Source of the DNA: Williamsia maris
GTDB taxonomy: Bacteria; Actinomycetota; Actinomycetes; Mycobacteriales; Mycobacteriaceae
Assembly (NCBI RefSeq): GCF_024171815.1
Contig: NZ_JAMTCJ010000003.1
Coordinates: 558,001 to 622,000 of the forward strand
Direction: 5' to 3'
Length of the DNA: 64,000 nt
Below are positions 1 through 64,000 of the stretch, piece by piece; the first letter of the stretch is position 1, and each line of letters begins with the position of its first letter. The notes under the pieces were generated by a model. That model did no database searches and had not been told where the DNA came from. It was given only the letters and a program-made list of their open reading frames with translations. A program made the translations under genes and the position numbers.

Positions 1-502
1 GGTTCCGGCTGGAGACCAGCGTGTTCGGCCCTGCGGTGCACTCGACGACCTCCTCGTCGACCCAGGTGCCACCCGCGTTGCGGATGTCGGTCTGCAGGCT
101 CGGCCACGAGGTGATGGTGCGGCCGGCGAGGACCCCGCCCTCGATCAGCGTCCAGGGTGCGTGGCAGATCGCCGCCACCGGCTTGCCCTCGTCGAAGAAG
201 CTGCGGGCGAACGCGACCGCGGTGTCCTGGGTGCGTAGGTAGTCGGGGTTGGCGACGCCACCGGGCAACACGAGACCGTCGAAATCACCGACCGAGACCG
301 ACTCGACGGTGTCGTCCACCGGGAAGGTGTCGGCGGCGTCGAGATGGTTGAAGGCCTGCACGGTGCCCGAGACGGTGGACACCAGCCGAGGCGTCCCACC
401 GGCCTGCTTCACGGCCTCCCAGGGCTCGGTGAGCTCCACCTGCTCGATTCCCTCGGGGGCAACGAGGAATGCAATGGTCTTGCCGTTCAGATCGTCGGTC
501 AT
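1..502 (-). CDS. PfpI/DJ-1 family glutamine amidotransferase-like protein (3' end cut off by window)
   Basis: The leftward frame is open from an ATG at 502 to the window edge, so about 167 N-terminal residues are visible and the C-terminus is missing. The fold is that of type 1 glutamine amidotransferase-like proteins of the PfpI/YhbO/DJ-1 group. The visible signatures are DGLVLPGG and the nucleophile elbow AICHAPW with its cysteine, followed by LAGRTITSWPS. Proteins of this kind are reported as stress-protective glyoxalase/deglycase or protease-like enzymes, and the sequence does not say which applies here. The next gene on the same strand (552..830) ends 49 bases upstream, so the two may be cotranscribed. 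Confidence 0.9.
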   Translation of the reverse strand, partial: MTDDLNGKTIAFLVAPEGIEQVELTEPWEAVKQAGGTPRLVSTVSGTVQAFNHLDAADTFPVDDTVESVSVGDFDGLVLPGGVANPDYLRTQDTAVAFARSFFDEGKPVAAICHAPWTLIEGGVLAGRTITSWPSLQTDIRNAGGTWVDEEVVECTAGPNTLVSSRN

Positions 503-551
503 CGACTGTTCCTTACTTCTCGACCGCGTGGGCGTACGCCAGCGGTGGGTG

Positions 552-830
552 TCAGTGGTCGCGGAGCAGATCGACGAGGTCGGACTTGTTCATGTCCGAG
601 TACCCATGCAGATCAAGCTCTTTCGCGCGGGATTTGAGTTCGTCGACGGTCCATTCCTCGTACGACGGCGACGTCCCGCCGGAATGTCCGACGTCGGATC
701 GCCCACGGTTCGCCGCGGCGTTGGAGATGCGGGCCGACTTCTCCTTGGAGTTGCCGTCGTCCCGCAACTTCTCGTACAGATCCGGGTCCTTCAGCTGAGG
801 CTGAGACTCCGCCGATTCCTTCTCGGGCAT
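552..830 (-). CDS. Small Rho_N/SAP-like domain protein (DUF7218-like)
   Basis: This 92-residue acidic, charged protein begins MPEKESAESQPQ and ends in a SAP/Rho-N-like helix-extended-loop-helix, WTVDELKSRAKELDLHGYSDMNKSDLVDLL. The middle contains SKEKSARISNAAANRGRSDVG, a signature of a small actinobacterial family often paired with Rho_N domains. The start at 830 is chosen because AGGAGG lies just upstream; the open frame continues to 938 without a better site. A nucleic-acid-binding or stress role is inferred only from the domain. It lies upstream of the PfpI-like gene on the same strand. Confidence 0.8.
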   Translation of the reverse strand: MPEKESAESQPQLKDPDLYEKLRDDGNSKEKSARISNAAANRGRSDVGHSGGTSPSYEEWTVDELKSRAKELDLHGYSDMNKSDLVDLLRDH

Positions 831-1049
831 CTGTTGTCCTCCTACGAGTCCGAACACCGACCGCGACGCCACCCGGCGCCGAATCGTGTGAGGTCTGGAG
901 CGAGATCTCGTGCCGCCGCCGACGGCCATGCGCGACACGGGCTTACGCGAAACAGGTGTTCAGCAGCGTTCTCGGCTGACCTTTCGACGCTACACGACAA
1001 GGTCAGGAAAGGCAGCGGCCTCGAGTGCACGTGTACTTTCGAGGGGGTG

Positions 1050-2240
1050 ATGCGATTCCCGACAATCCCGGCAGGCGGCGGCCGCGCGGCGGTCGCGACG
1101 GCCACCACCGCGGCGTTCCTCCTGGTCGCGGCCTGCGGCAACGGCTCGAGTGACACCTCCCCGACCTCGGCCTCCCCCGGGGCGTCCGGCTCAGCAGGCA
1201 GCGCGACCCCCACATCCGGCGAGGCCCGGGTCACCGATGTGATGACCGGCCTCGATCACCCGTGGGATGTCGCGATCGACGGTGACGGGAACATCGTGAC
1301 CGGCGAACGATCCGGCCGGATCATGATGCGGCACAACGATGGCCGCGTCGCCCAGGTCCAGGCCGACACCTCCGGCGTCGACGCCAAGGGCGAAGCCGGG
1401 TTCATGGGTCTGGCGCTCGCCGACGACTTCGCGCAGAGCCGATCGGTCTACACGTGTTTCGCCAGCACCGCCGGTGACGTCCGCGTGGTCCGGTGGACGG
1501 CGGCAGCAGACTGGTCGTCGATGCGTCAGGTCGCCGACGTGGTCACCGGGATCCCGCTCGGGTCGTCCGGACGGCACAGCGGATGTCGGATCCTGCCGGC
1601 TGCCGACGGCACACTGTTCGTGTCCACCGGCGACACCGCGAACCCAACCGCGCCCCAGGATCTGAAGAACCTGGGCGGCAAGGTCCTTCACGTCAACGCC
1701 GACGGCACCCCGGCCGCGGGCACGTTCGAGGGCAGCATCGTCTACGACTACGGTCACCGCAATCCGCAGGGACTCGCCTTCGCCCCCGGAACCGATCGCC
1801 TGTACGTGACCGAACACGGGCCCGACATCGACGACGAACTCAACCAGGTTCTGCCGCAGGCGAACTACGGATGGGATCCGAACACCGGGTCCGGTTCCTA
1901 CGACGAGTCGGTGCCGATGACCGACACCGACCGGCACCCCGGCTCGACACCGGCCATCTGGTCCTCGGGCGACCCGACGCTGGCGATCTCCGACGTGGAC
2001 TTCCTCGGACCCGCGTGGGGTCGTTACAGCGGGATGGTCGTCATGGGCGCACTGAAGGCGAAGCGACTCGTCCTGCTGCGGCTCGGCGCCGACGGCACGA
2101 CGACCACCGAGCGGGTGGATCTGCTCGACGACGCCGAGGGTCGATTGCGGTCGATCACCCCCATGCCCGACGGTTCGCTGTTGGTCACCACCGACAACGG
2201 CGGTGGACAGGACAAGGTCCTGAAGGTCAGCCCCGCCTGA
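1050..2240 (+). CDS. PQQ-dependent sugar dehydrogenase-family lipoprotein
   Basis: This is a 396-residue exported protein. The N-terminus has an Arg, a hydrophobic stretch and the lipobox LVAAC, so it should be a membrane-anchored lipoprotein. A six-bladed beta-propeller of the glucose/sorbosone dehydrogenase (GSDH) family follows: GLDHPWDVAIDGDGNI, GEAGFMGLAL, SGRHSGCRI, YGHRNPQGLAF, TEHGPDIDDELN and GALKAKRLVLL. Relatives oxidise aldoses or sorbosone with PQQ, but many actinobacterial members have no proven substrate. The open frame starts far upstream at 249; the ATG at 1050 (or GTG at 1047) is preferred because it begins the signal peptide and follows a G-rich Shine-Dalgarno-like run. Confidence 0.85.
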   Translation: MRFPTIPAGGGRAAVATATTAAFLLVAACGNGSSDTSPTSASPGASGSAGSATPTSGEARVTDVMTGLDHPWDVAIDGDGNIVTGERSGRIMMRHNDGRVAQVQADTSGVDAKGEAGFMGLALADDFAQSRSVYTCFASTAGDVRVVRWTAAADWSSMRQVADVVTGIPLGSSGRHSGCRILPAADGTLFVSTGDTANPTAPQDLKNLGGKVLHVNADGTPAAGTFEGSIVYDYGHRNPQGLAFAPGTDRLYVTEHGPDIDDELNQVLPQANYGWDPNTGSGSYDESVPMTDTDRHPGSTPAIWSSGDPTLAISDVDFLGPAWGRYSGMVVMGALKAKRLVLLRLGADGTTTTERVDLLDDAEGRLRSITPMPDGSLLVTTDNGGGQDKVLKVSPA

Positions 2241-2249
2241 TCCTGGGGG

Positions 2250-2507
2250 TCAGCGACCGCGACGCATGCGGCGTACGCGGGCGAACACCGACGACACGGC
2301 GTCGAATTCCGCCGCCTCCGAACCGGTCGTCTGGGTCTCGGTGCTCGGCGCCTGCGACGACGGGCGATGTCGCTCCGGGGTCGCGGGTTCCGACGACAAC
2401 GCGGTCTTGACCTGCTCCTCGCCGTAGAGGCCCATCATGATCTCGAGCCCCCAGCCGGGGAACTCGGCGAGCGGGCGATCCTGCTCCTTCTTCCGTGTTA
2501 CGCGCAT
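2250..2507 (-). CDS. Small hypothetical protein
   Basis: This 85-residue frame begins MRVTRKKEQDRPLAEFPGWGLEIMMGLYGEEQ. It continues with a low-complexity Ser/Thr/Glu linker and ends in a basic tail, VFARVRRMRRGR. I do not recognise a family. The gene is convergent with the sugar dehydrogenase-like lipoprotein, with only 9 bases between them, and is divergent from cstA. No good ribosome binding site precedes the ATG at 2507, and an internal ATG is possible. Confidence 0.5.
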   Translation of the reverse strand: MRVTRKKEQDRPLAEFPGWGLEIMMGLYGEEQVKTALSSEPATPERHRPSSQAPSTETQTTGSEAAEFDAVSSVFARVRRMRRGR

Positions 2508-2650
2508 GTTACGAGAATGGCACGTCCACTCGGATCTGTCGCGTATTTCGCTGGTGACGATCAACAACGACGGCCCTCGAAGTCCCCGATAACGCACCGG
2601 TATAGTGACGCGCGCCACACAATGGCCGCCCACACCGCCGAGGGGATCCC

Positions 2651-4933
2651 GTGACACTCGCTCCAGAACGTCCGCACAACCCGGACATCGACCTCATCAA
2701 GAACGACCCGGACCGCCCGCCCGTGGCGATCGTCGACCGCTCTCCGATGACCGTCGGGAAACGCCTCCTCTTCGCCGTCATCGGTCTCGTCGGAGCGGTC
2801 TCGTGGGCCGTCATCGCCATCGTGCGGGGCGAGAACGTCAACGCCGTCTGGTTCGTGCTCGCCGCGCTGTGCACCTACGTCATCGCGTACCGGTTCTACG
2901 CGCGACTGATCGAGACCAAGGTCATCAAGCCTCGCGACGACCACGCGACACCGGCGGAGCTCCTGGACAACGCCAAGGACTACATGCCGACCGATCGGCG
3001 GGTGCTGTTCGGTCACCACTTCGCCGCGATCGCCGGCGCGGGACCGCTCGTCGGACCAGTCCTCGCGGCGCAGATGGGTTACCTGCCCGGGACCATCTGG
3101 ATCATCGTGGGCGTCGTCTTCGCCGGTGCGGTCCAGGACTACCTGGTGCTGTCGATCTCCACCCGACGCCGTGGACGCAGTCTGGGTCAGATGGCCCGTG
3201 ACGAACTCGGCAACGTCGGAGGGTTCGCCGCGATCATCGCGGTGTTCGTCATCATGATCATCCTGATCGCGGTGCTCGGACTCGTCGTCGTCAACGCGCT
3301 GGCGGAGAGCCCGTGGGGCGTCTTCTCGCTCGCGATGACGCTTCCCATCGCCGTGTTCATGGGTGTCTATCTGCGGTTCCTGCGCCCCGGCAAGATCTCC
3401 GAGGTGTCCGCCATCGGCTTCGTCCTGCTGATGCTGGCGATCATCTCCGGCGGCTGGGTCGCCGAGACCAGTTGGGGCGAGGACTGGTTCACGCTCTCGC
3501 CGGTCTTCCTCAGCTGGGCCATCATCATCTACGGTTTCGCCGCCGCCGTGCTGCCGGTGTGGCTCGTCCTCGCACCGCGCGACTACCTGTCGACGTTCAT
3601 GAAGGTCGGCACCATCGCGCTGCTCGCGGTGGGCATCGTCATCGCGCAGCCGGTCATGAACGCTCCCGCGGTCAGCGAATTCGCCTCCAACGGCAAGGGT
3701 CCCGCCTTCGCCGGCTCCCTGTTCCCGTTCCTGTTCATCACCATCGCCTGCGGTGCACTGTCGGGATTCCACGCCCTGATCGCCTCGGGCACCACCCCGA
3801 AGCTGATGGAGAAGGAGAGTCAGGCCCGGGTCATCGGCTACGGCGGCATGCTCGTCGAGTCGTTCGTCGCGATCATGGCGCTGATCACCGCGTGCATCCT
3901 CGACCAGCACCTCTACTTCGCCATGAACGCGCCCAAGGGCGTCACCGGCGGAACCGCCGCGAGCGCGGCCGATTACACGAACAACACGCTCAACCTCTCG
4001 GGACCACCCACGTCGGGCGCAGAGCTGCAGGCCTTCGCCGACGGCGTCGATGAACCGTCACTCATCTCCCGCACCGGCGGTGCCCCCACCCTCGCCATGG
4101 GTATGTCCGAGACGCTGCAGAGCGCCTTCGGCGGGTCCTCGTTGAAAGCGTTCTGGTACCACTTCGCGATCATGTTCGAGGCCCTGTTCATCCTGACCAC
4201 GGTCGACGCGGGTACCCGTGTGGCGCGGTTCATGCTCTCCGACGGCCTGTCGAACATCAAGGGCGGCAAGCGGTTCGCCGACCCGTCGTGGCGTGTCGGC
4301 GCGTGGGTGTGCACCTTCGTCGTCGTCGCCGGATGGGGCGCGATCCTGTTGATGGGCGTCACCGACCCGCTCGGTGGCATCAACACGCTCTTCCCGCTGT
4401 TCGGCATCGCGAACCAGTTGCTGGCCGCGGTCGCTCTGACCGTCGTGCTCGTCGTCGTGGTGAAGAAGGGGCTGTTCAAGTGGGCCTGGATCCCCGGGCT
4501 CCCATTGGTCTGGGATCTCGCGGTCACCATGACCGCGTCGTATCAGAAGATCTTCTCGTCCAACGAGGCGATCGGATACTGGGCCAACCACAGCGCCTTC
4601 CAGAACGCCAAGGACGCCGGCGAGACGATGTTCAAAACAGCGAAGACACCGGCCGAGATCGACGCCGTCATCCGCAACACCTTCATCCAGGGAACCCTGT
4701 CGATCGTGTTCGCGGTGTTGGTCATCATCGTCGCCCTCGCGGGCGCATGGGTGTGCGTCAAGGCGTTCCGCGCCGGCGGCCTCCCGACCACCGAGGACGA
4801 ACCCGTGCCGTCGAAGCTCTTCGCGCCCAGCGGCATGATCGCGACCCCGACGGAGAAGGCGGTCGAGAAGGAATGGGTCGAGTTCCGCGCATCGTCGGCC
4901 GGGGCCGACCATCCCACGGAGTCGCTCAAATGA
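2651..4933 (+). CDS. cstA: Carbon starvation protein CstA (pyruvate/peptide transporter)
   Basis: This 760-residue polytopic membrane protein has the full CstA architecture. A soluble N-terminus is followed by the signature FGHHFAAIAGAGPLVGPVLA and many hydrophobic segments, including FLFITIACGALSGFHALIASGTTPK, TTVDAGTRVARF and FPLFGIANQLLAAVAL. CstA-family proteins take up pyruvate, and probably peptides, during carbon limitation. The GTG start at 2651 is preceded by GAGGGGA. The stop overlaps the ATG of the YbdD-like gene (ATGA), a conserved pairing. A TATAGT box at about 2601 could be the -10 element. Confidence 0.95.
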   Translation: MTLAPERPHNPDIDLIKNDPDRPPVAIVDRSPMTVGKRLLFAVIGLVGAVSWAVIAIVRGENVNAVWFVLAALCTYVIAYRFYARLIETKVIKPRDDHATPAELLDNAKDYMPTDRRVLFGHHFAAIAGAGPLVGPVLAAQMGYLPGTIWIIVGVVFAGAVQDYLVLSISTRRRGRSLGQMARDELGNVGGFAAIIAVFVIMIILIAVLGLVVVNALAESPWGVFSLAMTLPIAVFMGVYLRFLRPGKISEVSAIGFVLLMLAIISGGWVAETSWGEDWFTLSPVFLSWAIIIYGFAAAVLPVWLVLAPRDYLSTFMKVGTIALLAVGIVIAQPVMNAPAVSEFASNGKGPAFAGSLFPFLFITIACGALSGFHALIASGTTPKLMEKESQARVIGYGGMLVESFVAIMALITACILDQHLYFAMNAPKGVTGGTAASAADYTNNTLNLSGPPTSGAELQAFADGVDEPSLISRTGGAPTLAMGMSETLQSAFGGSSLKAFWYHFAIMFEALFILTTVDAGTRVARFMLSDGLSNIKGGKRFADPSWRVGAWVCTFVVVAGWGAILLMGVTDPLGGINTLFPLFGIANQLLAAVALTVVLVVVVKKGLFKWAWIPGLPLVWDLAVTMTASYQKIFSSNEAIGYWANHSAFQNAKDAGETMFKTAKTPAEIDAVIRNTFIQGTLSIVFAVLVIIVALAGAWVCVKAFRAGGLPTTEDEPVPSKLFAPSGMIATPTEKAVEKEWVEFRASSAGADHPTESLK

Positions 4934-5175
4934 CCGACCGCAGCACGACCGACCGCAGCACGACCGACCGCCGCGGAAACGGCCAGGCCACCCTGGCCCG
5001 GGTACTGGCGAGAGCCTGGTCGTATGTGGGGGCGGTGATGGGCGATCACGACTATGAGCGCTACGTCGCCCACCACGACGCCAGGCACCCTGGCGTTCCG
5101 ACGCTGTCCGAACGCGACTACTGGCGGATGCGTCACGACGAGCAGGAGGCGAATCCCCAGGGTCGGTGCTGCTGA
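4930..5175 (+). CDS. YbdD/YjiX family small protein (CstA partner)
   Basis: This 81-residue protein has the YbdD signature: ARAWSYVGAVMGDHDYERYVAHH, then HPGVPTLSERDYWRMRHDEQEANPQGRCC, close to the usual family ending NPxxRCC. It is translationally coupled to cstA through an ATGA overlap, and family members accompany CstA/BtsT transporters. Its first residues come from a short in-frame tandem repeat (TDRSTTDRSTTDR), which looks like a local DNA duplication. The function is unknown; a role with the transporter is inferred from conserved pairing. Confidence 0.9.
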   Translation: MTDRSTTDRSTTDRRGNGQATLARVLARAWSYVGAVMGDHDYERYVAHHDARHPGVPTLSERDYWRMRHDEQEANPQGRCC

Positions 5176-5242
5176 GGAGCACCGCGACCCCGGCGTCCGA
5201 TTCCCGCTAGTACATCGGGGCGGCCACTGACACAGTGGAGTC

Positions 5243-6811
5243 ATGACACCGTCCGTGGCCACGTCGGCCGACCTCGACTTCGAGCGGTGCTACCGCGCCC
5301 TCTCGTCACGGGACACCCGCTTCGACGGACAGTTCTTCGTCGCGGTCCGCACCACCGGGATCTACTGCCGCCCATCGTGTCCTGCGGTGACCCCGCACCC
5401 GGAGAACGTCGACTTCGTGATCACCGCGGCCGCCGCCCAGCAGGGCGGCTTCCGCGCGTGCCGTCGCTGTCTGCCCGACGCGGTCCCCGGTTCACCGCGC
5501 TGGAACCTCAATTCCGATCTCGCCTCGCGCGCGATGCGCCTGATCGGCGACGGTCTGGTGGATCGAGCCGGGGTGGACGGTCTGGCCACCGCATTGGGCT
5601 ACTCGTCACGGCAACTCAACCGGGTGTTGACCGAGGAGCTCGGTGCGGGCCCACTCGCGTTGGCCAGGGCCAACCGCGCGACCAACGCCCGCATCCTCAT
5701 CGAGTGCACCCCGATGTCGATGGCCGACATCGCCTTCGCCGCCGGCTTCGCCAGCGTGCGGCAGTTCAACGACACCATCCGCGAGGTCTTCGCGCTGAGC
5801 CCCACCGAGCTGCGGCGACGGCGTGGTCGACACCCCGTCCGCCGCGCATCCGACGATCACACACCGGTCCGCGTCAGCCTGAGACTGAGCGTGCGTCAAC
5901 CCTTCTCGTCGGCCTGGCTCAGCTGGTTCCTCGCGGGACACGTGATCGACGGACTCGAGGACTTCCGGGACGGCACCTATCACCGGGCGATCGCCCTACC
6001 GAATGGGCCGGCCGCGGTGTCGGTCACGCTGCACGACGACCACGTCGTCGCCGACATCGCCCAGGTGGACATGCACGACCTGGGCACCGCGGTGCACCGG
6101 TTGCGCCGGATGCTCGATCTCGACGCCGACATCGCCGCGGTCGACGACGCGCTCGTCGGCGATCCGCAGCTGCGTCCGTTGGTCGCGAACTGTCCCGGGA
6201 TCCGTGTACCGGGTGCCGTCGACCCGGTGGAGATGCTGATCCGCACGATGCTGGGCCAGCAGATCAGCCTGGCCGCCGCCCGCACCCATGGACGGCGGTT
6301 GGTCGCCGCTCTCGGCGAGCCCCTGACGACCCCGCACGGACAGGTGACCCACCTGTTCCCCACCGCCGCGGCGATCGCCGAGCGGGGGTCGGAGGTGCTG
6401 GCCGGACCCCGTCGCCGGGTCGCGGCGATCATCGACGTCGCCCGAGCCGTCGCCGACGGCGGCGTCGCCCTGCACTCGGCGATGCCCGCCGACGAACTGA
6501 GGACGTCACTGATGGCCCTGCCGGGTATCGGCCGGTGGACCGCCGACTACGTCGTCATGCGGGTACTCGGCGACCCCGACGTCCTGCTCGACACCGACCT
6601 CATCCTCAAACGCCGGGCCGATGCGATCGGGGTGGACCTGACCGACTCGCACCGATGGTCGCCGTGGCGGTCGTACGTGTCGATGCACCTCTGGCACGAC
6701 GCCCTGCGCGAGACGGAACCACTTCTGCGTTCCGCGCGTCCATTCATGACGACACCGTCAGACCCCGAACCTTCACCCCCAGAGCCTTCACCCACCGAGG
6801 AGAACCCATGA
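5243..6811 (+). CDS. alkA: Ada-type sensor/AraC regulator fused to AlkA 3-methyladenine DNA glycosylase
   Basis: This 522-residue protein carries three modules. Residues about 10-80 are the Ada zinc domain with TGIYCRPSCPA and ACRRCLPDA. C42, C46, C73 and C76 match the zinc cysteines of Ada, and C42 is the phosphotriester acceptor. Residues about 90-195 are an AraC-type double helix-turn-helix. The remainder is AlkA: an N-terminal domain and a HhH-GPD glycosylase with LPGIGRWTADYV and the catalytic aspartate in LLDTDLI. It therefore senses methyl-phosphotriesters, probably activates transcription, and excises alkylated bases. The O6-methylguanine transferase domain is separate, in the next gene, whose ATG overlaps this stop. 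Confidence 0.95.
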   Translation: MTPSVATSADLDFERCYRALSSRDTRFDGQFFVAVRTTGIYCRPSCPAVTPHPENVDFVITAAAAQQGGFRACRRCLPDAVPGSPRWNLNSDLASRAMRLIGDGLVDRAGVDGLATALGYSSRQLNRVLTEELGAGPLALARANRATNARILIECTPMSMADIAFAAGFASVRQFNDTIREVFALSPTELRRRRGRHPVRRASDDHTPVRVSLRLSVRQPFSSAWLSWFLAGHVIDGLEDFRDGTYHRAIALPNGPAAVSVTLHDDHVVADIAQVDMHDLGTAVHRLRRMLDLDADIAAVDDALVGDPQLRPLVANCPGIRVPGAVDPVEMLIRTMLGQQISLAAARTHGRRLVAALGEPLTTPHGQVTHLFPTAAAIAERGSEVLAGPRRRVAAIIDVARAVADGGVALHSAMPADELRTSLMALPGIGRWTADYVVMRVLGDPDVLLDTDLILKRRADAIGVDLTDSHRWSPWRSYVSMHLWHDALRETEPLLRSARPFMTTPSDPEPSPPEPSPTEENP

Positions 6812-7326
6812 GCACCGCACACTGGACGACCATCTCGCTGTCGACCGGACCGTTCACCGTCATCGCGGCCGACGGCACCGTCCTGGCCTCGGGGTGGACG
6901 GAGGACCCGGAGTACCTGACCGCGTTGATCCATCCGGCCCTGCGTCCCGGAACACTCACGCACATCGACGATCTCGGCTCGATCAGCACCGCCGCGGTCC
7001 GGTACGACGAGGGCGATGTCACCGCCATCGACGACGTCCCGGTCCGGCAGCTCTCGGGCGACTTCGTCACCCACGCCTGGGACGTGCTGCGCCGCGTCAC
7101 GCCGGGCAAGCAGGTCACCTACAGCGAATTGGCCGAACGCGCAGGCAACGGTGCCGCACACCGCGCTGCGGCGACCACCTGCGCCCGCAACGCGGCGGCC
7201 CTGTTCGTGCCGTGCCACCGCGTGCAGCGCCGGGACGGGACGCTCGGCGGATTCCGCTACGGACTCGACATCAAACGGGCACTGATCGCCCACGAGGCCG
7301 AGCACACCGCGGAGGCGGCCGCCTGA
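6808..7326 (+). CDS. ogt: Methylated-DNA--protein-cysteine methyltransferase
   Basis: This 172-residue O6-alkylguanine-DNA alkyltransferase has the active-site motif FVPCHRVQR, with the acceptor cysteine at residue 136. It is preceded by a helix-turn-helix (VTPGKQVTYSELAERAGNG) and followed by LGGFRYGLDIKRALIAHE. It repairs O6-methylguanine by suicide methyl transfer. The ATG at 6808 has GAGGAG upstream and overlaps the stop of the Ada-AlkA gene, so the two form an adaptive-response-like operon. The usual Asn before Arg (NP/AR) appears as CARNAAA, a common actinobacterial variant. Confidence 0.95.
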   Translation: MSTAHWTTISLSTGPFTVIAADGTVLASGWTEDPEYLTALIHPALRPGTLTHIDDLGSISTAAVRYDEGDVTAIDDVPVRQLSGDFVTHAWDVLRRVTPGKQVTYSELAERAGNGAAHRAAATTCARNAAALFVPCHRVQRRDGTLGGFRYGLDIKRALIAHEAEHTAEAAA

Positions 7327-7348
7327 CCGCGCCCATCGACCGCCGCGC

Positions 7349-8359
7349 TCAGCCCACCTGCTCCTTGAGCACGCCGATGTGATGGACGTTCCCGGACAGA
7401 CCGGGGACCTCCTTCGAGGGAGACCAGGTCTTCAGCCCGTCGGTGCTGTCGGAGTAGAAGTACTTGTTCTCGCGGTAGGCGTCGTAGTAGATCCGCCATG
7501 TGCCGTCGGGCAGCTGGGTCACCGCCGGTCCCTCACGGAGCGTGCCCCACTTCCCGGCCGGGATGTACCGGTAGGGACCCGTCAGCGACGGGGCGACCGC
7601 GTGATCGATGATCTTCTTCGTCTCGTTCTTGGTGAACGCGTGGTAGGTCGATCCGACCTTGACCACGGTGGTGTCGATGTGGTCGGCGTTGATGCCGGTC
7701 ATCAGTCGGGGTAGTCCCCAGCGTCGCAACGACGAGTCCAACGCCGTCATCACGTACGGCACGAACCCGCCGCCGGTGGACAGCGACAGGATCACGCTGA
7801 CCTGGCCGCCCTCGACGAACCAGTCCGGTGCCCACGCCTTGGTCACGAACGGCGACAGCGACGGCCCGCCCTTGAAACCGGCGGAGCCGGTGAACGGGAA
7901 CGGCAGGCTCAGGCCCTTGCCGTCCCCGGTGCCGGGCAGGAAGGCACAGCAGAACGGGACGGGCAGGTCGCCGGTCGAGGTCCAGTTGAGGCGGTCGGTG
8001 CTCTCCGCGAAACCGATCTTCGCGCCGCCCGTGGTGTAGGTCAGGTGATAGACCCCGTCGGCGCTGCGGAAGATGCTCGGGTCGCGCACCGCTCCGGCTG
8101 CGGGCCGATACGCGCCCTTGCGGGCGAGGTCGAACTGCGTGCCGTCGCTCGACTCGTACACGTCCATGCTGCGGGCGTTGGCCGAGTCGAAGCCCACCAC
8201 GGTGTACCGCAGACCGGTCGGCGCGGCGTTGCTGACGGCCGGTGTCGCGATCAGCAGACCGGCGATGACGAGCACCACCGCGGACACGGCGGTGGCACTG
8301 GCAGTTCTCAGTCGGATCACCGGTGAAGTATCACGCACGACCCGCCACTCTCGCCACAT
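7349..8359 (-). CDS. Secreted glycoside hydrolase-like protein (five-bladed propeller, GH43-like)
   Basis: This protein of about 336 residues has a signal peptide (LRTASATAVSAVVLVIAGLLIATPAVSNAAP). A beta-propeller-like repeat pattern follows, typical of GH43/GH62/GH117-type proteins: VRDPSIFRSADGVYHLTYTTG, GFAESTDRLNWTS, KAWAPDWFVEGGQVSVILS, and DGTWRIYYDAYRENKYFYSDSTDGLKTWSP. A role in trimming arabinan or other cell-wall or plant polysaccharide is plausible, but the substrate cannot be read from the sequence. The start is uncertain: ATG at 8359 is used, and GTG at 8320 sits directly before the signal peptide and is equally possible. Confidence 0.7.
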   Translation of the reverse strand: MWREWRVVRDTSPVIRLRTASATAVSAVVLVIAGLLIATPAVSNAAPTGLRYTVVGFDSANARSMDVYESSDGTQFDLARKGAYRPAAGAVRDPSIFRSADGVYHLTYTTGGAKIGFAESTDRLNWTSTGDLPVPFCCAFLPGTGDGKGLSLPFPFTGSAGFKGGPSLSPFVTKAWAPDWFVEGGQVSVILSLSTGGGFVPYVMTALDSSLRRWGLPRLMTGINADHIDTTVVKVGSTYHAFTKNETKKIIDHAVAPSLTGPYRYIPAGKWGTLREGPAVTQLPDGTWRIYYDAYRENKYFYSDSTDGLKTWSPSKEVPGLSGNVHHIGVLKEQVG

Positions 8360-8424
8360 TCGTACAGAATTGCAACAAGAGTCATCGCCGGTGCTCCTGA
8401 CGACTGTCACACCTCACGGGCACC

Positions 8425-9549
8425 ATGTGCACCATGGATGTCTCCACCGTTGTCGCCCTGGCCATCGGACTGGCTCTCGGATTCGGGGCCGGATGGTGGG
8501 TCTACGCGATGCGCACCACCGCGATCCGGGAAAGTCACGCGTTGCTGTCCCAGGCGCTGGCCTCGGCGAGCGAGGACGCGGCCCGCCGACAGTCCGGTGC
8601 CATCGGCTCGCAGGTCGCGCACATCGTCGGCCCGCTGCACGAGACGCTCGACCGGCTCTCCGACGAACTGCGACGGGCCGAGCGCGGACGGATCAGCTCG
8701 TTCGCCGGGTTGAGCGAGCAGGTCACCGGGATGCGCGCCGCGTCGGCGCAACTCGGGGCGCACACACAGCGCCTCGCCAATGCCCTGCACACCCCGCAAC
8801 TCCGGGGTCGGTGGGGCGAGATGCATCTGCGGAAGGTCGTCGAGGCGGCCGGTCTCAGCAAGTACTGCGATTTCACCGAACAACAGACCACCGCATCGGG
8901 CGCCCGACCCGATCTGGTGGTGCACCTCCCGGCCGAGCGGGACATCGTCATCGATGCGAAGGTGCCGCTGCAGGCCTACCTGGAGGCGGTCGCCACCGAC
9001 GACACCGTCGCCGAGCGCCGTTTCCTGGCCGACCACGCACGCGCGATGCGCGCACACGTGACCGCACTCTCGGCAAAGGAGTACTGGCGGGAGATGGCCC
9101 GGTCGCCGGAGCTGGTGGTGCTGTTCATCCCCAGCGACCAGATGCTGGAGGCCGCCTGTCGCGTCGACCTCGACCTGGTCGAATACGCCTTCGGTCGCAA
9201 CGTCGTACTGGCCACTCCGGGCAGTCTCGTGGCACTGCTGCGCACCGTGGCGCTGTCGTGGCGACAGGACGCGATGGCCCGCGACGCCGAACAGATCCAT
9301 GCCCTCGGACGCGAGCTGTACCACCGGCTCGCCACGATGACATCGCACCTCGACCGTCTGGGCGGATCCATCGGCCGCGCGGTCGAGTCGTTCAACGCGA
9401 CCGTGGGCGCCATGGAATCGCGGGTGATGGTCACCGCCCGCAAGCTCGGCGACCTCGACGCGTTCTATGGATCCGGCGACGACGCACCGTCCACCGTCGA
9501 GCCCATCGATTCCGACGTGCGCGCCGTTCGCGGGGCCGACATGCACTGA
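8425..9549 (+). CDS. rmuC: DNA recombination protein RmuC
   Basis: This 374-residue RmuC-family protein has an N-terminal membrane anchor (VVALAIGLALGFGAGWWVYAMR) and a coiled-coil region (residues about 30-115). The RmuC nuclease-like core follows: RGRWGEMHLRKVVEAAGL, RPDLVVHLPAERDIVIDAKVPLQAYLEA, AKEYW and VVLFIPSDQMLEAA. RmuC restrains inversions and rearrangements in Escherichia coli, and its core resembles restriction-type nucleases. An alternative ATG at 8434 would shorten the protein by three residues. It is divergent from the secreted glycosidase-like gene. Confidence 0.93.
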   Translation: MCTMDVSTVVALAIGLALGFGAGWWVYAMRTTAIRESHALLSQALASASEDAARRQSGAIGSQVAHIVGPLHETLDRLSDELRRAERGRISSFAGLSEQVTGMRAASAQLGAHTQRLANALHTPQLRGRWGEMHLRKVVEAAGLSKYCDFTEQQTTASGARPDLVVHLPAERDIVIDAKVPLQAYLEAVATDDTVAERRFLADHARAMRAHVTALSAKEYWREMARSPELVVLFIPSDQMLEAACRVDLDLVEYAFGRNVVLATPGSLVALLRTVALSWRQDAMARDAEQIHALGRELYHRLATMTSHLDRLGGSIGRAVESFNATVGAMESRVMVTARKLGDLDAFYGSGDDAPSTVEPIDSDVRAVRGADMH

Positions 9550-9608
9550 CGTCGCCGATCGCGCGTGGTCATACGGGGATTCTCAGCGTCTACCGGTACC
9601 GTCTAGAC

Positions 9609-10589
9609 GTGCTCTCTGCCCAAAAGACGCGTTCCGGGATCCCCACGGAACAGCAATCGGTACTCCCGACTGTGCGCGGTGTGCCCTGGTGGGGCGCCGT
9701 TCTCGTCGCTCTGGTGCCCACCGTGATCGGTGCGGTCATCGACGGGTCCGGACAGAGCGAACTCGCGACCACCTTCCGCGTCCTCTACTTCATCGGCTGT
9801 GTGGCAGCTGTGTTGCTCGTGCGCCGCCGGTCGTTGTTCACCGCCGTCACCCAGCCACCGCTGATCGCGTTCGGTGTCGCAGTGATCACGTTCTATCTGG
9901 TGAAGCCCGGAGCAGAAGGCGGACTCAAGGACCTCATCATCAACGTCCTGCTGCCGATCGCGAAGCTGTTCCCGCTGATGGCGTGGACGTTCGTCGTCGT
10001 TCTGCTGCTGGGGCTCGGTCGCTGGTTCCTCACCCGATCGCTCGCCGAGAAGGCGCCGAAGCGCGCTGCGAGTCGCCGCGCGGACCGGCCGACGGCGACG
10101 ACCAGGGCCCGCTCCACACGCTCTGAGACCGCGAACACAGGCGCCCGGTCGGGCGCTCGCACCGCCGGCGCGCGTCGCGACGACGGCGCCGACGCCCCCA
10201 GCCGCTCCCGACGCCGCGAAGCCCCCACCGCGTACGCCGCCGACGGGGTCGGTCGCGCGTCGCGCCGGTCGGCCGACGAACCCACCCGCGTCCAGCCGCC
10301 GGCCCGACGTCGGGTCGACAGCCCGAGCGGATCCCGCGAGCCGCTGCGTTCGGCCGTGCCGCGCGACCGCGACGGAGCCAGGAACCGGGACAGGGACCGC
10401 GATGATCTGTCCCGCGAACCGCGCCCCCGTCCGAGCGGCCACCGGCGCTCCGCCGACAGTCCCCCTGCCGAACCCGTGCGTGATCAGCCGGGCGGGCGAC
10501 TGCCGCCACGTCGGCCGCGTCCCGAACCCCTCGACGATCTTCGACCGCCGTCGGCGCCGCGTGCGCGATACCGCGGCGTCAATCCCTGA
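9609..10589 (+). CDS. DUF6542 membrane protein with Arg-rich tail
   Basis: This 326-residue protein has an N-terminal membrane domain of about four helices: PWWGAVLVALVPTVIGAVI, FRVLYFIGCVAAVLLV, PPLIAFGVAVITFYLV and LFPLMAWTFVVVLLLGLG. This block matches the actinobacterial DUF6542 type. The C-terminal half (from about residue 150) is disordered and extremely rich in Arg, Pro, Ser and Ala. The GTG at 9609 is the only start that puts the first helix near the N-terminus; the open frame itself begins far upstream. It follows rmuC closely. The function is unknown. Confidence 0.75.
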   Translation: MLSAQKTRSGIPTEQQSVLPTVRGVPWWGAVLVALVPTVIGAVIDGSGQSELATTFRVLYFIGCVAAVLLVRRRSLFTAVTQPPLIAFGVAVITFYLVKPGAEGGLKDLIINVLLPIAKLFPLMAWTFVVVLLLGLGRWFLTRSLAEKAPKRAASRRADRPTATTRARSTRSETANTGARSGARTAGARRDDGADAPSRSRRREAPTAYAADGVGRASRRSADEPTRVQPPARRRVDSPSGSREPLRSAVPRDRDGARNRDRDRDDLSREPRPRPSGHRRSADSPPAEPVRDQPGGRLPPRRPRPEPLDDLRPPSAPRARYRGVNP

Positions 10590-10616
10590 GGGAAGTCATC
10601 TCACGATCCCTGGGCG

Positions 10617-11393
10617 TCACAGCGCGAGGGTCGCCCGCGCCGCAGCACCCAACGAGGCGCCGTATACGGGCCCATGACCCGCGGCGTGGACGGCGAGCGG
10701 ATGGAGTTGATGCAGCGGAACCCGCTGCTCCCACCCCGATTCCAGCGGTCGCCTGCTCTGATACCCCTCGATGATCTGCCCGAGCAACGGGCATCCGAAC
10801 AGGGCCAGCATGGCCAGATCGGTCTCCCGGTGTCCGCCGTGTGCAGCCGGGTCGATCATGACCACCCCGTCGGGCGTCCACAGCACGTTGCCCGTCCACA
10901 GGTCGCCGTGGAGGCGAGCGGGTTTCTCGTCGGGCCCGCCGGGTGCGGGGTCGAGGTCGCCGGAGGCGATGCGGTCGCAGGCCTCGCGCACCGCGGCCTC
11001 GTCCGACCGGGTGAGATTGCCCGCGGCCACGGCCGGGTCGACGAAGGCCAGCACCCGCGTCCGCGCGTAGAACTCGCCCCAGGAGTCGGTGGGGACCGAC
11101 TCCTGCTCCCGACTCCCGATGAAGGTCTGGCCGGTGAATCCCTCCGGTGGACTCCCGAAGTGGTCGGCGCCGGCGTCGTGCATCGCCGACAGGGCGACAC
11201 CGAAACGCTCGGCCGCCGCACGCGTCGGGGCGACGTCGTGCAGTCGGCGTAGTTCGATCCGGTCGGCGGCCACACTCACCACCTCCACCACCGGCGCACC
11301 GGCGGCGGCGAGCCATCGCAGACCGGCGGCCTCGGCGGCGAAGAAGTCGGGGTGGACGTCGGATCGGCGTTTGGTGTGGACATCGCTGCTCAT
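10617..11393 (-). CDS. Fructosamine/ketosamine-3-kinase family protein
   Basis: This 258-residue aminoglycoside-phosphotransferase-fold kinase has the catalytic loop [14 protein letters not shown] and the metal-binding segment [24 protein letters not shown], which is diagnostic of the fructosamine kinase branch. Family members phosphorylate protein-bound fructosamines so that they decompose, a deglycation repair step. The N-terminal nucleotide-binding lobe is short compared with eukaryotic relatives, as usual for bacterial members. It is convergent with the DUF6542 gene and divergent from nadE, whose start lies 33 bases away. Confidence 0.9.
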
Positions 11394-11426
11394 CGACTCC
11401 AGCGTGCCACGCCCACCGTGATTACC

Positions 11427-12269
11427 ATGGGGAAGATGAGGCCTCTGCAGAAGTCCATCATCACCGAACTCGAGGTCACGGCCGAGATCGATCCGGCCGC
11501 GGAGATCCGGCGCCGGGTCGATTTTCTCAAGGCCTACCTCGTGGCCAGCGGCGCCAAAGGCTACGTCCTGGGCATCAGCGGCGGCCAGGACAGCACGCTG
11601 GCCGGCGCACTGTGCCAGAGCGCGGCGGCGGAATTACGTTCGGAGGGAACCGAAGCCACCTTCGTCGCGGTGCGCCTGCCCTACGGCACGCAGGCCGACG
11701 AGGACGACGCCCAGATCGCGCTCACCTTCATCGCGCCGGACCGATCGGTCGTGGCGAACGTGAAGCCCGGGGCCGACGCGACCGCCTCGGTCGCCGGTGA
11801 CGCGGTGGGCGCACCCCTCCGGGACTTCGTGCGCGGCAACATCAAGGCCCGGCAGCGGATGATCCTGCAGTACGCGATCGCCGGCCAGGAATCCCTGTTG
11901 GTGGTCGGCACCGACCACGCCGCGGAGGCGGTCAGCGGGTTCTTCACCAAGTTCGGCGACGGCGGTGTCGACCTCACCCCACTGACCGGTCTGAGCAAAC
12001 GACAGGGCGCACAGATCCTGCGGCATCTCGACGCCCCGGACTCGGTCACCTCCAAGGTGCCGACGGCCGACCTCGAGGACGACCGGCCTGCGCTACCGGA
12101 CGAGGAGGCGCTGGGCGTGACCTACGCACAGATCGACGACTACCTCGAGGGCCACGACGTCGACGACCACGTCGCCGAGCGGATCGAGTCGCTGTTCACC
12201 GCCACCCGGCACAAGCGCACCGTCCCGGTCACCCCGTTCGACGACTGGTGGACGACTCCACCGCGCTGA
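11427..12269 (+). CDS. nadE: Ammonia-dependent NAD+ synthetase
   Basis: This 280-residue protein is of normal length for the ammonia-dependent NadE type, with no glutaminase domain. The PP-loop ATP site is [15 protein letters not shown]. Other family blocks are [51 protein letters not shown] and the C-terminal [16 protein letters not shown]. It amidates deamido-NAD, the last step of NAD synthesis. The start is ATG 11427 or ATG 11436; neither has a well-spaced ribosome binding site. Its last 41 bases overlap the convergent SDR gene. Confidence 0.95.
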
Positions 12270-13140
12270 GCCGCGCCAGGCGGTCGAACCGGTCGTTGGC
12301 GACCCGCATCGCGATCTCGTAGGGCAGCGCGAATTTTCGCGACATCCAGTATCCGAACCGGATGTCGGTGGAGGTGTAGACGAGGAACCGGTTCTTCGCG
12401 ACGCCGGCCAGCAGCGCGTGCGCCGCCTTCTCCGGACTCACGGCGCGCTTCTCGAAGTGGTGGATGGCCGCCTTGATCCGCGGGTTCTCCTTGTCGACGC
12501 CGGCGATGTCGACCGTGCCGACCAGCGGCGTGGCGACCGCACCGGGACAGACCAGCGACACCCCGATGCGATGTCGGCGCAGATCGAAACGCAGCACCTC
12601 CGAGACGCCGCGGATGCCGAACTTGCTGGCGCTGTAGGCAGAGTGCCACGGCAACGCCAGCAGCCCGGCGGCCGAGGAGACGTTCACCAGGTGTCCGCCC
12701 TGCCCGCGACGGACCATCCCCGGGACGAAGCACTCGATGAAGTGGATAGGTCCCATCAGGTTGATGTCGACCATCTTCTTCCACGTCTCGTGCGTGAGGT
12801 TCTCGACGGTCCCCCAGGCCGAGACGCCGGCGACGTTGCACAACACGTCGACGACCCCGTGCTCGGACTCGACGCGTTCGGCGAAGCCGCGGACCCAGTC
12901 GATGTCGGTGACGTCACCGGCCTCGGAGTGGGCGACCGTGCCGCCTGCGGAACGGATCTCGTCGACCGTGGACGCGAGTTGTCCGGCGTTGATGTCGGTG
13001 ACGACCACCCGCGCACCACGTCGCGCCGCCTCGAGGGCGGTCGCGCGGCCGATCCCCCCTGCGGCTCCGGTCACCACGACGTACTTGTCGTTCAGTGACG
13101 GCACCGGGGGGGCCATGACGAGGAGATCACGCACGCTCAT
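12229..13140 (-). CDS. SDR family NAD(P)-dependent oxidoreductase
   Basis: This 303-residue short-chain dehydrogenase has [21 protein letters not shown] for cofactor binding, CNVAGVS, and the catalytic Ser-Tyr-Lys set in [34 protein letters not shown] follows. The D-rich VVVTDIN after strand 2 suggests NAD preference. The C-terminal part resembles the group that includes mycobacterial membrane-associated SDRs acting on lipids, but the substrate is unknown. The 3' end overlaps nadE by 41 bases in convergent orientation. Confidence 0.88.
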
Positions 13141-13207
13141 GCCTGCAGCGTAGATGCTCGTGTGGGGCGAGCACGTGACCCTGATCGGCCGACGGCGTGG
13201 ACCGCGC

Positions 13208-14380
13208 TCAGATCGGGAGCTTGCCGCCGAAGGCCGAGTAGACCACCGACAGCAGCGACTTGAGCACCTGTGACGACGCGTCCTGGCCCTGGGTCTGCAG
13301 CAGGCTCAGGATCGCCGACGGGTCCTTGGTCGAGACGAGCTGGCCGATCAGGGGGATCAGCGCCTGCAGTCCACTGAGGTCGAGACCGTTGGACGGCGAC
13401 GTCGTCGTCGGCGGGGTCTCACCGGTGGACGGCGTGTTCTCGCTCCCCTGCGGGAGGCTCGGGCTCAGCAGCGAACTCTTCGGCGCGGCCAGCAGCGTCT
13501 TGGCGATGCCGTCGATGATCGCGACGGCGTACTTGACCTGTCCGGTCTTGCCCGCCAGCGCGTCGGCCTCGGCGGGGTTGGCCAGGTTGCCCATCTCGAT
13601 GAAGACGTCGGGGACCTTGGTGAGGTTCACCGCGGCAATGTCGGAACGCGCCTGCAGGCCGTCGTTCACGCCCGCGTAGTTGGCGGGCGGGAAGCCGGCC
13701 GCCTTGAACGAGTCGCGCATGGTCTCGGCGGCCTTGCGGCCGGTGGTCGACTGGACCAGGCTCACCGTCGGGTCCGGCACCGGCAGCTTCGGCACGATGA
13801 TGTGGAAGCCCTTCTTGGCGGGGTCGGCTCCGGTCGAGGTCGAGTCGGCGTGGACGTTCACGGCGAGGTCGGCCTTGGACGCGTTGGCGGCGTTGGCGCG
13901 GTCGTCGACACAACCGCCCCACCCCTTGTCGTCGGCGCGCGAGAGCACGATCTTGGCGCCCTGGCTCTCGAGCCCGGCCTTGACCAGCTGGACCACGTCC
14001 CAGTTCACGGTGTGTTCGGCGGCCTTGTTGACGCCGACGGCGCCGGTGGTCTGGCAGTCCTTCTTACCGCCGCGACCGTCGGAGACCTGCTTGCGCAGAT
14101 CGTTGCCCGCGGCCGACCCCTGATGTCCGGGATCGAGGAAGACGGTCTTGCCCGCCAACGCGTTCTTCTGTTCGGGCGCGGCCGGCGCCGGGGCGGTGGT
14201 GGAGGGCGCTGCCGGCGCCGAGGACGACGGGGCGGCCGGGGCGGGTGCGGGAGCAGGGGCGGCGGAGGCGATCGACGGCATCGACACCACACCGGCGGCG
14301 AGCACGACCGCGGCGGTACCGGCGATGATCGCCGTTCCCGCGGCACGGACTCGGTGGGGACCAAACGGTGTACGGGTCAT
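13208..14380 (-). CDS. N-acetylmuramoyl-L-alanine amidase (Amidase_3), secreted
   Basis: This 390-residue protein starts MTRTPFGPHRVRAAG and has a signal peptide ending near SIASAAPAP, then an Ala/Pro-rich linker. The Amidase_3 domain (residues about 70-295) shows the zinc ligands in TVFLDPGHQG, AEHTVNWDVV and LAVNVHADS, and the catalytic glutamate in FIEMGNLANPAEADAL. It should cleave the amide bond between MurNAc and the peptide stem, like mycobacterial Rv3717. The C-terminal roughly 95 residues (Ser/Thr/Pro-rich, then a hydrophobic helical block) are extra. The start at 14380 is preferred over the longer frame because it places the signal peptide first. Confidence 0.9.
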   Translation of the reverse strand: MTRTPFGPHRVRAAGTAIIAGTAAVVLAAGVVSMPSIASAAPAPAPAPAAPSSSAPAAPSTTAPAPAAPEQKNALAGKTVFLDPGHQGSAAGNDLRKQVSDGRGGKKDCQTTGAVGVNKAAEHTVNWDVVQLVKAGLESQGAKIVLSRADDKGWGGCVDDRANAANASKADLAVNVHADSTSTGADPAKKGFHIIVPKLPVPDPTVSLVQSTTGRKAAETMRDSFKAAGFPPANYAGVNDGLQARSDIAAVNLTKVPDVFIEMGNLANPAEADALAGKTGQVKYAVAIIDGIAKTLLAAPKSSLLSPSLPQGSENTPSTGETPPTTTSPSNGLDLSGLQALIPLIGQLVSTKDPSAILSLLQTQGQDASSQVLKSLLSVVYSAFGGKLPI

Positions 14381-14594
14381 GGCAGATGCGCACCGACCAC
14401 GGGCCGGCGCGACGCTCCTCTCGTTGTCGATCACACGGACCCCCAAACACCAGGAGCCACATAGGTCACTGGTGTAACAGTGAACCAGTACTTGAGAGTC
14501 AGGTGCCAACGCGATCCGGAGAGATCGACCATTCGTTGTCTGGCCGTGACCGAGCCGATGCTCAATCGTTGGTTCGGCCGACCGATCGGCAGAT
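14381..14594. other. Intergenic region upstream of the amidase gene
   Basis: These 214 bases separate the DUF3253 stop from the amidase start, both read leftward, and must hold the amidase promoter. The imperfect dyad CACTG-GTGTAA-CAGTG at 14467-14482 is a possible control site. No gene is recognised. Confidence 0.35.
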
Positions 14595-14870
14595 CTACCC
14601 GTCCGAGCGGGGGCGACGGATCCGGATGGGTCCCTTCACGGTCGCCGGGTCCACCACCGCTCCCCGCTGGGTGATCTCGACCTCGCCGGCCGCCATCAGC
14701 CGGTTCGCCGCCTGGCGGACCGGCTCCATGAGCGGTCGCCAGTTCGTCGGCGCGACCGCTCGCGCGGCGTCCGACGGGCAGATCGAGGAGGTCGGGGCGC
14801 GGGCGTCGAGGAGGTCGGAGATGGCGTGTTCGAGGTCGGCCTCGGTCACCGATGTCGGATCGTCGGTCAT
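14595..14870 (-). CDS. DUF3253 domain protein
   Basis: This 91-residue protein has the DUF3253 winged-helix-like pattern: EADLEHAISDLLDARAPTSSICPSDAARAV, NWRPLMEPVRQAANRLMAAGEVEITQRG, and a C-terminal KGPIRIRR. The family is small and uncharacterised and could bind nucleic acid. Its ATG overlaps the cobW stop (ATGA), so it is the third gene of the trhO-cobW-DUF3253 operon. Confidence 0.87.
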   Translation of the reverse strand: MTDDPTSVTEADLEHAISDLLDARAPTSSICPSDAARAVAPTNWRPLMEPVRQAANRLMAAGEVEITQRGAVVDPATVKGPIRIRRPRSDG

Positions 14871-15937
14871 GATGCCCGCCTCCCCTGCTGCTGATACCGC
14901 GTGATGGCGAGCATGGACTGGCGGTCGGTCGACCGGTCGCCGGCCACGGTGGCCTCCAGGGCCGCCCGGACCTCGTCGACGTCGACGCCCGCGCCGATCA
15001 CCGTCAGCTGCGTGGTCGGCTGCTCGTCGGCGGCCCAGCGTGACACGGTGACGTTGATGTGCCCGCCGACCCCGTGGACGACGTAGCGGCCGCGATGACC
15101 CGGCGCGTCGAAGAAGACCACCCCTTTGACCCGGTAGACGCCGACCGGCGGTCGCTCCAGCAGCGCGGCGAGGGCGCGCGGGTGCAGCGGGGCCGCGGTG
15201 GCGAAGTCGACGGACTGATACCCGTCGTGCAGATGCGCGTGGTCGGCGTCGGCGTGATCGTGCTCGGCGTGTTCCTCGGCGAGCAGGTCGGACAGTTCGA
15301 GCTGACGGGGTCCGTCGTCGGCGACGGTGTCGGGGAGGTCGATGAGCATCGCCGGGTCCAGCACGCCGTGCGTGGTCGAGAGCACCGCGGCCGACGCGTT
15401 GCACCCTCGGATGGTCTCGTGCACCGATGCCGCCCGGTCGGCCGACACCCGATCGGTCTTGTTGACCAGCACCAGATCGGCCAGCGCGATGTGGTGTCCG
15501 ATCTGGGGATGACGCGCGCGCGTGTCGTCGAACTGCTCGGCGTCGACCAAATAGATCAACCCGCCGTAGAGGATCCGGTCGGTGTGGGCGGCGGTGACCA
15601 TCCGGACCAGTGCCGCCGGCTCGGCGAGTCCACTGGCCTCGATGACGACCACGTCGAGACCGGCCGCCGGCTTCACCAGCTCACCCATCACCGTCTCCAG
15701 CGAGTCCGCATCGGTGGTGCAGCAGATACATCCGTTGCCGAGGGTGACGGCACCGTCGACCGCCCCCGAGACCAACAGCGCGTCGATGGAGACCGCCCCG
15801 AAGTCGTTGACCACGACCCCGATTCGCAGGCCCGACCCGCTACGCAGCAGATGGTTCAACACCGTCGTCTTGCCTGCCCCGAGGAAACCGGCGAGCAGGA
15901 CCACCGGAACGGGTCCACGCGTTCGGACGACGCTCAT
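14867..15937 (-). CDS. CobW/COG0523 GTP-binding metallochaperone
   Basis: This 356-residue protein has the G3E GTPase motifs of COG0523: Walker A LAGFLGAGKTTV, the metal motif NGCICCTTDADSLE, EASGLAEP, and NKTD for guanine. A His/Asp-rich loop, EEHAEHDHADADHAHLHD, lies before the CobW C-terminal domain. Family members deliver zinc or cobalt to client enzymes, and the CxCC and His cluster suggest zinc. The gene is coupled at both ends: its ATG overlaps the trhO stop and its stop overlaps the DUF3253 start. No Zur box was identified. Confidence 0.9.
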   Translation of the reverse strand: MSVVRTRGPVPVVLLAGFLGAGKTTVLNHLLRSGSGLRIGVVVNDFGAVSIDALLVSGAVDGAVTLGNGCICCTTDADSLETVMGELVKPAAGLDVVVIEASGLAEPAALVRMVTAAHTDRILYGGLIYLVDAEQFDDTRARHPQIGHHIALADLVLVNKTDRVSADRAASVHETIRGCNASAAVLSTTHGVLDPAMLIDLPDTVADDGPRQLELSDLLAEEHAEHDHADADHAHLHDGYQSVDFATAAPLHPRALAALLERPPVGVYRVKGVVFFDAPGHRGRYVVHGVGGHINVTVSRWAADEQPTTQLTVIGAGVDVDEVRAALEATVAGDRSTDRQSMLAITRYQQQGRRAS

Positions 15938-16794
15938 CCGACCGACACCTCGGCCGCGCACGACGCGCAGACCACGGCGAGGTCGCGACCGTTGACGTCC
16001 GGGTGGTTGCGGACCGCGTCGGTGGGCGCACCGCAGGTGTCGCATCGTCCGACGACCTCGGCGTGGTCGGAGAACTGCACCGACATCCGCTTGTCGAACA
16101 CGTAGAGCGATCCGCGCCACAGCCCGTCGTCACCGAATCGCTTGCCGTAGTTCACGATCCCGCCCTCGAGTTGGTAGACATCGGCGAAACCGCGAGCGTG
16201 CATGAGGCTGCTGAGGACCTCACACCGCACGCCGCCGGTGCAGTAGGTGACCACCGGTCGGTCCTTGAGATGGTCGTAGCGGCCGCTGTCGAGGAGGTCG
16301 ACGAATTCGCGGGTGGTCTCGACCTCCGGGCGCACCGCGCCGCGGAGGTGGCCGATGCGGGACTCGATGCTGTTGCGGCCGTCGAACAGGACGACCTCGT
16401 CGCCACGCTCGGCGATCAGCTCGTGGAGTTGGTCGGGGTCGAGTCGGCGTCCGCCGCCGATCACACCGCCGTCGTCGACGCGCACCTCGTCGGGGCGGCC
16501 GAAGGTCACGATCTCCGGCCGGACGCGCACCTGCAGACGGGGGAAATCGTCGACTCCGCCGTCGGACCACTTGATGTCGGCCTCGGCGAACGCGGCGTAC
16601 CGCTTCGTGGCGGCGACGTACTTCTTCACCGCGCCGATCTCGCCGCCCACGGTCGCGTTGATGCCGTGGGTGGAGATGACGATCCGACCGCGCACACCGA
16701 CCGCCTCACACAGCGTCTGTTGCCACAGACGGATCGCGTCGGGATCGGTCAGCGGTGTGAAGACGTAGAAGAGAACGATCTTCGAGAGCGACAC
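15934..16794 (-). CDS. trhO: tRNA uridine(34) hydroxylase TrhO (UPF0176, rhodanese domain)
   Basis: This 286-residue member of the YceA/TrhO family has an N-terminal acylphosphatase-like domain (GRIVISTHGINATVGG, IKWSDG) and a rhodanese domain with the active-site loop VTYCTGGVRCEVLSS. The C-terminal zinc-type cysteines are CDTCGAP and CASCA. TrhO hydroxylates U34 of tRNAs as the first step toward 5-methoxyuridine. The start is the GTG at 16794 (VSLSKIVLFYVF), since no ATG exists near the conserved N-terminus. Confidence 0.93.
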   Translation of the reverse strand: MSLSKIVLFYVFTPLTDPDAIRLWQQTLCEAVGVRGRIVISTHGINATVGGEIGAVKKYVAATKRYAAFAEADIKWSDGGVDDFPRLQVRVRPEIVTFGRPDEVRVDDGGVIGGGRRLDPDQLHELIAERGDEVVLFDGRNSIESRIGHLRGAVRPEVETTREFVDLLDSGRYDHLKDRPVVTYCTGGVRCEVLSSLMHARGFADVYQLEGGIVNYGKRFGDDGLWRGSLYVFDKRMSVQFSDHAEVVGRCDTCGAPTDAVRNHPDVNGRDLAVVCASCAAEVSVG

Positions 16795-16889
16795 CCGACA
16801 AGAATACGGAGCGGGTCGAACGGACACGTGACAGCTAGACTCTGCGGACGCAATCGACCCCTCGACGCCCCCGCACGAAGGACGACGAC

Positions 16890-17438
16890 ATGACCTATCC
16901 GCCTCCCCCGGGCGCCCCCGACGACGACCGACCGTCCCTGCGCAAGGACGATCAGCCGACACCGGAACCGGCGCCGGGCAGCGACCAGTACCCACCGCCC
17001 TACCCGGGCGGCGCCTATTCCGGTGAGCAGAACCCGTACCCCGGCCCGCAGTACGGCGACCAGCAGTACGGATCGTTCCCGCCCGGACAACCGCAGTACG
17101 GAAACCAGCCCTACGGACAGGGCCAGTACGGCACCCCGTCCTACGGCGGATACGGGCAGCAGCCCTACGGGATGCCGGTCGTCGCACAGACCAACGGCAA
17201 GGCGATCGGCGCGTTGGTCTGCGGTATCGCCGGTCTGATCCTGTGCGTGATCGCCGGGATCCCGGCCATCATCCTGGGCAACATGGCGGTCGCCGAGATC
17301 GACGCCTCCGGCGGACACCAGGACGGTCGCGGCATGGCCGTGGCCGGTCGGGTACTCGGTTGGGTCGGTGTCGGCCTGATGATCATCGCGCTGTTGGTCA
17401 TCCTGATCGTGGTCATCGCCGGGGCCGCCAGCACCTGA
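16890..17438 (+). CDS. DUF4190 membrane protein with Pro/Tyr/Gln-rich N-terminus
   Basis: This 182-residue protein has a long disordered N-terminus with repeated QYG/PYG units (residues about 1-95). A two-helix DUF4190 module follows: AIGALVCGIAGLILCVIAGIPAIILGNMAVAEI and GRVLGWVGVGLMIIALLVIL. Such proteins are common in actinobacteria and have no known function. The gene is divergent from trhO and convergent with the DEAD-box helicase gene, from which it is separated by a strong hairpin. Confidence 0.85.
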   Translation: MTYPPPPGAPDDDRPSLRKDDQPTPEPAPGSDQYPPPYPGGAYSGEQNPYPGPQYGDQQYGSFPPGQPQYGNQPYGQGQYGTPSYGGYGQQPYGMPVVAQTNGKAIGALVCGIAGLILCVIAGIPAIILGNMAVAEIDASGGHQDGRGMAVAGRVLGWVGVGLMIIALLVILIVVIAGAAST

Positions 17439-17459
17439 AGTTCTTCCCCCTCGAACGCC

Positions 17460-17490
17460 GATCGGCGGCCCGCGATGCGGGCCGCCGATC
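17460..17490. terminator. Bidirectional hairpin between DUF4190 and helicase genes
   Basis: The arms GATCGGCGGCCCGC and GCGGGCCGCCGATC pair perfectly (14 bp) around the loop GAT. It lies between two convergent stops. No T-run follows on either strand, as is common in GC-rich actinobacteria. Confidence 0.75.
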
Positions 17491-17511
17491 AGTGTCTGTG
17501 GGGTCGGTCGA

Positions 17512-19014
17512 CTAGCGAGTCGCCCGACTACGGCCTGCGCCGGTGCCGGTGCCGCGGCGACCGCTGGCACCGTGGCTCGAGTCGGGACGCGCACCGCCGC
17601 CGCCGGTACGACGGGCAGGCGCGGACGAATCACCGGAGCTGGTGCTGTACGAGCGACCGGCCGAACCGGCGCTCGACGCACCGGAACGCTCACCGCGACC
17701 CGACGCCCCGCCACGACCGGCACCGGTACGGGGTGCACGGGCGCGCCCGTTCTGCGCTCCCCCGCCCTGGCCGCCACGACGACGTCCGCCGCCGGGCTGC
17801 TGCTGGGTTGCCGGCGGCGCCGCGCTCGGCGTCACGTGCGGTGCGATCTCGCCGACCAGGTCGGTGACATCGGGCGACTGCGCGGTGACCCGGCTCGGGG
17901 CCACGTCGATGGCAGCCTTCTTCAGCAGGCGACGCAGGTCGGCGCGCTGCTCGGGAAGGGCGATGGTGACGACGTCGCCTGCGTTGCCCGCGCGGGCGGT
18001 ACGGCCCGAACGGTGCAGGTAGGCCTTGTGCTCGGCCGGCGGGTCGACGTGGATGACGAGCTCGACGTCGTCGACGTGCACGCCTCTGGCGGCGACGTCG
18101 GTGGCGACGAGAACGCGGACCGACCCCTCACCGAACGCGGCGAGGTTGCGATCACGCTGCGGCTGCGACAGGTTGCCGTGCAGATCGACCGCGGGGATAC
18201 CCGACGCGGTCAGCTTCTTCGCGAGCTTCTTGGCCTGGTGCTTGGTCCGCATGAACAGGATGCGACGGCCGGTACCCGAGGCGAGGACGTCGATGAGGTC
18301 GTTCTTCGACGAGGTGTCGGACACCTCGAACACGTGGTGGGTCATCGCGGCGACAGGCGAGTTGGCCTCGTCGACCGAGTGCATGACCGGGTTGTGCATG
18401 AAGCGGCGGACCAGCTTGTCCACCCCGTTGTCCAGGGTCGCCGAGAACAGCAGACGCTGTCCGTTCTCCGGGGTCTTGGTCAGGATGCGGGTCACCGCGG
18501 GAAGGAACCCGAGGTCGGCCATGTGGTCGGCCTCGTCGATGACGGTCACCTCGATCTCGTCGAGGGTCAGGTGGCGCTGGTCGAGCAGGTCCTCGAGACG
18601 GCCCGGGCAGGCGACGACGATGTCGACGCCACCCTGCAGCGCGTCGACCTGGCGACGCTGGTTCACGCCGCCGAAGATCGTCGTGGTGCGCATGCCGTAG
18701 ACCGCGGCGAGCGGCGCGAGGACCGCGTCGATCTGGGTGGCCAGCTCACGGGTGGGGGCCAGGACCAGCGCGCGGGGCTTACCGCGGCGACGGGTCCCGC
18801 CGGAGCCGTCGGCACCGATGCGCGCGACGAGCGGGATGGAGAAGGCGAGGGTCTTGCCGGAACCGGTCTTTCCACGACCCAGGACGTCACGGCCCGCGAG
18901 GGTGTCGGGGAGGGTGTCGATCTGGATGGGGAAGGCTTCGGTCTTTCCCTCGGCCGCAAGTGAGGCGACGAGGGGTGCGGGCACGCCGAGCGCGCCGAAT
19001 TCAGTGTGGGTCAC
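17512..19014 (-). CDS. DEAD-box ATP-dependent RNA helicase (RhlE-like)
   Basis: This 500-residue helicase shows the Q motif (FGALGVPAPLVASLAAEGKTEAFPIQ), motif I GKTGSGKT, motif Ia PTRELATQI, motif II VIDEADHM and motif III LFSATL. In domain 2 it shows VLVATDVAARGVHVDDVELVIHVD and HRSGRTARAG. The last roughly 100 residues are a Gly/Arg/Ser-rich RGG-like tail that should bind RNA. It probably remodels RNA in ribosome assembly, cold response or mRNA decay. GTG at 19014 is chosen because GAAAGG lies six bases upstream; ATG at 19032 (with GGAG) is an alternative. Confidence 0.92.
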   Translation of the reverse strand: MTHTEFGALGVPAPLVASLAAEGKTEAFPIQIDTLPDTLAGRDVLGRGKTGSGKTLAFSIPLVARIGADGSGGTRRRGKPRALVLAPTRELATQIDAVLAPLAAVYGMRTTTIFGGVNQRRQVDALQGGVDIVVACPGRLEDLLDQRHLTLDEIEVTVIDEADHMADLGFLPAVTRILTKTPENGQRLLFSATLDNGVDKLVRRFMHNPVMHSVDEANSPVAAMTHHVFEVSDTSSKNDLIDVLASGTGRRILFMRTKHQAKKLAKKLTASGIPAVDLHGNLSQPQRDRNLAAFGEGSVRVLVATDVAARGVHVDDVELVIHVDPPAEHKAYLHRSGRTARAGNAGDVVTIALPEQRADLRRLLKKAAIDVAPSRVTAQSPDVTDLVGEIAPHVTPSAAPPATQQQPGGGRRRGGQGGGAQNGRARAPRTGAGRGGASGRGERSGASSAGSAGRSYSTSSGDSSAPARRTGGGGARPDSSHGASGRRGTGTGAGRSRATR

Positions 19015-19032
19015 AAAATGCCTTTCGGGCAT

Positions 19033-19455
19033 CGGACTCCGCGGAACATCCCGGGATCACCGGGTGACGTGAAGTCGTGGCGAACACGCAGGCGTGCGCG
19101 TTCGTTCGCCGTACGAAGGAATCGACTCACCGAGACATCGGCGGTGAAGAAGCGTTCTACGACGCGAGCGGCTCAGGGAATCCCAACGAGCCTTTCGGTG
19201 ACCAGAGTAGCCGACGAAACCGGCGGACGACCGACCGCGAGGAGTCGCGTACGACACATTCCGTCCCCGCGGCTCTGATCGGACGTAATCCGGGCATTAG
19301 TCCAGTTTGTTTATCGGCGTCGCTCGCAGAAGGCGATAAAAAACCCATTCTCGGAACGCAACGAGGGAAGGGAATAGCAGTTGTTTGCCCAATTAGTACA
19401 TGTCGCCTAATGTTTCCATCGTCAGACGGCAGTGATTGGAAGGACCCCGGAGAAT
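19033..19455. promoter_or_regulatory. Intergenic region upstream of lsr2
   Basis: This gap of about 420 bp contains no supported gene. Its right half (about 19280-19450) is clearly AT-richer than the rest of the window, with AGTTTGTTTATCG, GCGATAAAAAACCC, GTTGTTTGCCCAATTAG and CGCCTAATG. It must carry the lsr2 promoter and probably Lsr2's own AT-rich binding site, since Lsr2 prefers such DNA. The left half carries the helicase promoter. Confidence 0.6.
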
Positions 19456-19794
19456 ATGGCCAAAAAGCAGATAGTTCAGTTCATCGACGACATCGACGGC
19501 AAGGTGCTGGAGGAATTCGAAACTGTCCGCTGGTCGCTCGACGGGCGTCAGTACGAGTTCGACACCTCGCCCAAGCACGCACAGCAGTTCCGCGATTCCC
19601 TCGTGAAGTACGTCGAGGCATCGCGGTCGGTCGCAGGACGCCGCGGGAAGCGCGCCCTGGTGCCCGCCGGCGCGACTCGCTCCAAGGAGCAGACGCAGGC
19701 GATTCGGGACTGGGCCAACAGCAACGGCTATGAGGTCAGCAACCGCGGTCGGATCCCCATCGAGGTCGTCGACGCGTTCGAGGCCTCGCACTGA
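19456..19794 (+). CDS. lsr2: Lsr2 nucleoid-associated xenogeneic silencer
   Basis: This 112-residue protein has the same length as Mycobacterium tuberculosis Lsr2. The N-terminal oligomerisation domain is MAKKQIVQFIDDIDG and TVRWSLDGRQYEFDTS. A basic linker follows, and the C-terminal DNA-binding domain has IRDWANSNGYEVSNRGRIP, with the minor-groove contact R97-G98-R99. Lsr2 binds AT-rich, often acquired, DNA and bridges or silences it, like H-NS. The ATG at 19456 matches the family N-terminus; a GTG upstream at 19432 would add eight non-conserved residues. Confidence 0.97.
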   Translation: MAKKQIVQFIDDIDGKVLEEFETVRWSLDGRQYEFDTSPKHAQQFRDSLVKYVEASRSVAGRRGKRALVPAGATRSKEQTQAIRDWANSNGYEVSNRGRIPIEVVDAFEASH

Positions 19795-19841
19795 CCTGCC
19801 ATCGGCGCTGATCACGGGGGCGGCGCCGCTGCACCGAAACA

Positions 19842-19884
19842 AATCGGTCACCCACTTCGCGGATTGCGGAGTGAGTGACCGATT
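19842..19884. terminator. Long stem-loop downstream of lsr2
   Basis: Two 19-base arms, beginning AATCGGTCAC and ending GTGACCGATT, pair with only two mismatches around the five-base loop GGATT. The structure sits between the lsr2 stop and the convergent MFS gene. It probably ends transcription from both sides, though the stem is longer than a typical terminator. Confidence 0.6.
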
Positions 19885-19998
19885 CGCTTGTCTGCTTCGA
19901 CCGCCCCGTGAACAATTCCGTACTGAACGGTATTGAAATCCACTCGCGATCACTGCTGTACGCGATTCCGCGACTTTCTTTCGCGGCCCCGCTTCGCC

Positions 19999-21348
19999 TC
20001 AGTTGTTGACGAGATCCTTCACCGAGTCGGGAACCGTGGTCCCGAGCATCGGCGTGGGGACGTCCTTGGTTTCTTTCGCAGTCGATGCGGCGACGGCGGC
20101 GATGATCGCGATCACCGCGGTGAAGACACTGATCACCACCCAGCCCCCCTCGGCGACCCCGCCCAGGGCGGTCACGATGGTCGGCGCGAAGCCGGCGACC
20201 AGGAACCCCAACTGTGTACCGATGGCCACGCCGGAGAAACGCACCTGCGTGCTGAACATCTCGCCGTAGAACGAGGGCCAGACCGCGTTGGCCGCGGCGT
20301 AGCCGAAGGCGAAGGTGGCCACCGCCAGGGCGAACGTCAGCGGTTGATTGCCGCCGCTCATCGAGAGCATGTAGAACGGCATCAGCGCCGCCGACGACAG
20401 CGCGCCGTAGATGAAGACGGGCTTGCGTCCGATGCGATCGGCCAGCTTGCCGAACAGCGGTTGGGTGACCAGGGCGACGACATTGGCCACCACGACCAAC
20501 CACAGCGTGATGTCGGCGGGCAACCCGACCTCTTTGCCGTACGCGATCGCCAGGTTGGCGAACACCGTCGACACCGCGGCGATGAAGGCGCAGAACACCA
20601 CTCGCAGGACATCGGCCCAGTGATTGCGCATCAGGTCGACCACCGGCAGCTTCGCGATGGCGCCGTTCGCCTTGGCGTCGGCGAACTCCGGGGGCTCGGC
20701 CAGGCTGCGCCGGATGAGGTAGGCGACGACGACGACGACCGCGCTGAACCAGAACGGCACCCGCCAGCCCCAGCTGAACTTCGCCTCGTCGGGCAGGGCC
20801 ATGAACGGGATCATCACCAGTGAGGCGAGGATCAGTCCGCCCTGGGTCCCGGTCAGCGTCCACGATGTGTAGAAGGACCGCTGGTGGTCCGGTGCGTGCT
20901 CGAGCGTCAGCGAACTGGCGCCGGCCTGCTCACCGGCCGCCGAGAGTCCCTGCGCCAACCGACACAGGACCAGCAGACCCGGTGCGGCCCAACCGATCGC
21001 GTCGAAGGTGGGCAGACAGCCGATCACGAACGTCGACACGCCCATCATGACGAGCGAGAACATCAGGACCTTCTGACGGCCGACCCGATCACCGAAGTGG
21101 CCCAGGACCACCGCGCCGAGTGGACGCGCGATGTAGGCCACGCCGAAGGTCGCGAACGACATGACCAGACCGGCCTTGTCGTCGTTGGGGAAGAAGACCT
21201 GCGGAAAGATCAGTGCCGCTGCGGTTCCGAACAGGAAGAAGTCGTAGTACTCGACCGCGCTGCCCATGAAGCTGGCCAGCGCCGCACGCTTGGGCGTCTT
21301 GCCGCCTCGGCCGCCGGGTTCGTCGATTGTCCTCACAGTGGTACTCAT
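19999..21348 (-). CDS. MFS transporter of the metabolite:H+ symporter (MHS) family, probable shikimate/quinate uptake
   Basis: This 449-residue protein has 12 predicted helices. The MHS/ShiA-type signatures are SFMGSAVEYYDFFLFGTAAALIF, GVAYIARPLGAVVLGHFGDRVGRQ, RLAQGLSAAGEQAGASSL and WGWRVPFWFSA. The start at 21348 has AGGAG upstream. It lies 7 bases downstream of the shikimate dehydrogenase gene in the same orientation. That context, together with the facing dehydroshikimate dehydratase, suggests it imports shikimate, quinate or dehydroshikimate. The substrate is inferred from context. Confidence 0.85.
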   Translation of the reverse strand: MSTTVRTIDEPGGRGGKTPKRAALASFMGSAVEYYDFFLFGTAAALIFPQVFFPNDDKAGLVMSFATFGVAYIARPLGAVVLGHFGDRVGRQKVLMFSLVMMGVSTFVIGCLPTFDAIGWAAPGLLVLCRLAQGLSAAGEQAGASSLTLEHAPDHQRSFYTSWTLTGTQGGLILASLVMIPFMALPDEAKFSWGWRVPFWFSAVVVVVAYLIRRSLAEPPEFADAKANGAIAKLPVVDLMRNHWADVLRVVFCAFIAAVSTVFANLAIAYGKEVGLPADITLWLVVVANVVALVTQPLFGKLADRIGRKPVFIYGALSSAALMPFYMLSMSGGNQPLTFALAVATFAFGYAAANAVWPSFYGEMFSTQVRFSGVAIGTQLGFLVAGFAPTIVTALGGVAEGGWVVISVFTAVIAIIAAVAASTAKETKDVPTPMLGTTVPDSVKDLVNN

Positions 21349-21355
21349 CGTTCTC

Positions 21356-22240
21356 CTACTTCGCTGAACTGGTGGGTGAATTCGAGCCGGCGAGGGCACG
21401 AAAGTGGCGGGTCATGCGCTCGGCGTCGGGAGTGATCCCCGTGATGAGCTCGAAGGCGGTGCTCGCCTGGTGCACGGCCATTCCGCCGCCGTCGAGGGTC
21501 CGGCATCCGGCGGCGCGTGCGGCGACGAGCAGTGCGGTGTCGAGCGGCCGGTAGACGATGTCGGCGACCCACAGATCCGGGTGCAACAGCGCGATGTCGA
21601 ACGGCGTCCCGGGGTGATCGGCCATCCCGGTCGGCGTGGCGTGCACGACGCCGTCGGCCGCGGGCAGCAGCACCGACAGCTTGTCGAACGACGACGCCTC
21701 GACCCGAACCTCGGGATGACGTGCGGCGAGGTCCGTGCTCAGCGCGGTGGCGCGGTCGTCGTCGATGTCGACGACGGTGAGATGGTCGGTGCCGATGCTC
21801 AGCAGCGCGTGGCCGACGGCCGCGCCCGCTCCCCCGGCGCCGATCAGCACGACGCTGTCGGTCCGGGCGCCGGGCAGTCCCTGGGCGAAGCCGGTCGCGA
21901 ACCCGGGGGCGTCGGTGTTGTGGCCGACGGTGCGGGTCGCCTCGAAGAGAACGGTGTTGACCGCTCCGAGTGCGGCCGCGGCGTCATCGAGCGCATCGAG
22001 GTGGTCGATCACCAGCTGCTTGCACGGATGGGTGATGTTGAGCGCGTCGAATCCGAGCGCACGGGCCCAGTCGAGGATCTCGCCGATGCGCTCGGGCTCC
22101 ACCCCGATCGTCGGGAGGTCGATGGTGCGGTAGATGTAGTCGAGTCCGTGGGCACGGCCTTCGGCCATGTGCAGCGCGGGCGTCAGAGACGGTCCGACAC
22201 CCTGGCCGACGAGCCCGACGAGATAGGGATGAGAAGTCAC
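21356..22240 (-). CDS. Quinate/shikimate dehydrogenase
   Basis: This 294-residue AroE-superfamily protein has the substrate-site motif SLTPALHMAEGRAHG, the catalytic lysine in LNITHPCKQLVIDHLD and the aspartate in GHNTDAPGFA. The dinucleotide fold is VLIGAGGAGAAVGHALLS, and the C-terminus has LDGGGMAVHQ. The sequence resembles the catabolic QsuD/YdiB branch (NAD-linked, acting on quinate or shikimate) more than biosynthetic AroE, which fits the neighbours. It is first in a two-gene leftward operon with the MHS transporter. Its start lies 18 bases from a TetR-type palindrome. Confidence 0.9.
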   Translation of the reverse strand: MTSHPYLVGLVGQGVGPSLTPALHMAEGRAHGLDYIYRTIDLPTIGVEPERIGEILDWARALGFDALNITHPCKQLVIDHLDALDDAAAALGAVNTVLFEATRTVGHNTDAPGFATGFAQGLPGARTDSVVLIGAGGAGAAVGHALLSIGTDHLTVVDIDDDRATALSTDLAARHPEVRVEASSFDKLSVLLPAADGVVHATPTGMADHPGTPFDIALLHPDLWVADIVYRPLDTALLVAARAAGCRTLDGGGMAVHQASTAFELITGITPDAERMTRHFRALAGSNSPTSSAK

Positions 22241-22257
22241 GATCCTGGGTCCTCACT

Positions 22258-22277
22258 AATGTACGAACTAGTACGTT
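22258..22277. promoter_or_regulatory. TetR-type operator upstream of the shikimate dehydrogenase operon
   Basis: AATGTAC-GAACTA-GTACGTT is an inverted repeat with 7-base arms (one mismatch) and a 6-base spacer. It has the same arm sequence and spacing as the site at 23034-23053. It lies just upstream of the leftward shikimate dehydrogenase gene. Confidence 0.75.
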
Positions 22278-22338
22278 CAGTGAGTAGAGCACTGTGGTGT
22301 GCGTCTCGTCAAGGATTTTGTGTGAGCGGGGTCTCGCC

Positions 22339-22980
22339 CTAGTGGGTGGTCAGCCAGCCCACGACGACTTCGCCGATCATGCGGCGCAGGTGCGCACGCT
22401 GCGACACCTCACCGAAGTCGACGCCGAACAGAAAACCGAAGGTGTGCCGGTTGGCGACCTGGAAGACGCAGTAGGAACTGATGACGATGTGCACGTCGAG
22501 CGCCTCGACGTCGTCGCGGAACAGCTTCTTCTCGCGGCCCCTGACCAGGATGTCGTCGAGCAGTGAGGTGGCCGGCCGCGAGATCTCACGCAACGACTCG
22601 AGGCGATTGATGTACGCGCCCCGATGGATGTTCTCGATCGACACCAGGCGGATGAAGTCCTGGTGGGCGATGTGATGGTCGAAGGTGAGCTCGGCGAGAC
22701 GCCGGATGGCCTCCACCGGATCGACGTGGTCGACCTGGAGTTTCTGCTCCGCCTCGCGGATACCCAGGTAGGCGTTCTCGAGAACGGCGAGGTACAGGCC
22801 CTCCTTGCCGCCGAAGTAGTAGTAGATCATCCGCTTGGTGGTGCTGGTCCGCTCGGCGATGACGTCGACGCGGGCGCCCGAGTAGCCGGACTCGGCGAAC
22901 ACCTCGGTGGCGACCTTCAGCAGCTCCGTGCGCGTGCGCGCGGCGTCGCGCTGGAGCTCGGGTCGCGGTTGGTCGGTCAC
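22339..22980 (-). CDS. TetR/AcrR family regulator of the quinate/shikimate genes
   Basis: This 213-residue TetR-type repressor has the helix-turn-helix SGYSGARVDVIAERTSTTKRMIYYYFGGKEGLYLAVLE near the N-terminus. An alpha-helical ligand domain follows, with TFDHHIAHQDFIRLVSIENIHRGAYI. GTG at 22980 is chosen because it opens MTDQPRPELQRDAARTRTELL, a typical TetR beginning. It lies between the leftward shikimate dehydrogenase operon and the rightward dehydratase gene. Matching palindromes stand at both promoters, so it most likely represses both and responds to a pathway intermediate. Confidence 0.9.
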   Translation of the reverse strand: MTDQPRPELQRDAARTRTELLKVATEVFAESGYSGARVDVIAERTSTTKRMIYYYFGGKEGLYLAVLENAYLGIREAEQKLQVDHVDPVEAIRRLAELTFDHHIAHQDFIRLVSIENIHRGAYINRLESLREISRPATSLLDDILVRGREKKLFRDDVEALDVHIVISSYCVFQVANRHTFGFLFGVDFGEVSQRAHLRRMIGEVVVGWLTTH

Positions 22981-23033
22981 GGTGCGCAGCCTACTGGGGC
23001 CTCGCCGTGATCGCCCCAAAGCCCGACGACGCT

Positions 23034-23053
23034 AATGTACTTTTTGGTACATT
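23034..23053. promoter_or_regulatory. TetR-type operator upstream of the dehydroshikimate dehydratase gene
   Basis: AATGTAC-TTTTTG-GTACATT is a perfect inverted repeat with 7-base arms and a 6-base spacer. It lies between the TetR gene and the rightward dehydratase gene, and would control one or both. Its partner is at 22258-22277. Confidence 0.8.
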
Positions 23054-23077
23054 GCGGATTCCGACAGGAGATCCCCA

Positions 23078-24895
23078 ATGCGCACCTCGATTGCCACCGT
23101 CTCACTCAGCGGCGGACTCGCCGAGAAACTGCAGGCCTGTGCAGACGCCGGGTTCGACGGGGTCGAGATCTTCGAACCCGACCTCATCGCCGGCGACCGC
23201 AGCCCGGAGGAGATCCGTGCCCTCGCGGCGCGGCTCGGCCTCACCCTCGACCTGTATCAGCCCCTGCGCGACATCGAGGGGGTCGACGAGGCCACGTTCG
23301 CCGAGAACCTCCGTCGTGCCGGCGCCACGTTCGCCACCGCAGCACGCCTGGGCATCGACACCGTGCTCGTGTGCAGCAACGTCGCGACCGCCACCGTCGA
23401 TTCCGACGACGTGTCGGCCGCCCAGTTGCGTCGCCTCGGCGAGGTCGCGTCGACGCACGGCGTGCGGGTGGCGTTCGAGGCCCTCGCCTGGGGGCGGTTC
23501 GTCGACGACTACCGCCGGGCGTGGCGCATCGTCGAGTTGGCCGACCACCCGTCGGTCGGGGTGTGTCTCGACAGCTTCCATGTGCTGTCCCGCGGTCACG
23601 ATCCGTCCGCGATCGCCGACATCCCCGGCGACAAGATCTTCTATCTCCAGTTGGCCGACGCGCCGGCGCTGAGCATGGACGTGCTGTCGTGGAGCCGACA
23701 TCACCGACTGTTCCCCGGCGAGGGTGCTTTCGATCTGACCACGTTCACCGCGCACGTGCTCTCCACCGGTTTCGACGGGCCGTTGTCGCTGGAGGTCTTC
23801 AACGACACCTTCCGTCAGACCGATCCCGACCGGACCGCCGTCCACGCGCTGCGGTCGCTGCTCTGGCTACAGGACAAGGTCGCCCACCACCCGCAACAGT
23901 CCGCGGCGTCCCACCTCTTCCCGGTCGCCGACGCCGAGCCCGCGGTGGGTTTCGACTTCGTCGAGGTCAAGGCCGAGGACACCAGCGAGGTGGAGGTGGT
24001 CCTCGATCAACTCGGCTTCACCGCGCGCGGACGCCACCGCACCAAGCCGGTGTCGCTGTGGGTCGCGGGAGCGGCGCGCGTCGTCCTCAACGAACAGCTC
24101 GCCCGCGACCAGGCCCCGCACATCGCGGCGGTCGGTCTGGCCGTCCCCGACGCCGATGCGACGACGCGCCGCGCCGTCGACCTGATGGCGCCGAGAGCGT
24201 TTCGACGCACCTACGGCTCCGAGCAACCGTTGGGTTCCGCGGTGGCGCCCGACGGCTCGGAGATCTTCTGGTCGACCGCGTCGGCGGACGGGTCACACCC
24301 GGCCTGGGTCGACGAGTTCACCGACGGTGCGCCCGCCGACCCCGCCTCACCGGTGCGGGTCATCGATCACGTCAATCTGACCCAGCCGTGGCAGACCGCA
24401 GACGAGGCAGTGCTGTTCTACACCAGCGTGTTCGGTTTCTCGGCCGATGCGCCCACCGAGGTCGCCGGGCCCACCGGGCTGATCCGCAGTCAGGTGATGC
24501 GCACCGCCGACGGCGCCGTCCGACTGCCGCTCAACGTCGCTCCCCATGTGCTCAGCGGATCGGCCCCGACTCAGCACGTGGCCTTCGCGTGCACCGACGT
24601 TCTCGGGGTCGCGCGCGCGGCCCGGGCTCGCGGGCTGCCGTTCCTGCCGGTGCCGGACAACTACTACGACTACGTCGCGGGCAAGTTCGGCGTCGACGCG
24701 TCGGTCGTCGCCGAGCTGCGCGAGCTCGATCTGCTCTACGACCGCGACACCGACGGCGAGTTCGTGCACTTCTACACCCGCACGGTGGGCAACGTGTTCT
24801 TCGAGTTCGTCGAGCGACGTGGCCACTACGACGGTTACGGGGCCGACAACGCTCCGGTGCGACTCGCCGCCCAGAGACGGGACACGGCGAGGTAG
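23078..24895 (+). CDS. 3-dehydroshikimate dehydratase fused to a 4-hydroxyphenylpyruvate dioxygenase-like domain (QsuB/QuiC type)
   Basis: This 605-residue protein has two domains. Residues 1-270 form an AP-endonuclease-2/xylose isomerase-like TIM barrel. E134 (AFEALAWG), D165 (VCLDSFHVL), Q191 (LQLADAP) and E239 (LSLEVFND) fall at the positions known for the metal site of QuiC1-type enzymes. Residues about 290-605 form a vicinal-oxygen-chelate, HPPD-like domain with RVIDHVNLTQ, QHVAFACTDV and FFEFVERRGHY. The enzyme converts 3-dehydroshikimate to protocatechuate, feeding the beta-ketoadipate pathway. The role of the fused domain is not settled. An operator-like palindrome ends 24 bases before the ATG. 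Confidence 0.92.
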   Translation: MRTSIATVSLSGGLAEKLQACADAGFDGVEIFEPDLIAGDRSPEEIRALAARLGLTLDLYQPLRDIEGVDEATFAENLRRAGATFATAARLGIDTVLVCSNVATATVDSDDVSAAQLRRLGEVASTHGVRVAFEALAWGRFVDDYRRAWRIVELADHPSVGVCLDSFHVLSRGHDPSAIADIPGDKIFYLQLADAPALSMDVLSWSRHHRLFPGEGAFDLTTFTAHVLSTGFDGPLSLEVFNDTFRQTDPDRTAVHALRSLLWLQDKVAHHPQQSAASHLFPVADAEPAVGFDFVEVKAEDTSEVEVVLDQLGFTARGRHRTKPVSLWVAGAARVVLNEQLARDQAPHIAAVGLAVPDADATTRRAVDLMAPRAFRRTYGSEQPLGSAVAPDGSEIFWSTASADGSHPAWVDEFTDGAPADPASPVRVIDHVNLTQPWQTADEAVLFYTSVFGFSADAPTEVAGPTGLIRSQVMRTADGAVRLPLNVAPHVLSGSAPTQHVAFACTDVLGVARAARARGLPFLPVPDNYYDYVAGKFGVDASVVAELRELDLLYDRDTDGEFVHFYTRTVGNVFFEFVERRGHYDGYGADNAPVRLAAQRRDTAR

Positions 24896-24924
24896 GTCCG
24901 CCGGCGCACCTCGCATCGGGCACG

Positions 24925-24956
24925 AAAAAACCCGCCGACCTGGTGGTCGGCGGGTT
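24925..24956 (-). terminator. Terminator downstream of tRNA-Ala
   Basis: The arms AACCCGCCGACC and GGTCGGCGGGTT pair perfectly around TGGT. On the minus strand they are followed by a run of six T residues, a classical intrinsic terminator for the leftward tRNA. The hairpin may also stop the rightward dehydratase transcript. Confidence 0.85.
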
Positions 24957-24962
24957 CTCGGG

Positions 24963-25035
24963 TGGAGCTAAGGGGACTCGAACCCCTGACCCCCACACTG
25001 CCAGTGTGGTGCGCTACCAGCTGCGCCATAGCCCC
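24963..25035 (-). tRNA. tRNA-Ala (anticodon GGC)
   Basis: The 73-base cloverleaf reads leftward. The acceptor stem pairs GGGGCTA with TAGCTCC (one G-U), the D arm is GCGC-AGCTGGTA-GCGC, and the anticodon stem CCACA/TGTGG holds loop CTGGCAG (anticodon GGC, codon GCC). The T arm is AGGGG-TTCGAGT-CCCCT. Discriminator A is at 24963 and the CCA end is not encoded. A T-tailed terminator follows. Confidence 0.95.
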
Positions 25036-25131
25036 GTGTTCAGTTGTCCGCACCCCGGTGTTCACCGGCATACGGTCCGAGGCGAAATTACCCCATCGGC
25101 GCGGTCGGGTCCAAATCCCCCGCCCGCACGA

Positions 25132-25878
25132 TCAGTTCTCGTCCGCGCCACCGGCCAGCAGCGTCTGCAGCCACTGCGGGCCACTGAGCAGGTCGGCGAC
25201 CGGCTGACCACCACTGAGCACGCTCGGGGTGCCGACCTGTCCGTTGAGCGACTTCGACAGCTGCGTCGTGGACTGGTCGGCGGCCTCGTTGGCCGCCTGG
25301 ATCTTCGTGCCCGCGGTGATGCACTGCTGTGCGGCCGGTGTCGCACCCACGGCAGCCGCCTTCTGGGCGAGCGCCGCGTTGTCCGGGTCGTCGCCACCCT
25401 CGGGTGGCTGCTCGACGTAGAGCTTGCTGTGGAACTTCAGGAACGTGTCCTGGTTGCCGCCCTCGGCGACGCACAGCGCCGCACCCGCCGCACGGGAGGA
25501 GTAGTCACCCGAACCCGAGTTGCGATTGAGGAACGTCAGGAAGTGGTAGCGGACCCGCAATTTGCCCGCGGTGGCGGCGTCGATCATGGACTGACCCGAC
25601 TGCGCCTCGAACTGCTTGCACACCGGGCACTGGAAGTCCTCGAAGACGTCGATCGTGTGCGGCGCGTCGGCGCGACCGATGATCAGGCTGGCGTTCTGCG
25701 CCAACACATTCGGGTCGGCCTCACCCTTGTTGCGCTGGTTGTTCCAGATCACCCCGCCCACCACGACGGCGGCGATCACCACGACGGCGACCGCGGCGAG
25801 CAGATAGGTGGTGGTGCTCGACGTCTTCTGCGGCTGATATTTCGCACGCTGTCGAGCCGAGGACTTCTTCTCCGCCAT
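25132..25878 (-). CDS. DsbA-family thioredoxin-fold membrane-anchored oxidoreductase
   Basis: This 248-residue protein has a basic N-terminus and a single membrane anchor (TYLLAAVAVVVIAAVVVGGVIW). A thioredoxin-fold Thioredoxin_4/DsbA-like domain follows, with the redox motif EDFQCPVCKQFE. The middle has ALCVAEGGNQDTFLKFHSKLY and the cis-proline region is VGTPSVLSGGQPV. It should act outside the membrane in disulfide formation or protein quality control, like other actinobacterial CPxC-motif Dsb proteins. ATG at 25878 is used; a GTG directly before it is also in frame. Confidence 0.9.
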   Translation of the reverse strand: MAEKKSSARQRAKYQPQKTSSTTTYLLAAVAVVVIAAVVVGGVIWNNQRNKGEADPNVLAQNASLIIGRADAPHTIDVFEDFQCPVCKQFEAQSGQSMIDAATAGKLRVRYHFLTFLNRNSGSGDYSSRAAGAALCVAEGGNQDTFLKFHSKLYVEQPPEGGDDPDNAALAQKAAAVGATPAAQQCITAGTKIQAANEAADQSTTQLSKSLNGQVGTPSVLSGGQPVADLLSGPQWLQTLLAGGADEN

Positions 25879-25981
25879 CACCGCTGTCCTTCGCCGTCAT
25901 CCACTGAGCACCCGCACGTCACGTCGCTACATTAGTCAACCCCGACTGAGAGAAATCTGAGCGTTCGGTGCCCCGTCGCGC

Positions 25982-27619
25982 TCAGCTCAGGGCGCCGTCT
26001 ACGAGCGCCTGCGCCTCCTCCTGGACCCGCGCGAGATGGTCTGGGCCGTTGAAGGATTCGGCGTAGATCTTGTACAGGTCCTCGGTTCCCGACGGGCGGG
26101 CGGCGAACCAGGCGTTCTCCGTGACCACCTTGAGTCCGCCGATCGCGGCGCCGTTGCCGGGCGCCTCGGTCAGGATCGCCGTGATCGGCTCCCCCGCCAG
26201 CGACGTCGCCGAGACCTGCGATGCCGACAGCTTGCCGAGCAACGCCTTCTGCGCCCGGCTCGCCGGTGCGTCGATCCGCGCGTAGGCGGGGTCGCCGAAC
26301 TGCTCGGTGAGTTCGGCGTAACGCTGTGACGGCGACTTGCCCGTCACCGCCAGGATCTCCGACGCCAGCAGCGCCATGATGATCCCGTCCTTGTCGGTGG
26401 ACCACACGTCGCCGTCGGTCTGCAGGAACGACGCGCCGGCGCTCTCCTCGCCGCCGAACGCGATGTCGCCGCTGAGCAGGCCGGGGACGAACCATTTGAA
26501 CCCGACCGGCACCTCGACCATCCGGCGACCGACGTTCGCCACCACGCGGTCGATCATCGACGAGCTCACCAGCGTCTTGCCCACCGCGGCGGAGGCGTTC
26601 CAGCCGGGCCGGTGGGTGAACAGGTAGTCGATCGCGACGGCCAGGAAGTGGTTGGGGTTCATCAGCCCGCCGTCGGGGGTGACGATGCCGTGCCGGTCGG
26701 CGTCGGCGTCGTTGCCGGTGGCGATGTCGTAGCTGTCACGGACCGCGATCAACGACGCCATCGCATTCGGCGACGAGCAGTCCATCCGGATCTTGCCGTC
26801 GGTGTCGAGGGTCATGAACCCGAACTGCGGGTCGACGGTCGGGTTCACCACCGTCAGGTGCGCGAGGTTGTACATGAAGCCGATCTCGGCCCAGTACCCC
26901 ACCGAGGCCCCGCCGAGCGGGTCGGCGCCGATACGGATCCCGGCCTCCCGGATGGCGGTCATGTCGACGACGTTTTTGAGACTGTCGACATACGTTGTGC
27001 TGAAGGGGTATTTGACGACGAGATCGGAATGCATCGCGCGGTCGAACGGGACCCGCGGGATCGCGGTCAACCCCTCGCGCAGCAGTTCGTTTGCGCGATC
27101 GGCGATTCCGGTGGTGATCGACGAATCGGCCGGGCCACCGTTGGGCGGGTTGTACTTGAACCCACCGTCGCGAGGGGGGTTGTGTGAGGGCGTGACCACG
27201 ATGCCGTCGGCCTCCGGTCCGCCCGCGCGATTGTGTACCAGGATCGCGTGACTGACCGCGGGAGTCGGTGTGTGCCTGCTCAACTCGTCGACACAGACCT
27301 CGATTCCCGCGCCGACGAGCACCTCGATCGCCGTCCGCCACGCCGGTCGCGACAGTGCGTGGGTGTCGAAGCCGATGAACAGCGGACCACCGATGCCCGC
27401 CCCGCGGCGGTACTCGATGATCGCCGCGGTCGTCGCGACGATGTGCGATTCGGTGAACGCGGCGTCGAGGCTGGATCCGCGGTGGCCCGAGGTACCGAAA
27501 ACGACCTGCTGCAACGGATCTTCCGGGTCCGGGACCGTCGTGTAATAGGCGTCTTCGAGCGCCCCGATGTCGACGAGGTCCTCTGGAAGTGCCGGAGTGC
27601 CGGCCCGCTCGTGCGCCAT
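25982..27619 (-). CDS. pgm: Phosphoglucomutase (alpha-D-glucose phosphate-specific)
   Basis: This 545-residue enzyme has the expected family length. The N-terminal substrate block is [12 protein letters not shown]. The phosphoserine loop [24 protein letters not shown] holds the catalytic serine. The metal-binding loop is [13 protein letters not shown], the sugar-binding loop [11 protein letters not shown], and the C-terminal phosphate site [16 protein letters not shown]. It interconverts glucose 1-phosphate and glucose 6-phosphate for glycogen, trehalose and cell-wall sugar synthesis. AAGGGCGA lies upstream of the ATG. Confidence 0.97.
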
Positions 27620-27745
27620 GTGTGGATATCGCCCTTCGCCGTGCCCGCGTCAGAATTGCCGTACTCCGCCAGATTCTGCCAAACAATCAGCCCGGGTATG
27701 GTCTGCACGCGGATAGTCGCCGCAAGGACGTCGAGGAGTGTGTTT

Positions 27746-28342
27746 GTGATCGTTCACCGCCGCCCGGTGTCCGCTGTGGTGCTGGTACTCCCCGGCGGCA
27801 CCGATTCGAGTTACGAACGCAGCTCCTGGCGATCGCCGTCGGCGTTGCGGATGTACCCGTTCACGTGGTCGATCGCCGCCGTGTTCCGCGGTCGGGTCGC
27901 CGTGCGGCAGGTGCGCTATCGCGTCTACGGGTGGAACGGCGGCCAGGCCAGTCCGATGCCGTATGCCTGGGCCGCACTCGAGGAATCCGCGGCCCGGTAT
28001 CCGGATGTGCCGATCCACGTCATCGGGCACTCCATGGGCGGTCGGGTCGCGGCACATCTCGCGGCCGATGCCCGCGTACACGGACTGTTGGCGCTCGCAC
28101 CGTGGTGGCAGTACGCCGACTGGCGACACATCCATCCGGGCGTCCGCGTCGTGGCGATGCACGGCACCGCCGACACCCGCACGTATCCACACCGGACCGC
28201 CAAGGGCATCGACGAACTGGCGGCCGCGGGCTTCGACGCGACGTTCGTACCCGTCCCCGACGGCGGGCACGCGATGCTCGACCACATCGGCTGGTGGCAG
28301 CGCGCGGCCGTCGATTTCGTACGGACCGCGATCGGTCGATGA
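27746..28342 (+). CDS. Alpha/beta hydrolase
   Basis: This 198-residue single-domain alpha/beta hydrolase begins MIVHRRPVSAVVLVLPGG. It has the nucleophile elbow VIGHSMGGRVAAHLA, the acid in MHGTADTRT and the catalytic histidine in DGGHAMLDHIGWW. The likely serine-aspartate-histidine triad is complete. GTG at 27746 is chosen because GAGGAG ends seven bases upstream; the open frame itself begins at 27233 inside the shadow of pgm. The substrate is unknown. A promoter must lie in the 126 bases shared with the divergent pgm gene. Confidence 0.82.
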   Translation: MIVHRRPVSAVVLVLPGGTDSSYERSSWRSPSALRMYPFTWSIAAVFRGRVAVRQVRYRVYGWNGGQASPMPYAWAALEESAARYPDVPIHVIGHSMGGRVAAHLAADARVHGLLALAPWWQYADWRHIHPGVRVVAMHGTADTRTYPHRTAKGIDELAAAGFDATFVPVPDGGHAMLDHIGWWQRAAVDFVRTAIGR

Positions 28343-28490
28343 CCCCGGTGAGCACGATCACATCGGGCTCAGACGAATACGCGCCGATTCACAGCATTCC
28401 AACAGGTGACGGTTGCATCATCATCAGGTGCGTGGTGTCGAGGTGTTGTCCGCGGAGCAGTGGCAGTACACCCCTGCCCGACATTCGGCG

Positions 28491-29774
28491 ATGACACTCG
28501 ACGTCCACCTGCTGACCGGTTGGTTCCCGACGATCGTCGAGCTGATCACCGCTGCGTTGGTCATCACCGCCATCGGCTGGCGAACCCGCCGATGGCGCAC
28601 CGTGTGGGTGCCCGCCGCGATCGGGGTCGGCGCACTGACCTCGGTCGGCCTCTACCTCTACCTCGATCACCGCGGACTGGCCCCGGATTCGGCGCCGGTG
28701 CTGTTCTGGGTCTTCGCGGCGATCGCGGCCACGATGATCGTCGTCATCGCCGCCGGCGTGCGTCACGCCCGGTGGTGGCAGCACGCCGCGGCCGCCGTCG
28801 CGCTCCCCCTGGCGTTGGTGAGCGTGGCCCTCGTCGCCAACCAGTGGTCGGGCTATTACCCCACCCTGACCCGGGCGTGGGACGGGATCACCGCCGGCCC
28901 GCTGCCCAATCAGACGACCGTCGCGAAGCTGGCGGCGTTCCGGGACAAGCCCACCGAGACCGGCCGGATCGTCCCGTTCGATGCCCCGGATTCGCTCAGC
29001 CGGTTCCATCACCGCACCGAGTACGTTTATCTGCCGCCCGCGTGGTTCGCCGGACCGACCCCGCCGCGGCTGCCCGCGGTGGTGATGATCGGCGGGGTCA
29101 TCAACACCCCCGAGGACTGGGTGCGCAGCGGCAACGCCCTCGAGATCGTCGATGCCTACGCCCGCGACCACGGCGGTCGGGCGCCGATCCTGGTGCTCGT
29201 CGACCCCTCGGGCGGTCTGAGCAACGACACCGAGTGCGTCGACGGCCCCCGAGGCAAGGTCGACACCCACATCGTCGACGAGGTCCGCCCCTACGTCATC
29301 TCGCATTTCGCGGCCGCGTCCGCCGCCCGCAACTGGGCTGTCGTCGGCTGGTCGATGGGCGGCACGTGCGCCATCGACCTGGCCGTGCGGCACCCCGACG
29401 ACTTCGGCACGTTCGTCGACATCTCCGGCGACATCGGCCCCAACGTGGGCGACGAGCAGAACACGGTCAAGACCCTCTACGGCGGAGACCGCGTGGCGTG
29501 GGATCGTTTCGACCCGGCGACGGTCATGCGTGCCCATGGGCGGTACGCCGACCTGGCGGGGTGGTTCCAGTCCGAGGGCAAGCGATCCGGCGGAACGGTC
29601 GGGTCGAGTCAGATCACCGCGGCGAAACAGCTGTCGTCGCTGGCGGATTCGCTCGGCGTCACGACCACCGAGGTCTACCGCGCCGGACCGCACACCTGGT
29701 CGTTCGGGGCGACCGCGCTCGCCGACGCCCTGCCGTGGCTGCACGAGCGCATCGACACCGACGCCCGACAGTAA
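28491..29774 (+). CDS. Membrane-anchored esterase/mycolyltransferase-like alpha/beta hydrolase
   Basis: This 427-residue protein has about four N-terminal membrane helices (TIVELITAALVITAIGW, VWVPAAIGVGALTSVGLYLYL, VLFWVFAAIAATMIVVIAAGV, AAAAVALPLALVSVALVAN). An esterase-D/antigen-85-type alpha/beta hydrolase domain follows. RTEYVYLPPAWFA and VVMIGG lead to the nucleophile elbow VGWSMGGTCAIDLAVRHP, with the late histidine in AGPHTWSFG. The combination suggests an ester-cleaving or acyl-transfer enzyme facing the cell envelope, possibly acting on mycolate or other lipids. ATG at 28491 is preferred; an upstream TTG at 28413 would add 26 residues. Confidence 0.82.
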   Translation: MTLDVHLLTGWFPTIVELITAALVITAIGWRTRRWRTVWVPAAIGVGALTSVGLYLYLDHRGLAPDSAPVLFWVFAAIAATMIVVIAAGVRHARWWQHAAAAVALPLALVSVALVANQWSGYYPTLTRAWDGITAGPLPNQTTVAKLAAFRDKPTETGRIVPFDAPDSLSRFHHRTEYVYLPPAWFAGPTPPRLPAVVMIGGVINTPEDWVRSGNALEIVDAYARDHGGRAPILVLVDPSGGLSNDTECVDGPRGKVDTHIVDEVRPYVISHFAAASAARNWAVVGWSMGGTCAIDLAVRHPDDFGTFVDISGDIGPNVGDEQNTVKTLYGGDRVAWDRFDPATVMRAHGRYADLAGWFQSEGKRSGGTVGSSQITAAKQLSSLADSLGVTTTEVYRAGPHTWSFGATALADALPWLHERIDTDARQ

Positions 29775-29790
29775 AAAGTACGGATGTGAA

Positions 29791-29825
29791 AAGACCCGGC
29801 AGGAGGATCACCCCTGCCGGGTCTT
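29791..29825. terminator. Bidirectional terminator
   Basis: The arms AAGACCCGGCAGG and CCTGCCGGGTCTT form a 13-bp perfect stem with a 9-base loop. TTCTCGTTCTC follows on the plus strand and TTTTCACATCC on the minus strand. It separates the convergent esterase and aldo/keto reductase genes. Confidence 0.85.
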
Positions 29826-29880
29826 CTCGTTCTCCCGGTTCACGTGGTCCGGGAAGTCATTCACTCAGGGATGGGTCGGC

Positions 29881-30729
29881 TCACTCAGGGATGTAATCGA
29901 ACGTGTCCGGGTTGGGCCCGGTGCGTCCGTCTTCGCCCTTGTCGAGACCGTCGAGTGCGGCGATGTCGTCACCGGACAGTTCGAAATCGAAGATGTCGAA
30001 GTTGTCCTTGACGCGCTGCTCGGTCACCGACTTCGGGAAGATGATGTTCCCGTGCTGGATGTGCCACCGCAGCGTCACCTGAGCGGTCGACTTGCCGACA
30101 CGCTCGGCGATCTGGCCGATCACGTCGTCGTCGAGGACCTTGCCCTGCGCGATGGGTGACCACGCCTCGGTGGCGATGCCGTGCTCGGTGCCGTAGGCGA
30201 TGGCCTCGGTGTTGGTGAAGTACGGGTGCACCTCGATCTGGTTGACCGACGGCACGACCGAGGTCTCCGCGGCCAGCTTGTCGAGGTGCGCCGGCTGGAA
30301 GTTCGAGACGCCGATCGACTTGGCGCGTCCCTCCTTCTGGAACTCGATGAGCGTGTTCCAGGTGGTGACGAAGTCGCCGTCGTACTGGGTGGGCAGCGGC
30401 CAGTGGATCAGGAAGAGATCGACGTGGTCGAGGCCGAGCTTGCTCAGGCTCTCGTCGAACGAGCGCTTCGCGTCGTCTGGGCGGTGGAAGCCGTTGTTGA
30501 GCTTGGTGGTCACCCAGATGTCGTCGCGGGCGATGCCGGAGTCCTTGATGCCCTCGCCGACCTGCTTCTCGTTGCCATACATCTGCGCGGTGTCGATGTG
30601 GCGGTAGCCGGTCTCGAGCGCGAGGCGGGTGGCCTTGGCGGTCTCGTCGGCGTCGATCTGGAACACACCGAACCCGAGTTGCGGGATGCTGCGTCCGTCG
30701 TTGAGTGCAATGGTCGGGACCGAGGTCAT
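29881..30729 (-). CDS. Aldo/keto reductase
   Basis: This 282-residue AKR, of the 5-family 2,5-diketo-gluconate/morphine-dehydrogenase-like type, has the catalytic tetrad D46, Y51, K76 and H109 in GYRHIDTAQMYGNE, WVTTKLNN and LFLIHWP. NADPH-site segments are SIGVSNFQ, QIEVHPYF and IIFPKSVTEQRVKDN. It should reduce aldehydes or ketones with NADPH; the substrate is unknown. A short duplication (CACTCAGGGATG) brackets its 3' end. Confidence 0.92.
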   Translation of the reverse strand: MTSVPTIALNDGRSIPQLGFGVFQIDADETAKATRLALETGYRHIDTAQMYGNEKQVGEGIKDSGIARDDIWVTTKLNNGFHRPDDAKRSFDESLSKLGLDHVDLFLIHWPLPTQYDGDFVTTWNTLIEFQKEGRAKSIGVSNFQPAHLDKLAAETSVVPSVNQIEVHPYFTNTEAIAYGTEHGIATEAWSPIAQGKVLDDDVIGQIAERVGKSTAQVTLRWHIQHGNIIFPKSVTEQRVKDNFDIFDFELSGDDIAALDGLDKGEDGRTGPNPDTFDYIPE

Positions 30730-30818
30730 CGGGCGTCCTCCAGAAGTTGATGGCAGGCCCGAATCTCAGGCCCACGATCGTTTCCAACGCTCACTGTCGG
30801 ACGCGCATTCCATCGAGC

Positions 30819-31376
30819 TCAGACGGCACAACCCTCGAGGGCTGGTGCTTGCGCGGCGGTCACGCCGTACTGCGCGCACTGGATCGCCGACCCGACGTCG
30901 AGGACGGTCCAGCTCTGTCCGGTGCGCTGGAACAACACGCCCGACGACTGTGGGGTCCCGGAGGTCGAGGCGAGCGCGAACGGGGTCGAGCACTGGATGC
31001 GTCGAAAACCGGTGGGCCGAGCGACACGCTCGAAGTCGGGACTCGCGCGCAGCGCCGACAGCAGCGAGTCCTGCGTTGCGAAAGCACATGCGTCACTGCC
31101 GAGCGGCGACTTCGGCGCCTGGGTCTGCGTTGCCGCGGGCGGCGGTCCGTCCACGTTCTCGTCGCTCACCGTGGGCGCGGGTGCTGCCTCGTCGGTCTCC
31201 GACTCCGGCACCGACGACGAGGTTGACACCGCGGTGGTGGACGGCGCTGCCGCAGACACCGAGGCAGAGGCGGGCGTCGACGAGACAGCGGCCGACGAAT
31301 CGGTGTCGGAGCCGCAGGCGGTGAGCGAAACCGCTGCAGCAGCAAGGGCGACGGGAAGGACGAGGAGTCGGCGCAC
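30819..31376 (-). CDS. Secreted lipoprotein of unknown function
   Basis: This 185-residue protein has a lipoprotein signal (RRLLVLPVALAAAAVSLTACGS). A Ser/Thr/Ala-rich linker of about 70 residues follows, then a compact domain of about 95 residues with several cysteines (DACAFATQDSLLSAL, FRRIQCSTPFAL, SAIQCAQYGV, LEGCAV), likely forming two disulfides. It recalls small actinobacterial DUF3558-type lipoproteins, but I cannot confirm the family. GTG at 31376 is preferred because AAAGGA lies just upstream and it begins the signal sequence. Confidence 0.75.
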   Translation of the reverse strand: MRRLLVLPVALAAAAVSLTACGSDTDSSAAVSSTPASASVSAAAPSTTAVSTSSSVPESETDEAAPAPTVSDENVDGPPPAATQTQAPKSPLGSDACAFATQDSLLSALRASPDFERVARPTGFRRIQCSTPFALASTSGTPQSSGVLFQRTGQSWTVLDVGSAIQCAQYGVTAAQAPALEGCAV

Positions 31377-31472
31377 GGGAGGTCCTTTGTTCGGGTACAA
31401 ATCAGTCAGACGGGACATCGCCGTAGTGGTACGCCGCGTTACCAGCAGCCGTTCTCCCGGGAGCAGCGAACT

Positions 31473-31533
31473 TCGTCCGATGGGGGTGGTTTGGAGGGCA
31501 ATACGCCCTTGATGAGGTCTATGTCAGACGATT
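31473..31533 (-). repeat. 61-bp element, downstream copy at the end of the DUF559 gene
   Basis: Read leftward, the element starts ATCGTCTGACATAGA, which encodes the last codons and TAG stop of the DUF559 gene. It continues ATCAAGGGC-GT-ATTGCCCTC, a small hairpin-forming stretch, and ends ATCGGACGA. The same structure in the opposite orientation lies at 32372-32432. The two copies agree at about two thirds of positions without gaps, most strongly over the first 40. Confidence 0.8.
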
Positions 31534-32331
31534 TCTGCCACGGATTCGGTGACGATCCGCTCGGGTGATGGTCTGGACGTCGTCGAGCACGCCATCCCAG
31601 CCGTACAGGACGTCGTCATAGGTCACCCGCATCGTCATCCATCCCGTGACGAGCGCAGACCGGTCGCGGCGCCGATCATTTTGGTAGTTCTCCAGACTCG
31701 TGTGATGGGTCTTGCTGTCGCACTCGATGAGCAACTTGCCCACCCGCAGGTCCACCTTTCCGACGCCGGCGATCTTCGGCTGGACGACCACCCCGAATCG
31801 CAGCGCACGCAGGCGAACTCGACAGATGGACTCCGTACCCGATTGAGAGCGCTCGTCGCACTTCGACAACAGAGATCTGCCTCGGGCGTTGAGGACGACG
31901 TCGAGGTCGGCGCGGTCGACGAGTCCGGACTCCAGTGCCGAATCGCAGGCAGCGATCCAGTGCTCCTCGCTCATGCACAGCACCGCGCATCGGAGCGCGA
32001 CATCGACAGGGTCGACAGCAGCCGATGTCGGAAGGGGCGGTCCCGGTGCGCGGCAACGCCTCGGCACCGATCCGCGAAGACTCTTGCTCGCCCTGGTGTG
32101 CACCGTCTCGTACCCCGGCGCGATCCACACGCCGTGCCGCCGCAGAGCCGAGACGCAGCTGAGAACTCCGCCTGCGCGCACCGCGGCCACCACTGTCGGG
32201 TCCGCGTCGGGCCGGGCGTACCAGCCCGATCGCAATCGGACCAGATCACCGGACCGGACAGCTCGACGTACCTGCGCCTCCGTCATCCCGAGGCGAGCGA
32301 GCTCGGCTCGACCGAAGACTCCGTGTTCCAT
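31519..32331 (-). CDS. AbiEi-antitoxin-like winged helix plus DUF559 (Vsr-like nuclease fold) protein
   Basis: This 270-residue protein is built like many orphan actinobacterial genes. The N-terminus (FGRAELARLGMTEAQVRRAVRSGDLVRLRSGWYA) is an AbiEi-type winged helix. The C-terminus is a DUF559 endonuclease-fold domain with E167, D194, E203, D205 and K207 in GTESICRVRL, GKVDLRVGKLLIECDSK and THHT, consistent with a PD-(D/E)xK-like site. No partner toxin or methylase is adjacent. A DNA-end or defence role is speculative. The gene is bracketed by inverted 61-bp elements and lies directly downstream of ssrA. Confidence 0.85.
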   Translation of the reverse strand: MEHGVFGRAELARLGMTEAQVRRAVRSGDLVRLRSGWYARPDADPTVVAAVRAGGVLSCVSALRRHGVWIAPGYETVHTRASKSLRGSVPRRCRAPGPPLPTSAAVDPVDVALRCAVLCMSEEHWIAACDSALESGLVDRADLDVVLNARGRSLLSKCDERSQSGTESICRVRLRALRFGVVVQPKIAGVGKVDLRVGKLLIECDSKTHHTSLENYQNDRRRDRSALVTGWMTMRVTYDDVLYGWDGVLDDVQTITRADRHRIRGRNRLT

Positions 32332-32371
32332 CAGTGTTGGACGGTGACCGGGCCCGCCGGGATCCGTCGAG

Positions 32372-32432
32372 ATCGTCCGACATAGAGCTGATCAAGGGCA
32401 CATTGCCCTCGACGGGCCGCATATCGGACGAT
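32372..32432 (+). repeat. 61-bp element, upstream copy, inverted relative to the copy at 31473
   Basis: Read rightward it starts ATCGTCCGACATAGA, continues ATCAAGGGC-AC-ATTGCCCTC and ends TATCGGACGAT. Its ends are inverted to each other (ATCGTCCGA and TCGGACGAT), so it can fold on itself. Reading rightward, ATCGTCCGACATAG resembles the coding end and TAG stop of the DUF559 gene. It may therefore be the remnant 3' end of a second, oppositely oriented copy. Confidence 0.8.
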
Positions 32433-32458
32433 CTCAGTCGGGCACATCGCGAAACGCA

Positions 32459-32490
32459 GAACGGACCAGGACTGATGTCCTGGTCCGTTC
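32459..32490 (-). terminator. Terminator downstream of ssrA
   Basis: The arms GAACGGACCAGGAC and GTCCTGGTCCGTTC pair perfectly (14 bp) around TGAT, just beyond the 3' end of the leftward tmRNA gene. A weak T-containing stretch follows. Confidence 0.85.
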
Positions 32491-32498
32491 TGTGACGG

Positions 32499-32863
32499 TG
32501 GAGCTGCCGGGAATCGAACCCGGGTCCTTCGTCATGTCAGTAGGGCTTCTCCGTGTGCAGTTCGCTACGCCTCTACTCGGATCTCTCGGTCACGCGAACA
32601 AGCCGAGATGACGATCCCAGTCGCTGTTGGATGTCCCGTCCCCCTCCGCGACCGAGGAGGACGGTGAGCTCCCTGAATGATGCCGGTACCCGGGGCGGGA
32701 GCACACCCGGGCCGACAGACTAGCGCTCGCTCAGGCGGCGAGGGCGTAGTCGCGCTGATTCTTATCGGCGCTTAATTGGTTGCGATGACGCTCACGGTGG
32801 TCTCTCGCCTGCACCGACACGCTTCCCCTACATCGATGCACGCAGTCGAAACCGTTCAGCCCC
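32499..32863 (-). ncRNA. ssrA: tmRNA (ssrA), tag ADKNQRDYALAA
   Basis: The leftward 365-base gene has the tRNA-Ala-like ends of tmRNA: 5' GGGGCTGAACGGTTTCGACT and a 3' half with GGGTTCGATTCCCGGCAGCTCC and discriminator A. The internal reading frame gives the degradation tag ADKNQRDYALAA followed by TGA, close to the mycobacterial tag ending QRDYALAA. It rescues stalled ribosomes with SmpB, whose gene lies about 0.7 kb upstream. CCA is not encoded. Confidence 0.96.
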
Positions 32864-32870
32864 GTGTAGG

Positions 32871-32904
32871 TGTCCGCCGCTGACACGGCGGACAGTTGAT
32901 ACTA
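32871..32904 (-). promoter_or_regulatory. ssrA promoter and leader hairpin
   Basis: On the minus strand, TAGTAT (32899-32904) is a good -10 candidate. Between it and the mature 5' end lies a perfect 9-bp stem, TGTCCGCCG-loop-CGGCGGACA (32871-32894), which would be at the 5' end of the pre-tmRNA removed by RNase P. I found no clear -35 element. Confidence 0.45.
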
Positions 32905-33001
32905 ACAAGCCGCACCGACAGATTCATTCCGATTCCGTCGCCGGGGCGTCACGGTCGAAACTGGGTGGCGCTCGCGAACCGGCGATCCATAGCATCGCCC
33001 C

Positions 33002-33535
33002 ATGCTCATCCGACCGCTCGACCGAACCGACACCGCCGAGACGAATGCGATGCTCGCGGTGATCCACGCGGCGTTCACAACGCCGGAGTCGCCTGACACC
33101 GAACCCGTCGAGGTGGAACTCACGCGCCGCCTGCTCGCCGGACCCGACGCCGTCGACGCCCTCACCCTGGTGGCGCTGTCCCGCGACACCCACGAGATCG
33201 TCGGCATGGTGATGGGAACACAATCGTGGATCGGTGATGAGCGGGCGGTCGGACTCGGGCCCCTCGCGGTGGCACCGGACGCGCAGTCTCACGGCATCGG
33301 GTCGGCACTGGTCCACGCTGTGGTCGCCGCGAGCGATGCTCTCCGCTACCCGGTGGCGGCACTGCTCGGCGAGCCCGCCTACTACTCACGGTTCGGCTTC
33401 GTCGCAGCCGAGACCCTGGACGTCAGATCCCCGGACCCGCAGTGGGGCACATACTTCCAGGCGCGACGGCTCAGCTCGTGGACCGACTCCGCCGTGGGCG
33501 ACTTCCGTTACGCCCCGCCGTTCACCGAGATGTGA
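33002..33535 (+). CDS. GNAT family N-acetyltransferase (YhbS-like)
   Basis: This 177-residue protein has the GNAT core. VGMVMGTQSW precedes the acetyl-CoA loop GPLAVAPDAQSHGIGSALV, and EPAYYSRFGFVAAE is typical of YhbS-like members. The substrate is unknown. It lies on the opposite strand between ssrA and smpB, which are usually adjacent, and its stop is four bases from that of smpB. Confidence 0.88.
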   Translation: MLIRPLDRTDTAETNAMLAVIHAAFTTPESPDTEPVEVELTRRLLAGPDAVDALTLVALSRDTHEIVGMVMGTQSWIGDERAVGLGPLAVAPDAQSHGIGSALVHAVVAASDALRYPVAALLGEPAYYSRFGFVAAETLDVRSPDPQWGTYFQARRLSSWTDSAVGDFRYAPPFTEM

Positions 33536-33539
33536 CGAC

Positions 33540-34019
33540 TCAGCCGGGCATGCCCTTCACGCGGCGTCCGAGCTCGCGGGTGACCTCGCGCACCGCGGTC
33601 CGCTCGGCGAGCGCGCGGCGCTTGTCGTGGGCCTGCTTGCCCTGGGCCAGGGCCAACTCGACCTTGACCTTGCCCTCGTTGAAGTACATCGACAGCGGTA
33701 CCAGCGTCAGGTTGCCGGTCTGGATCTTGCCGGTCAGACCGTCGATCTCGCGCCGATGCAGCAGCAGCTTGCGGTTGCGACGCGGCGCGTGGTTGGTCCA
33801 CGAGCCGTTGCCGTACTCGGCGATGTGCAATCCGCGCAGCCAGACCTCGCCGTTGTCGATGGTCGCAAACGCGTCGACGAGCGACGCCTTGCCGTCGCGC
33901 AGGCTCTTGACCTCGGTCCCGAGCAGCGCGACGCCGGCCTCGTAGGTGTCGAGGATGAGGTAGTTGTGCCGCGCCTTGCGGTTCGTCGCGATGGCCTTGC
34001 GGCCCTTTTCCTTCACCAT
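33540..34019 (-). CDS. smpB: SsrA-binding protein SmpB
   Basis: This 159-residue protein has the SmpB signatures: [75 protein letters not shown] and a basic tail. It binds the tRNA-like part of tmRNA and brings it to stalled ribosomes. It is transcribed in the same direction as ssrA and probably follows ftsX, though an opposite-strand GNAT gene now lies between smpB and ftsX. Confidence 0.97.
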
Positions 34020-34159
34020 CTCTTCACCTGCTCTCGTCTCGTCGATGATCGTCCCGGCGCACCCGACCGGCGCGCGAACGGAAAAGGCCAGCCTACTGAC
34101 CTCGATCGGGACGCGGAAATCGTTTTCACTTCACGGCAGGCGGCAGGGACACTAACCAC

Positions 34160-34699
34160 ATGGCTGCACGTTCCATTCCGACCGACCCCACTCCCCTGCC
34201 ACCGATGCAACCGGCCGTACCCGCCGACGCACCGGTGATCGCCGCGCTGCGTGACGAGCTCGCCCGCTGGATCACCTCGACCGGCATCCGACAGTGGGAC
34301 GAGGGCGACCTGCCCGCCGCCGAGGTCGCCGCGGGCATCGAGCTCGGCGAGTGGCACGTCGCACGGCTCGACGGTCGCATCGTGGCCTGCGTCCGGTTGG
34401 CGTGGTCGGACCCGCTGTTCTGGGGCCTTGACGATGCGCCGGCCGGATACGTCCACGGTCTGATGGTCGATCGCGCGCACGCGGGCTCGGGCTGGGGACG
34501 TCAGATGATCGAGTGGTGCGTCGAGCGGACGCGCGACGCCGGCCACGACGTCATCCGGCTCGACACCGCGGCACACAACACGACCCTGGTCAACTACTAC
34601 GGGTCGCTCGGTTTCGCGCAGATCCGCGAGACCGCGCTACCCGCCCGGTACGGACGCGACATGAGCGTGGTGTTGTTCGAGCGTCAGATCCGGACGTAG
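34160..34699 (+). CDS. GNAT family N-acetyltransferase
   Basis: This 179-residue acetyltransferase-fold protein has VHGLMVDRAHAGSGWGRQMIEWCVERTRDAG for acetyl-CoA binding, then RLDTAAHNTTLVNYYGSLGFAQIRE. The N-terminus carries SGIRQWDEG-like spacing (STGIRQWDEGDLP), a pattern seen in small-molecule GNATs. It is inserted on the opposite strand between smpB and ftsX, and its 3' end overlaps the ftsX 3' end by 16 bases. Confidence 0.88.
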   Translation: MAARSIPTDPTPLPPMQPAVPADAPVIAALRDELARWITSTGIRQWDEGDLPAAEVAAGIELGEWHVARLDGRIVACVRLAWSDPLFWGLDDAPAGYVHGLMVDRAHAGSGWGRQMIEWCVERTRDAGHDVIRLDTAAHNTTLVNYYGSLGFAQIRETALPARYGRDMSVVLFERQIRT

Positions 34700-35589
34700 A
34701 ACCGCAGCGTCGCGTATCCGGTGACCGTCGCCAGACCCACTCCGGCGATCAACAGCCACGGCGAGACGAACACGACGTCGGAGATGGTGATCCGAGCAAG
34801 GATGTTGACGCCGTACAGGTCGGACAGCGCCTTGTCGAAGAACAGCACCTTCGCGCCGAACAGGCCCGCGATGGCGAGGATGGATCCGACCAACGCCGAG
34901 ACCACCGCCTCGAGGAGGAACGGCAACTGCGTGTACCACCGCGTCGCGCCGACGAGTCGCATGATCCCGACCTCGGTGCGCCGCGTGTAGGCGGCGACCT
35001 GAACGGTGTTGGCGATCAACAGGATCGCGGCGAGAGCGAGCACCAACGCCACCGTGAACGCGGCGTTGCGGGTGCCGTCGAGCACGCTGAAGATGCGTTT
35101 GACCAGCTCACGCTGGTCGAGGACCCCGTCCACGCCGTCGGCGTCGCGGTACTTGTCGAGCACGGCGCCGAAGCGGTTGGCGTCCGACATCCGCACCTTG
35201 AACGACGCGGGGAGGGTGTCCTCCCGGATCATCGACGCGATGTCGGGCTGATTGGCGAACGTCTTCGTCTTGGCGTCGGAGAACGCGGCCGCCCGGTCGA
35301 TGTACTGCACGGAGTCGACGCCGGGCTCGTTCTCGATCTGCGTGCGCAGCGTCGAACACGGCGCCGCGCGACATTCCGGGTCGGCGTCGGCGACGGGATC
35401 GGAGATGAAGATCTGCATCTCGACGCGGTCGAGGAAGATCTGCTGACTCTTGTCGGCCATCTGCACCACCAACAGCCCGCCGCCGAACATGGCGAGGGTG
35501 ATGGCGGTGGTCAGCACCATGGCCAACGTCATGGTCACGTTGCGCCGCAGTCCGTTGAGAACCTCGCTGACGATGAAACTCGCGCGCAT
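34684..35589 (-). CDS. ftsX: Cell division protein FtsX
   Basis: This 301-residue FtsX has an N-terminal membrane helix (VTMTLAMVLTTAITLAMFGGGLLVV) and an extracytoplasmic domain with two cysteines (CRAAPCSTL), as in mycobacterial FtsX. Three C-terminal helices follow, with LLIANTVQVAAYTRRTEVGIMRLVGAT. With FtsE it activates peptidoglycan hydrolases at the septum. Its ATG overlaps the ftsE stop (TGATG), so the two are coupled. Confidence 0.96.
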   Translation of the reverse strand: MRASFIVSEVLNGLRRNVTMTLAMVLTTAITLAMFGGGLLVVQMADKSQQIFLDRVEMQIFISDPVADADPECRAAPCSTLRTQIENEPGVDSVQYIDRAAAFSDAKTKTFANQPDIASMIREDTLPASFKVRMSDANRFGAVLDKYRDADGVDGVLDQRELVKRIFSVLDGTRNAAFTVALVLALAAILLIANTVQVAAYTRRTEVGIMRLVGATRWYTQLPFLLEAVVSALVGSILAIAGLFGAKVLFFDKALSDLYGVNILARITISDVVFVSPWLLIAGVGLATVTGYATLRFYVRI

Positions 35590-36275
35590 CAGCCGACCCC
35601 GTAGACGCCGCGCTCGTCATCGCGGACCAGGCGTCCGAGATTGAACTCGAGTACCCGTCTGCGCATGGCGTCGACGATGTGTTGGTCGTGCGTGGCCATC
35701 ACCACCGTGGTGCCCCGTCGGTTGACACGGTCGAGCACATCGACGATCTCCTCGCTGGTCTCCGGGTCGAGGTTGCCGGTGGGCTCGTCGGCCAGCAGCA
35801 GCAACGGCCGGTTGGCGATGGCGCGTGCGATGGCCACACGCTGCATCTCACCGCCGGACAACTCGTAGGGCATGCGGTCGGACTTGCCGCCGAGGCCGAC
35901 GTACTCGAGCACCTCGGGCACCACGCGGGCGATGGTCGACTTCGGTTTGCCGATCACCTCGAGTGCGAACGCGACATTGTCGGCGACCGACTTCTGCTGC
36001 AGCAGCCGGAAATCCTGGAACACGCATCCGATGGACTGTCGCAGCAGGGGCACGCGACGGCTGGGCAGTTTGTTGACGTCGAACTGACCGACCCGGATCT
36101 GACCGCTCGTCGGCGTGTCCTCCTTGAGCAGCAGCCGGAAGAACGTCGACTTCCCCGAACCCGAGGGCCCGATGAGGAAGGCGAATTCTCCTTTGTCGAC
36201 GCCGAGGCTCAACCCCTGTAGAGCGGGTCGGCCCGAGGCCTTGTATTTCATCGTGACGTTGTCCAGCGTGATCAC
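35589..36275 (-). CDS. ftsE: Cell division ATP-binding protein FtsE
   Basis: This 228-residue ABC ATPase has Walker [12 protein letters not shown], the Q-loop FQDFRLL, the signature [15 protein letters not shown], Walker [15 protein letters not shown] and the switch ATHDQHIVD. It drives conformational change in FtsX. GTG at 36275 is preferred ([11 protein letters not shown], the family N-terminus); the frame extends to 36293. No gene is supported in the roughly 295 bases between this start and the next gene on the other strand. Confidence 0.96.
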
Positions 36276-36570
36276 GGCGGCCAGTGTAGCCACACCTGTA
36301 ACAGGTCCCGGTCAGGCTGACGATGGTGTTCTCGCCACGTCTTCGCGCCTGTGCGGCATCTCCGTCGCCCCGGGGCGGGGTGCCGATGTCGCGCGCCGGG
36401 TGCCCGCGGTTGCATCATGGAGGCGTACAGCCGGGGGGAACCGGGCTCTGCCGCGGCGCTCAGCGCGGCGCCGACGACCTTTTCGCGTCGGCCGCAGGCC
36501 GTAGAGTTCGTACATCCGCCCGACGAGACCCATGGCCGATCAGGTCACACGAGAAGAGTCGAGGACGTAC

Positions 36571-38211
36571 GTGAGTTTCGACAGCAACCAGGCCCCGGCG
36601 CCGCCACCGTGGCTGGCCGGCGCCGCCGCGCCCACTCCCCCGGACGCCGATCGCGAGGACCCTCGGGAGACCGAACCGGGTCCGGACGGGTCCGAGTCCC
36701 GGACCGGACCACTCGAGGCACCTCCGTCGCGCCATCAGCAGGCCGAGGATCACCCCGACGACGGTCGGCCACAGCAGGGCGGGCCGCCGCCGTGGTCCGA
36801 CGGGCCACCCGCGCCGCCCCGATGGGACGGTCCCGCGCCGCAATGGGACGCACCGCCGCCACCCCAGCGGGACGCACCTCCAGCACCCCAGCGGGACGCG
36901 CCCCCGGCGCAGTGGCGCGACGACGCCCGACCCAATCCGTGGCCGAACGACGGCCCGCCGCCGGCATGGCAGAACGAGGGACCGCCCCCCGCGTGGCAGA
37001 ACGACGGTCCACCGCAGCCTTGGCAGGGCGACGGACCCGGCGGCCCGTGGCAGGGTCCGCCTCCCGGTGGTCCGCCACCCGGATGGCAGGGTCCGCCGCC
37101 GAACGCCTACCCGGGGCCCCCGCCGCAGCAGCGTGAGCAGTTCGGGCAGGGACGGCCACAGCAGCAGGGGTACCCGTCCGGCCCACCGCCGGGGCAGCAG
37201 GCCCCCTATCCCGGCCCGGGCGGCGGCTATCCACCGCCGGGGTTCGGCCCGGGACCGCAGGGATTCGGAGGAGGGCCGCAGAGTCAGGCCCAGCTCGACG
37301 CGGAGGCGTTGCTGCGCAAGGCACGTCGTGCCCCGCAGGCGGGATGGCGGCGCACCGTCCACCGCATCTCCGGCGGGCACCTCAACCCCGGCGACTCCCG
37401 CGACACCGTCTACTACGACCAGCTGGTGCACCGACTGAACGCGCCGGTACGCGGCGACTTCCGCGTCGCGGTGCTGTCGCTGAAGGGCGGCGTGGGCAAG
37501 ACCACGACCACCATCGGTCTCGGGTCGACGTTCGCTCACCTGCGTGGTGACCGGGTGATCGCGGTGGACGCCAACCCCGACCTCGGCACGCTGGCCCAGC
37601 GTGTCCCGCAGCAGACGCGGTCCACTGTCCGCGACGTGCTGATGGACGACTCGATCTTCCGCTACTCCGACATCCGCGCACACACGTCACAGGCCCCCAG
37701 CCGACTCGAAGTGCTTGCGTCCGAACGGGACCCGGCGGTCGCCGAGACCTTCGGGGAGCAGGACTACCGCAGCGTCATGCGAGTGCTGCAGCGGTTCTAC
37801 AACATCATCCTCACCGACTGCGGGACCGGCCTGAGCCACTCGGCGATGAACGGCGTCCTCGACATGGCGCAGGCGCTGATCCTCGTCTCGACCCCGGCCA
37901 TGGACGGCGCCCGCAGTGCGAGCGCGACCCTGGACTGGCTACAGGCGCACGGGTACGGCCATCTGGTGTCGCGGGCGATCGTCGTGCTCAGCGGACCGCG
38001 CCGGGGAACCGCCACCATCGACATCGGGCAACTCGCGCAACACTTCCTGGCGCGCACCCGTGCGGTCCAGATCGTTCCCTACGACGAGCACCTGGCCGAG
38101 GGAGCCGAGATCGATCTGGAGCTGCTCAACCGCGACACCCGGCGGGCGTTCGTCGAACTGGCCGCCACCGTGGCCGAGGATTTCGCGGCCACGATGCACG
38201 ACGGGATGTGA
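36571..38211 (+). CDS. MinD/ParA-like ATPase with long Pro-rich N-terminus (EspI-like)
   Basis: This 546-residue protein starts with about 240 residues of Pro/Gly/Gln-rich, Trp-containing repeats (PPPAWQN, PPQRDAPPA). A SIMIBI ATPase domain follows, with a deviant Walker A LSLKGGVGKTTTTIGLG at about residue 305, VDANPDLGTLAQR and ILTDCGTGLSHSAMN. The arrangement matches actinobacterial MinD-like proteins such as EspI of ESX secretion loci, but no ESX gene is nearby. GTG at 36571 is preferred because GAGGAC lies five bases upstream; ATG at 36532 is also possible. It stands on the opposite strand inside the prfB-ssrA block. Confidence 0.85.
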   Translation: MSFDSNQAPAPPPWLAGAAAPTPPDADREDPRETEPGPDGSESRTGPLEAPPSRHQQAEDHPDDGRPQQGGPPPWSDGPPAPPRWDGPAPQWDAPPPPQRDAPPAPQRDAPPAQWRDDARPNPWPNDGPPPAWQNEGPPPAWQNDGPPQPWQGDGPGGPWQGPPPGGPPPGWQGPPPNAYPGPPPQQREQFGQGRPQQQGYPSGPPPGQQAPYPGPGGGYPPPGFGPGPQGFGGGPQSQAQLDAEALLRKARRAPQAGWRRTVHRISGGHLNPGDSRDTVYYDQLVHRLNAPVRGDFRVAVLSLKGGVGKTTTTIGLGSTFAHLRGDRVIAVDANPDLGTLAQRVPQQTRSTVRDVLMDDSIFRYSDIRAHTSQAPSRLEVLASERDPAVAETFGEQDYRSVMRVLQRFYNIILTDCGTGLSHSAMNGVLDMAQALILVSTPAMDGARSASATLDWLQAHGYGHLVSRAIVVLSGPRRGTATIDIGQLAQHFLARTRAVQIVPYDEHLAEGAEIDLELLNRDTRRAFVELAATVAEDFAATMHDGM

Positions 38212-38216
38212 CCCGA

Positions 38217-38678
38217 CTACCTCGCCGGAGTGGTGGTCGGCGTCTGACCGGGTAGGACGATGCCGGGGATCGTCGGGAGCTGGAATCCCGGCTGCGTCGT
38301 GGTGGTCGTCGGCGTCTGACCGTTCTCGGTGTCGGTGGTCCCGTCCGAGGTGGTCGTGGACGACGTCGACGGAACCGATGTCGACGACGAGGTGCGGGTC
38401 GACGTCCGGGTCGGCTCGGTGTACTCCGGCGTGTCCTCGGTGGTGCGCGGCGCCGCGGTGCGGGTCGCCGACGCGGCGGCGTTCTGCTCGTCGATGGTCT
38501 TGTAGTGATCCGCCCGCTGGCCGTAGAGCATCAGCAGGCCGACGAAGACGATGATCAGCGCCGCCGTCGTGGTGCGCAGTCGCCCCCCGAAGAGTCTGCG
38601 GGGGATCCGATCGGTGAACTTCTTCGGCGGTGTGTGGTCGGAGCGGGACTCGGCAGCCGGCTCGTTGGGGGTGGTCAT
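38217..38678 (-). CDS. Single-pass membrane protein with Thr/Ser-rich exterior
   Basis: This 153-residue protein has a cytoplasmic basic N-terminus and one membrane helix (TTTAALIIVFVGLLMLYG). A motif YKTIDEQNAAAS follows, and then a long Thr/Ser/Pro-rich extracytoplasmic tail. No enzymatic domain is visible. By position it matches the Pro-rich membrane protein found between the mscS-like gene and ftsE in mycobacteria (Rv3103c). It is convergent with the MinD-like ATPase gene. Confidence 0.75.
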   Translation of the reverse strand: MTTPNEPAAESRSDHTPPKKFTDRIPRRLFGGRLRTTTAALIIVFVGLLMLYGQRADHYKTIDEQNAAASATRTAAPRTTEDTPEYTEPTRTSTRTSSSTSVPSTSSTTTSDGTTDTENGQTPTTTTTQPGFQLPTIPGIVLPGQTPTTTPAR

Positions 38679-38683
38679 GAGTT

Positions 38684-39604
38684 CTACTCCGTTTGGGCCG
38701 GGGCGCCCATGGCCCCGGTTTGGATGGTTTCGCCGGGGGCCAGCGAGATGCCCGCGCGACCGAAGGCCCGCACGATCCGCGAGCGCAGGTCACGGCTCAC
38801 CTCGAACTGCTTCCCCGGTAGCGTCCGTGCCACTATCCGGACGGTGACCTCGTCGATCTCCATGTCGGTGACGCCCATCGGGGTGGGTGCGTCGAGAAGC
38901 AGCGGACGCATCCGGGGGTCGGCGAAGGTCTGTTCGCCGATCCGGCCGAGGATCTCGTTGACCCGGCTGATGTCGGCCCCGGCCGGCAGCGGGATGTCGA
39001 CCACCGAGCGCGCCCAGTCCTTCGACAGGTTGATCGCCTTCACGATCTGACCGTTGGGCACGGTGATCACCTCACCGTCGGAGGAACGGATCTTGGTGAC
39101 GCGCAGCGTGACGTCCTCGACGGTGCCCTCGGCGGGCGGGATCCCGCCCGCGACGGCCAATTCGACCACGTCACCGAAGCCGTACTGCTTCTCGGTGATG
39201 ATGAAGAACCCGGACAGCAGATCCTGCACGATGCGTTGCGCACCGAAACCCAGGGCCGCACCGAGCACCGTCGCCGGCGCCACGAATCCGGTGATCGGCA
39301 CGTTCAGCAGCCGGATGATGTTGAACGCGACCACCAGATAGACGATCACGATCGCCACCCAGGAGATGACCTGCGCCACCGAGTGACGGTGCTTCTCCGA
39401 CTCCGAACGGACGAGTTCGTCGCTGTTCTTGAAGCCCTGGTCGATGCGGCCGGTGATGCGCGCGGTGGCCCATTGGATCACCCGTGTCGCGATCAGCGCG
39501 GCGAGTACCAACAGGATGATCGGCAGGCCACGCAGTGACAGCGTCCGCACCAGATCGCCGGTGCCCGCCGGTGTCCAGGCCGTGTAGTAGACGGTGTGAT
39601 GCAC
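38684..39604 (-). CDS. Small-conductance mechanosensitive channel (MscS family)
   Basis: This 306-residue protein has three N-terminal membrane segments and the MscS pore and beta domain: APATVLGAALGFGAQRIVQDLLSGFFIITEKQYGFGDVV, then VEDVTLRVTKIRSSDGEVITVPNGQI and ARSVVDIPLPAGADI. It should open under membrane tension to release osmolytes. The GTG start at 39604 is preceded by AGGAG. It sits 7 bases downstream of prfB in the same direction. Confidence 0.93.
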   Translation of the reverse strand: MHHTVYYTAWTPAGTGDLVRTLSLRGLPIILLVLAALIATRVIQWATARITGRIDQGFKNSDELVRSESEKHRHSVAQVISWVAIVIVYLVVAFNIIRLLNVPITGFVAPATVLGAALGFGAQRIVQDLLSGFFIITEKQYGFGDVVELAVAGGIPPAEGTVEDVTLRVTKIRSSDGEVITVPNGQIVKAINLSKDWARSVVDIPLPAGADISRVNEILGRIGEQTFADPRMRPLLLDAPTPMGVTDMEIDEVTVRIVARTLPGKQFEVSRDLRSRIVRAFGRAGISLAPGETIQTGAMGAPAQTE

Positions 39605-39611
39605 GACGCTC

Positions 39612-40727
39612 CTAGGTGTTCTGGGCGGCCATCCGCCAGCGGATCCCGGACTCGATGAAACCGTCGAGATCGCCGTCGAGGACAGCGGTCGGGTTGTTGA
39701 CCTCGTACTCGGTCCGGAGATCCTTCACCATCTGGTACGGGTGCAGCACGTAGGAACGCATCTGGTTGCCCCAGCTGGAGCCGCCGTCGCCCTTGAGGGC
39801 GTCCATCTCGGCGCGCTCCTCCTTGCGCTTGACCTCGAGCAGCTTCGCCTGCAGCACCTTCATCGCGGCGACCTTGTTCTGCAGCTGGCTCTTCTCGTTC
39901 TGACAGGTGACCACGATCCCGGTGGGCACGTGCGTCAGCCGGACCGCGGAGTCGGTGGTGTTGACCGACTGCCCGCCGGGTCCCGATGACCGGTAGACGT
40001 CGACGCGCAGGTCGTTCTCGTCGATGTCGATGTGGTCGGTGGTCTCGACCACCGGCAGCACCTCGACCTCGGCGAACGAGGTCTGGCGACGGCCCTGGTT
40101 GTCGAAGGGGCTGATCCGCACCAGGCGGTGCGTGCCCATCTCGATCGACAGGGTGCCGTACATGTACGGCGCCTTGACCGCGAACGTCGCGCTCTTGAGG
40201 CCGGCCTCCTCGGCGTAGGAGGTGTCGTAGACCTCGACGCCGTAGCCGTGCTTCTCGGCCCATCGGATGTACATGCGCATCAGCATCTCGGCCCAGTCGG
40301 CGGCGTCGATGCCTCCTGCGCCCGAGCGGATGTTGACGAGCGCGTCGCGGGCGTCGTACTCGCCGCCCAGCATCGTCTTGACCTCCATCGCCTCGATGTC
40401 GGTCCGCAACGATGCGCGCTCGGCGTCGGCGTCGGCCAGGGCGGCGACCTGGTCGTCCCCCTCCTCGGCGTCGGCGAGCTCGTAGTGGACCGGGAGGTCG
40501 TCGAGACGCTGTCGCAGTTCACTGACGCGTCGGAACTCGGTCTGGGTGTGCGACAGCTCGCTGGTGACCTGCTGCGCGTGCTCCTGGTCGTTCCAGAGCT
40601 CGGGGTCGGCGGCCTGGTGCTCGAGCTCGCTGATCCGCCGGGACAGCTCCTCGAGGTCGAGCACCTTCTCCACGGTCGTGAGAGTGGTGTCGAGCGAATC
40701 GAGGTCTGCGGCTATGTCGGGATGCAC
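39612..40727 (-). CDS. prfB: Peptide chain release factor 2
   Basis: This 371-residue class I release factor has the RF2 anticodon-like motif in [15 protein letters not shown]. The peptidyl-transferase motif is [20 protein letters not shown]. It terminates translation at UGA and UAA. The frame is continuous from the GTG at 40727, with none of the in-frame UGA frameshift autoregulation seen in enterobacterial prfB, as is normal for actinobacteria. It begins the leftward prfB-mscS block. Confidence 0.97.
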
Positions 40728-40769
40728 GGTGTACCAGGCTACCGGCCGGACACCGCGGCAGATCTCCCG

Positions 40770-41144
40770 CTACTGCGCGGGAGGCACCTCGAGGTTGCCG
40801 AACCGCCAGCTCGTCTCCGCCTTGCCCGGCTTGTAGACCACCGGCATGTCCGAACCGACCTGCGGCCAGGGGGTCTTGCCGGTCAGCACCAGGTCGCCGT
40901 ATACGTCGGTCGGAGCGGTGTCGGGACCGACGATGGTCCCCGACACGGTGCAGAACATCTGGTCGTTCTTGTCGCCGGCGCCGGGGCGGTCGCTGACGCC
41001 GGTCACCGTGAAGGTGCCCTGCACGAAGGATCCGGCACTCGCACCACCGAACAGACCACCGCCGCCGGGGCGTCGACCGCGCTGCATCACGAAGACCGCG
41101 AGCAATACGACCAACATCAGCGCGAACGCGATGGTTATCAGCAT
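40770..41144 (-). CDS. Small membrane-anchored hypothetical protein
   Basis: This 124-residue protein has an N-terminal membrane helix ([22 protein letters not shown]), a Gly-rich linker and a beta-rich exterior domain. Segments of the domain include [32 protein letters not shown] and [23 protein letters not shown] do not recognise the family. It lies just upstream of prfB on the same strand and is divergent from hisN. Confidence 0.75.
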
Positions 41145-41201
41145 GGGAAGCGCCGACCACCTCTCGACTCGGGGAACGGGGTGCCACGTAGCCTACCGGG
41201 C

Positions 41202-41987
41202 ATGATGTCCGATCCGGTTTCCGATCTGCAGCTCGCATTGACGATGGCTGATCGCGCCGACGCGATCACCCGCGACCGTTTCGGCGCGATCGATCTCGAG
41301 GTGTCGTCGAAACCCGATCTCACGCCGGTGTCCGACGCCGACCTGGCCACCGAGACCGAACTCCGCGCGGTGTTGGCCGAGCACCGACCCGACGACGCCG
41401 TGCTCGGCGAGGAGTTCGGCGGGTCACCGCTGCTGACGGGTCGGCAGTGGGTCATCGACCCGATCGACGGGACCAAGAACTTCGTGCGCGGCGTGCCGGT
41501 GTGGGCCACGCTGATCAGCCTGCTCGTCGACGGCAGCCCGGTGCTCGGTGTGGTGTCGGCGCCGGCGTTGTCCCGGCGATGGTGGGCCGAGACCGGATCC
41601 GGCGCCTGGGCCCAGGTGGGTGCGGAGAACGCGCGCCGGGTGCGGGTGTCGGCTGTCGACTCCCTCGACTCGGCGAGCCTGGCGTTCTCGAGCCTGAGCG
41701 GGTGGGGCGACCTCGGTGTGCGCGGTCAGTTCATCGCACTGACCGACGAGGTGTGGCGGGTGCGCGGATACGGCGACTTCTACAACTACTGCCTCGTCGC
41801 CGAGGGTGCGGTGGACATCGCCGCCGAACCCGAGGTCTCGCTGTGGGACCTCGCCGCCGTCGACATCCTGGTACGCGAGGCCGGCGGGGTGTTCACCGAC
41901 CTGGGCGGCACGGCCGGTCCGCACGGCGGCAGCGCCATCGCCAGCAACGGCCTGCTGCACGACGCGGTGGTCGCGGCCCTGGCGTAG
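41202..41987 (+). CDS. hisN: Histidinol-phosphatase (inositol monophosphatase family)
   Basis: This 261-residue Mg-dependent phosphatase has the IMPase motifs. [12 protein letters not shown] and GEEFGG are followed by [12 protein letters not shown], the metal-binding DPIDGT, and the second signature [18 protein letters not shown]. Actinobacterial proteins of this group include HisN, which makes histidinol from histidinol phosphate; other substrates are possible. Two tandem ATGs (41202, 41205) can start it. Confidence 0.9.
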
Positions 41988-42036
41988 ATCGACCATGTCG
42001 GACCCACACATGCGCATCGACGCATAGTGTGGAGGT

Positions 42037-42699
42037 ATGCGCATCACCCACTTCGGACATTCCTGTCTCCTGGTCGAAATCGATGGCACGACAATCCTGT
42101 TCGATCCCGGGACGCTGTCGCACGGGCTCGCCGGGATCACGGGGCTCGACGCGATCCTGGTGACCCACCAGCACGCCGACCACATGGACGTCGACGGACT
42201 CCCCGACCTGGTGGCCGCCAACCCGAACGCCGCGCTCTACGCCGACCCGCAGACCACGCAGCAACTCAACGACGACGACGTGGCCGGGACGTGGACCGCG
42301 GCCAACGCCGGTGACGAGTTCACCGTCGGTTCGGTGACCGCCCGCGTGGCCGGCGGCGAGCACGCGATCATCCACCCCGACATCCCCGGCATCGACAACG
42401 TCGCCTACCTGCTCGGCGACGCCGACCGGCCCGCGAAGTTCATGCACCCCGGCGATTCGCTGTTCGTCCCGCAGGAGAAGGTCGACGTGCTCGCGACCCC
42501 CGCGGCCGCACCCTGGATGAAGGCCGGCGAGGGCGTCGACTATCTGCGCGCCGTCGCCCCGAGGGTCGCCTTCCCGATCCACGAGGCGATCCTGTCCGAC
42601 GCCGGTGTCGGCTTCTTCAACGGTCTGCTCCAGAACATGAAGTCCGACGGGACCGACTTCCTCGTGCTGCCGCGCGAGGACGCTCTGGACATCAGCTGA
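42037..42699 (+). CDS. Metallo-beta-lactamase-fold hydrolase (UlaG/YycJ-like)
   Basis: This 220-residue protein has the MBL metal motif VTHQHADHMD, preceded by MRITHFGHSCLLVEIDGTTILFDPG. FMHPGDSLF and FPIHEAILSDAG follow, which place it in the small UlaG-like group of predicted Zn-dependent hydrolases. The substrate is unknown. It follows hisN by 50 bases in the same direction and overlaps the convergent DUF2752 gene by 8 bases. Confidence 0.9.
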   Translation: MRITHFGHSCLLVEIDGTTILFDPGTLSHGLAGITGLDAILVTHQHADHMDVDGLPDLVAANPNAALYADPQTTQQLNDDDVAGTWTAANAGDEFTVGSVTARVAGGEHAIIHPDIPGIDNVAYLLGDADRPAKFMHPGDSLFVPQEKVDVLATPAAAPWMKAGEGVDYLRAVAPRVAFPIHEAILSDAGVGFFNGLLQNMKSDGTDFLVLPREDALDIS

Positions 42700-43129
42700 C
42701 CGGCGGGAACCACCCGGTGTTCGCGACGGCGTCGATTCCCCGCGCGATGCCGTAGGCGACCCACAGACCGGCGACGGTCCACACCACCGGATGCCGCAGG
42801 ATCGATTCGATGCGCGACAACCGTCGCGGGACCGTCAGCGCAACGGCGGCGACGAGCACCACCATCGATGCGACGAAGGCCATGCTCAGCGGCCCGAACG
42901 CGTTGTAGGCGAAGGCCCCGTGCAGGTCGCCGTGGCCGATCGCCACCCAGCTGCGGGTCAGACCGCATCCCGGGCAGGGCAGTCCGGTCACGAGCCGGAA
43001 CGGACACAGGACGGGGCCGTTCGTGCTCATCGACTCCGGGACGACAACAGCGGTGGTCAGTGCCGTGGCACCGACCACCGCTGCCGCGACGACCGTTCCG
43101 CCCGCAGTCGCCGGGCGGGTCGAACTCAC
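42692..43129 (-). CDS. DUF2752 membrane protein
   Basis: This 145-residue protein has the DUF2752 signature CPFRLVTGLPCPGCGLTRSWVAIGHGDLHGAFAYNAFGPL, with its conserved CPxCGLTRS core and flanking helices. GTG at 43129 is chosen because it overlaps the stop of the upstream TM2 gene (GTGA), implying coupling; the frame is open further upstream without good signals. The function is unknown. Confidence 0.87.
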   Translation of the reverse strand: MSSTRPATAGGTVVAAAVVGATALTTAVVVPESMSTNGPVLCPFRLVTGLPCPGCGLTRSWVAIGHGDLHGAFAYNAFGPLSMAFVASMVVLVAAVALTVPRRLSRIESILRHPVVWTVAGLWVAYGIARGIDAVANTGWFPPVS

Positions 43130-43539
43130 TTGAGGGGCAGACCCCTCGCGTCGGGGACCTTGCGCAGGATGATCAGGATGAAATCGATCAACGACCAGAT
43201 CCCGAGTCCGCCACATGTGACCAGCTTAAGGATGCCCAGGCCCGTGTAGCCCAGCCAGAACCGGTCGATGCCCAGACTGCCGACGAAGAACGAGATCAGG
43301 ACGGTCGTCAGCCAGTCCTTGTCGGAGAACAGCCCCGGCACCTGACTCACCGGGAACCAGCTGCTCGTGGCGGTCCGGATCTGGGTCTCGGGCTTGACCT
43401 GACCCGAGCGGGTGAGGTTCTGCAGATCGCCATAGGACAGGGGGCCCTGTTCCTGGCCGAGGAGAGATGCGTAGAACGTGTCGGTGTGGGGACCCTGCGG
43501 AGGTTGCACAGGCTTTCCCATGTTGGGTGGTTGCGTCAT
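43126..43539 (-). CDS. GYF_2 plus TM2 domain membrane protein
   Basis: This 137-residue protein has an N-terminal GYF_2-like domain (FYASLLGQEQGPLSYGDLQNLTRSGQVKPETQIRTATSSWFPVSQ). A TM2 hairpin follows: LTTVLISFFVGSLGIDRFWLGYTGLGILKLVTCGGLGIWSLIDFILI. TM2 proteins are small membrane proteins of unclear role. The ATG at 43539 fits the family better than the upstream start at 43569. It is coupled to the DUF2752 gene. Confidence 0.87.
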   Translation of the reverse strand: MTQPPNMGKPVQPPQGPHTDTFYASLLGQEQGPLSYGDLQNLTRSGQVKPETQIRTATSSWFPVSQVPGLFSDKDWLTTVLISFFVGSLGIDRFWLGYTGLGILKLVTCGGLGIWSLIDFILIILRKVPDARGLPLK

Positions 43540-43660
43540 GCGCAACAGGATAAGCGACATTCCGCACATTGCTTCGAAAAGTCGACATTTTCCCTGTGGC
43601 CTGTCACAGCCGTGAGGTGTATCACGTTCGTGACTTACTCCTGACCGTTCGGTAAGGTCT

Positions 43661-43680
43661 ATCTTACTGCTGAGTAAGAT
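43661..43680. promoter_or_regulatory. Operator-like palindrome upstream of the acyl-CoA dehydrogenase pair
   Basis: ATCTTACT-GCTG-AGTAAGAT is a perfect inverted repeat with 8-base arms, 53 bases before the ATG of the first dehydrogenase gene. A second, looser pair (CTTAC at 43634 and GTAAG at 43652) and the palindrome TCACG-TT-CGTGA at 43622-43633 lie just upstream. TetR-type lipid regulators often use such TTAC/GTAA sites. Confidence 0.75.
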
Positions 43681-43732
43681 CAGTATTGTCCGTGGTAATC
43701 AGTGAAATCGACTACGAAACTGCAGGTGCGAC

Positions 43733-45100
43733 ATGTCCACACACACCGAGCCTCGCGATACCTCCGCGGTCGGCAAGAACCCCCCGAAAACGAACGCGAT
43801 CGGCGCCGCCATGCGGGTCCTGTCCGTTCTCGCCGGATCTGACATCGCCGAGCGCTTCGGTCTGCGCGAGCCGATCAATCGCGTCGCCTTCCAGGGCACC
43901 AAGAGTGGTTTCCAGACCCTCGGCGCCGCGAATCGCGCGTTCAAGGCCGTGCAGGGTGGCGGTTCACCCAAACGGCTGAGCACCCCGGGCAAGGACTACT
44001 TCAACATCGCGCCGGACGACGAGCAGAAGATGATCGCGGACACCGCGCGTGAGTTCTCCGAGGAGATCCTCCGGCCGGCCGCGCACGACGCCGACGAGGC
44101 CGCCGTCGCTCCCGAGGAGCTGCTGACCCGCTTCGCCGAGCTCGGTATCACCACCATCAACGTCCCCGAGGAGTTCGACGGCGCGGCCACCGAGCGCGGC
44201 GTCGTCACCAACGGACTCGTGGCCGAGGCAATGGCCTTCGGCGACATGGGGTTGGCCCTCCCGTTGCTCGCACCCAGCGGCGTCGCGACCACCCTGACCC
44301 AGTACGGCAGCGACGCACAGCAGAAGACCTACCTCCCGGATTACGCCGGCGAGCAGGTCCCGCAGTCGGCCGTCGTCATCGCGGAGCCGCGCGCACTGTT
44401 CGACGCGTTCGACATCAAGACCCGCGCGAGCCGCTCCCCGAGCGGCTACAAACTCGACGGCGTGAAGTCGTTCGTCCCGGCCGCCGGGTCGTCGGAACTG
44501 TTCATCGTCGGCGCACAGCTCGACGGCCGTCCCGCCCTGTTCATCGTCGAGTCCGACACCGACGGTCTGGTCGTCGAGGCCGACCCCGGCATGGGCGTCC
44601 GCGCCGCCGGGATGGGTCGCCTGCTCCTCAACGGGGTGTCGGTGCCCAAGTCGGCGCTGCTCGGCGAGGAAGAGGGCGACGCCGCCTTCGCCGCCTACCG
44701 CGATGTCGTCCGCCTGTCCCGGCTCGGCTGGTCGTCGCTGGCCGTGGGCACCTCGCAGGCCGTGCTCGACTACGTGGTCCCCTACGTCAACGACCGCGTC
44801 GCCTTCGGTGAGCCGATCTCCAACCGTCAGGGCGTGGCGTTCCCGGTCGCCGTGATGGCCACCGAGCTCGACGCCTTGCGCCTGGTCACCCAGCGCGGTA
44901 CATCGCGCGCCGAGCAGGGCCTCTCCTTCGCCCGCGAGGCCGCACTGGCCCGGAAGCTGGTCTCCGACAAGGGCATGCAGATCGGTTCCGACGGAGTACA
45001 GCTCCTCGGCGGACACGGCTTCACCAAGGAGCACCCCGTCGAGCGGTGGTACCGCGACCTGCGCGCCGCCTCCATCGGCGAGGGCATCGTCGTTCTCTAG
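43733..45100 (+). CDS. Acyl-CoA dehydrogenase family protein (first of a tandem pair)
   Basis: This 455-residue flavoprotein of the acyl-CoA dehydrogenase family has an N-terminal extension of about 85 residues before the usual fold. Recognisable blocks are FAELGITTINVPEEFDGAA, PQSAVVIAEP, AVLDYVVPYVNDRVAFGEPISNRQGVAFPVA and GSDGVQLLGGHGFTKEHPVERWYRDLRA. The catalytic glutamate position cannot be fixed by eye. It lies 44 bases upstream of a second family member. Both probably act on one fatty acyl-CoA or sterol-derived substrate, perhaps as a heteromer. Confidence 0.92.
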   Translation: MSTHTEPRDTSAVGKNPPKTNAIGAAMRVLSVLAGSDIAERFGLREPINRVAFQGTKSGFQTLGAANRAFKAVQGGGSPKRLSTPGKDYFNIAPDDEQKMIADTAREFSEEILRPAAHDADEAAVAPEELLTRFAELGITTINVPEEFDGAATERGVVTNGLVAEAMAFGDMGLALPLLAPSGVATTLTQYGSDAQQKTYLPDYAGEQVPQSAVVIAEPRALFDAFDIKTRASRSPSGYKLDGVKSFVPAAGSSELFIVGAQLDGRPALFIVESDTDGLVVEADPGMGVRAAGMGRLLLNGVSVPKSALLGEEEGDAAFAAYRDVVRLSRLGWSSLAVGTSQAVLDYVVPYVNDRVAFGEPISNRQGVAFPVAVMATELDALRLVTQRGTSRAEQGLSFAREAALARKLVSDKGMQIGSDGVQLLGGHGFTKEHPVERWYRDLRAASIGEGIVVL

Positions 45101-45144
45101 TCACCTGATCCACATCCCAGCTCTCACCTCGAAAAGAGAAGACC

Positions 45145-46362
45145 ATGGCAATCAATCTGGAACTGCCCAAGAAGCTCCTGGTGACCGTCGATCAGGCGCA
45201 CCAGGCGGCGGCGAACATCTTCCGGCCCGTCTCCCGCAAGTACGACCAGCGCGAGCACGACTACCCGATCGAACTCGACACCCTCGCCAGCCTCTACGAC
45301 GGTCTCACCGAGACCGGTCAGGCCGGCGCCGGTGCCGACGCGGGACGTGCACATCCCGAAAAGGAACTGCCCAAGGGCGCTGTCGCCAACGGCGGCAACA
45401 TGCAGGCCTGCCTCAACGTCCTCGAGACGTCGTGGGGCGACGTGGGTCTCGTGCTCAGCATGCCGTTCCAGGGACTGGGCAATGCGGCGATCTCCGCGGT
45501 CGCGACCGACGAGCAGCTCAAGAGCTTCGGCAAGGTGTGGGCCGCGATGGCCATCACCGAGCCCGGCTTCGGCTCCGACTCGGCGGCGGTCTCGACCACC
45601 GCCGTGCTCGACGGCGACGACTACATCATCAACGGCGAGAAGATCTATGTGACCGCCGGTTCGCGCGCCACCCACATCGTGGTGTGGGCGACCGTGGACA
45701 AGACCGCGGGCCGCGCCGCGATCAAGAGCTTCGTGGTCCCCCGTGAGCACCCCGGTGTGACCATCGAGCGTCTCGAGCACAAGCTGGGCATCAAGGTCTC
45801 CGACACCGCGCAGATCCGTTTCGAGAACTGCCGCATCCCGAAGGAGAACCTTCTCGGTTCGCCCGAGGTGGACACCAAGAAGGGGTTCGGCGGCGTCATG
45901 CAGACGTTCGACAACACCCGTCCGATGGTGGCCGCCATGGCCGTGGGTGTGACCCGCGCGGCACTCGAGGAGATCCGTCGCGTGCTCGAGGAGGCGGGGG
46001 TCGTGATCGACTACGACAAGCCCGCCCACACGCAGCACGCCGCGGCCGCCGAGTTCATCCGTCTCGAGTCCGACTACGAGGGGGCCTACCTGCTGATGCT
46101 CCGTGCCGCCTGGATGGCCGACAACAAGCAGCCGAACTCCAAGGAGGCGTCGATGTCGAAGGCCAAGGCCGGACGCACCGTCGTCGATGTCACCACCCGC
46201 GCGGTGGAGCTCGCAGGCACCTTGGGCTACTCCGAGCACCTGCTGCTCGAGAAGTGGGCGCGTGACTCGAAGATCCTCGACATCTTCGAGGGCACCCAGC
46301 AGATCCAGAACCTGGTCATCGCCCGTCGGGTCCTGAACAAGAGCAGCTCCGAACTGAAGTAG
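45145..46362 (+). CDS. Acyl-CoA dehydrogenase family protein (second of a tandem pair)
   Basis: This 405-residue protein has the standard family blocks: WAAMAITEPGFGSDSAAVSTTAVLDGDDYIINGEKIYVTAGSRA, then IKVSDTAQIRFENCRIPKENLLG and the C-terminal SEHLLLEKWARDSKILDIFEGTQQIQNLVIARRVL. IFEGTQQIQ is the FAD/subunit motif near the catalytic region. It is cotranscribed with the preceding dehydrogenase and ends at a strong terminator. The physiological substrate is unknown. Confidence 0.94.
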   Translation: MAINLELPKKLLVTVDQAHQAAANIFRPVSRKYDQREHDYPIELDTLASLYDGLTETGQAGAGADAGRAHPEKELPKGAVANGGNMQACLNVLETSWGDVGLVLSMPFQGLGNAAISAVATDEQLKSFGKVWAAMAITEPGFGSDSAAVSTTAVLDGDDYIINGEKIYVTAGSRATHIVVWATVDKTAGRAAIKSFVVPREHPGVTIERLEHKLGIKVSDTAQIRFENCRIPKENLLGSPEVDTKKGFGGVMQTFDNTRPMVAAMAVGVTRAALEEIRRVLEEAGVVIDYDKPAHTQHAAAAEFIRLESDYEGAYLLMLRAAWMADNKQPNSKEASMSKAKAGRTVVDVTTRAVELAGTLGYSEHLLLEKWARDSKILDIFEGTQQIQNLVIARRVLNKSSSELK

Positions 46363-46384
46363 GCTGCGAACACGAGTTGCCGAG

Positions 46385-46418
46385 AGGCCCGGGTACACCG
46401 AGGGGTGTGCCCGGGCCT
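46385..46418 (+). terminator. Terminator after the acyl-CoA dehydrogenase operon
   Basis: The arms AGGCCCGGGTACACC and GGTGTGCCCGGGCCT pair with one mismatch around GAGG, followed by TTTCGGTTTCC. The convergent MFS gene ends 44 bases further on, so the hairpin may serve both. Confidence 0.85.
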
Positions 46419-46461
46419 TTCGGTTTCCTCGTGTCGGTCGGTCAGTGGCGTTCGACGGGCG

Positions 46462-47955
46462 TCAGGCCACCTCGGAGCCCACCGCGACCATCTCCGGGGT
46501 GTCGGCGGGCGCGGATTGCGGGTGCCGACGCTCGCCCTGGGTGAGCGCCATCAGCACCATCCCGACCCCGAGGAGGATCGTCGAGGCCCAGAAGGTCTCC
46601 TGCACGCCGACGGTGAACGAGTGCAGCTCGCTGCCACCGGCCGCACGGCTGGCCGACCCGAAGATCGTCACCAGGATCGCCAGCCCCAGCGTCCCGCCGA
46701 GCTGCTGCATCGTGTTGACCATGCCCGACGCCGCACCGGCGTCCTCGGGTGCGACACCCCGCAGCGCGGCGGTGGTCAGCGACAGGAACGACGTGCCGCC
46801 GCCCAGTCCGATCAGCACCATCGGTCCGACCAACTCCGCGTAGCTCGATCCCTGATGGATCTGGGTCAGCCACGCCATCCCCGCCATCGCGGCGCCGAAT
46901 CCGACGAGCAGCAAGGTCCGCGGACTGAAGTGCACCGACGCGTAGCGGGCGGAGAACTGGGTCGCGATGAACGTCGACGCGGTCATCGGCAGATAGGCCA
47001 GGCCGGTCTGCAGCGGGCCGTAACCCAGGACGTCCTGCAGGAACTGCGTCAGGAAGAACATCATGCCCATGAACCCGGCCACCATCACCAGACGCCCGGC
47101 GTAGGCCGACGCACGGGGAACGCTGGCGAACAGCCGCAGTGGTGTGATCGGTTGTGCCGCACGACTCTCGGCGAAAACGAAGGCCGCGAGCAGCACCACT
47201 CCCACGGCCAGCGACACCAGCGTCGTCGGCGACGACCAGCCCCGCTCGGCCGCACTGACCAGTCCGTAGACCAAGGCACCGATCCCGACCGTCGAGTACA
47301 GCGCACCCTGCAGGTCGAACTGTTTGCGACTGCGCGCGGTGGCGGGCAACGACACCGCGCCGGCGATCAGGACCAGGATCCCGATGGGGACGTTGACGAA
47401 CAGCACCCAGCGCCAATCCAGCCACTGGGTGAGTGCACCGCCGAGCACCAGGCCGATCGAGAACCCGCCGATGGACACGGCGGTGAACAGGCCCAGGGCC
47501 CGATTGCGTTCGCGCCCTTCGGGAAAGCGCGTCATGAGCAACGCCAGCGCGGCCGGTGCGGCAACCGCGGCGCCGACGCCCTGCAGAGCACGTGCGGCGA
47601 GGAGTTCGACGCCGTCGGTGGCGAACCCTCCCGCCATGGACGCCACCACGAACAACGCCAGCCCGGCCAGGAACGTCCGACGACGTCCCAGGATGTCGCC
47701 CATCCGGGCGCCCAACAGCAGCAGGCCACCGAAGGTCAGGGTGTAGGCGTTGAGAACCCACGACAGCGATGTCGACGAGAAGCCCAGTGCGCGTTGGATG
47801 TCCGGCAGGGCGACGTTCACGATGGTGGCGTCGACGACCACCATCAACTGGCAGCCGAGCACGCTGATGAGCACCAGGGTGCCGAGATGGTCTCGGAGTC
47901 GGTCCGACCAACGGCGCGGTGACGCCGTCTCGCGGACGGAATGGATGAAAGACAT
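46462..47955 (-). CDS. MFS drug exporter, DHA2 (14-TM) family
   Basis: This 497-residue membrane protein has the DHA2 signatures. SWVLNAYTLTFGGLLLLGARMGDILGRRR is motif A-like, ALQGVGAAVAAPAALALLMTRFPEGRERNRALGLF is motif B/C-like, and WRWVLFVNVPIGILVL is the third. The QacA/EmrB-type helices follow. It should export drugs or toxic metabolites by proton antiport. It is divergent from a TetR gene with palindromes between them, the usual arrangement for a self-regulated exporter. Confidence 0.92.
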   Translation of the reverse strand: MSFIHSVRETASPRRWSDRLRDHLGTLVLISVLGCQLMVVVDATIVNVALPDIQRALGFSSTSLSWVLNAYTLTFGGLLLLGARMGDILGRRRTFLAGLALFVVASMAGGFATDGVELLAARALQGVGAAVAAPAALALLMTRFPEGRERNRALGLFTAVSIGGFSIGLVLGGALTQWLDWRWVLFVNVPIGILVLIAGAVSLPATARSRKQFDLQGALYSTVGIGALVYGLVSAAERGWSSPTTLVSLAVGVVLLAAFVFAESRAAQPITPLRLFASVPRASAYAGRLVMVAGFMGMMFFLTQFLQDVLGYGPLQTGLAYLPMTASTFIATQFSARYASVHFSPRTLLLVGFGAAMAGMAWLTQIHQGSSYAELVGPMVLIGLGGGTSFLSLTTAALRGVAPEDAGAASGMVNTMQQLGGTLGLAILVTIFGSASRAAGGSELHSFTVGVQETFWASTILLGVGMVLMALTQGERRHPQSAPADTPEMVAVGSEVA

Positions 47956-48006
47956 GTGTGGTCTCCCTCAGGGGTTGGAGTACACTCGAGCGCGAAACGG
48001 AAGCTT

Positions 48007-48036
48007 CCTCCGGATACGATACGGAGGGACCCTCCG
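48007..48036. promoter_or_regulatory. TetR-type operators between the exporter and its regulator
   Basis: Two overlapping dyads are visible. The first is CCTCCG-GATACGATA-CGGAGG (48007-48027); the second is CGGAGGG-A-CCCTCCG (48022-48036), which is perfect. They lie between the divergent MFS and TetR starts. Another short palindrome, GGAAGCTTCC, ends at 48008. Confidence 0.65.
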
Positions 48037-48082
48037 CTTTGCAACCTATTTTCGACCCTGCCGTTCTCACCGAGGAGGACTG

Positions 48083-48655
48083 GTGACCAAGGCCACCGAG
48101 CGCGCACCCCGCGCCGACGCCGTCCGCAACCGCGACAAGCTGGTCACGGCCGCGCGGACGGTGTTCGCCGAATCGGGTGTGGATGCGCCGCTCGACCGGA
48201 TCGCCACCGACGCCGGCGTGGGCATCGGCACCCTGTATCGCAACTTCCCCAGCCGCGAGGCACTCATCGAGGCCGTCTACCGCAGCCAGTCCGAGGAGAT
48301 CGTGACCAACGGGCGGCGCTTCGGCGAGACGTTGCCGCCCGATGACGCACTCGTCGCGGTGTTCGGCGAGTATCTGCGGACCGCCGCGTCCAAGCGCGGG
48401 ATGAAAGAGGTCATCCTGGCCGAGCTCGGCGCCGAGGCGCCGGTGTTCGTCGACTCCCGCGCGGCGTCGCAGGAGATGATCGGCGCGATTCTGTCTGTCG
48501 GCCAAAACCAGGGGATGTTCCGTCTGGACGTCACCGCCGCCGACGTGTTCCGTCTCATCGGCGGGCTGTCGATGACGTGCCACATGAACATGAACCCGGC
48601 CGACAGTGCGCCACTCGTCCGCGTGGTCATCGACGGACTACGCCGCGTCGACTGA
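48083..48655 (+). CDS. TetR/AcrR family regulator of the adjacent exporter
   Basis: This 190-residue regulator has a typical TetR DNA-binding domain (RDKLVTAARTVFAESGVDAPLDRIATDAGVGIGTLYRNFPSREALIEAVY). Its C-terminal domain resembles the SbtR-like group (HMNMNPADSAPLVRVVIDGL). GTG at 48083 is selected because GAGGAGGA lies upstream at the right spacing. It is divergent from the DHA2 exporter and probably represses it and itself through the palindromes between them. Confidence 0.9.
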   Translation: MTKATERAPRADAVRNRDKLVTAARTVFAESGVDAPLDRIATDAGVGIGTLYRNFPSREALIEAVYRSQSEEIVTNGRRFGETLPPDDALVAVFGEYLRTAASKRGMKEVILAELGAEAPVFVDSRAASQEMIGAILSVGQNQGMFRLDVTAADVFRLIGGLSMTCHMNMNPADSAPLVRVVIDGLRRVD

Positions 48656-49341
<686 letters not shown>

Positions 49342-49390
49342 TCTCAGAGAATCAGGACGCGTAGCCCTCGCGCCCACAGGTTCACGTGGA

Positions 49391-49413
49391 ACCCGCAGCC
49401 ATCGGCTGCGGGT
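49391..49413 (+). terminator. Terminator after the rpf gene
   Basis: The arms ACCCGCAGCC and GGCTGCGGGT pair perfectly around ATC and are followed by TTCGCGC. It stands 50 bases after the rpf stop. Confidence 0.75.
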
Positions 49414-49466
49414 TTCGCGCTGTGTGGCGGAGCGCCAACTGGACAGATTGCGTGCGTTTGAACACT

Positions 49467-49530
49467 ATTGAGGCAGATCCGTTGGATCGCTCAATGACAT
49501 TCGATACTGTCAACGTGGACCGCAGTCCAC
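49467..49530. promoter_or_regulatory. Two dyads upstream of the TetR gene at 49562
   Basis: The first is ATTGAG-GCA-GATCC-GTT-GGATC-G-CTCAAT (49467-49495). The second is GTGGAC-CGCA-GTCCAC (49515-49530), a perfect repeat with 6-base arms. Either could be the operator for autoregulation. Confidence 0.5.
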
Positions 49531-49561
49531 CTTGGGCCGCGTGAGGGTGAGGATCGTTTCA

Positions 49562-50158
49562 ATGAACACACGTCGTGCCACAGTCACGCGCGGAACCGGG
49601 CGTGACGTATTGCTCGACGCAACCCTGCAACTGATCGGTGAGCGGGGGCTGCACGCGATCACGTTGCGTGAGGTCGCCGACGCCGCCGGTCTGTCGCTGG
49701 GATCGACCACCTACCACTTCGCCGATCGCGAGGCACTCATGCTCGCGGCGCTGGGACGCTACGCGGACTCGGTGGTCAGCCGGTGTGACGCCGCCCTGGT
49801 GAAGGCCGAACTCGAGACCGCCTCCCCGCGCGCTCTGATGCGCTCGGTCTTCGAGGACTTCAGCGCCTCGTATTGCGAACCCAACCGGATGCTGGCCCAG
49901 CTGGAGATGTACACCGAGGCCGCCCGCAACCCCGCCGTCGCGGAGATCAGCGCCCGCTGCCTGGCCGCGTACCGCGGACTGTTGCTGCGCGCTTTCGGTA
50001 TCGCCGGTCTCGACGAGGGCGAGGCGAACTCGCGGGTCAACCGCGTACTCGTCTACGCCGACGGCCTGGCCCTGCAGAGCGCCGCCGACGGGACCCCGTG
50101 CGAACTACAGTCGGACGCCTCAGCCGTCCTGTGGGCCCTGGCCACCACACCCCTGTAG
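49562..50158 (+). CDS. TetR/AcrR family regulator
   Basis: This 198-residue regulator has the helix-turn-helix DATLQLIGERGLHAITLREVADAAGLSLGSTTYHFADREALMLAAL. An all-helical ligand-binding domain follows. The start at 49562 is supported by the match to the usual TetR beginning (MNTRRATVTRGTGRDVLLDA) and the GTGAGGGTGAGGATC stretch upstream. The target is not obvious; the convergent MaoC gene and the palindromes upstream of its own start are candidates. Confidence 0.88.
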   Translation: MNTRRATVTRGTGRDVLLDATLQLIGERGLHAITLREVADAAGLSLGSTTYHFADREALMLAALGRYADSVVSRCDAALVKAELETASPRALMRSVFEDFSASYCEPNRMLAQLEMYTEAARNPAVAEISARCLAAYRGLLLRAFGIAGLDEGEANSRVNRVLVYADGLALQSAADGTPCELQSDASAVLWALATTPL

Positions 50159-50235
50159 ACCCACCCACCGCCGCACACGCGTCGAGTGGGCCCATGCGGA
50201 CCACGACTGGGCGGATGCGGCGTCGGCGGTCTGGA

Positions 50236-50694
50236 TCAGAACGCCACGCGCGTGATGGTCTCGGCCACCAACGCCGGCTTGGCGGCATCGCGGACGGTCA
50301 GCGACTGCGTCACGATCATCTCGACCGACCCGTCGGGCTTGGTTGTCGCCTCCGACAACGTCGCCGTCAACTGGACCTCGGAGCCGACGAGGACCGGCGA
50401 CGGGAAGCGGACCTTGTTCGAGCCGTAGTTGATACCCATCTTCGCGTTCTCGATGGAGTAGATCTGCCAGGCGAGCATCGGCACGAGTGACAGCGTCAGG
50501 TAACCGTGCGCGATCGGTCCACCGAACGGGCTCTCGGCGTTCGCCCGCTCGATGTCGACGTGGATCCACTGGTGATCACCGGTCGCCTCGGCGAACTGGT
50601 TCACCCGCTCCTGGGTGATGGTGAGCCACTCGCTCGAGCCGAGGGTCTCGCCCACGGCGGCCAGGATGTCGTCTGCAGATGTGAACGTTCGCAT
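50236..50694 (-). CDS. MaoC family hot-dog hydratase
   Basis: This 152-residue single hot-dog protein of the MaoC/(R)-hydratase type has the catalytic Asp and His in ATGDHQWIHVDIERANAESPFGGPIAHGYLTLSLVP. NYGSNKVRFPSPVLVGSEV follows. It should hydrate trans-2-enoyl-CoA, or dehydrate the 3-hydroxy form, in fatty-acid or related metabolism. It matches the length of the stand-alone enoyl-CoA hydratases of mycobacteria. Confidence 0.93.
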   Translation of the reverse strand: MRTFTSADDILAAVGETLGSSEWLTITQERVNQFAEATGDHQWIHVDIERANAESPFGGPIAHGYLTLSLVPMLAWQIYSIENAKMGINYGSNKVRFPSPVLVGSEVQLTATLSEATTKPDGSVEMIVTQSLTVRDAAKPALVAETITRVAF

Positions 50695-50712
50695 GCCGTC
50701 GAAGCTACCGGT

Positions 50713-51435
50713 CTAGCTGCGTGAGTAGGCGCGAAGTGGGCCCTGCGCGCCGCTGTAGCTGTTCTTGTCGACGGGACCGGTGATCCCGGGGATGCGGGCG
50801 TTGTCGGTGTACTGCCAGAACGTCCACCGACTCCATCCGCCCGGAAGCGCTCCGGGCTGCGCCTTGCCGTTGTAGTCGGCGATCCACAGCGGGTATCCGG
50901 TGAACTGGGTGGTGTTGGCCATCTTGGTCCGCCAGAAGTTCGGATACGTGTAGATGATCGGCGTCCGCCCGGTCAGTGCGCGGACGGTGTCGAGGTACTG
51001 GTGCGTCCAGCCGATCAGGGCCGCGGGCGACAGCCCACCCGACTGTTCGAGGTCGAGGACCGGCGGCATGTCGCCGTAGCCGTTGATCCCGAGGGTGATG
51101 GTCGCGAACAGCGCTGCCTGCGGCGCGGCGGGCAGGCTGGGATCGGCGTAGTGGTACGAGCCGCGGGCCACGCCGGCCAGTCGCATGCCGATCGAGTCGG
51201 GGACGAAGTACGGGTTCACGTACGACAGCCCCTCGGTGGCCTTGACCATCGCGAAGTTCTGGCCGGATGCCTTCACGGCGAACCAGTTGATGAGCTGACC
51301 ACCGTCGTGTTGATGCGACGACACGTCCGGGCCGGTCTCCGCGTTTGCGACGGCTCCCGAGCCCGCCACCAGCGCCAATGCGGTCACCACGGTGGCCGTG
51401 ACACGTCGCCATCGTTGACAAGAGGTCGAAGTCAT
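50713..51435 (-). CDS. Secreted GH25-type lysozyme (muramidase)
   Basis: This 240-residue protein has a signal peptide (residues 1-33, cut near ANAETG). The GH25 fold shows GPDVSSHQHDGGQLINWFAVKASGQNFAMVKATEG, the acidic pair in PPVLDLEQSGG, and PIIYTYPNFW, PLWIADYNG and WTFWQYTDNARIPGI. Such enzymes cut the MurNAc-GlcNAc bond of peptidoglycan. ATG at 51435 is preferred over upstream frames because it begins the signal peptide. Confidence 0.92.
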   Translation of the reverse strand: MTSTSCQRWRRVTATVVTALALVAGSGAVANAETGPDVSSHQHDGGQLINWFAVKASGQNFAMVKATEGLSYVNPYFVPDSIGMRLAGVARGSYHYADPSLPAAPQAALFATITLGINGYGDMPPVLDLEQSGGLSPAALIGWTHQYLDTVRALTGRTPIIYTYPNFWRTKMANTTQFTGYPLWIADYNGKAQPGALPGGWSRWTFWQYTDNARIPGITGPVDKNSYSGAQGPLRAYSRS

Positions 51436-51526
51436 GACGTGACGGTAGGTGCTCGAGTGGGTCCAGGTACAGCTGAGGCGCATTATTCACAGGAGGTTGG
51501 TGTGAACGTTGCCTCCTCGGCTGTCG

Positions 51527-52390
51527 TCAGCCGAGAGGATTACCACCCGGCGCCGAGTCACCCATGTCGGTGATCCGATCCCACTGGGCACGCAGTTCAT
51601 CGACCGACGGGGGCGCATCGAACTGCGCTCCGACGCTGCGGAACAGCTGTGCGCGCTGCACCTGACCGCCGCCGACCTCGAAGATCGAACCGGTGTCGGC
51701 ACACTCCTCGCTCATGAGCGCGACGATGACCGGGGCGACGAACGCGGGCGAGATCTTCTCGAGCATCTCCGCGGGCGCGATGTCCTCGGTCATGCGGGTG
51801 GCCGCGAGCGGCGCGACGGCGTTGGCCGTGATCGAGTACTTCGCGCCCTCGACGGCGAGGGTGTTGATCAGACCGACCAGCCCCATCTTCGCGGCGCCGT
51901 AGTTGGCCTGCCCGAAGTTGCCGTAGAGACCGCTGGTCGATGTCGCCACCACGACGCGGCCGAAGTGCTGCTCGCGGAAGTGCGGCCACGCCGCCCGGGT
52001 GACGTTGTAGCCGCCGTACAGGTGCACCTTGAGCACGGCGTCGAACGCCTCCGCGGTCATCTTGTGGAACGAGCTGTCCCGCAGGATGCCGGCGTTGTTG
52101 ACCACGCCGTGGATCGCGCCGTAGGTGTCCAGCGCGGTGCGGATGAGCGACTCCGCACCCTCGGCCGTGGCGACGGAGTCGTAGTTGGGTACGGCCCGAC
52201 CGCCGTCGGCGATGATCTCCTCGACCACCGCGTCGGCCATCGTCGATCCCGACCCGGAACCGTCCCGCGCGCCGCCGAGGTCGTTGACGACCACGAGCGC
52301 GCCCTCGGCCGCGAGCAGCTTCGCGTACTCGCGACCCAGCCCACCGCCGGCGCCGGTCACCACGACCACTCGATCCTCGACACCACTCAT
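51527..52390 (-). CDS. SDR family oxidoreductase, (3R)-hydroxyacyl-CoA dehydrogenase-like
   Basis: This 287-residue SDR has VVVTGAGGGLGREYAKLLAAEGALVVVNDLGGARDGSG, a pattern typical of the peroxisomal multifunctional enzyme 2/HSD17B4 group. VVNNAGILRDSSFHKMT and the catalytic Ser-Tyr-Lys in STSGLYGNFGQANYGAAKMG follow. It probably oxidises (3R)-hydroxyacyl-CoA or a steroid/bile-type substrate. ATG at 52390 has GAGAG upstream. The MaoC hydratase 0.8 kb away could supply its substrate. Confidence 0.9.
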   Translation of the reverse strand: MSGVEDRVVVVTGAGGGLGREYAKLLAAEGALVVVNDLGGARDGSGSGSTMADAVVEEIIADGGRAVPNYDSVATAEGAESLIRTALDTYGAIHGVVNNAGILRDSSFHKMTAEAFDAVLKVHLYGGYNVTRAAWPHFREQHFGRVVVATSTSGLYGNFGQANYGAAKMGLVGLINTLAVEGAKYSITANAVAPLAATRMTEDIAPAEMLEKISPAFVAPVIVALMSEECADTGSIFEVGGGQVQRAQLFRSVGAQFDAPPSVDELRAQWDRITDMGDSAPGGNPLG

Positions 52391-52492
52391 CCGCACTCTC
52401 CCTGTTCGGCTCGGCCGCGAGATCCGCCACTCACGGCCCTGCACTGTGTTCTACCGCACGTCGCCGGACGGGCCCGGCCTAGGCTCGCGTGC

Positions 52493-53119
52493 ATGCGGCT
52501 CTACCTCTCGTCCATGGGCGTGGGCGACCACCCCGAACGGCTCGTCGAGGTCCTCGGCGCCGGCGCGTCCGTCGGCGTCGTGCTCAACGCGGTCGACGAC
52601 CGACCCCACGCCGAGACGCAGATGGCCTGGGAGGTCGAACGCGACGAACTCGACCACCTCGGCCTGCGCCCCGAACGACTCGACCTGCGCACCGACACCG
52701 ACGTCGAACGACTGCGCACGATCGACGCGCTGTGGGTGCGTGGCGGCAACACCTTCGTCCTGCGCGCGGCGATGGCCAGGTCAGGGGCCGATGACCTCAT
52801 CACCGGACGCATCCTCGACTCGTCGCTCGCCTACGCCGGATACAGCGCGGGAGCGGCCGTCCTGTGCGCCGATCTGAGCCTGATCGCCGAGATCGACGAC
52901 CCCCGGGCGGCCGGGCCGGACCCGTTGACGACCGGACTGGGGATCCTGGACCGCCCGCTGATCCCCCATGTGGGGACGACGGCATTCGACGAGGGCCGCC
53001 TGTGCACCGCGCTACACGACCGACTCACCTCCGACGGCGTGGCGCATCACGCCCTGCGCGACGGCGACGCACTGGCGACCGTCGCGGGGCCATTGCTCCC
53101 GATTCCGCGACGCCCGTAG
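52493..53119 (+). CDS. Peptidase E (S51)-like protein
   Basis: This 208-residue class I glutamine amidotransferase-like protein of the peptidase S51 group begins MRLYLSSMGVGDHPERL. It has ALWVRGGNTFVLRAAM and the serine nucleophile elbow YAGYSAGAAVLCADL, then TTGLGILDRPLIPHVG. Family members cleave Asp-X dipeptides or cyanophycin-like substrates; the true substrate is unknown. It is divergent from the SDR gene. Confidence 0.85.
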   Translation: MRLYLSSMGVGDHPERLVEVLGAGASVGVVLNAVDDRPHAETQMAWEVERDELDHLGLRPERLDLRTDTDVERLRTIDALWVRGGNTFVLRAAMARSGADDLITGRILDSSLAYAGYSAGAAVLCADLSLIAEIDDPRAAGPDPLTTGLGILDRPLIPHVGTTAFDEGRLCTALHDRLTSDGVAHHALRDGDALATVAGPLLPIPRRP

Positions 53120-53250
53120 GCGATCTGGACACCCCTCTGCGAGATACACGCGCGTACCGCAGGTCAGAGCGTCGACGGACGGGCAGCGAGTCCCCGACTG
53201 ACGGTTTACAAGCGTGCACCGAGCCCGTACCGTGACAATGAACGTTGACT

Positions 53251-53264
53251 ACAACGAGTGTTGT
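53251..53264. promoter_or_regulatory. Inverted repeat upstream of the AurF-like gene
   Basis: ACAAC-GAGT-GTTGT is a 5-base inverted repeat embedded in a longer loose dyad (TTGACTACAAC/GTTGTCAGA). It lies 20 bases before the ATG and just ahead of GGAGGT, so a bound repressor would block transcription. Confidence 0.45.
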
Positions 53265-53283
53265 CAGATTACGGAGGTGTGCG

Positions 53284-54201
53284 ATGACGGTGACCGCAGA
53301 CAGTGTGCAGGCGACCCGACTCGATCAGGGGCCCGGCGAGGTGTCGGATCGTCTGATCGCATCGGCGGCGCGTCTGTCGCGTAACGCGATGACCGAGATC
53401 GACTGGTCCGAGCCGATGGACCCCTCGAAGTACGGCTGCAGCCCGGAGTGGTGCTCGCTGTACGGGACCGAGATGTGGGACGAGTTGACCGAGGAGCAGC
53501 AGATCGCGCTCACCCGGTACGAGTTCGCATCGGTCATGACCAACGGGATCTGGTTCGAGATGATCCTGCAGGAGATGGTCATCCGCGACCAGTACCTCGG
53601 CGAGTACCACTCCCCCGAGTTCCAGTGGTCGCTGATCGAGATCGCCGACGAGTGCCGCCACTCGCTGATGTTCGCGAAGGCCTCGGAGAAGATGGTCGGC
53701 GCGTCCTACCGTCCGTCGCGTTTCGTCGGCTGGCTGGGCAAGGCGTTCATGGCGCTCGCCCGCAACGAGGTCGCCTACGCCGCCATCCTCGTGGCCGAAG
53801 AGGTCCTCGACGTCTTCCAGCGCGGCTGCATGAACGACGATCGCGTGCTGCCGTTCGTGCGCACGGTCAACGAGATCCACGTGCTCGAGGAATCGCGGCA
53901 CATGAAGTTCGCCCGCGAAGAGGTCCGCGAGTCGATGGAGGGTGTCGGCTGGTTCCGTCGCCAGTTCAGTGCGCTGATCATCGCGATCGCCTCGTTCGCC
54001 ATCGTGACCAGCCTGCACGACCCGAAGGCGTACTCCGACGCCGGACTCGACCGGGACCGCGCCGTTGCGACGCGCAAGCGCAACAGCCACTTCCACTCGA
54101 TGATGCGGACGAGCTGCGTACATCTGATGGAGTTCCTCGACAGTGTCGGACTGCTGACCCGGCCCGCGTCGTTCTGGTACCGCAGGGCACGCATCCTCTG
54201 A
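53284..54201 (+). CDS. AurF-type non-heme diiron oxygenase
   Basis: This 305-residue ferritin-like protein of the AurF/p-aminobenzoate N-oxygenase family has the diiron ligand motifs RYEFASVMTNGIWFEMILQEMVI, EIADECRHSLMF, EEVLDVFQRG and EIHVLEESRHMKFAREEV. The substrate cannot be read from the sequence; AurF oxidises aryl amines and relatives hydroxylate other compounds. ATG at 53284 has GGAGGT five bases upstream. The ferredoxin-reductase fusion 65 bases downstream is the obvious electron donor. Confidence 0.92.
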   Translation: MTVTADSVQATRLDQGPGEVSDRLIASAARLSRNAMTEIDWSEPMDPSKYGCSPEWCSLYGTEMWDELTEEQQIALTRYEFASVMTNGIWFEMILQEMVIRDQYLGEYHSPEFQWSLIEIADECRHSLMFAKASEKMVGASYRPSRFVGWLGKAFMALARNEVAYAAILVAEEVLDVFQRGCMNDDRVLPFVRTVNEIHVLEESRHMKFAREEVRESMEGVGWFRRQFSALIIAIASFAIVTSLHDPKAYSDAGLDRDRAVATRKRNSHFHSMMRTSCVHLMEFLDSVGLLTRPASFWYRRARIL

Positions 54202-54266
54202 CCCCCGCACGTCCAATCGCGGACGTCTGGATCGAACCGTCCCGACAATGAAGTGGGGTAACCACA

Positions 54267-55856
54267 ATGGCGTTCGCCATCACACAGTCGTGTTGTAGCG
54301 ACGCAGGGTGCGTCTCGGTGTGCCCGGTGAACTGCATCCACCCCGCACCCGGCGAGCCCGGGTTCGGATCCGCGGACATCCTGCACATCGATCCCGACAC
54401 CTGCATCGACTGCGGCGCCTGCTCGGACGCCTGCCCGGTGGACGCGATCTTCCCGGTGGACCGGCTCGGACCACGGGACGCGCACTTCGCCGAGGTCAAC
54501 GCCGCCTACTACCGCGACCGCGACACCTCGCAGGCCTTCTCCCCGACCGAATACACCGCCCTGCAACGGCTTCCCGACGACCTGCAGGTCGCGGTCATCG
54601 GCACCGGCCCGTCGGCCGGCTACGCGATCCGCACCCTGCTGATGCGTACCGACGCCCAGATCACCGTCATCGACAAGCTCCCGACGCCGGGCGGACTCGT
54701 GCGGTCCGGCGTGGCACCGGATCACCCGGCGACAAAGAACATCACCCACGGTTTCGACCTGCATCTGCGGGATCCGCGGGTCACGCTGCTGGGCAATCTC
54801 GAGGTGGGCAAGGACTTCTCGCCCGCCGAGCTGGCACAGCACTTCCACGGCGTCATCTACGCCATCGGCGCGTCGGAGCCCAAGCGACTCGGCATCCCCG
54901 GCGAGGACCTCCCGGGCAGCACCTCGGCCACCGAGGTCGTCGCCTGGTACAACGGTCTGCCCGACATCTCGAACCCGTTGGCGCCCGCGCGCGTCGGACG
55001 CACGGTGCTGGTGGGTACCGGCAACGTGGCCCTCGACATCGTCCGACTGCTGCACACCGCCCCGGACGATCTCGGTCGCACCGACATCGCCGACCGGTCA
55101 CTGCCGTTCCTGCGGGACAACCGCGTCGGCGAGGTCGTCCTCCTCGGTCGCCGTGGGCCCGACTCGGCGGCCTACACCCCAGCCGAGTACGCGGCGCTCG
55201 CCAACACCCCCGGTATCGAGATCGTCGCCCTCGACGGTTCTGACCCGTCGTCGGTCGACTTCTCCGCGCCGGTCGACCCGAACCGCAAACGAATCGTGTT
55301 CCTGTACAACACCACTCCCATCGAGGTCGTCGGCGAGGGCCAGGTCACCGGCGTCCGGGTCCGCACGGGCGAGACCGAGCACCTCATCCCGGCCGACAAC
55401 GTGATCTCCTCCATCGGATACCGCACCCGTCCCGTCACCGGACTCCCGTTCGACGCCGACGCGGGCCGGATCCCCAACGCCGACGGGCGGATCGTCGACG
55501 GGACAGCTCCCGTGCCCGGCGCCTACGTCGTGGGATGGGCGCGTCGGGGGCCCTCGGGCGGCATCGGCGCCAACCGTGCCTGCGCCGAAGGGACCGTTCA
55601 GGCGTTCATCGACGACGCCGCGTCCGGCGCGCTCGACGTGAGTGCTCGTCCGGACGGCGGGTTCGGCAAGTTCCTCCGGCGGAAGAACCTGAAGCCTGTG
55701 CGGCACCGCGGGATCCGCGCCATCGACCGGATCGAGCGCGAACGCGGCGAGACCTCCGGACGGCCGAGGGTCAAGCTCACCGAGCGCGCGGAGATGCTGG
55801 CCGGCGCCAAGGCGCGTCGCTCGTTGCCGATCTTCCCTCGCCAACGCGAACGCTGA
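54267..55856 (+). CDS. Ferredoxin--NADP+ reductase with N-terminal 7Fe/8Fe-type ferredoxin domain (FprB-like)
   Basis: This 529-residue fusion resembles mycobacterial FprB. Residues 1-60 form a bacterial-type ferredoxin with C9/C10, C15, C19 and C23 (CVSVCPVNC) and C46, C49, C52 and C56 (CIDCGACSDACP). The reductase, related to adrenodoxin reductase, has VAVIGTGPSAGYAI for FAD, VLVGTGNVALDIVRLL for NADPH and VVGWARRGPSGGIGANRACA near the C-terminus. It should pass electrons from NADPH to an oxygenase. Following the AurF-like gene, it probably reduces its diiron centre. Confidence 0.93.
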   Translation: MAFAITQSCCSDAGCVSVCPVNCIHPAPGEPGFGSADILHIDPDTCIDCGACSDACPVDAIFPVDRLGPRDAHFAEVNAAYYRDRDTSQAFSPTEYTALQRLPDDLQVAVIGTGPSAGYAIRTLLMRTDAQITVIDKLPTPGGLVRSGVAPDHPATKNITHGFDLHLRDPRVTLLGNLEVGKDFSPAELAQHFHGVIYAIGASEPKRLGIPGEDLPGSTSATEVVAWYNGLPDISNPLAPARVGRTVLVGTGNVALDIVRLLHTAPDDLGRTDIADRSLPFLRDNRVGEVVLLGRRGPDSAAYTPAEYAALANTPGIEIVALDGSDPSSVDFSAPVDPNRKRIVFLYNTTPIEVVGEGQVTGVRVRTGETEHLIPADNVISSIGYRTRPVTGLPFDADAGRIPNADGRIVDGTAPVPGAYVVGWARRGPSGGIGANRACAEGTVQAFIDDAASGALDVSARPDGGFGKFLRRKNLKPVRHRGIRAIDRIERERGETSGRPRVKLTERAEMLAGAKARRSLPIFPRQRER

Positions 55857-55865
55857 GTCGGGACC

Positions 55866-57239
55866 TCACCGACCACCGGTGCCCGCCGGACGGTCGGCCC
55901 CGCCGGTCAGACAGATCGACCGCAGCACGTTGTGGAACGTCACCAGTCCGTAGGTGCGGGGTGCGTCCAGGACGGCACCGGGGTTCGGGATCAGTTGCAC
56001 CAACTGTTCTCTCGACACCGACGGCACCAGCATCTGCAGGGCGGACACGGTCAGCGCGCGGTTCTGCCGCAGACCGAGCGTGGCGAGCTGCGTGGCCAGG
56101 CCATAGGAGTAGTAGCCGGCGGTCAACGACTTGGTCACCGTCAGGTCGGCCAGCGGGATCGTCCGACGGAAGTCGAGGCGTTCGCTGTTGTTGTGGATGA
56201 GTCCGACGATGGCGTCGGTCGCCGTACCTCCGACCGTCGGGACCAATCCGAGTCCGAACGCGAACAGCTGCTCGACGAACGAGAAGTCCTGTGGATCCTC
56301 GGGGATGAGGTTGGACGGCACCCGGGTCGTCGCCATGATGCGCCGGAGTTGCGCTGCGCGAGCGGCGATCCGACGGTCCGCGGCGGCATCGGTCGAGATG
56401 TGCTCGAGGTAGTTGACGGTCCGGTCCACGACGCGCGACAGCGGTACCGACGCGATCGCCGGGCAGGCGCCCGGTTCCGCGATCGCCACCTCGTCGGCGA
56501 TCTGACGGAGCATGTCGGGGACCCGGTCGGGGAAACGCAGGTCCTTGATCGGTCGTCCGGCACGGGCCTTCTCGCTCCTGGTCACCGACGCCACACAGGC
56601 ACCGACGAGCTGCTCGCGCAGGTACGGGTAGACGAGGTCGGCGATGGACGTGGTGAGCGTCAGAGGTAGCGCGATGAGCTGGCCGAGGCTGACCGGGCCG
56701 AGCGACGCGATGGCCGGGATGGTGCCCGAGATGAGCTTCATGGGGATGAACACCGTGACCGACAGGTAGAGCCAGACGGTCTCGATCGCCTGCGCCAACG
56801 TCATGTTCTCGATCGATATCGCGTTGTGCGACAAACCGTTCCGAATGTTGACCAGCTGCGTGACGATGTAGTTCGACACCGGGTCGCGGTACTTCAGGCT
56901 GGGCGAGTCCTCGCTCGCGCCCATGCCCCGCGGGTCGTTCGAGACGGCCAACAGGGACACGTGGAGTCGGTTCATCGTCCGATGGGTCTGCGCCTTGATC
57001 GCCGGGGCGTCCCGACGGACCTGCGCGGGCAGTTGCGGCAGCAGGGAGTCGAAGACCGCGTCGTAGACCTCGCCCAGGGTGGCGAAGGTGGAGCCGACAC
57101 ACTGCCTGGGTTCGCCGCGGGGTGGGGTGGGAGCCGCGTGCGCCACGGCGGGGCCGATCACGCCGCACATCAGGGTCATCGTCGTCGCGACGACCAGGAG
57201 ACGGAGTCGTGCGACCGCCGAACGTGGGGCCGGTGGCAC
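55866..57239 (-). CDS. Secreted protein of unknown function
   Basis: This 457-residue protein has a clear signal peptide (RLRLLVVATTMTLMCGVIGPAVAHAAP). The rest is a long, mainly helical protein without recognised domains. Segments of note are VYDAVFDSLLPQLPAQVRRDAPAI, PVSNYIVTQLVNIRNGLSHNAI, FAFGLGLVPTVGGTATDAIVG and GLATQLATLGLRQNRALT. A few cysteines (positions near 47, 219, 263 and the C-terminus) could pair. GTG at 57239 is preceded by AAGGAG. It is convergent with the ferredoxin-reductase gene, with only 9 bases between. Confidence 0.8.
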   Translation of the reverse strand: MPPAPRSAVARLRLLVVATTMTLMCGVIGPAVAHAAPTPPRGEPRQCVGSTFATLGEVYDAVFDSLLPQLPAQVRRDAPAIKAQTHRTMNRLHVSLLAVSNDPRGMGASEDSPSLKYRDPVSNYIVTQLVNIRNGLSHNAISIENMTLAQAIETVWLYLSVTVFIPMKLISGTIPAIASLGPVSLGQLIALPLTLTTSIADLVYPYLREQLVGACVASVTRSEKARAGRPIKDLRFPDRVPDMLRQIADEVAIAEPGACPAIASVPLSRVVDRTVNYLEHISTDAAADRRIAARAAQLRRIMATTRVPSNLIPEDPQDFSFVEQLFAFGLGLVPTVGGTATDAIVGLIHNNSERLDFRRTIPLADLTVTKSLTAGYYSYGLATQLATLGLRQNRALTVSALQMLVPSVSREQLVQLIPNPGAVLDAPRTYGLVTFHNVLRSICLTGGADRPAGTGGR

Positions 57240-57394
57240 GTGGGCGACTCCTTCGGCACGGACGCGTCCGCCGCGGTCGACGAACGCACGGTCTCGTTAG
57301 GTCGGGACAGTACTTGCCCTCGTGGTGTGCGGCAACAGATGGCGAATGTCGAGTTCACCCTGACACCGCCAGGCGAGCGCACATCTCACCGCGG

Positions 57395-58102
57395 TCATTC
57401 CCGCAGAACGGCTTCGAAGGCCACCCGGTCGCCGCGGTAGAGCGACCGCACCTTTTCGATCGGGCGTCCGTCGACATCGAGGCTGCGCCGATGCATCAGC
57501 AGCATCGGCATCGCGGTGGTCGTCTCGAGCAGAGTCGCCTCGCGTGGCGAGGCCAGCACGGTCTCGATGCGCTCGTTCGCGCTGCCGAAGTGCACACCCG
57601 CCTCGCGGATGGCCGCGTACAGCGAGGTCGAGGGGTCGAAGGTGTCGGTGAAGGACGCGAAACGGTTCCGGGGCAGATAGGTGCTCTCCAGGCCGAGTTT
57701 CGCGCCGTCGGCGAGCAGCACGCGTTCGAGGTGCATGACCGTCGACCCACGCTCGATGTGCAGCTCGTCGCACAGGGCGTCGTCACCGGTGATGTCCTCC
57801 CACGTCACCAGCAGACGCCCGGGCACCCGCCCATGGCTGATGGCGCCCTCGGTGTAGGACAGCAGCGACAGCGGTTGGACGAGTTTGGGCGCGGAGACCA
57901 CGGTGCCCCGCCCCCGTCTCTCGATACGCCCTTCGACCAGCAGCTCGTGGAACGCCTGACGGACCGTCTCGCGCGACACCCCGAAGCGCTCGGCGAGGTC
58001 GCGCTCGGCGGGCACCGAATCCCCCACGTCCAGCGTCTCGACGATCCGTTCCAGCTCGGTGCGAACGGCGTAGTACTTGGGGACCCTGGGTACCGCGGTC
58101 AC
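57395..58102 (-). CDS. GntR (HutC/UTRA) family regulator of the phosphonate genes
   Basis: This 235-residue regulator has a winged helix (YAVRTELERIVETLDVGDSVPAERDLAERFGVSRETVRQAFHELLVEGRIERRGRGTVV) and a UTRA ligand domain. ALCDELHIERGSTVMHLERVLLADGAKLGLESTYLP and RIETVLASPREATLL are UTRA hallmarks. GTG at 58102 overlaps the stop of the HD-oxygenase gene (GTGA), so the two are coupled. Its family recognises sites containing TGGTCTAGACCA, two variants of which stand in the divergent promoter region. It probably represses the regulon until a phosphonate is present. Confidence 0.93.
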   Translation of the reverse strand: MTAVPRVPKYYAVRTELERIVETLDVGDSVPAERDLAERFGVSRETVRQAFHELLVEGRIERRGRGTVVSAPKLVQPLSLLSYTEGAISHGRVPGRLLVTWEDITGDDALCDELHIERGSTVMHLERVLLADGAKLGLESTYLPRNRFASFTDTFDPSTSLYAAIREAGVHFGSANERIETVLASPREATLLETTTAMPMLLMHRRSLDVDGRPIEKVRSLYRGDRVAFEAVLRE

Positions 58103-58614
58103 CGGGACACCACCCGGCGTGCGAACTCCAGCACCTCGTCGACCGACAACGCCTGCGCTCCCGGCACTTTGGCGGCGTCGTCGTAGCGTCGCAGCCGCAG
58201 CGCGTCCGACCACCAGGGGTGGCCCGCGCGGGACGACCGCACGAGCGCTCCGCCCTGATACGCCAGCGACCGGATCGACGTGGGCGACAACGCCGCGACG
58301 TAGTCGGGGTCGGTGGCGGCGAGGTACTGCTTGGCCCGGACGTGCGATCCGGCCAGCCATCCGACACGTTCGCCGAATCGTCGGTCGAGCCATTCCTGCG
58401 CCGCATCCTCGTGATGCACCGACGGGTCGACGGCCACCAGCGGACTGTGCCCGACGTCGTGCAGAACACTCGCGAGTATTAGTTCGTCGTCGGCGCCGTC
58501 GAGCACCGCGTGGCGACCCGCCTGCAGAGCGTGGTCGAGCTCGTCCACCTCGACCTCGTCCCACACCCCCCGCAGCGAGGCCAACACCTGCGCGGTCTCG
58601 TCGATCACGTCCAT
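58099..58614 (-). CDS. PhnZ/TmpB-like HD-domain mixed-valent diiron oxygenase (phosphonate C-P cleavage)
   Basis: This 171-residue protein matches the phosphonate-operon HD family. Likely metal ligands are H28 (DHALQAG), H52 and D53 (SVLHDVGH), H67 or H68 (VHHEDA), H91 (AGSHV), and D137 or D145 (WSDALRLRRYDD). Segments typical of PhnZ follow: RAKQYLAATDPDYVAALSPTSIRSLAYQGG. PhnZ and TmpB oxidatively split alpha-hydroxyphosphonates, giving phosphate and a carboxylate. No PhnY/TmpA-type hydroxylase that would form the substrate is in the window. It is cotranscribed with the GntR gene. Confidence 0.9.
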   Translation of the reverse strand: MDVIDETAQVLASLRGVWDEVEVDELDHALQAGRHAVLDGADDELILASVLHDVGHSPLVAVDPSVHHEDAAQEWLDRRFGERVGWLAGSHVRAKQYLAATDPDYVAALSPTSIRSLAYQGGALVRSSRAGHPWWSDALRLRRYDDAAKVPGAQALSVDEVLEFARRVVSR

Positions 58615-58630
58615 TCCATGAGCCTAGCGT

Positions 58631-58646
58631 ATTGGTCTATACCAAT
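58631..58646. promoter_or_regulatory. GntR operator, first copy
   Basis: ATTGGT-CTAT-ACCAAT is a palindrome of the TGGTCTxxACCA type bound by HutC-subfamily GntR proteins. It lies 16 bases upstream of the leftward HD-oxygenase gene. Confidence 0.85.
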
Positions 58647-58677
58647 TGTTCACCCAGCGTTCTCACATCGGTCATTG

Positions 58678-58693
58678 ATTGGTCTAGACCAAT
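58678..58693. promoter_or_regulatory. GntR operator, second copy
   Basis: ATTGGTCTAGACCAAT is a perfect 16-bp palindrome, 47 bases centre to centre from the first copy. It lies just upstream of the rightward FAD-oxidoreductase gene. Confidence 0.9.
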
Positions 58694-58709
58694 GATGCAC
58701 GCTGGCCTC

Positions 58710-59837
58710 ATGAGAATTGTCGTCATCGGCGGAGGCATCCTCGGCACCTCCCACGCACGCTCGGCCGTCCTGCGCGGCCACCATGTCGTCCACCTCGAAC
58801 GCGAGCCGGAAGCGCGCGGCGCGACGGTCCGCAACTTCGGCCTCGTCTGGGTGTCCGGACGCTCCGCGGGAGAACTGGCCGTGGCCAACCGATCCCGCGA
58901 CCTGTGGGAGGAGATCGGTCGATCCGTGCCCGGTGTGGGCTTTCGCCCCGCCGGGTCGATCACCCTCATCCGTACCGCGGATGAGGTCGCTGTCGCCGAG
59001 GACGTGGTCGCCCGCACCGACGCCGCCGAACGCGGTTTCCGTCTCCTCGAGCCCGAGGAGGTGATCGCCGTCAACCCAGCGCTACGCGGCAAGTATCTCG
59101 CCGGACTGCACTGCACCCGTGACGGCGCGGTCGAATCGCGTGTCGCGCTCCCGGCCATCCGGCAGGTACTTCAAGCGACCGGTCGGTACGAGTTCCATCC
59201 GAGTACCGAGGCCCGCGAGGTCGTCTCGTCCGCGGACGGGGTGAACGTCCGCGATGACGCCGGGCGGACCCATCATGGTGACGCCGTCGTGCTGTGCGCC
59301 GGAGCCGCCCACGGCGGTCTCGTGCGCGAACTCGCCGGCGACCTGCCGGTGCGTCGGGTGCGGCTTCAGATGATGCAGACCGCCCCCCTCGACGAACCCC
59401 TGACCACCGCGATCGCCGACGGTGACAGCTTCCGGTACTACCCCGCGTTCGCCGGGGCGAGCCTCGACGACCTCACGACCCGCCAACCGCAGGCCGAGGT
59501 CGCCGCGGACCACCGGATGCAGTTGCTGTGCGTTCAACGCAGCCACGGCGGTCTCACGATCGGCGACACCCACCACTACGACGAGCCCTTCGACTTCGAC
59601 GTCGCCGAGGCCCCCTACGACCACCTTCGTGGGGTTGTCGAGGAGCTGCTCGGTCGTGATCTCCCGCCGATCGTCCGACGCTGGGCAGGGGTGTACTCGC
59701 AGTGCACCGACCCCGCCGAGATCGTCTGCCGCCGTGAGGTCTCCCCGGGCGTCTGGGTCGTCACCGGCCCCGGTGGACGCGGTATGACCCTCGGCCCCGC
59801 GATCGGCGAGGACACCGCCGACGCGATGAACCTGTAG
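58710..59837 (+). CDS. FAD-dependent oxidoreductase of phosphonate operons (TIGR03364 type)
   Basis: This 375-residue D-amino-acid-oxidase-like flavoprotein has the dinucleotide motif VVIGGGILGTSHARSAVLRGHHVVHLERE. RNFGLVWVSGRSAGE, HCTRDGAVESRVALPAI and the C-terminal WVVTGPGGRGMTLGPAIGED follow. This clade is found beside phosphonatase-like hydrolases and is thought to oxidatively deaminate an aminophosphonate, such as an N-methylated or hydroxylated 2-aminoethylphosphonate, yielding phosphonoacetaldehyde. The ATG at 58710 follows the second GntR palindrome by 16 bases. Confidence 0.9.
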   Translation: MRIVVIGGGILGTSHARSAVLRGHHVVHLEREPEARGATVRNFGLVWVSGRSAGELAVANRSRDLWEEIGRSVPGVGFRPAGSITLIRTADEVAVAEDVVARTDAAERGFRLLEPEEVIAVNPALRGKYLAGLHCTRDGAVESRVALPAIRQVLQATGRYEFHPSTEAREVVSSADGVNVRDDAGRTHHGDAVVLCAGAAHGGLVRELAGDLPVRRVRLQMMQTAPLDEPLTTAIADGDSFRYYPAFAGASLDDLTTRQPQAEVAADHRMQLLCVQRSHGGLTIGDTHHYDEPFDFDVAEAPYDHLRGVVEELLGRDLPPIVRRWAGVYSQCTDPAEIVCRREVSPGVWVVTGPGGRGMTLGPAIGEDTADAMNL

Positions 59838-59867
59838 CCCCCTCCCTCCGCATGAGAGAAGCACCCC

Positions 59868-60557
59868 ATGACCACCAGCACGACCTCACCCACCCGGCTT
59901 GCGGTTCTCGACATGGCAGGCACCACCGTCTCCGACGGAGGACTCGTCCTGTCGGCCTTCGACGTCGCGGCCACCACCGCCGGGATCCCCGACGACGGAC
60001 CCGAGCGTGAGCACGCCCGCCAGTACGTCATCGACACGATGGGCCAGTCCAAGATCACCGTGTTCCGCGCGTTGACCGACGACGAGGACCGCGCGCAGGC
60101 AGGCAACCGTGCCTTCGAGGCCGCCTACGACGACCTGATCGGTACCGGCGACATCCACCCCATCGACGGCGCGGCCGAGACCATCGCAGCGTTGCGCGAC
60201 TCCGGGATCAAGGTCGCTCTCACAACGGGTTTCAGCCGCGCCACGCAGCACCGACTCCTCGACGTCCTCGGATGGTCCGACATCGCCGACCTCACGCTGT
60301 CCCCCGAGGAGGCCGGCCGGGGACGCCCCTACCCCGACCTCGTCCTGCGAGCGGTCCTGGATCTCGAGATCGACGACGTCCGCGCCGTCGCGGTCGTCGG
60401 CGACACCTCCAGCGACGTGCTCAGCGGCCTGCGGGCCGGGGCGCGCATCGTCGCGGGCACGTTGACCGGAGCCCACGACCGGCACCAGCTCGCCGTCGCC
60501 GGTGCCACGCACATCGTCGACTCCATCTCCGATTTCGGCCATCTCGTCCTCTCCTGA
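59868..60557 (+). CDS. Phosphonatase-like HAD hydrolase (TIGR03351 type)
   Basis: This 229-residue HAD-superfamily protein has the nucleophile motif LAVLDMAGTTV (D15). The cap segment DTMGQSKITVFRALT holds K62 where phosphonoacetaldehyde hydrolase (PhnX) has its Schiff-base lysine (MGxxKI). LTTGFSRATQHRLL and VVGDTSSDVLSGLRAGA complete the core. It is the phosphonatase-like clade member paired with the FAD enzyme. Its likely reaction is C-P cleavage of phosphonoacetaldehyde to acetaldehyde and phosphate, or a close analogue. Confidence 0.9.
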   Translation: MTTSTTSPTRLAVLDMAGTTVSDGGLVLSAFDVAATTAGIPDDGPEREHARQYVIDTMGQSKITVFRALTDDEDRAQAGNRAFEAAYDDLIGTGDIHPIDGAAETIAALRDSGIKVALTTGFSRATQHRLLDVLGWSDIADLTLSPEEAGRGRPYPDLVLRAVLDLEIDDVRAVAVVGDTSSDVLSGLRAGARIVAGTLTGAHDRHQLAVAGATHIVDSISDFGHLVLS

Positions 60558-60589
60558 CACCGCTCACCACCCACCACGAAGGACCAGTC

Positions 60590-61645
60590 ATGTCTGTTCG
60601 ATCTGATCGAAAACGGTTCCGCCACAGCGCCGTCGCGATCTGCTCCACCACCGCCGTCCTGCTCACCGCCACCGCATGCGGGGGCACCGGCACCGCGACA
60701 TCCGGCTCCGACACCGTCACCGTCTACAGCGCCGACGGCCTCGGCGACTGGTACAAGGCCGAGTTCGCGAAGTTCACCGAGCAGACGAAGATCTCGGTGA
60801 ACTACGTGGAGGCCGGTTCCGGCGAGGTCGTCTCGCGCGTGCAGAAGGAACAGTCGAACCCACAGGCCGACCTCATGGTGACCCTGCCGCCGTTCATTCA
60901 GAAGGCCGACGGTGCCGGGCTGCTCGCGCAATCCGGGGTCGACACTTCCGCCGTCGCCGCCGACAACAAGGACGCGTCCGGCACGTACGTCTCGATCGTC
61001 GACAACTACCTGTCGTTCATCCGCAGTCCGCGTGCCACACCCGCACCCACCACCTTCGACGATCTGCTCGACCCGCGGTTCGCCGACAAGATCCAGTACT
61101 CCACCCCCGGCCAGGCCGGCGACGGCACCGCGGTCCTGCTCCTGCTGCAGCACCTGCGGGGTGAGCAAGGCGGGCTGGACTACCTGAAGCGCCTGCAGGC
61201 CAACAACGTCGGACCGTCGAGTTCCACGGGCAAGCTGCAACCGAAGGTGAGCAACGGCGAGATCATGGTCGCCAACGGTGACGTGCAGATGAACCTGACG
61301 TCCATCCGCGACGACAAATCGGCCTTCGAGGTGTTCTTCCCGGCCGACGCGAACGGGACACGCACGACGGTGTCGCTGCCCTACGTCGCGGGTGTCACGA
61401 AGGGCGCGCCGCATTCGGAGAACGCCACGAAGCTCCTGGAGTTCCTGCTGTCGTCCGAGGTCCAGAAGACCGTCGCGCCCGACGCCCTCGGGGTGTCGGT
61501 GCGTACCGACACCCCGGCCGACTCCGGCGCGAACTCACCCGCGCAGGCGATCGCCGGCGTCACCGTGTGGCGACCGGACTGGAACTCGGTGCTCACCGGC
61601 CTCGACGGGAACGTCGCCGCATACCAGAAGGCCACGGGGAGTTGA
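60590..61645 (+). CDS. 2-Aminoethylphosphonate-type ABC transporter substrate-binding lipoprotein
   Basis: This 351-residue extracellular solute-binding protein of family 1 has a lipoprotein signal (SAVAICSTTAVLLTATACGG). It continues VTVYSADGLGDWYKAEFAKFTEQTKISVNYVEAGSGEVVSRVQKEQSNPQADLMV, the pattern of PhnS2/iron-type binding proteins. VANGDVQMNLTSI and VAGVTKGAPHSENATKLLEFLLSSEVQ follow. It captures the phosphonate and hands it to the permeases. ATG at 60590 has GAAGGA upstream. The gene begins the four-gene transporter block. Confidence 0.92.
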   Translation: MSVRSDRKRFRHSAVAICSTTAVLLTATACGGTGTATSGSDTVTVYSADGLGDWYKAEFAKFTEQTKISVNYVEAGSGEVVSRVQKEQSNPQADLMVTLPPFIQKADGAGLLAQSGVDTSAVAADNKDASGTYVSIVDNYLSFIRSPRATPAPTTFDDLLDPRFADKIQYSTPGQAGDGTAVLLLLQHLRGEQGGLDYLKRLQANNVGPSSSTGKLQPKVSNGEIMVANGDVQMNLTSIRDDKSAFEVFFPADANGTRTTVSLPYVAGVTKGAPHSENATKLLEFLLSSEVQKTVAPDALGVSVRTDTPADSGANSPAQAIAGVTVWRPDWNSVLTGLDGNVAAYQKATGS

Positions 61646-61647
61646 CC

Positions 61648-62841
61648 ATGTCGGACCTCAACACATCGTCCCCGCGTCGACGTCTGCGCGGCGGGACACG
61701 GTCGACACCGACACCGACACCGACGGCACCGACCGGGCCGGCCATCACCTTCGACCGTGTCACGGTCACCTACGGCCGTGGCCGCGCCGCGCAGGAGGCG
61801 CTGTCGGACTTCAGCCTCCGGGTGGCGCCCGGCGAGACGGTTGCCCTGCTCGGCCCCAGCGGCTCGGGCAAGTCGACCGCCCTCAAGGCACTGGCAGGCT
61901 TCGTCCGGCCATCCTCGGGACGCGTACGTCTCGGCGACCGTGACGTCACCGACCTCCCGCCCGCGAAGCGCGGGATCGGTGTGGTCGTCCAGTCCTACGC
62001 CCTGTTCCCGCATCTGCACGTACGGGACAACGTGGCGTTCGGCCTGCGGGCGCATCGTGTTGCCCGCAGTCAGATCTCCGATCGAGTACGCGAAGCACTC
62101 GAGATGGTCAGCATGTCCGGGTACGCCGACCGACTGCCGCGGGAGCTCTCCGGCGGGCAGCAGCAGCGCGTCGCCATCGCCCGCGCGCTGGCGATCCGTC
62201 CCGGGGTGCTGCTGCTCGACGAACCACTGGCCGCTCTCGACGCCGCCCTGCGGCAGTCGATGCTCACCGAGTTGCAGGAGCTGCGGGCCGCCCTGCCCGA
62301 CACGGCGATGCTCTACGTGACCCACGATCAGACCGAGGCGCTCGCCCTGGCCGACCGGGTGGCGGTGATGCGCGACGCGCGTCTGGTCGACGTCGACACC
62401 GCCGACACGCTATGGACCCGCCCTCCGTCGGCGTTCACCGCTGCCTTCCTCGGTGGCGCGAACCTCCTTCCCTGCACGATCGGGCGGGTGTCGGGGACCA
62501 GCGCCCTGGTCTCGGTCGGTGATCGCATGCTCGACGTCACCGCGCCGGCCACCCGTGTCGGGGCGCCGGGCTGGTCCCCGGGCACACCGGCGATGGTCTG
62601 CATCCGGCCCCACGAGATCTCCGTCGCCACGACCTCGGGACGCGGCGCGATCCGCGCGCGGGTCACGGCTGCGGTGTGGCAGGGGGCGACGACGCGCGTC
62701 ACCCTGGCCGTCGACGGTCTCCCGGACGTGCTGCTCGACGCCGATCTCCCGGGCCGGTCCGACCACGCGATCGACTCGGTCGTGTGGGTGACGTTCCCAC
62801 CCGGCTCCGGAGTGCTCGTGTCGACGAACAGCGCGTCATGA
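61648..62841 (+). CDS. 2-Aminoethylphosphonate-type ABC transporter ATP-binding protein
   Basis: This 397-residue ABC ATPase has Walker [12 protein letters not shown], the signature [15 protein letters not shown], Walker B VLLLDEPLAALDA and the switch VTHDQTEAL. A C-terminal TOBE-like regulatory domain of about 120 residues follows. The N-terminus carries a short TPTPTPTAPT repeat before the ATPase domain. ATG at 61648 follows GGGGAG. It overlaps the next permease gene (ATGA) and powers uptake. Confidence 0.93.
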   Translation: MSDLNTSSPRRRLRGGTRSTPTPTPTAPTGPAITFDRVTVTYGRGRAAQEALSDFSLRVAPGETVALLGPSGSGKSTALKALAGFVRPSSGRVRLGDRDVTDLPPAKRGIGVVVQSYALFPHLHVRDNVAFGLRAHRVARSQISDRVREALEMVSMSGYADRLPRELSGGQQQRVAIARALAIRPGVLLLDEPLAALDAALRQSMLTELQELRAALPDTAMLYVTHDQTEALALADRVAVMRDARLVDVDTADTLWTRPPSAFTAAFLGGANLLPCTIGRVSGTSALVSVGDRMLDVTAPATRVGAPGWSPGTPAMVCIRPHEISVATTSGRGAIRARVTAAVWQGATTRVTLAVDGLPDVLLDADLPGRSDHAIDSVVWVTFPPGSGVLVSTNSAS

Positions 62842-63758
62842 CCGCCGGTCTCGTCCAACGCCCACCCGGGGCGCCGACCCCGGTGCCCAACCCACCCGTG
62901 CGGCGCAGCGCCGCCGTGTGGTGGACGATCGGGCCGCTGGTGATCGTCGCCGTCGTGGCGGTCTACCCGCTGGTGCGGGTACTGCTGAACTCCACGTCGG
63001 GGCGCGGGTCGAGTTCGTGGTCCGGGGTGTTGTCGTCCGAGCTGTTCCGGACGTCGCTGCTCACCACCGCGCGGATCTCGGCCTGTGCGACCCTCGGCTG
63101 CCTGGTGCTCGGCACGTTCATCGCGGTGATCCTGGCTTTCGTCCCGTTCCCCGGCTCGACGATCGTGGGGCGTCTGATCGACACCGTCCTCGCGCTGCCG
63201 TCGTTCCTCATCACGCTCGCCTTCACGTTCATCTACGGCAGCGCAGGCATCGTCAACGCGGCGCTGTTCGAGATCACCGGGTCCCGTCCGGTGAACTTCC
63301 TGACCACCGAGCTCGGTGTGATCGTCGCCGAGATCACCTTCTTCACCCCGTTCGTCGTGCGACCCCTGCTCGCCGCGTTCGCGATGGTCCCGCGTGAACA
63401 GCTCGACGTCGCGGCGAGTCTCGGGGCCTCGCCGTGGCGGGTGTTACGCACCGTCGTGATGCCCGAGGCGTGGCCGGCACTGATCGCCGGCGGCGGCCTG
63501 GTGTTGCTGCTGACGCTCAACGAATTCGGGATCGTCCTGTTCACCGGCGCCAAGGACGTCACCACGCTCCCCGTCCTGATCTACACCCGCGGCATCGTCA
63601 CCTTCGACCTCCCCGGGGCCGCGGTGATCGCCACCGTCCAGGTCGGACTGTCGATCGGCCTGTACCTGCTGTATCGAAAGGCGTTCGCACGGATGACCTC
63701 CGGCCGCGATACGTCGACACGGAAGGACGACGGCAATGCTGTTCTGGACCAGGCGTAG
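62838..63758 (+). CDS. 2-Aminoethylphosphonate-type ABC transporter permease, first subunit
   Basis: This 306-residue permease has six predicted helices. One lies near the N-terminus (VWWTIGPLVIVAVVAVYPLVRVLL). The binding-protein-dependent EAA-loop motif is LDVAASLGASPWRVLRTVVMPEAWPALIAGGGLVLLLTLNEFG. It is translationally coupled to the ATPase gene. The next permease gene starts inside its last 23 bases, so the block is read as one operon. Confidence 0.92.
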   Translation: MTAGLVQRPPGAPTPVPNPPVRRSAAVWWTIGPLVIVAVVAVYPLVRVLLNSTSGRGSSSWSGVLSSELFRTSLLTTARISACATLGCLVLGTFIAVILAFVPFPGSTIVGRLIDTVLALPSFLITLAFTFIYGSAGIVNAALFEITGSRPVNFLTTELGVIVAEITFFTPFVVRPLLAAFAMVPREQLDVAASLGASPWRVLRTVVMPEAWPALIAGGGLVLLLTLNEFGIVLFTGAKDVTTLPVLIYTRGIVTFDLPGAAVIATVQVGLSIGLYLLYRKAFARMTSGRDTSTRKDDGNAVLDQA

Positions 63759-64000
63759 TCGCGCCGCGGTATGGGCCCTGTTCGGGATCGTGGTGACGAT
63801 CGTCTTCGTCGCGCCGATCGCCACCGTCGTCCTCGCCGCCTTCGCCGGGTCGTGGAACGGCCCGCTGCCGACCGATCTGGGGGTGGCCCGCTTCGGTGAT
63901 GCGTTGTCCGGCGACGACCTCGCCAGCCTGTCGGTGAGTCTGCAGACCGCGGTCATCGCCGGCGCGCTGGCACTGGTCGTCGGGACCTGGGCCGCGCTGG
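63736..64000 (+). CDS. 2-Aminoethylphosphonate-type ABC transporter permease, second subunit (cut by window end)
   Basis: About 88 residues are visible before the window ends. The protein starts MLFWTRRSRAAVWALFGIVVTIVFVAPIATVVLAAFAGSWNG and shows a second helix, LQTAVIAGALALVVGTWAAL, as expected for the second MetI-type permease of the operon. Its ATG overlaps the end of the first permease by 23 bases. The rest lies outside the window. Confidence 0.85.
   Translation, partial: MLFWTRRSRAAVWALFGIVVTIVFVAPIATVVLAAFAGSWNGPLPTDLGVARFGDALSGDDLASLSVSLQTAVIAGALALVVGTWAAL

Follow-up and report, generated by a model that had tools for sequence, protein, structure and literature searches.

Gene content and regulation of the locus

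At the end of the window (the whole stretch of 64,000 nucleotides of Williamsia maris DNA that was analysed), positions 57395..64000 hold genes for a GntR-type regulator and an HD-domain oxygenase on the minus strand, divergent from genes for an FAD-dependent oxidase, a HAD hydrolase and four importer components on the plus strand (Table 1). Gene calls and profile matches bear out these identities and the divergent layout, both of which an earlier note had read from the DNA letters. Since the same arrangement recurs in many genomes, it is not a product of chance, and the locus is probably a self-contained gene set for importing a natural C–P compound and releasing its phosphate, with the oxygenase as an extra, often missing gene.

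Table 1. Features of the W. maris phosphonate locus (window positions)
Feature	Position	Strand	Evidence
GntR/HutC-type repressor with UTRA domain, overlapping the end of the HD gene	57395..58108	-	PF07702 and PF00392 over cut-off
PhnZ/TmpB-type HD-domain protein, probably a mixed-valent diiron oxygenase	58099..58614	-	PDB matches, ligand residues
Operator copy 1, ATTGGTCTATACCAAT, probable GntR site	58631..58646		Sequence pattern
Operator copy 2, ATTGGTCTAGACCAAT, perfect palindrome	58678..58693		Sequence pattern
FAD-dependent amine oxidase, TIGR03364 (HpnW/PbfD) family	58710..59837	+	TIGR03364 over cut-off; PF01266
Phosphonatase-like HAD hydrolase, TIGR03351	59868..60557	+	TIGR03351 over cut-off
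2-Aminoethylphosphonate-type substrate-binding protein (PhnS-like)	60590..61645	+	NF011620, 469.3 bits, cut-off 310
ABC ATPase (PhnT-like)	61648..62841	+	Best match TIGR03258, 346 bits, under the 499.15 cut-off
Permease (PhnU-like)	62838..63758	+	NF011624, 382.2 bits, cut-off 247
Second permease (PhnV-like), running past the window edge at 64000	63736..64533 (L002:7736-8533)	+	TIGR03255, 222.7 bits, under the 358.7 cut-off

Compared with the curated PhnSTUV models, the importer exceeded the cut-offs of NF011620 and NF011624 and fell below those of TIGR03227, TIGR03258, TIGR03226 and TIGR03255. The regulator, starting with GTG at 58108 or 58102, was not named after PhnF or PhnR, since both NCBIfam scores lie below cut-off (PhnF, TIGR02325: 110 bits, cut-off 156.8; PhnR: 73.6 bits). 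With at most one mismatch, the 16-base operator pattern occurs only at these two sites in the 4.93-Mb genome, and paired sites 46 or 47 bp apart, scored at up to three mismatches to a 14-base core, were found in 34 of the 42 relatives with GntR beside FAD. Judging from this pattern, the twin operator probably links both divergent transcripts, and a single GntR repressor, predicted to bind there, would control both from between the genes.

A probable oxidase–phosphonatase core with an optional oxygenase

The three family models suggested in the earlier note gave a divided outcome: the FAD protein exceeded TIGR03364 (342 bits, cut-off 285.1) and the HAD exceeded TIGR03351 (230.8 bits, cut-off 218.9), and the HD protein remained under TIGR03276 (Phn-HD; 125.4 bits, cut-off 214.6). 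TIGR03364 takes in PbfD1, a published oxidase of N-methyl-AEP (AEP, 2-aminoethylphosphonate). The HAD is below the cut-off of the PhnX model TIGR01422 (75.8 bits, cut-off 220); its D15-x-AGT motif (A17-G18-T19) and K62 align with PhnX (phosphonoacetaldehyde hydrolase, 2iof), and K62, invariant in 13 rows, sits at the place of PhnX Lys53, which we take to be the Schiff-base residue. Because the oxidase family includes PbfD1 and the HAD keeps this lysine, the two enzymes alone could release phosphate. The PhnSTUV-type importer would bring in AEP or N-methyl-AEP, the oxidase would convert either to phosphonoacetaldehyde in place of PhnW, and the PhnX-like HAD would split the latter into acetaldehyde and phosphate; these core reactions are predicted from the families, with chemistry published for relatives. 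According to the available text of PMC10590968, PbfD2, from a cluster that lacks PhnW, makes phosphonoacetaldehyde from AEP and N-methyl-AEP, and such oxidation is proven for PbfC, PbfD1 and PbfD2 only. The earlier proposal that the FAD/HAD pair could free phosphate through phosphonoacetaldehyde matches this published route of a PbfD-type oxidase and PhnX.

An FAD gene over the cut-off is present in 140 of the 301 genomes of the host's family, and comparison of place lists puts HD beside FAD in 29 of the 301 (one of these 29 FAD genes is interrupted and under cut-off). Among 20 loci chosen for lacking a full HD gene, 14 contained GntR, FAD, HAD and all four importer genes, and because such otherwise complete operons occur, the core operon appears independent of HD. 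The earlier reading of the FAD and HAD genes thus stands with a correction, namely that their route was already published and that the core is independent of HD; the two apparent C–P-cleaving branches are upheld. The best tree built from 49 FAD proteins requires at least 10 changes in HD presence, 4 of them forced by starred branches (L085 and L088, two relatives with HD fragments, were labelled by hand as lacking HD). On the sequence evidence, the HD gene is an optional add-on module of the operon.

The PhnZ-type C–P oxygenase pathways described to date come paired with a hydroxylase, in four versions in the available text of PMC10574752. By eye, no hydroxylase-like gene was found among ORFs of at least 200 aa up to 12 kb past the window, and the earlier suggestion of a missing gene beyond 64000 is refuted for that distance; the stretch farther on (L003) was covered through genome-wide family searches. 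These returned three PhyH and three TauD matches as 2-oxoglutarate oxygenase candidates, the nearest about 99 kb off. The six proteins gave no match to the TmpA model and at best 36.6 bits to the PhnY-type model (cut-off 500), and a genome-wide pattern search found the operator at none of their genes. PhnJ of C–P lyase was not found in the genome, and the best match to the PhnW family (TIGR03301) was 37.8 bits against a cut-off of 360.8. The searches agree with the earlier observation that no PhnY/TmpA hydroxylase, PhnW or C–P lyase gene is visible, a hydroxylase being neither nearby nor recognisable among the six.

At 129 HD loci (130 minus L233, in which HD was not found at E 1e-10), FAD lies within 8 kb in 84 cases and a hydroxylase within 1.5 kb in 22, and never both at one locus; the hydroxylase scan relied on home-made profiles built from five TauD and four PhyH seed proteins, which a distant oxygenase could escape. 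TmpA–TmpB type pairs in the same bacterial family occupy a separate locus (L077-L084). Three loci (L040, L043 and L184) retain GntR and HD together with all four importer genes and have no FAD or HAD beside HD. In L040 and L043 the HD gene stands alone only as a locus, because their genomes (G251 and G203) carry another, distantly related FAD–HAD pair elsewhere (FAD 454 and 460 bits; the G251 FAD shares 27% identity with the window FAD).

The HD protein and its gate position

Besides TIGR03276, the HD protein is under the TmpB and PhnZ1 curated cut-offs. It matches the solved PhnZ (E 1.8e-15) and TmpB (E 8.2e-13), and a 16-row HD profile that includes TmpB-like and PhnZ-like rows matched TmpB at 1.7e-39 and PhnZ at 2.9e-38, with no other solved protein reaching E ≤0.01. 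The diiron ligand set H...HD...H...H...D is present (H28, H52-D53, H68, H91, D145), and in 44 HD rows these ligands, Lys95, Ser113, Gln120 and Arg142 are all invariant. The HD family, the diiron motif and the residues aligned with phosphonate contacts are shared with the PhnY/PhnZ and TmpA/TmpB pathways as far as the available texts describe them (PMC8177086, PMC10574752); in contrast to those pathways, the W. maris protein has no hydroxylase partner, and W18-x-x-V21 (WDEV) replaces the YxxE substrate-gating loop, so that Trp stands where the gating Tyr would be and Val takes the place of the amine-binding Glu. Because of these loop changes and the three cut-offs, an aminated alpha-hydroxyphosphonate may not be the substrate. 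The pN/pS of HD was 0.11-0.33 in nine pairs and 0.21-0.37 in five further pairs, suggesting that the gene is maintained by selection where present.

Across the HD clade, all 78 rows whose locus contains FAD carry W or F at the Tyr24 position, and the Glu27 position is variable (E, D, V, A, L, P, T). The first loci had prompted the idea that Tyr loss strictly results from FAD adjacency, which was weakened because Tyr coexists with FAD outside the family. FAD and phnX adjoin the HD gene of Comamonas (L215) and that of Asticcacaulis (L214, with His in place of Glu); FAD and HAD lie at 6-8 kb in two further actinobacteria (L224 and L230), and FAD at about 10 kb in Caballeronia (L217), all with Tyr. 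Counter to the pattern, Trp is kept in five rows without FAD (L121, L134, L152, L154, L173). The actinobacterial L231, which has an adjacent FAD, shows neither Tyr nor Trp at this position, and L183, with FAD adjoining, has the loop WDEE. An independent-pairs test of Tyr and FAD gave three supported pairs and no significance on a tree built on few columns (105 rows, with 21 duplicate loci merged beforehand and L183 absent); L170 and L042, at contig ends, were left out of the test, and L119 and L126 out of its FAD trait. As far as these sequences go, Tyr loss with FAD appears to hold as a pattern inside a single clade and not as a general rule.

Candidate roles of the oxygenase and their meaning

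We give about an even chance to the reading that the locus combines the oxidase–phosphonatase core with a diiron oxygenase in an accessory role, acting on an imported aminophosphonate that is already hydroxylated. The HD oxygenase would cleave this second imported compound, most likely (R)-1-hydroxy-AEP (HAEP) or an N-alkyl form, to phosphate and a glycine-type product, and would take the niche held by the lyase PbfA in other AEP clusters. No PhnY/TmpA partner would be needed, because the substrate would arrive already hydroxylated. Among the options raised earlier, this one is favoured because L040, L043 and L184 keep HD and the importer without FAD and HAD alongside.

Action of FAD and HD in series, another of those options, seems unlikely. 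The oxidase would convert (R)-HAEP or N-methyl-HAEP to an alpha-hydroxy aldehyde, HD would then cleave its C–P bond, and HAD would form a parallel AEP branch. HD could do without the amine-binding Glu or the Tyr gate because the oxidase had already removed the amine, in keeping with the variable Glu27 position and the uniform W/F of the FAD-locus rows, and PMC10590968 quotes the NCBI family text as suggesting that TIGR03364 enzymes might act on HAEP. An FAD-then-HD route fits better where HAD is missing, as at 7 of the 129 loci, which have HD and FAD but lack an HAD within 8 kb (L126, among these, is a short contig), and in G162, which has no HAD over the family cut-off anywhere (best E 4e-16); the distant FAD genes in the L040 and L043 genomes are also compatible with it. 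However, L040, L043 and L184 have no FAD beside HD and importer, Tyr is found together with FAD and a phosphonatase-type HAD outside the family (L214, L215, L224, L230), and the characterised PbfD enzymes yield phosphonoacetaldehyde, an aldehyde without an alpha-hydroxyl (PMC10590968, available text).

It is quite improbable that the usual two-step oxidative route operates, with an unlinked TauD or PhyH protein hydroxylating AEP and HD finishing the reaction. One of the six candidates could supply the hydroxyl group, and in one FAD-linked locus, L065, from the genome that also holds L150, a TauD-type ORF lies about 6.5 kb from HD; nevertheless, the six are far below the TmpA and PhnY-type models, the operator is at none of them, and the hydroxylase partners that HD does have sit within 1.5 kb (22 loci). 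That HD is no longer a phosphonate oxygenase, and has become a hydrolase or a decaying relic, is likewise distinctly unlikely. The lost Tyr gate, the fragments in L085 and L088, the scores under all three curated cut-offs and the rank of HD as the least constrained gene compared in 7 of 9 pairs (leaving out the interrupted FAD gene of L047) point in this direction, but the invariant ligand and contact residues, the low pN/pS and the exclusive matches to PhnZ and TmpB argue against it. A joint reading, to which we assign a low probability, would make the mycobacterial HD clade a hydroxylase-independent C–P oxygenase with a rebuilt gate (Trp/Phe for Tyr24, drifting Glu27), placed behind the flavin oxidase and acting on the alpha-hydroxy aldehyde; in species without the neighbouring oxidase (Rhodococcus opacus, R. 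jostii, Gordonia polyisoprenivorans), Tyr is back and the enzyme would act directly on the imported aminophosphonate.

The claim that this combination defines a distinct actinobacterial route calls for correction, since HD, FAD and phosphonatase without PhnW are known from Achromobacter (PMC11203657), and plasmids of Asticcacaulis and Comamonas are annotated with HD divergent from FAD-phnX. In the available text of PMC11203657, the Achromobacter phnX-hpnW-phnHD clusters resemble the W. maris locus in joining a phosphonatase, a TIGR03364 oxidase and a TIGR03276 HD protein, with HAEP proposed as HD substrate from modelling. They differ in having LysR instead of GntR, PhnX instead of a TIGR03351 HAD, and known substrate- and iron-binding residues in similar positions, whereas the Tyr-Glu loop is changed in W. 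maris. PbfD2-PhnX of Mariniblastus fucicola likewise proceeds from an FAD oxidase through phosphonoacetaldehyde to a phosphonatase without PhnW, and unlike in W. maris no HD oxygenase is placed there in the available text of PMC10590968, which for PbfD outside known clusters names Terrabacteria, mostly cyanobacteria. On sequence comparison and these partial sources, the novelty lies in the mycobacterial HD clade, whose gating Tyr is replaced by Trp or Phe, the gene trio itself having been published from Achromobacter (PMC11203657). By title among the matches listed, no report of the cluster in Mycobacteriales preceded, PMC11203657 apart, most subscription papers being outside the search's reach; phosphonate use in this order is discussed mainly through C–P lyase and PhnCDE genes in the available text of PMC7866108.

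The locus suggests that a phosphonate route is widespread among Mycobacteriales: a large environmental actinobacterial clade keeps the oxygenase without a hydroxylase, beside an oxidase–phosphonatase operon also found alone. The HD gate variants offer a natural series for the study of oxygen-site protection in diiron oxygenases, and HD behind a flavin oxidase, if true, would be a new oxidative C–P cleavage step. The finding also raises the question of whether hydroxylated aminophosphonates are abundant enough in soil to serve by themselves as a phosphorus source.

Predicted core chemistry and operators

The window (C3:558001-622000) comes from a five-contig genome of 4.93 Mb, and the ORFs bear out the earlier note's placement of all the genes. 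Profile models supported the FAD and HAD assignments; the HD protein scored under TIGR03276 (125.4 versus 214.6) and is a clear relative nonetheless. PhnZ and TmpB were its only PDB matches at E 0.01 or better, searched with a 16-row profile that also includes TmpB-like and PhnZ-like rows, and its closest named relative is from Williamsia herbipolensis (83% identical; scan of genome contigs). Elsewhere in the window (53245-55856), reading of the ORFs suggests a diiron oxygenase-like protein and, after it, a ferredoxin-NADP reductase-like one.

Coordinates of the phosphonate genes and operator copies in the window
Feature	Position	Strand	Remark
GntR repressor	57395-58108	-	3' of the HD gene, overlapping its end
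HD protein	58099-58614	-	ORF call
Operator copy 1, ATTGGTCTATACCAAT	58631-58646		HD-FAD intergenic region
Operator copy 2, ATTGGTCTAGACCAAT	58678-58693		HD-FAD intergenic region
FAD oxidoreductase	58710-59837	+	over the curated TIGR03364 cut-off
HAD hydrolase	59868-60557	+	over the curated TIGR03351 cut-off
ABC importer	60590-63758	+	last permease exits the window, ending at 64533

The binding protein of the importer scored over the cut-off of a 2-aminoethylphosphonate (AEP) importer model. The HAD protein carries the PhnX-type DxAGT motif, and its Lys62 aligns with the Schiff-base lysine of phosphonoacetaldehyde hydrolase; on the PhnX equivalog model it reached 75.8 versus 220. TIGR03364 is reported to contain PbfD1 of Acinetobacter baumannii; in the same report, PbfD enzymes convert N-methyl-AEP to phosphonoacetaldehyde, PbfD2 also acts efficiently on AEP, and one pathway consists of PbfD2 and PhnX only (PMC10590968). 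Taken with the binding-protein score, the plain reading of the core genes is that the substrate would be imported, oxidized and then hydrolyzed.

The GntR protein is predicted to bind the twin operator, whose pattern was found nowhere else in the 4.93-Mb genome with one mismatch allowed, nor was its reversed control. In 34 of the 42 loci in which GntR adjoins FAD, whether or not an HD gene intervenes, a pair of these sites recurs, lying 46 or 47 bp apart, when no more than 3 mismatches to the 14-base core are allowed. A similar layout, in which PhnF controls a divergent promoter through two sites, is described for M. smegmatis (PMC7866108).

Substrate supply to the HD enzyme

The possibility, raised by the earlier note, that a hydroxylase gene lies beyond 64000 can be set aside for the 12 kb covered, where no hydroxylase-like ORF was found (ORFs ≥200 aa, judged by eye). 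Its remark that none is visible extends to the genome, which yielded three PhyH and three TauD matches, the nearest ~99 kb from the HD gene and none PhnY/TmpA-type by NCBIfam (E 1e-8): the TauD proteins were taurine dioxygenase-like, under that model's cut-off, one PhyH protein reached 36.6 bits of the 500 required by the methylphosphonate hydroxylase model, and two of the six had no match. Likewise, the genome search found no PhnJ and only background for the PhnW family (37.8 versus a cut-off of 360.8), in line with the noted absence of C-P lyase genes and PhnW. As a method control, real HD-hydroxylase pairs were detected in the same bacterial family: in eight loci (L077-L084) an HD gene with YLGE lies beside a TauD protein, and both such proteins scored exceeded the TmpA cut-off of 400 (407.1 and 404.9). 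The PhyH protein of locus L076 was closest to methylphosphonate hydroxylase (275.3 of 500). By reading, most of these TmpA-TmpB pairs come with a dedicated ABC importer and GntR gene; they make up another type of phosphonate locus in the family.

Among the 129 HD loci checked for both partners, 84 had FAD within 8 kb, 22 had TauD or PhyH encoded no more than 1.5 kb away, and none had both. Since the window clade served as the query for 80 loci, the sample is tilted towards it and the ratio carries little weight; what matters is that the two partners exclude each other. A TauD-type ORF does lie ~6.5 kb away in one FAD-linked locus (L065). Outside the family, a class-wide search gave 18 loci, 12 with hydroxylase, three with FAD and two with neither, one being dropped. 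These partner data speak for HD enzymes obtaining their substrate by other means. Loci where HD and an importer occur without FAD or HAD favour a substrate that is hydroxylated before import. Several observations count against this reading. The genomes of two such loci (L040 and L043) have a second FAD-HAD pair, only distantly related, at another place; moreover, seven of the 129 loci have HD and FAD with no HAD within 8 kb (one on a short contig), and one genome (G162) lacks any over-cut-off HAD, which fits FAD and HD acting in series.

HD genes with intact YxxE are also part of C-P lyase operons. In two actinobacterial MAGs (L185:7908-8561; L186, around 1939-2418) their neighbours are, by reading, PhnL/PhnM-like genes, and on a Variovorax plasmid (L216:6992-7540) they are PhnIJKLM and PhnCDE, as annotated; no hydroxylase was found in these stretches.

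The gate loop

All six metal ligands are retained in the window HD protein, as are the residues aligned to phosphonate contacts. In place of YxxE, its loop reads WDEV. In PhnZ and TmpB, the YxxE loop is described as capping the second iron and nearing the substrate amine (PMC8177086). At this gate, 10 residues before the first His, 105 different HD rows have W in 74, Y in 14, F in 10 and others in seven. W or F occupies it in each of the 78 rows whose locus has FAD, and Y in the eight TmpA-paired rows and six with no FAD or HAD seen (L040, L042, L043, L184, L185 and L186; L042 and L186 on short stretches). The Y-bearing lineages of Rhodococcus opacus/jostii and Gordonia polyisoprenivorans nest in F or W clades on the tree (support 97 and 91), and their loci lack FAD and HAD and keep GntR, importer and operators. 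The association of Tyr with FAD loss is suggestive, not established. The pairs test comprises three supported pairs, and five FAD-less rows have kept Trp. A Tyr gate is also seen in Comamonas and Asticcacaulis, where FAD and phnX adjoin HD, and in two further actinobacteria whose FAD and HAD lie farther off.

Loci L039, L041, L049, L054 and L064 encode HD proteins of a diverged group (37-43% identical) with the loop WDMPDRSGDPVD or similar, and none of the window's phosphonate enzymes was found nearby. A Rhodococcus qingshengii plasmid (L187:7986-8513) has an isolated HD gene (60% identical, loop FDGE) next to an arylsulfatase gene, and no FAD, HAD or GntR partner was found for it.

HD as an accessory module

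Counting only over-cut-off matches, as lower scores also appear in control genomes, TIGR03364 occurs in 140 and TIGR03351 in 138 of 301 family genomes. HD adjoins FAD in 29 genomes by comparison of place lists, the FAD gene being interrupted and under the cut-off in one (G192). Of 20 loci fetched with FAD and without a full HD gene, mostly chosen as window-like, 14 hold GntR, FAD, HAD and the full set of four importer genes; HD fragments occur in two of these (L085, L088). In the best tree built from 49 FAD proteins (29 with HD), HD presence changes at least 10 times, four forced by starred branches; together with the complete HD-less operons, this makes HD a variably present module. In loci that have it, purifying selection acts on HD (pN/pS 0.11-0.33 over nine pairs), although it is the least constrained gene compared in seven of the nine pairs, leaving out the interrupted FAD gene of L047. 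In L051 (over the TIGR01098 cut-off) and L055 (by reading), the FAD-HAD-HD-GntR set is accompanied by a binding protein of the PhnD type in place of the PhnSTUV one.

The HD, FAD and phosphonatase trio is already known, and the combination singled out in the earlier note is not specific to an actinobacterium: the Achromobacter clusters, as described, hold phosphonatase, HpnW and PhnHD without PhnW, and modelling there had proposed (R)-1-hydroxy-AEP as the HD substrate (PMC11203657), and on Asticcacaulis and Comamonas plasmids HD is annotated divergent from FAD and phnX, as in the window. AEP clusters are reported by Zangelmi and colleagues to be built à la carte (PMC10590968), and PbfA, the lyase, represents a hydroxy-AEP branch in published accounts (PMC12366243, PMC10574752). 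As far as the literature was searched, the new points are the following: Mycobacteriales commonly carry an oxidase-phosphonatase operon that has a twin operator and a 2-AEP-type importer, this operon includes HD as an optional module, and the gate is changed in the HD enzymes of the window clade.
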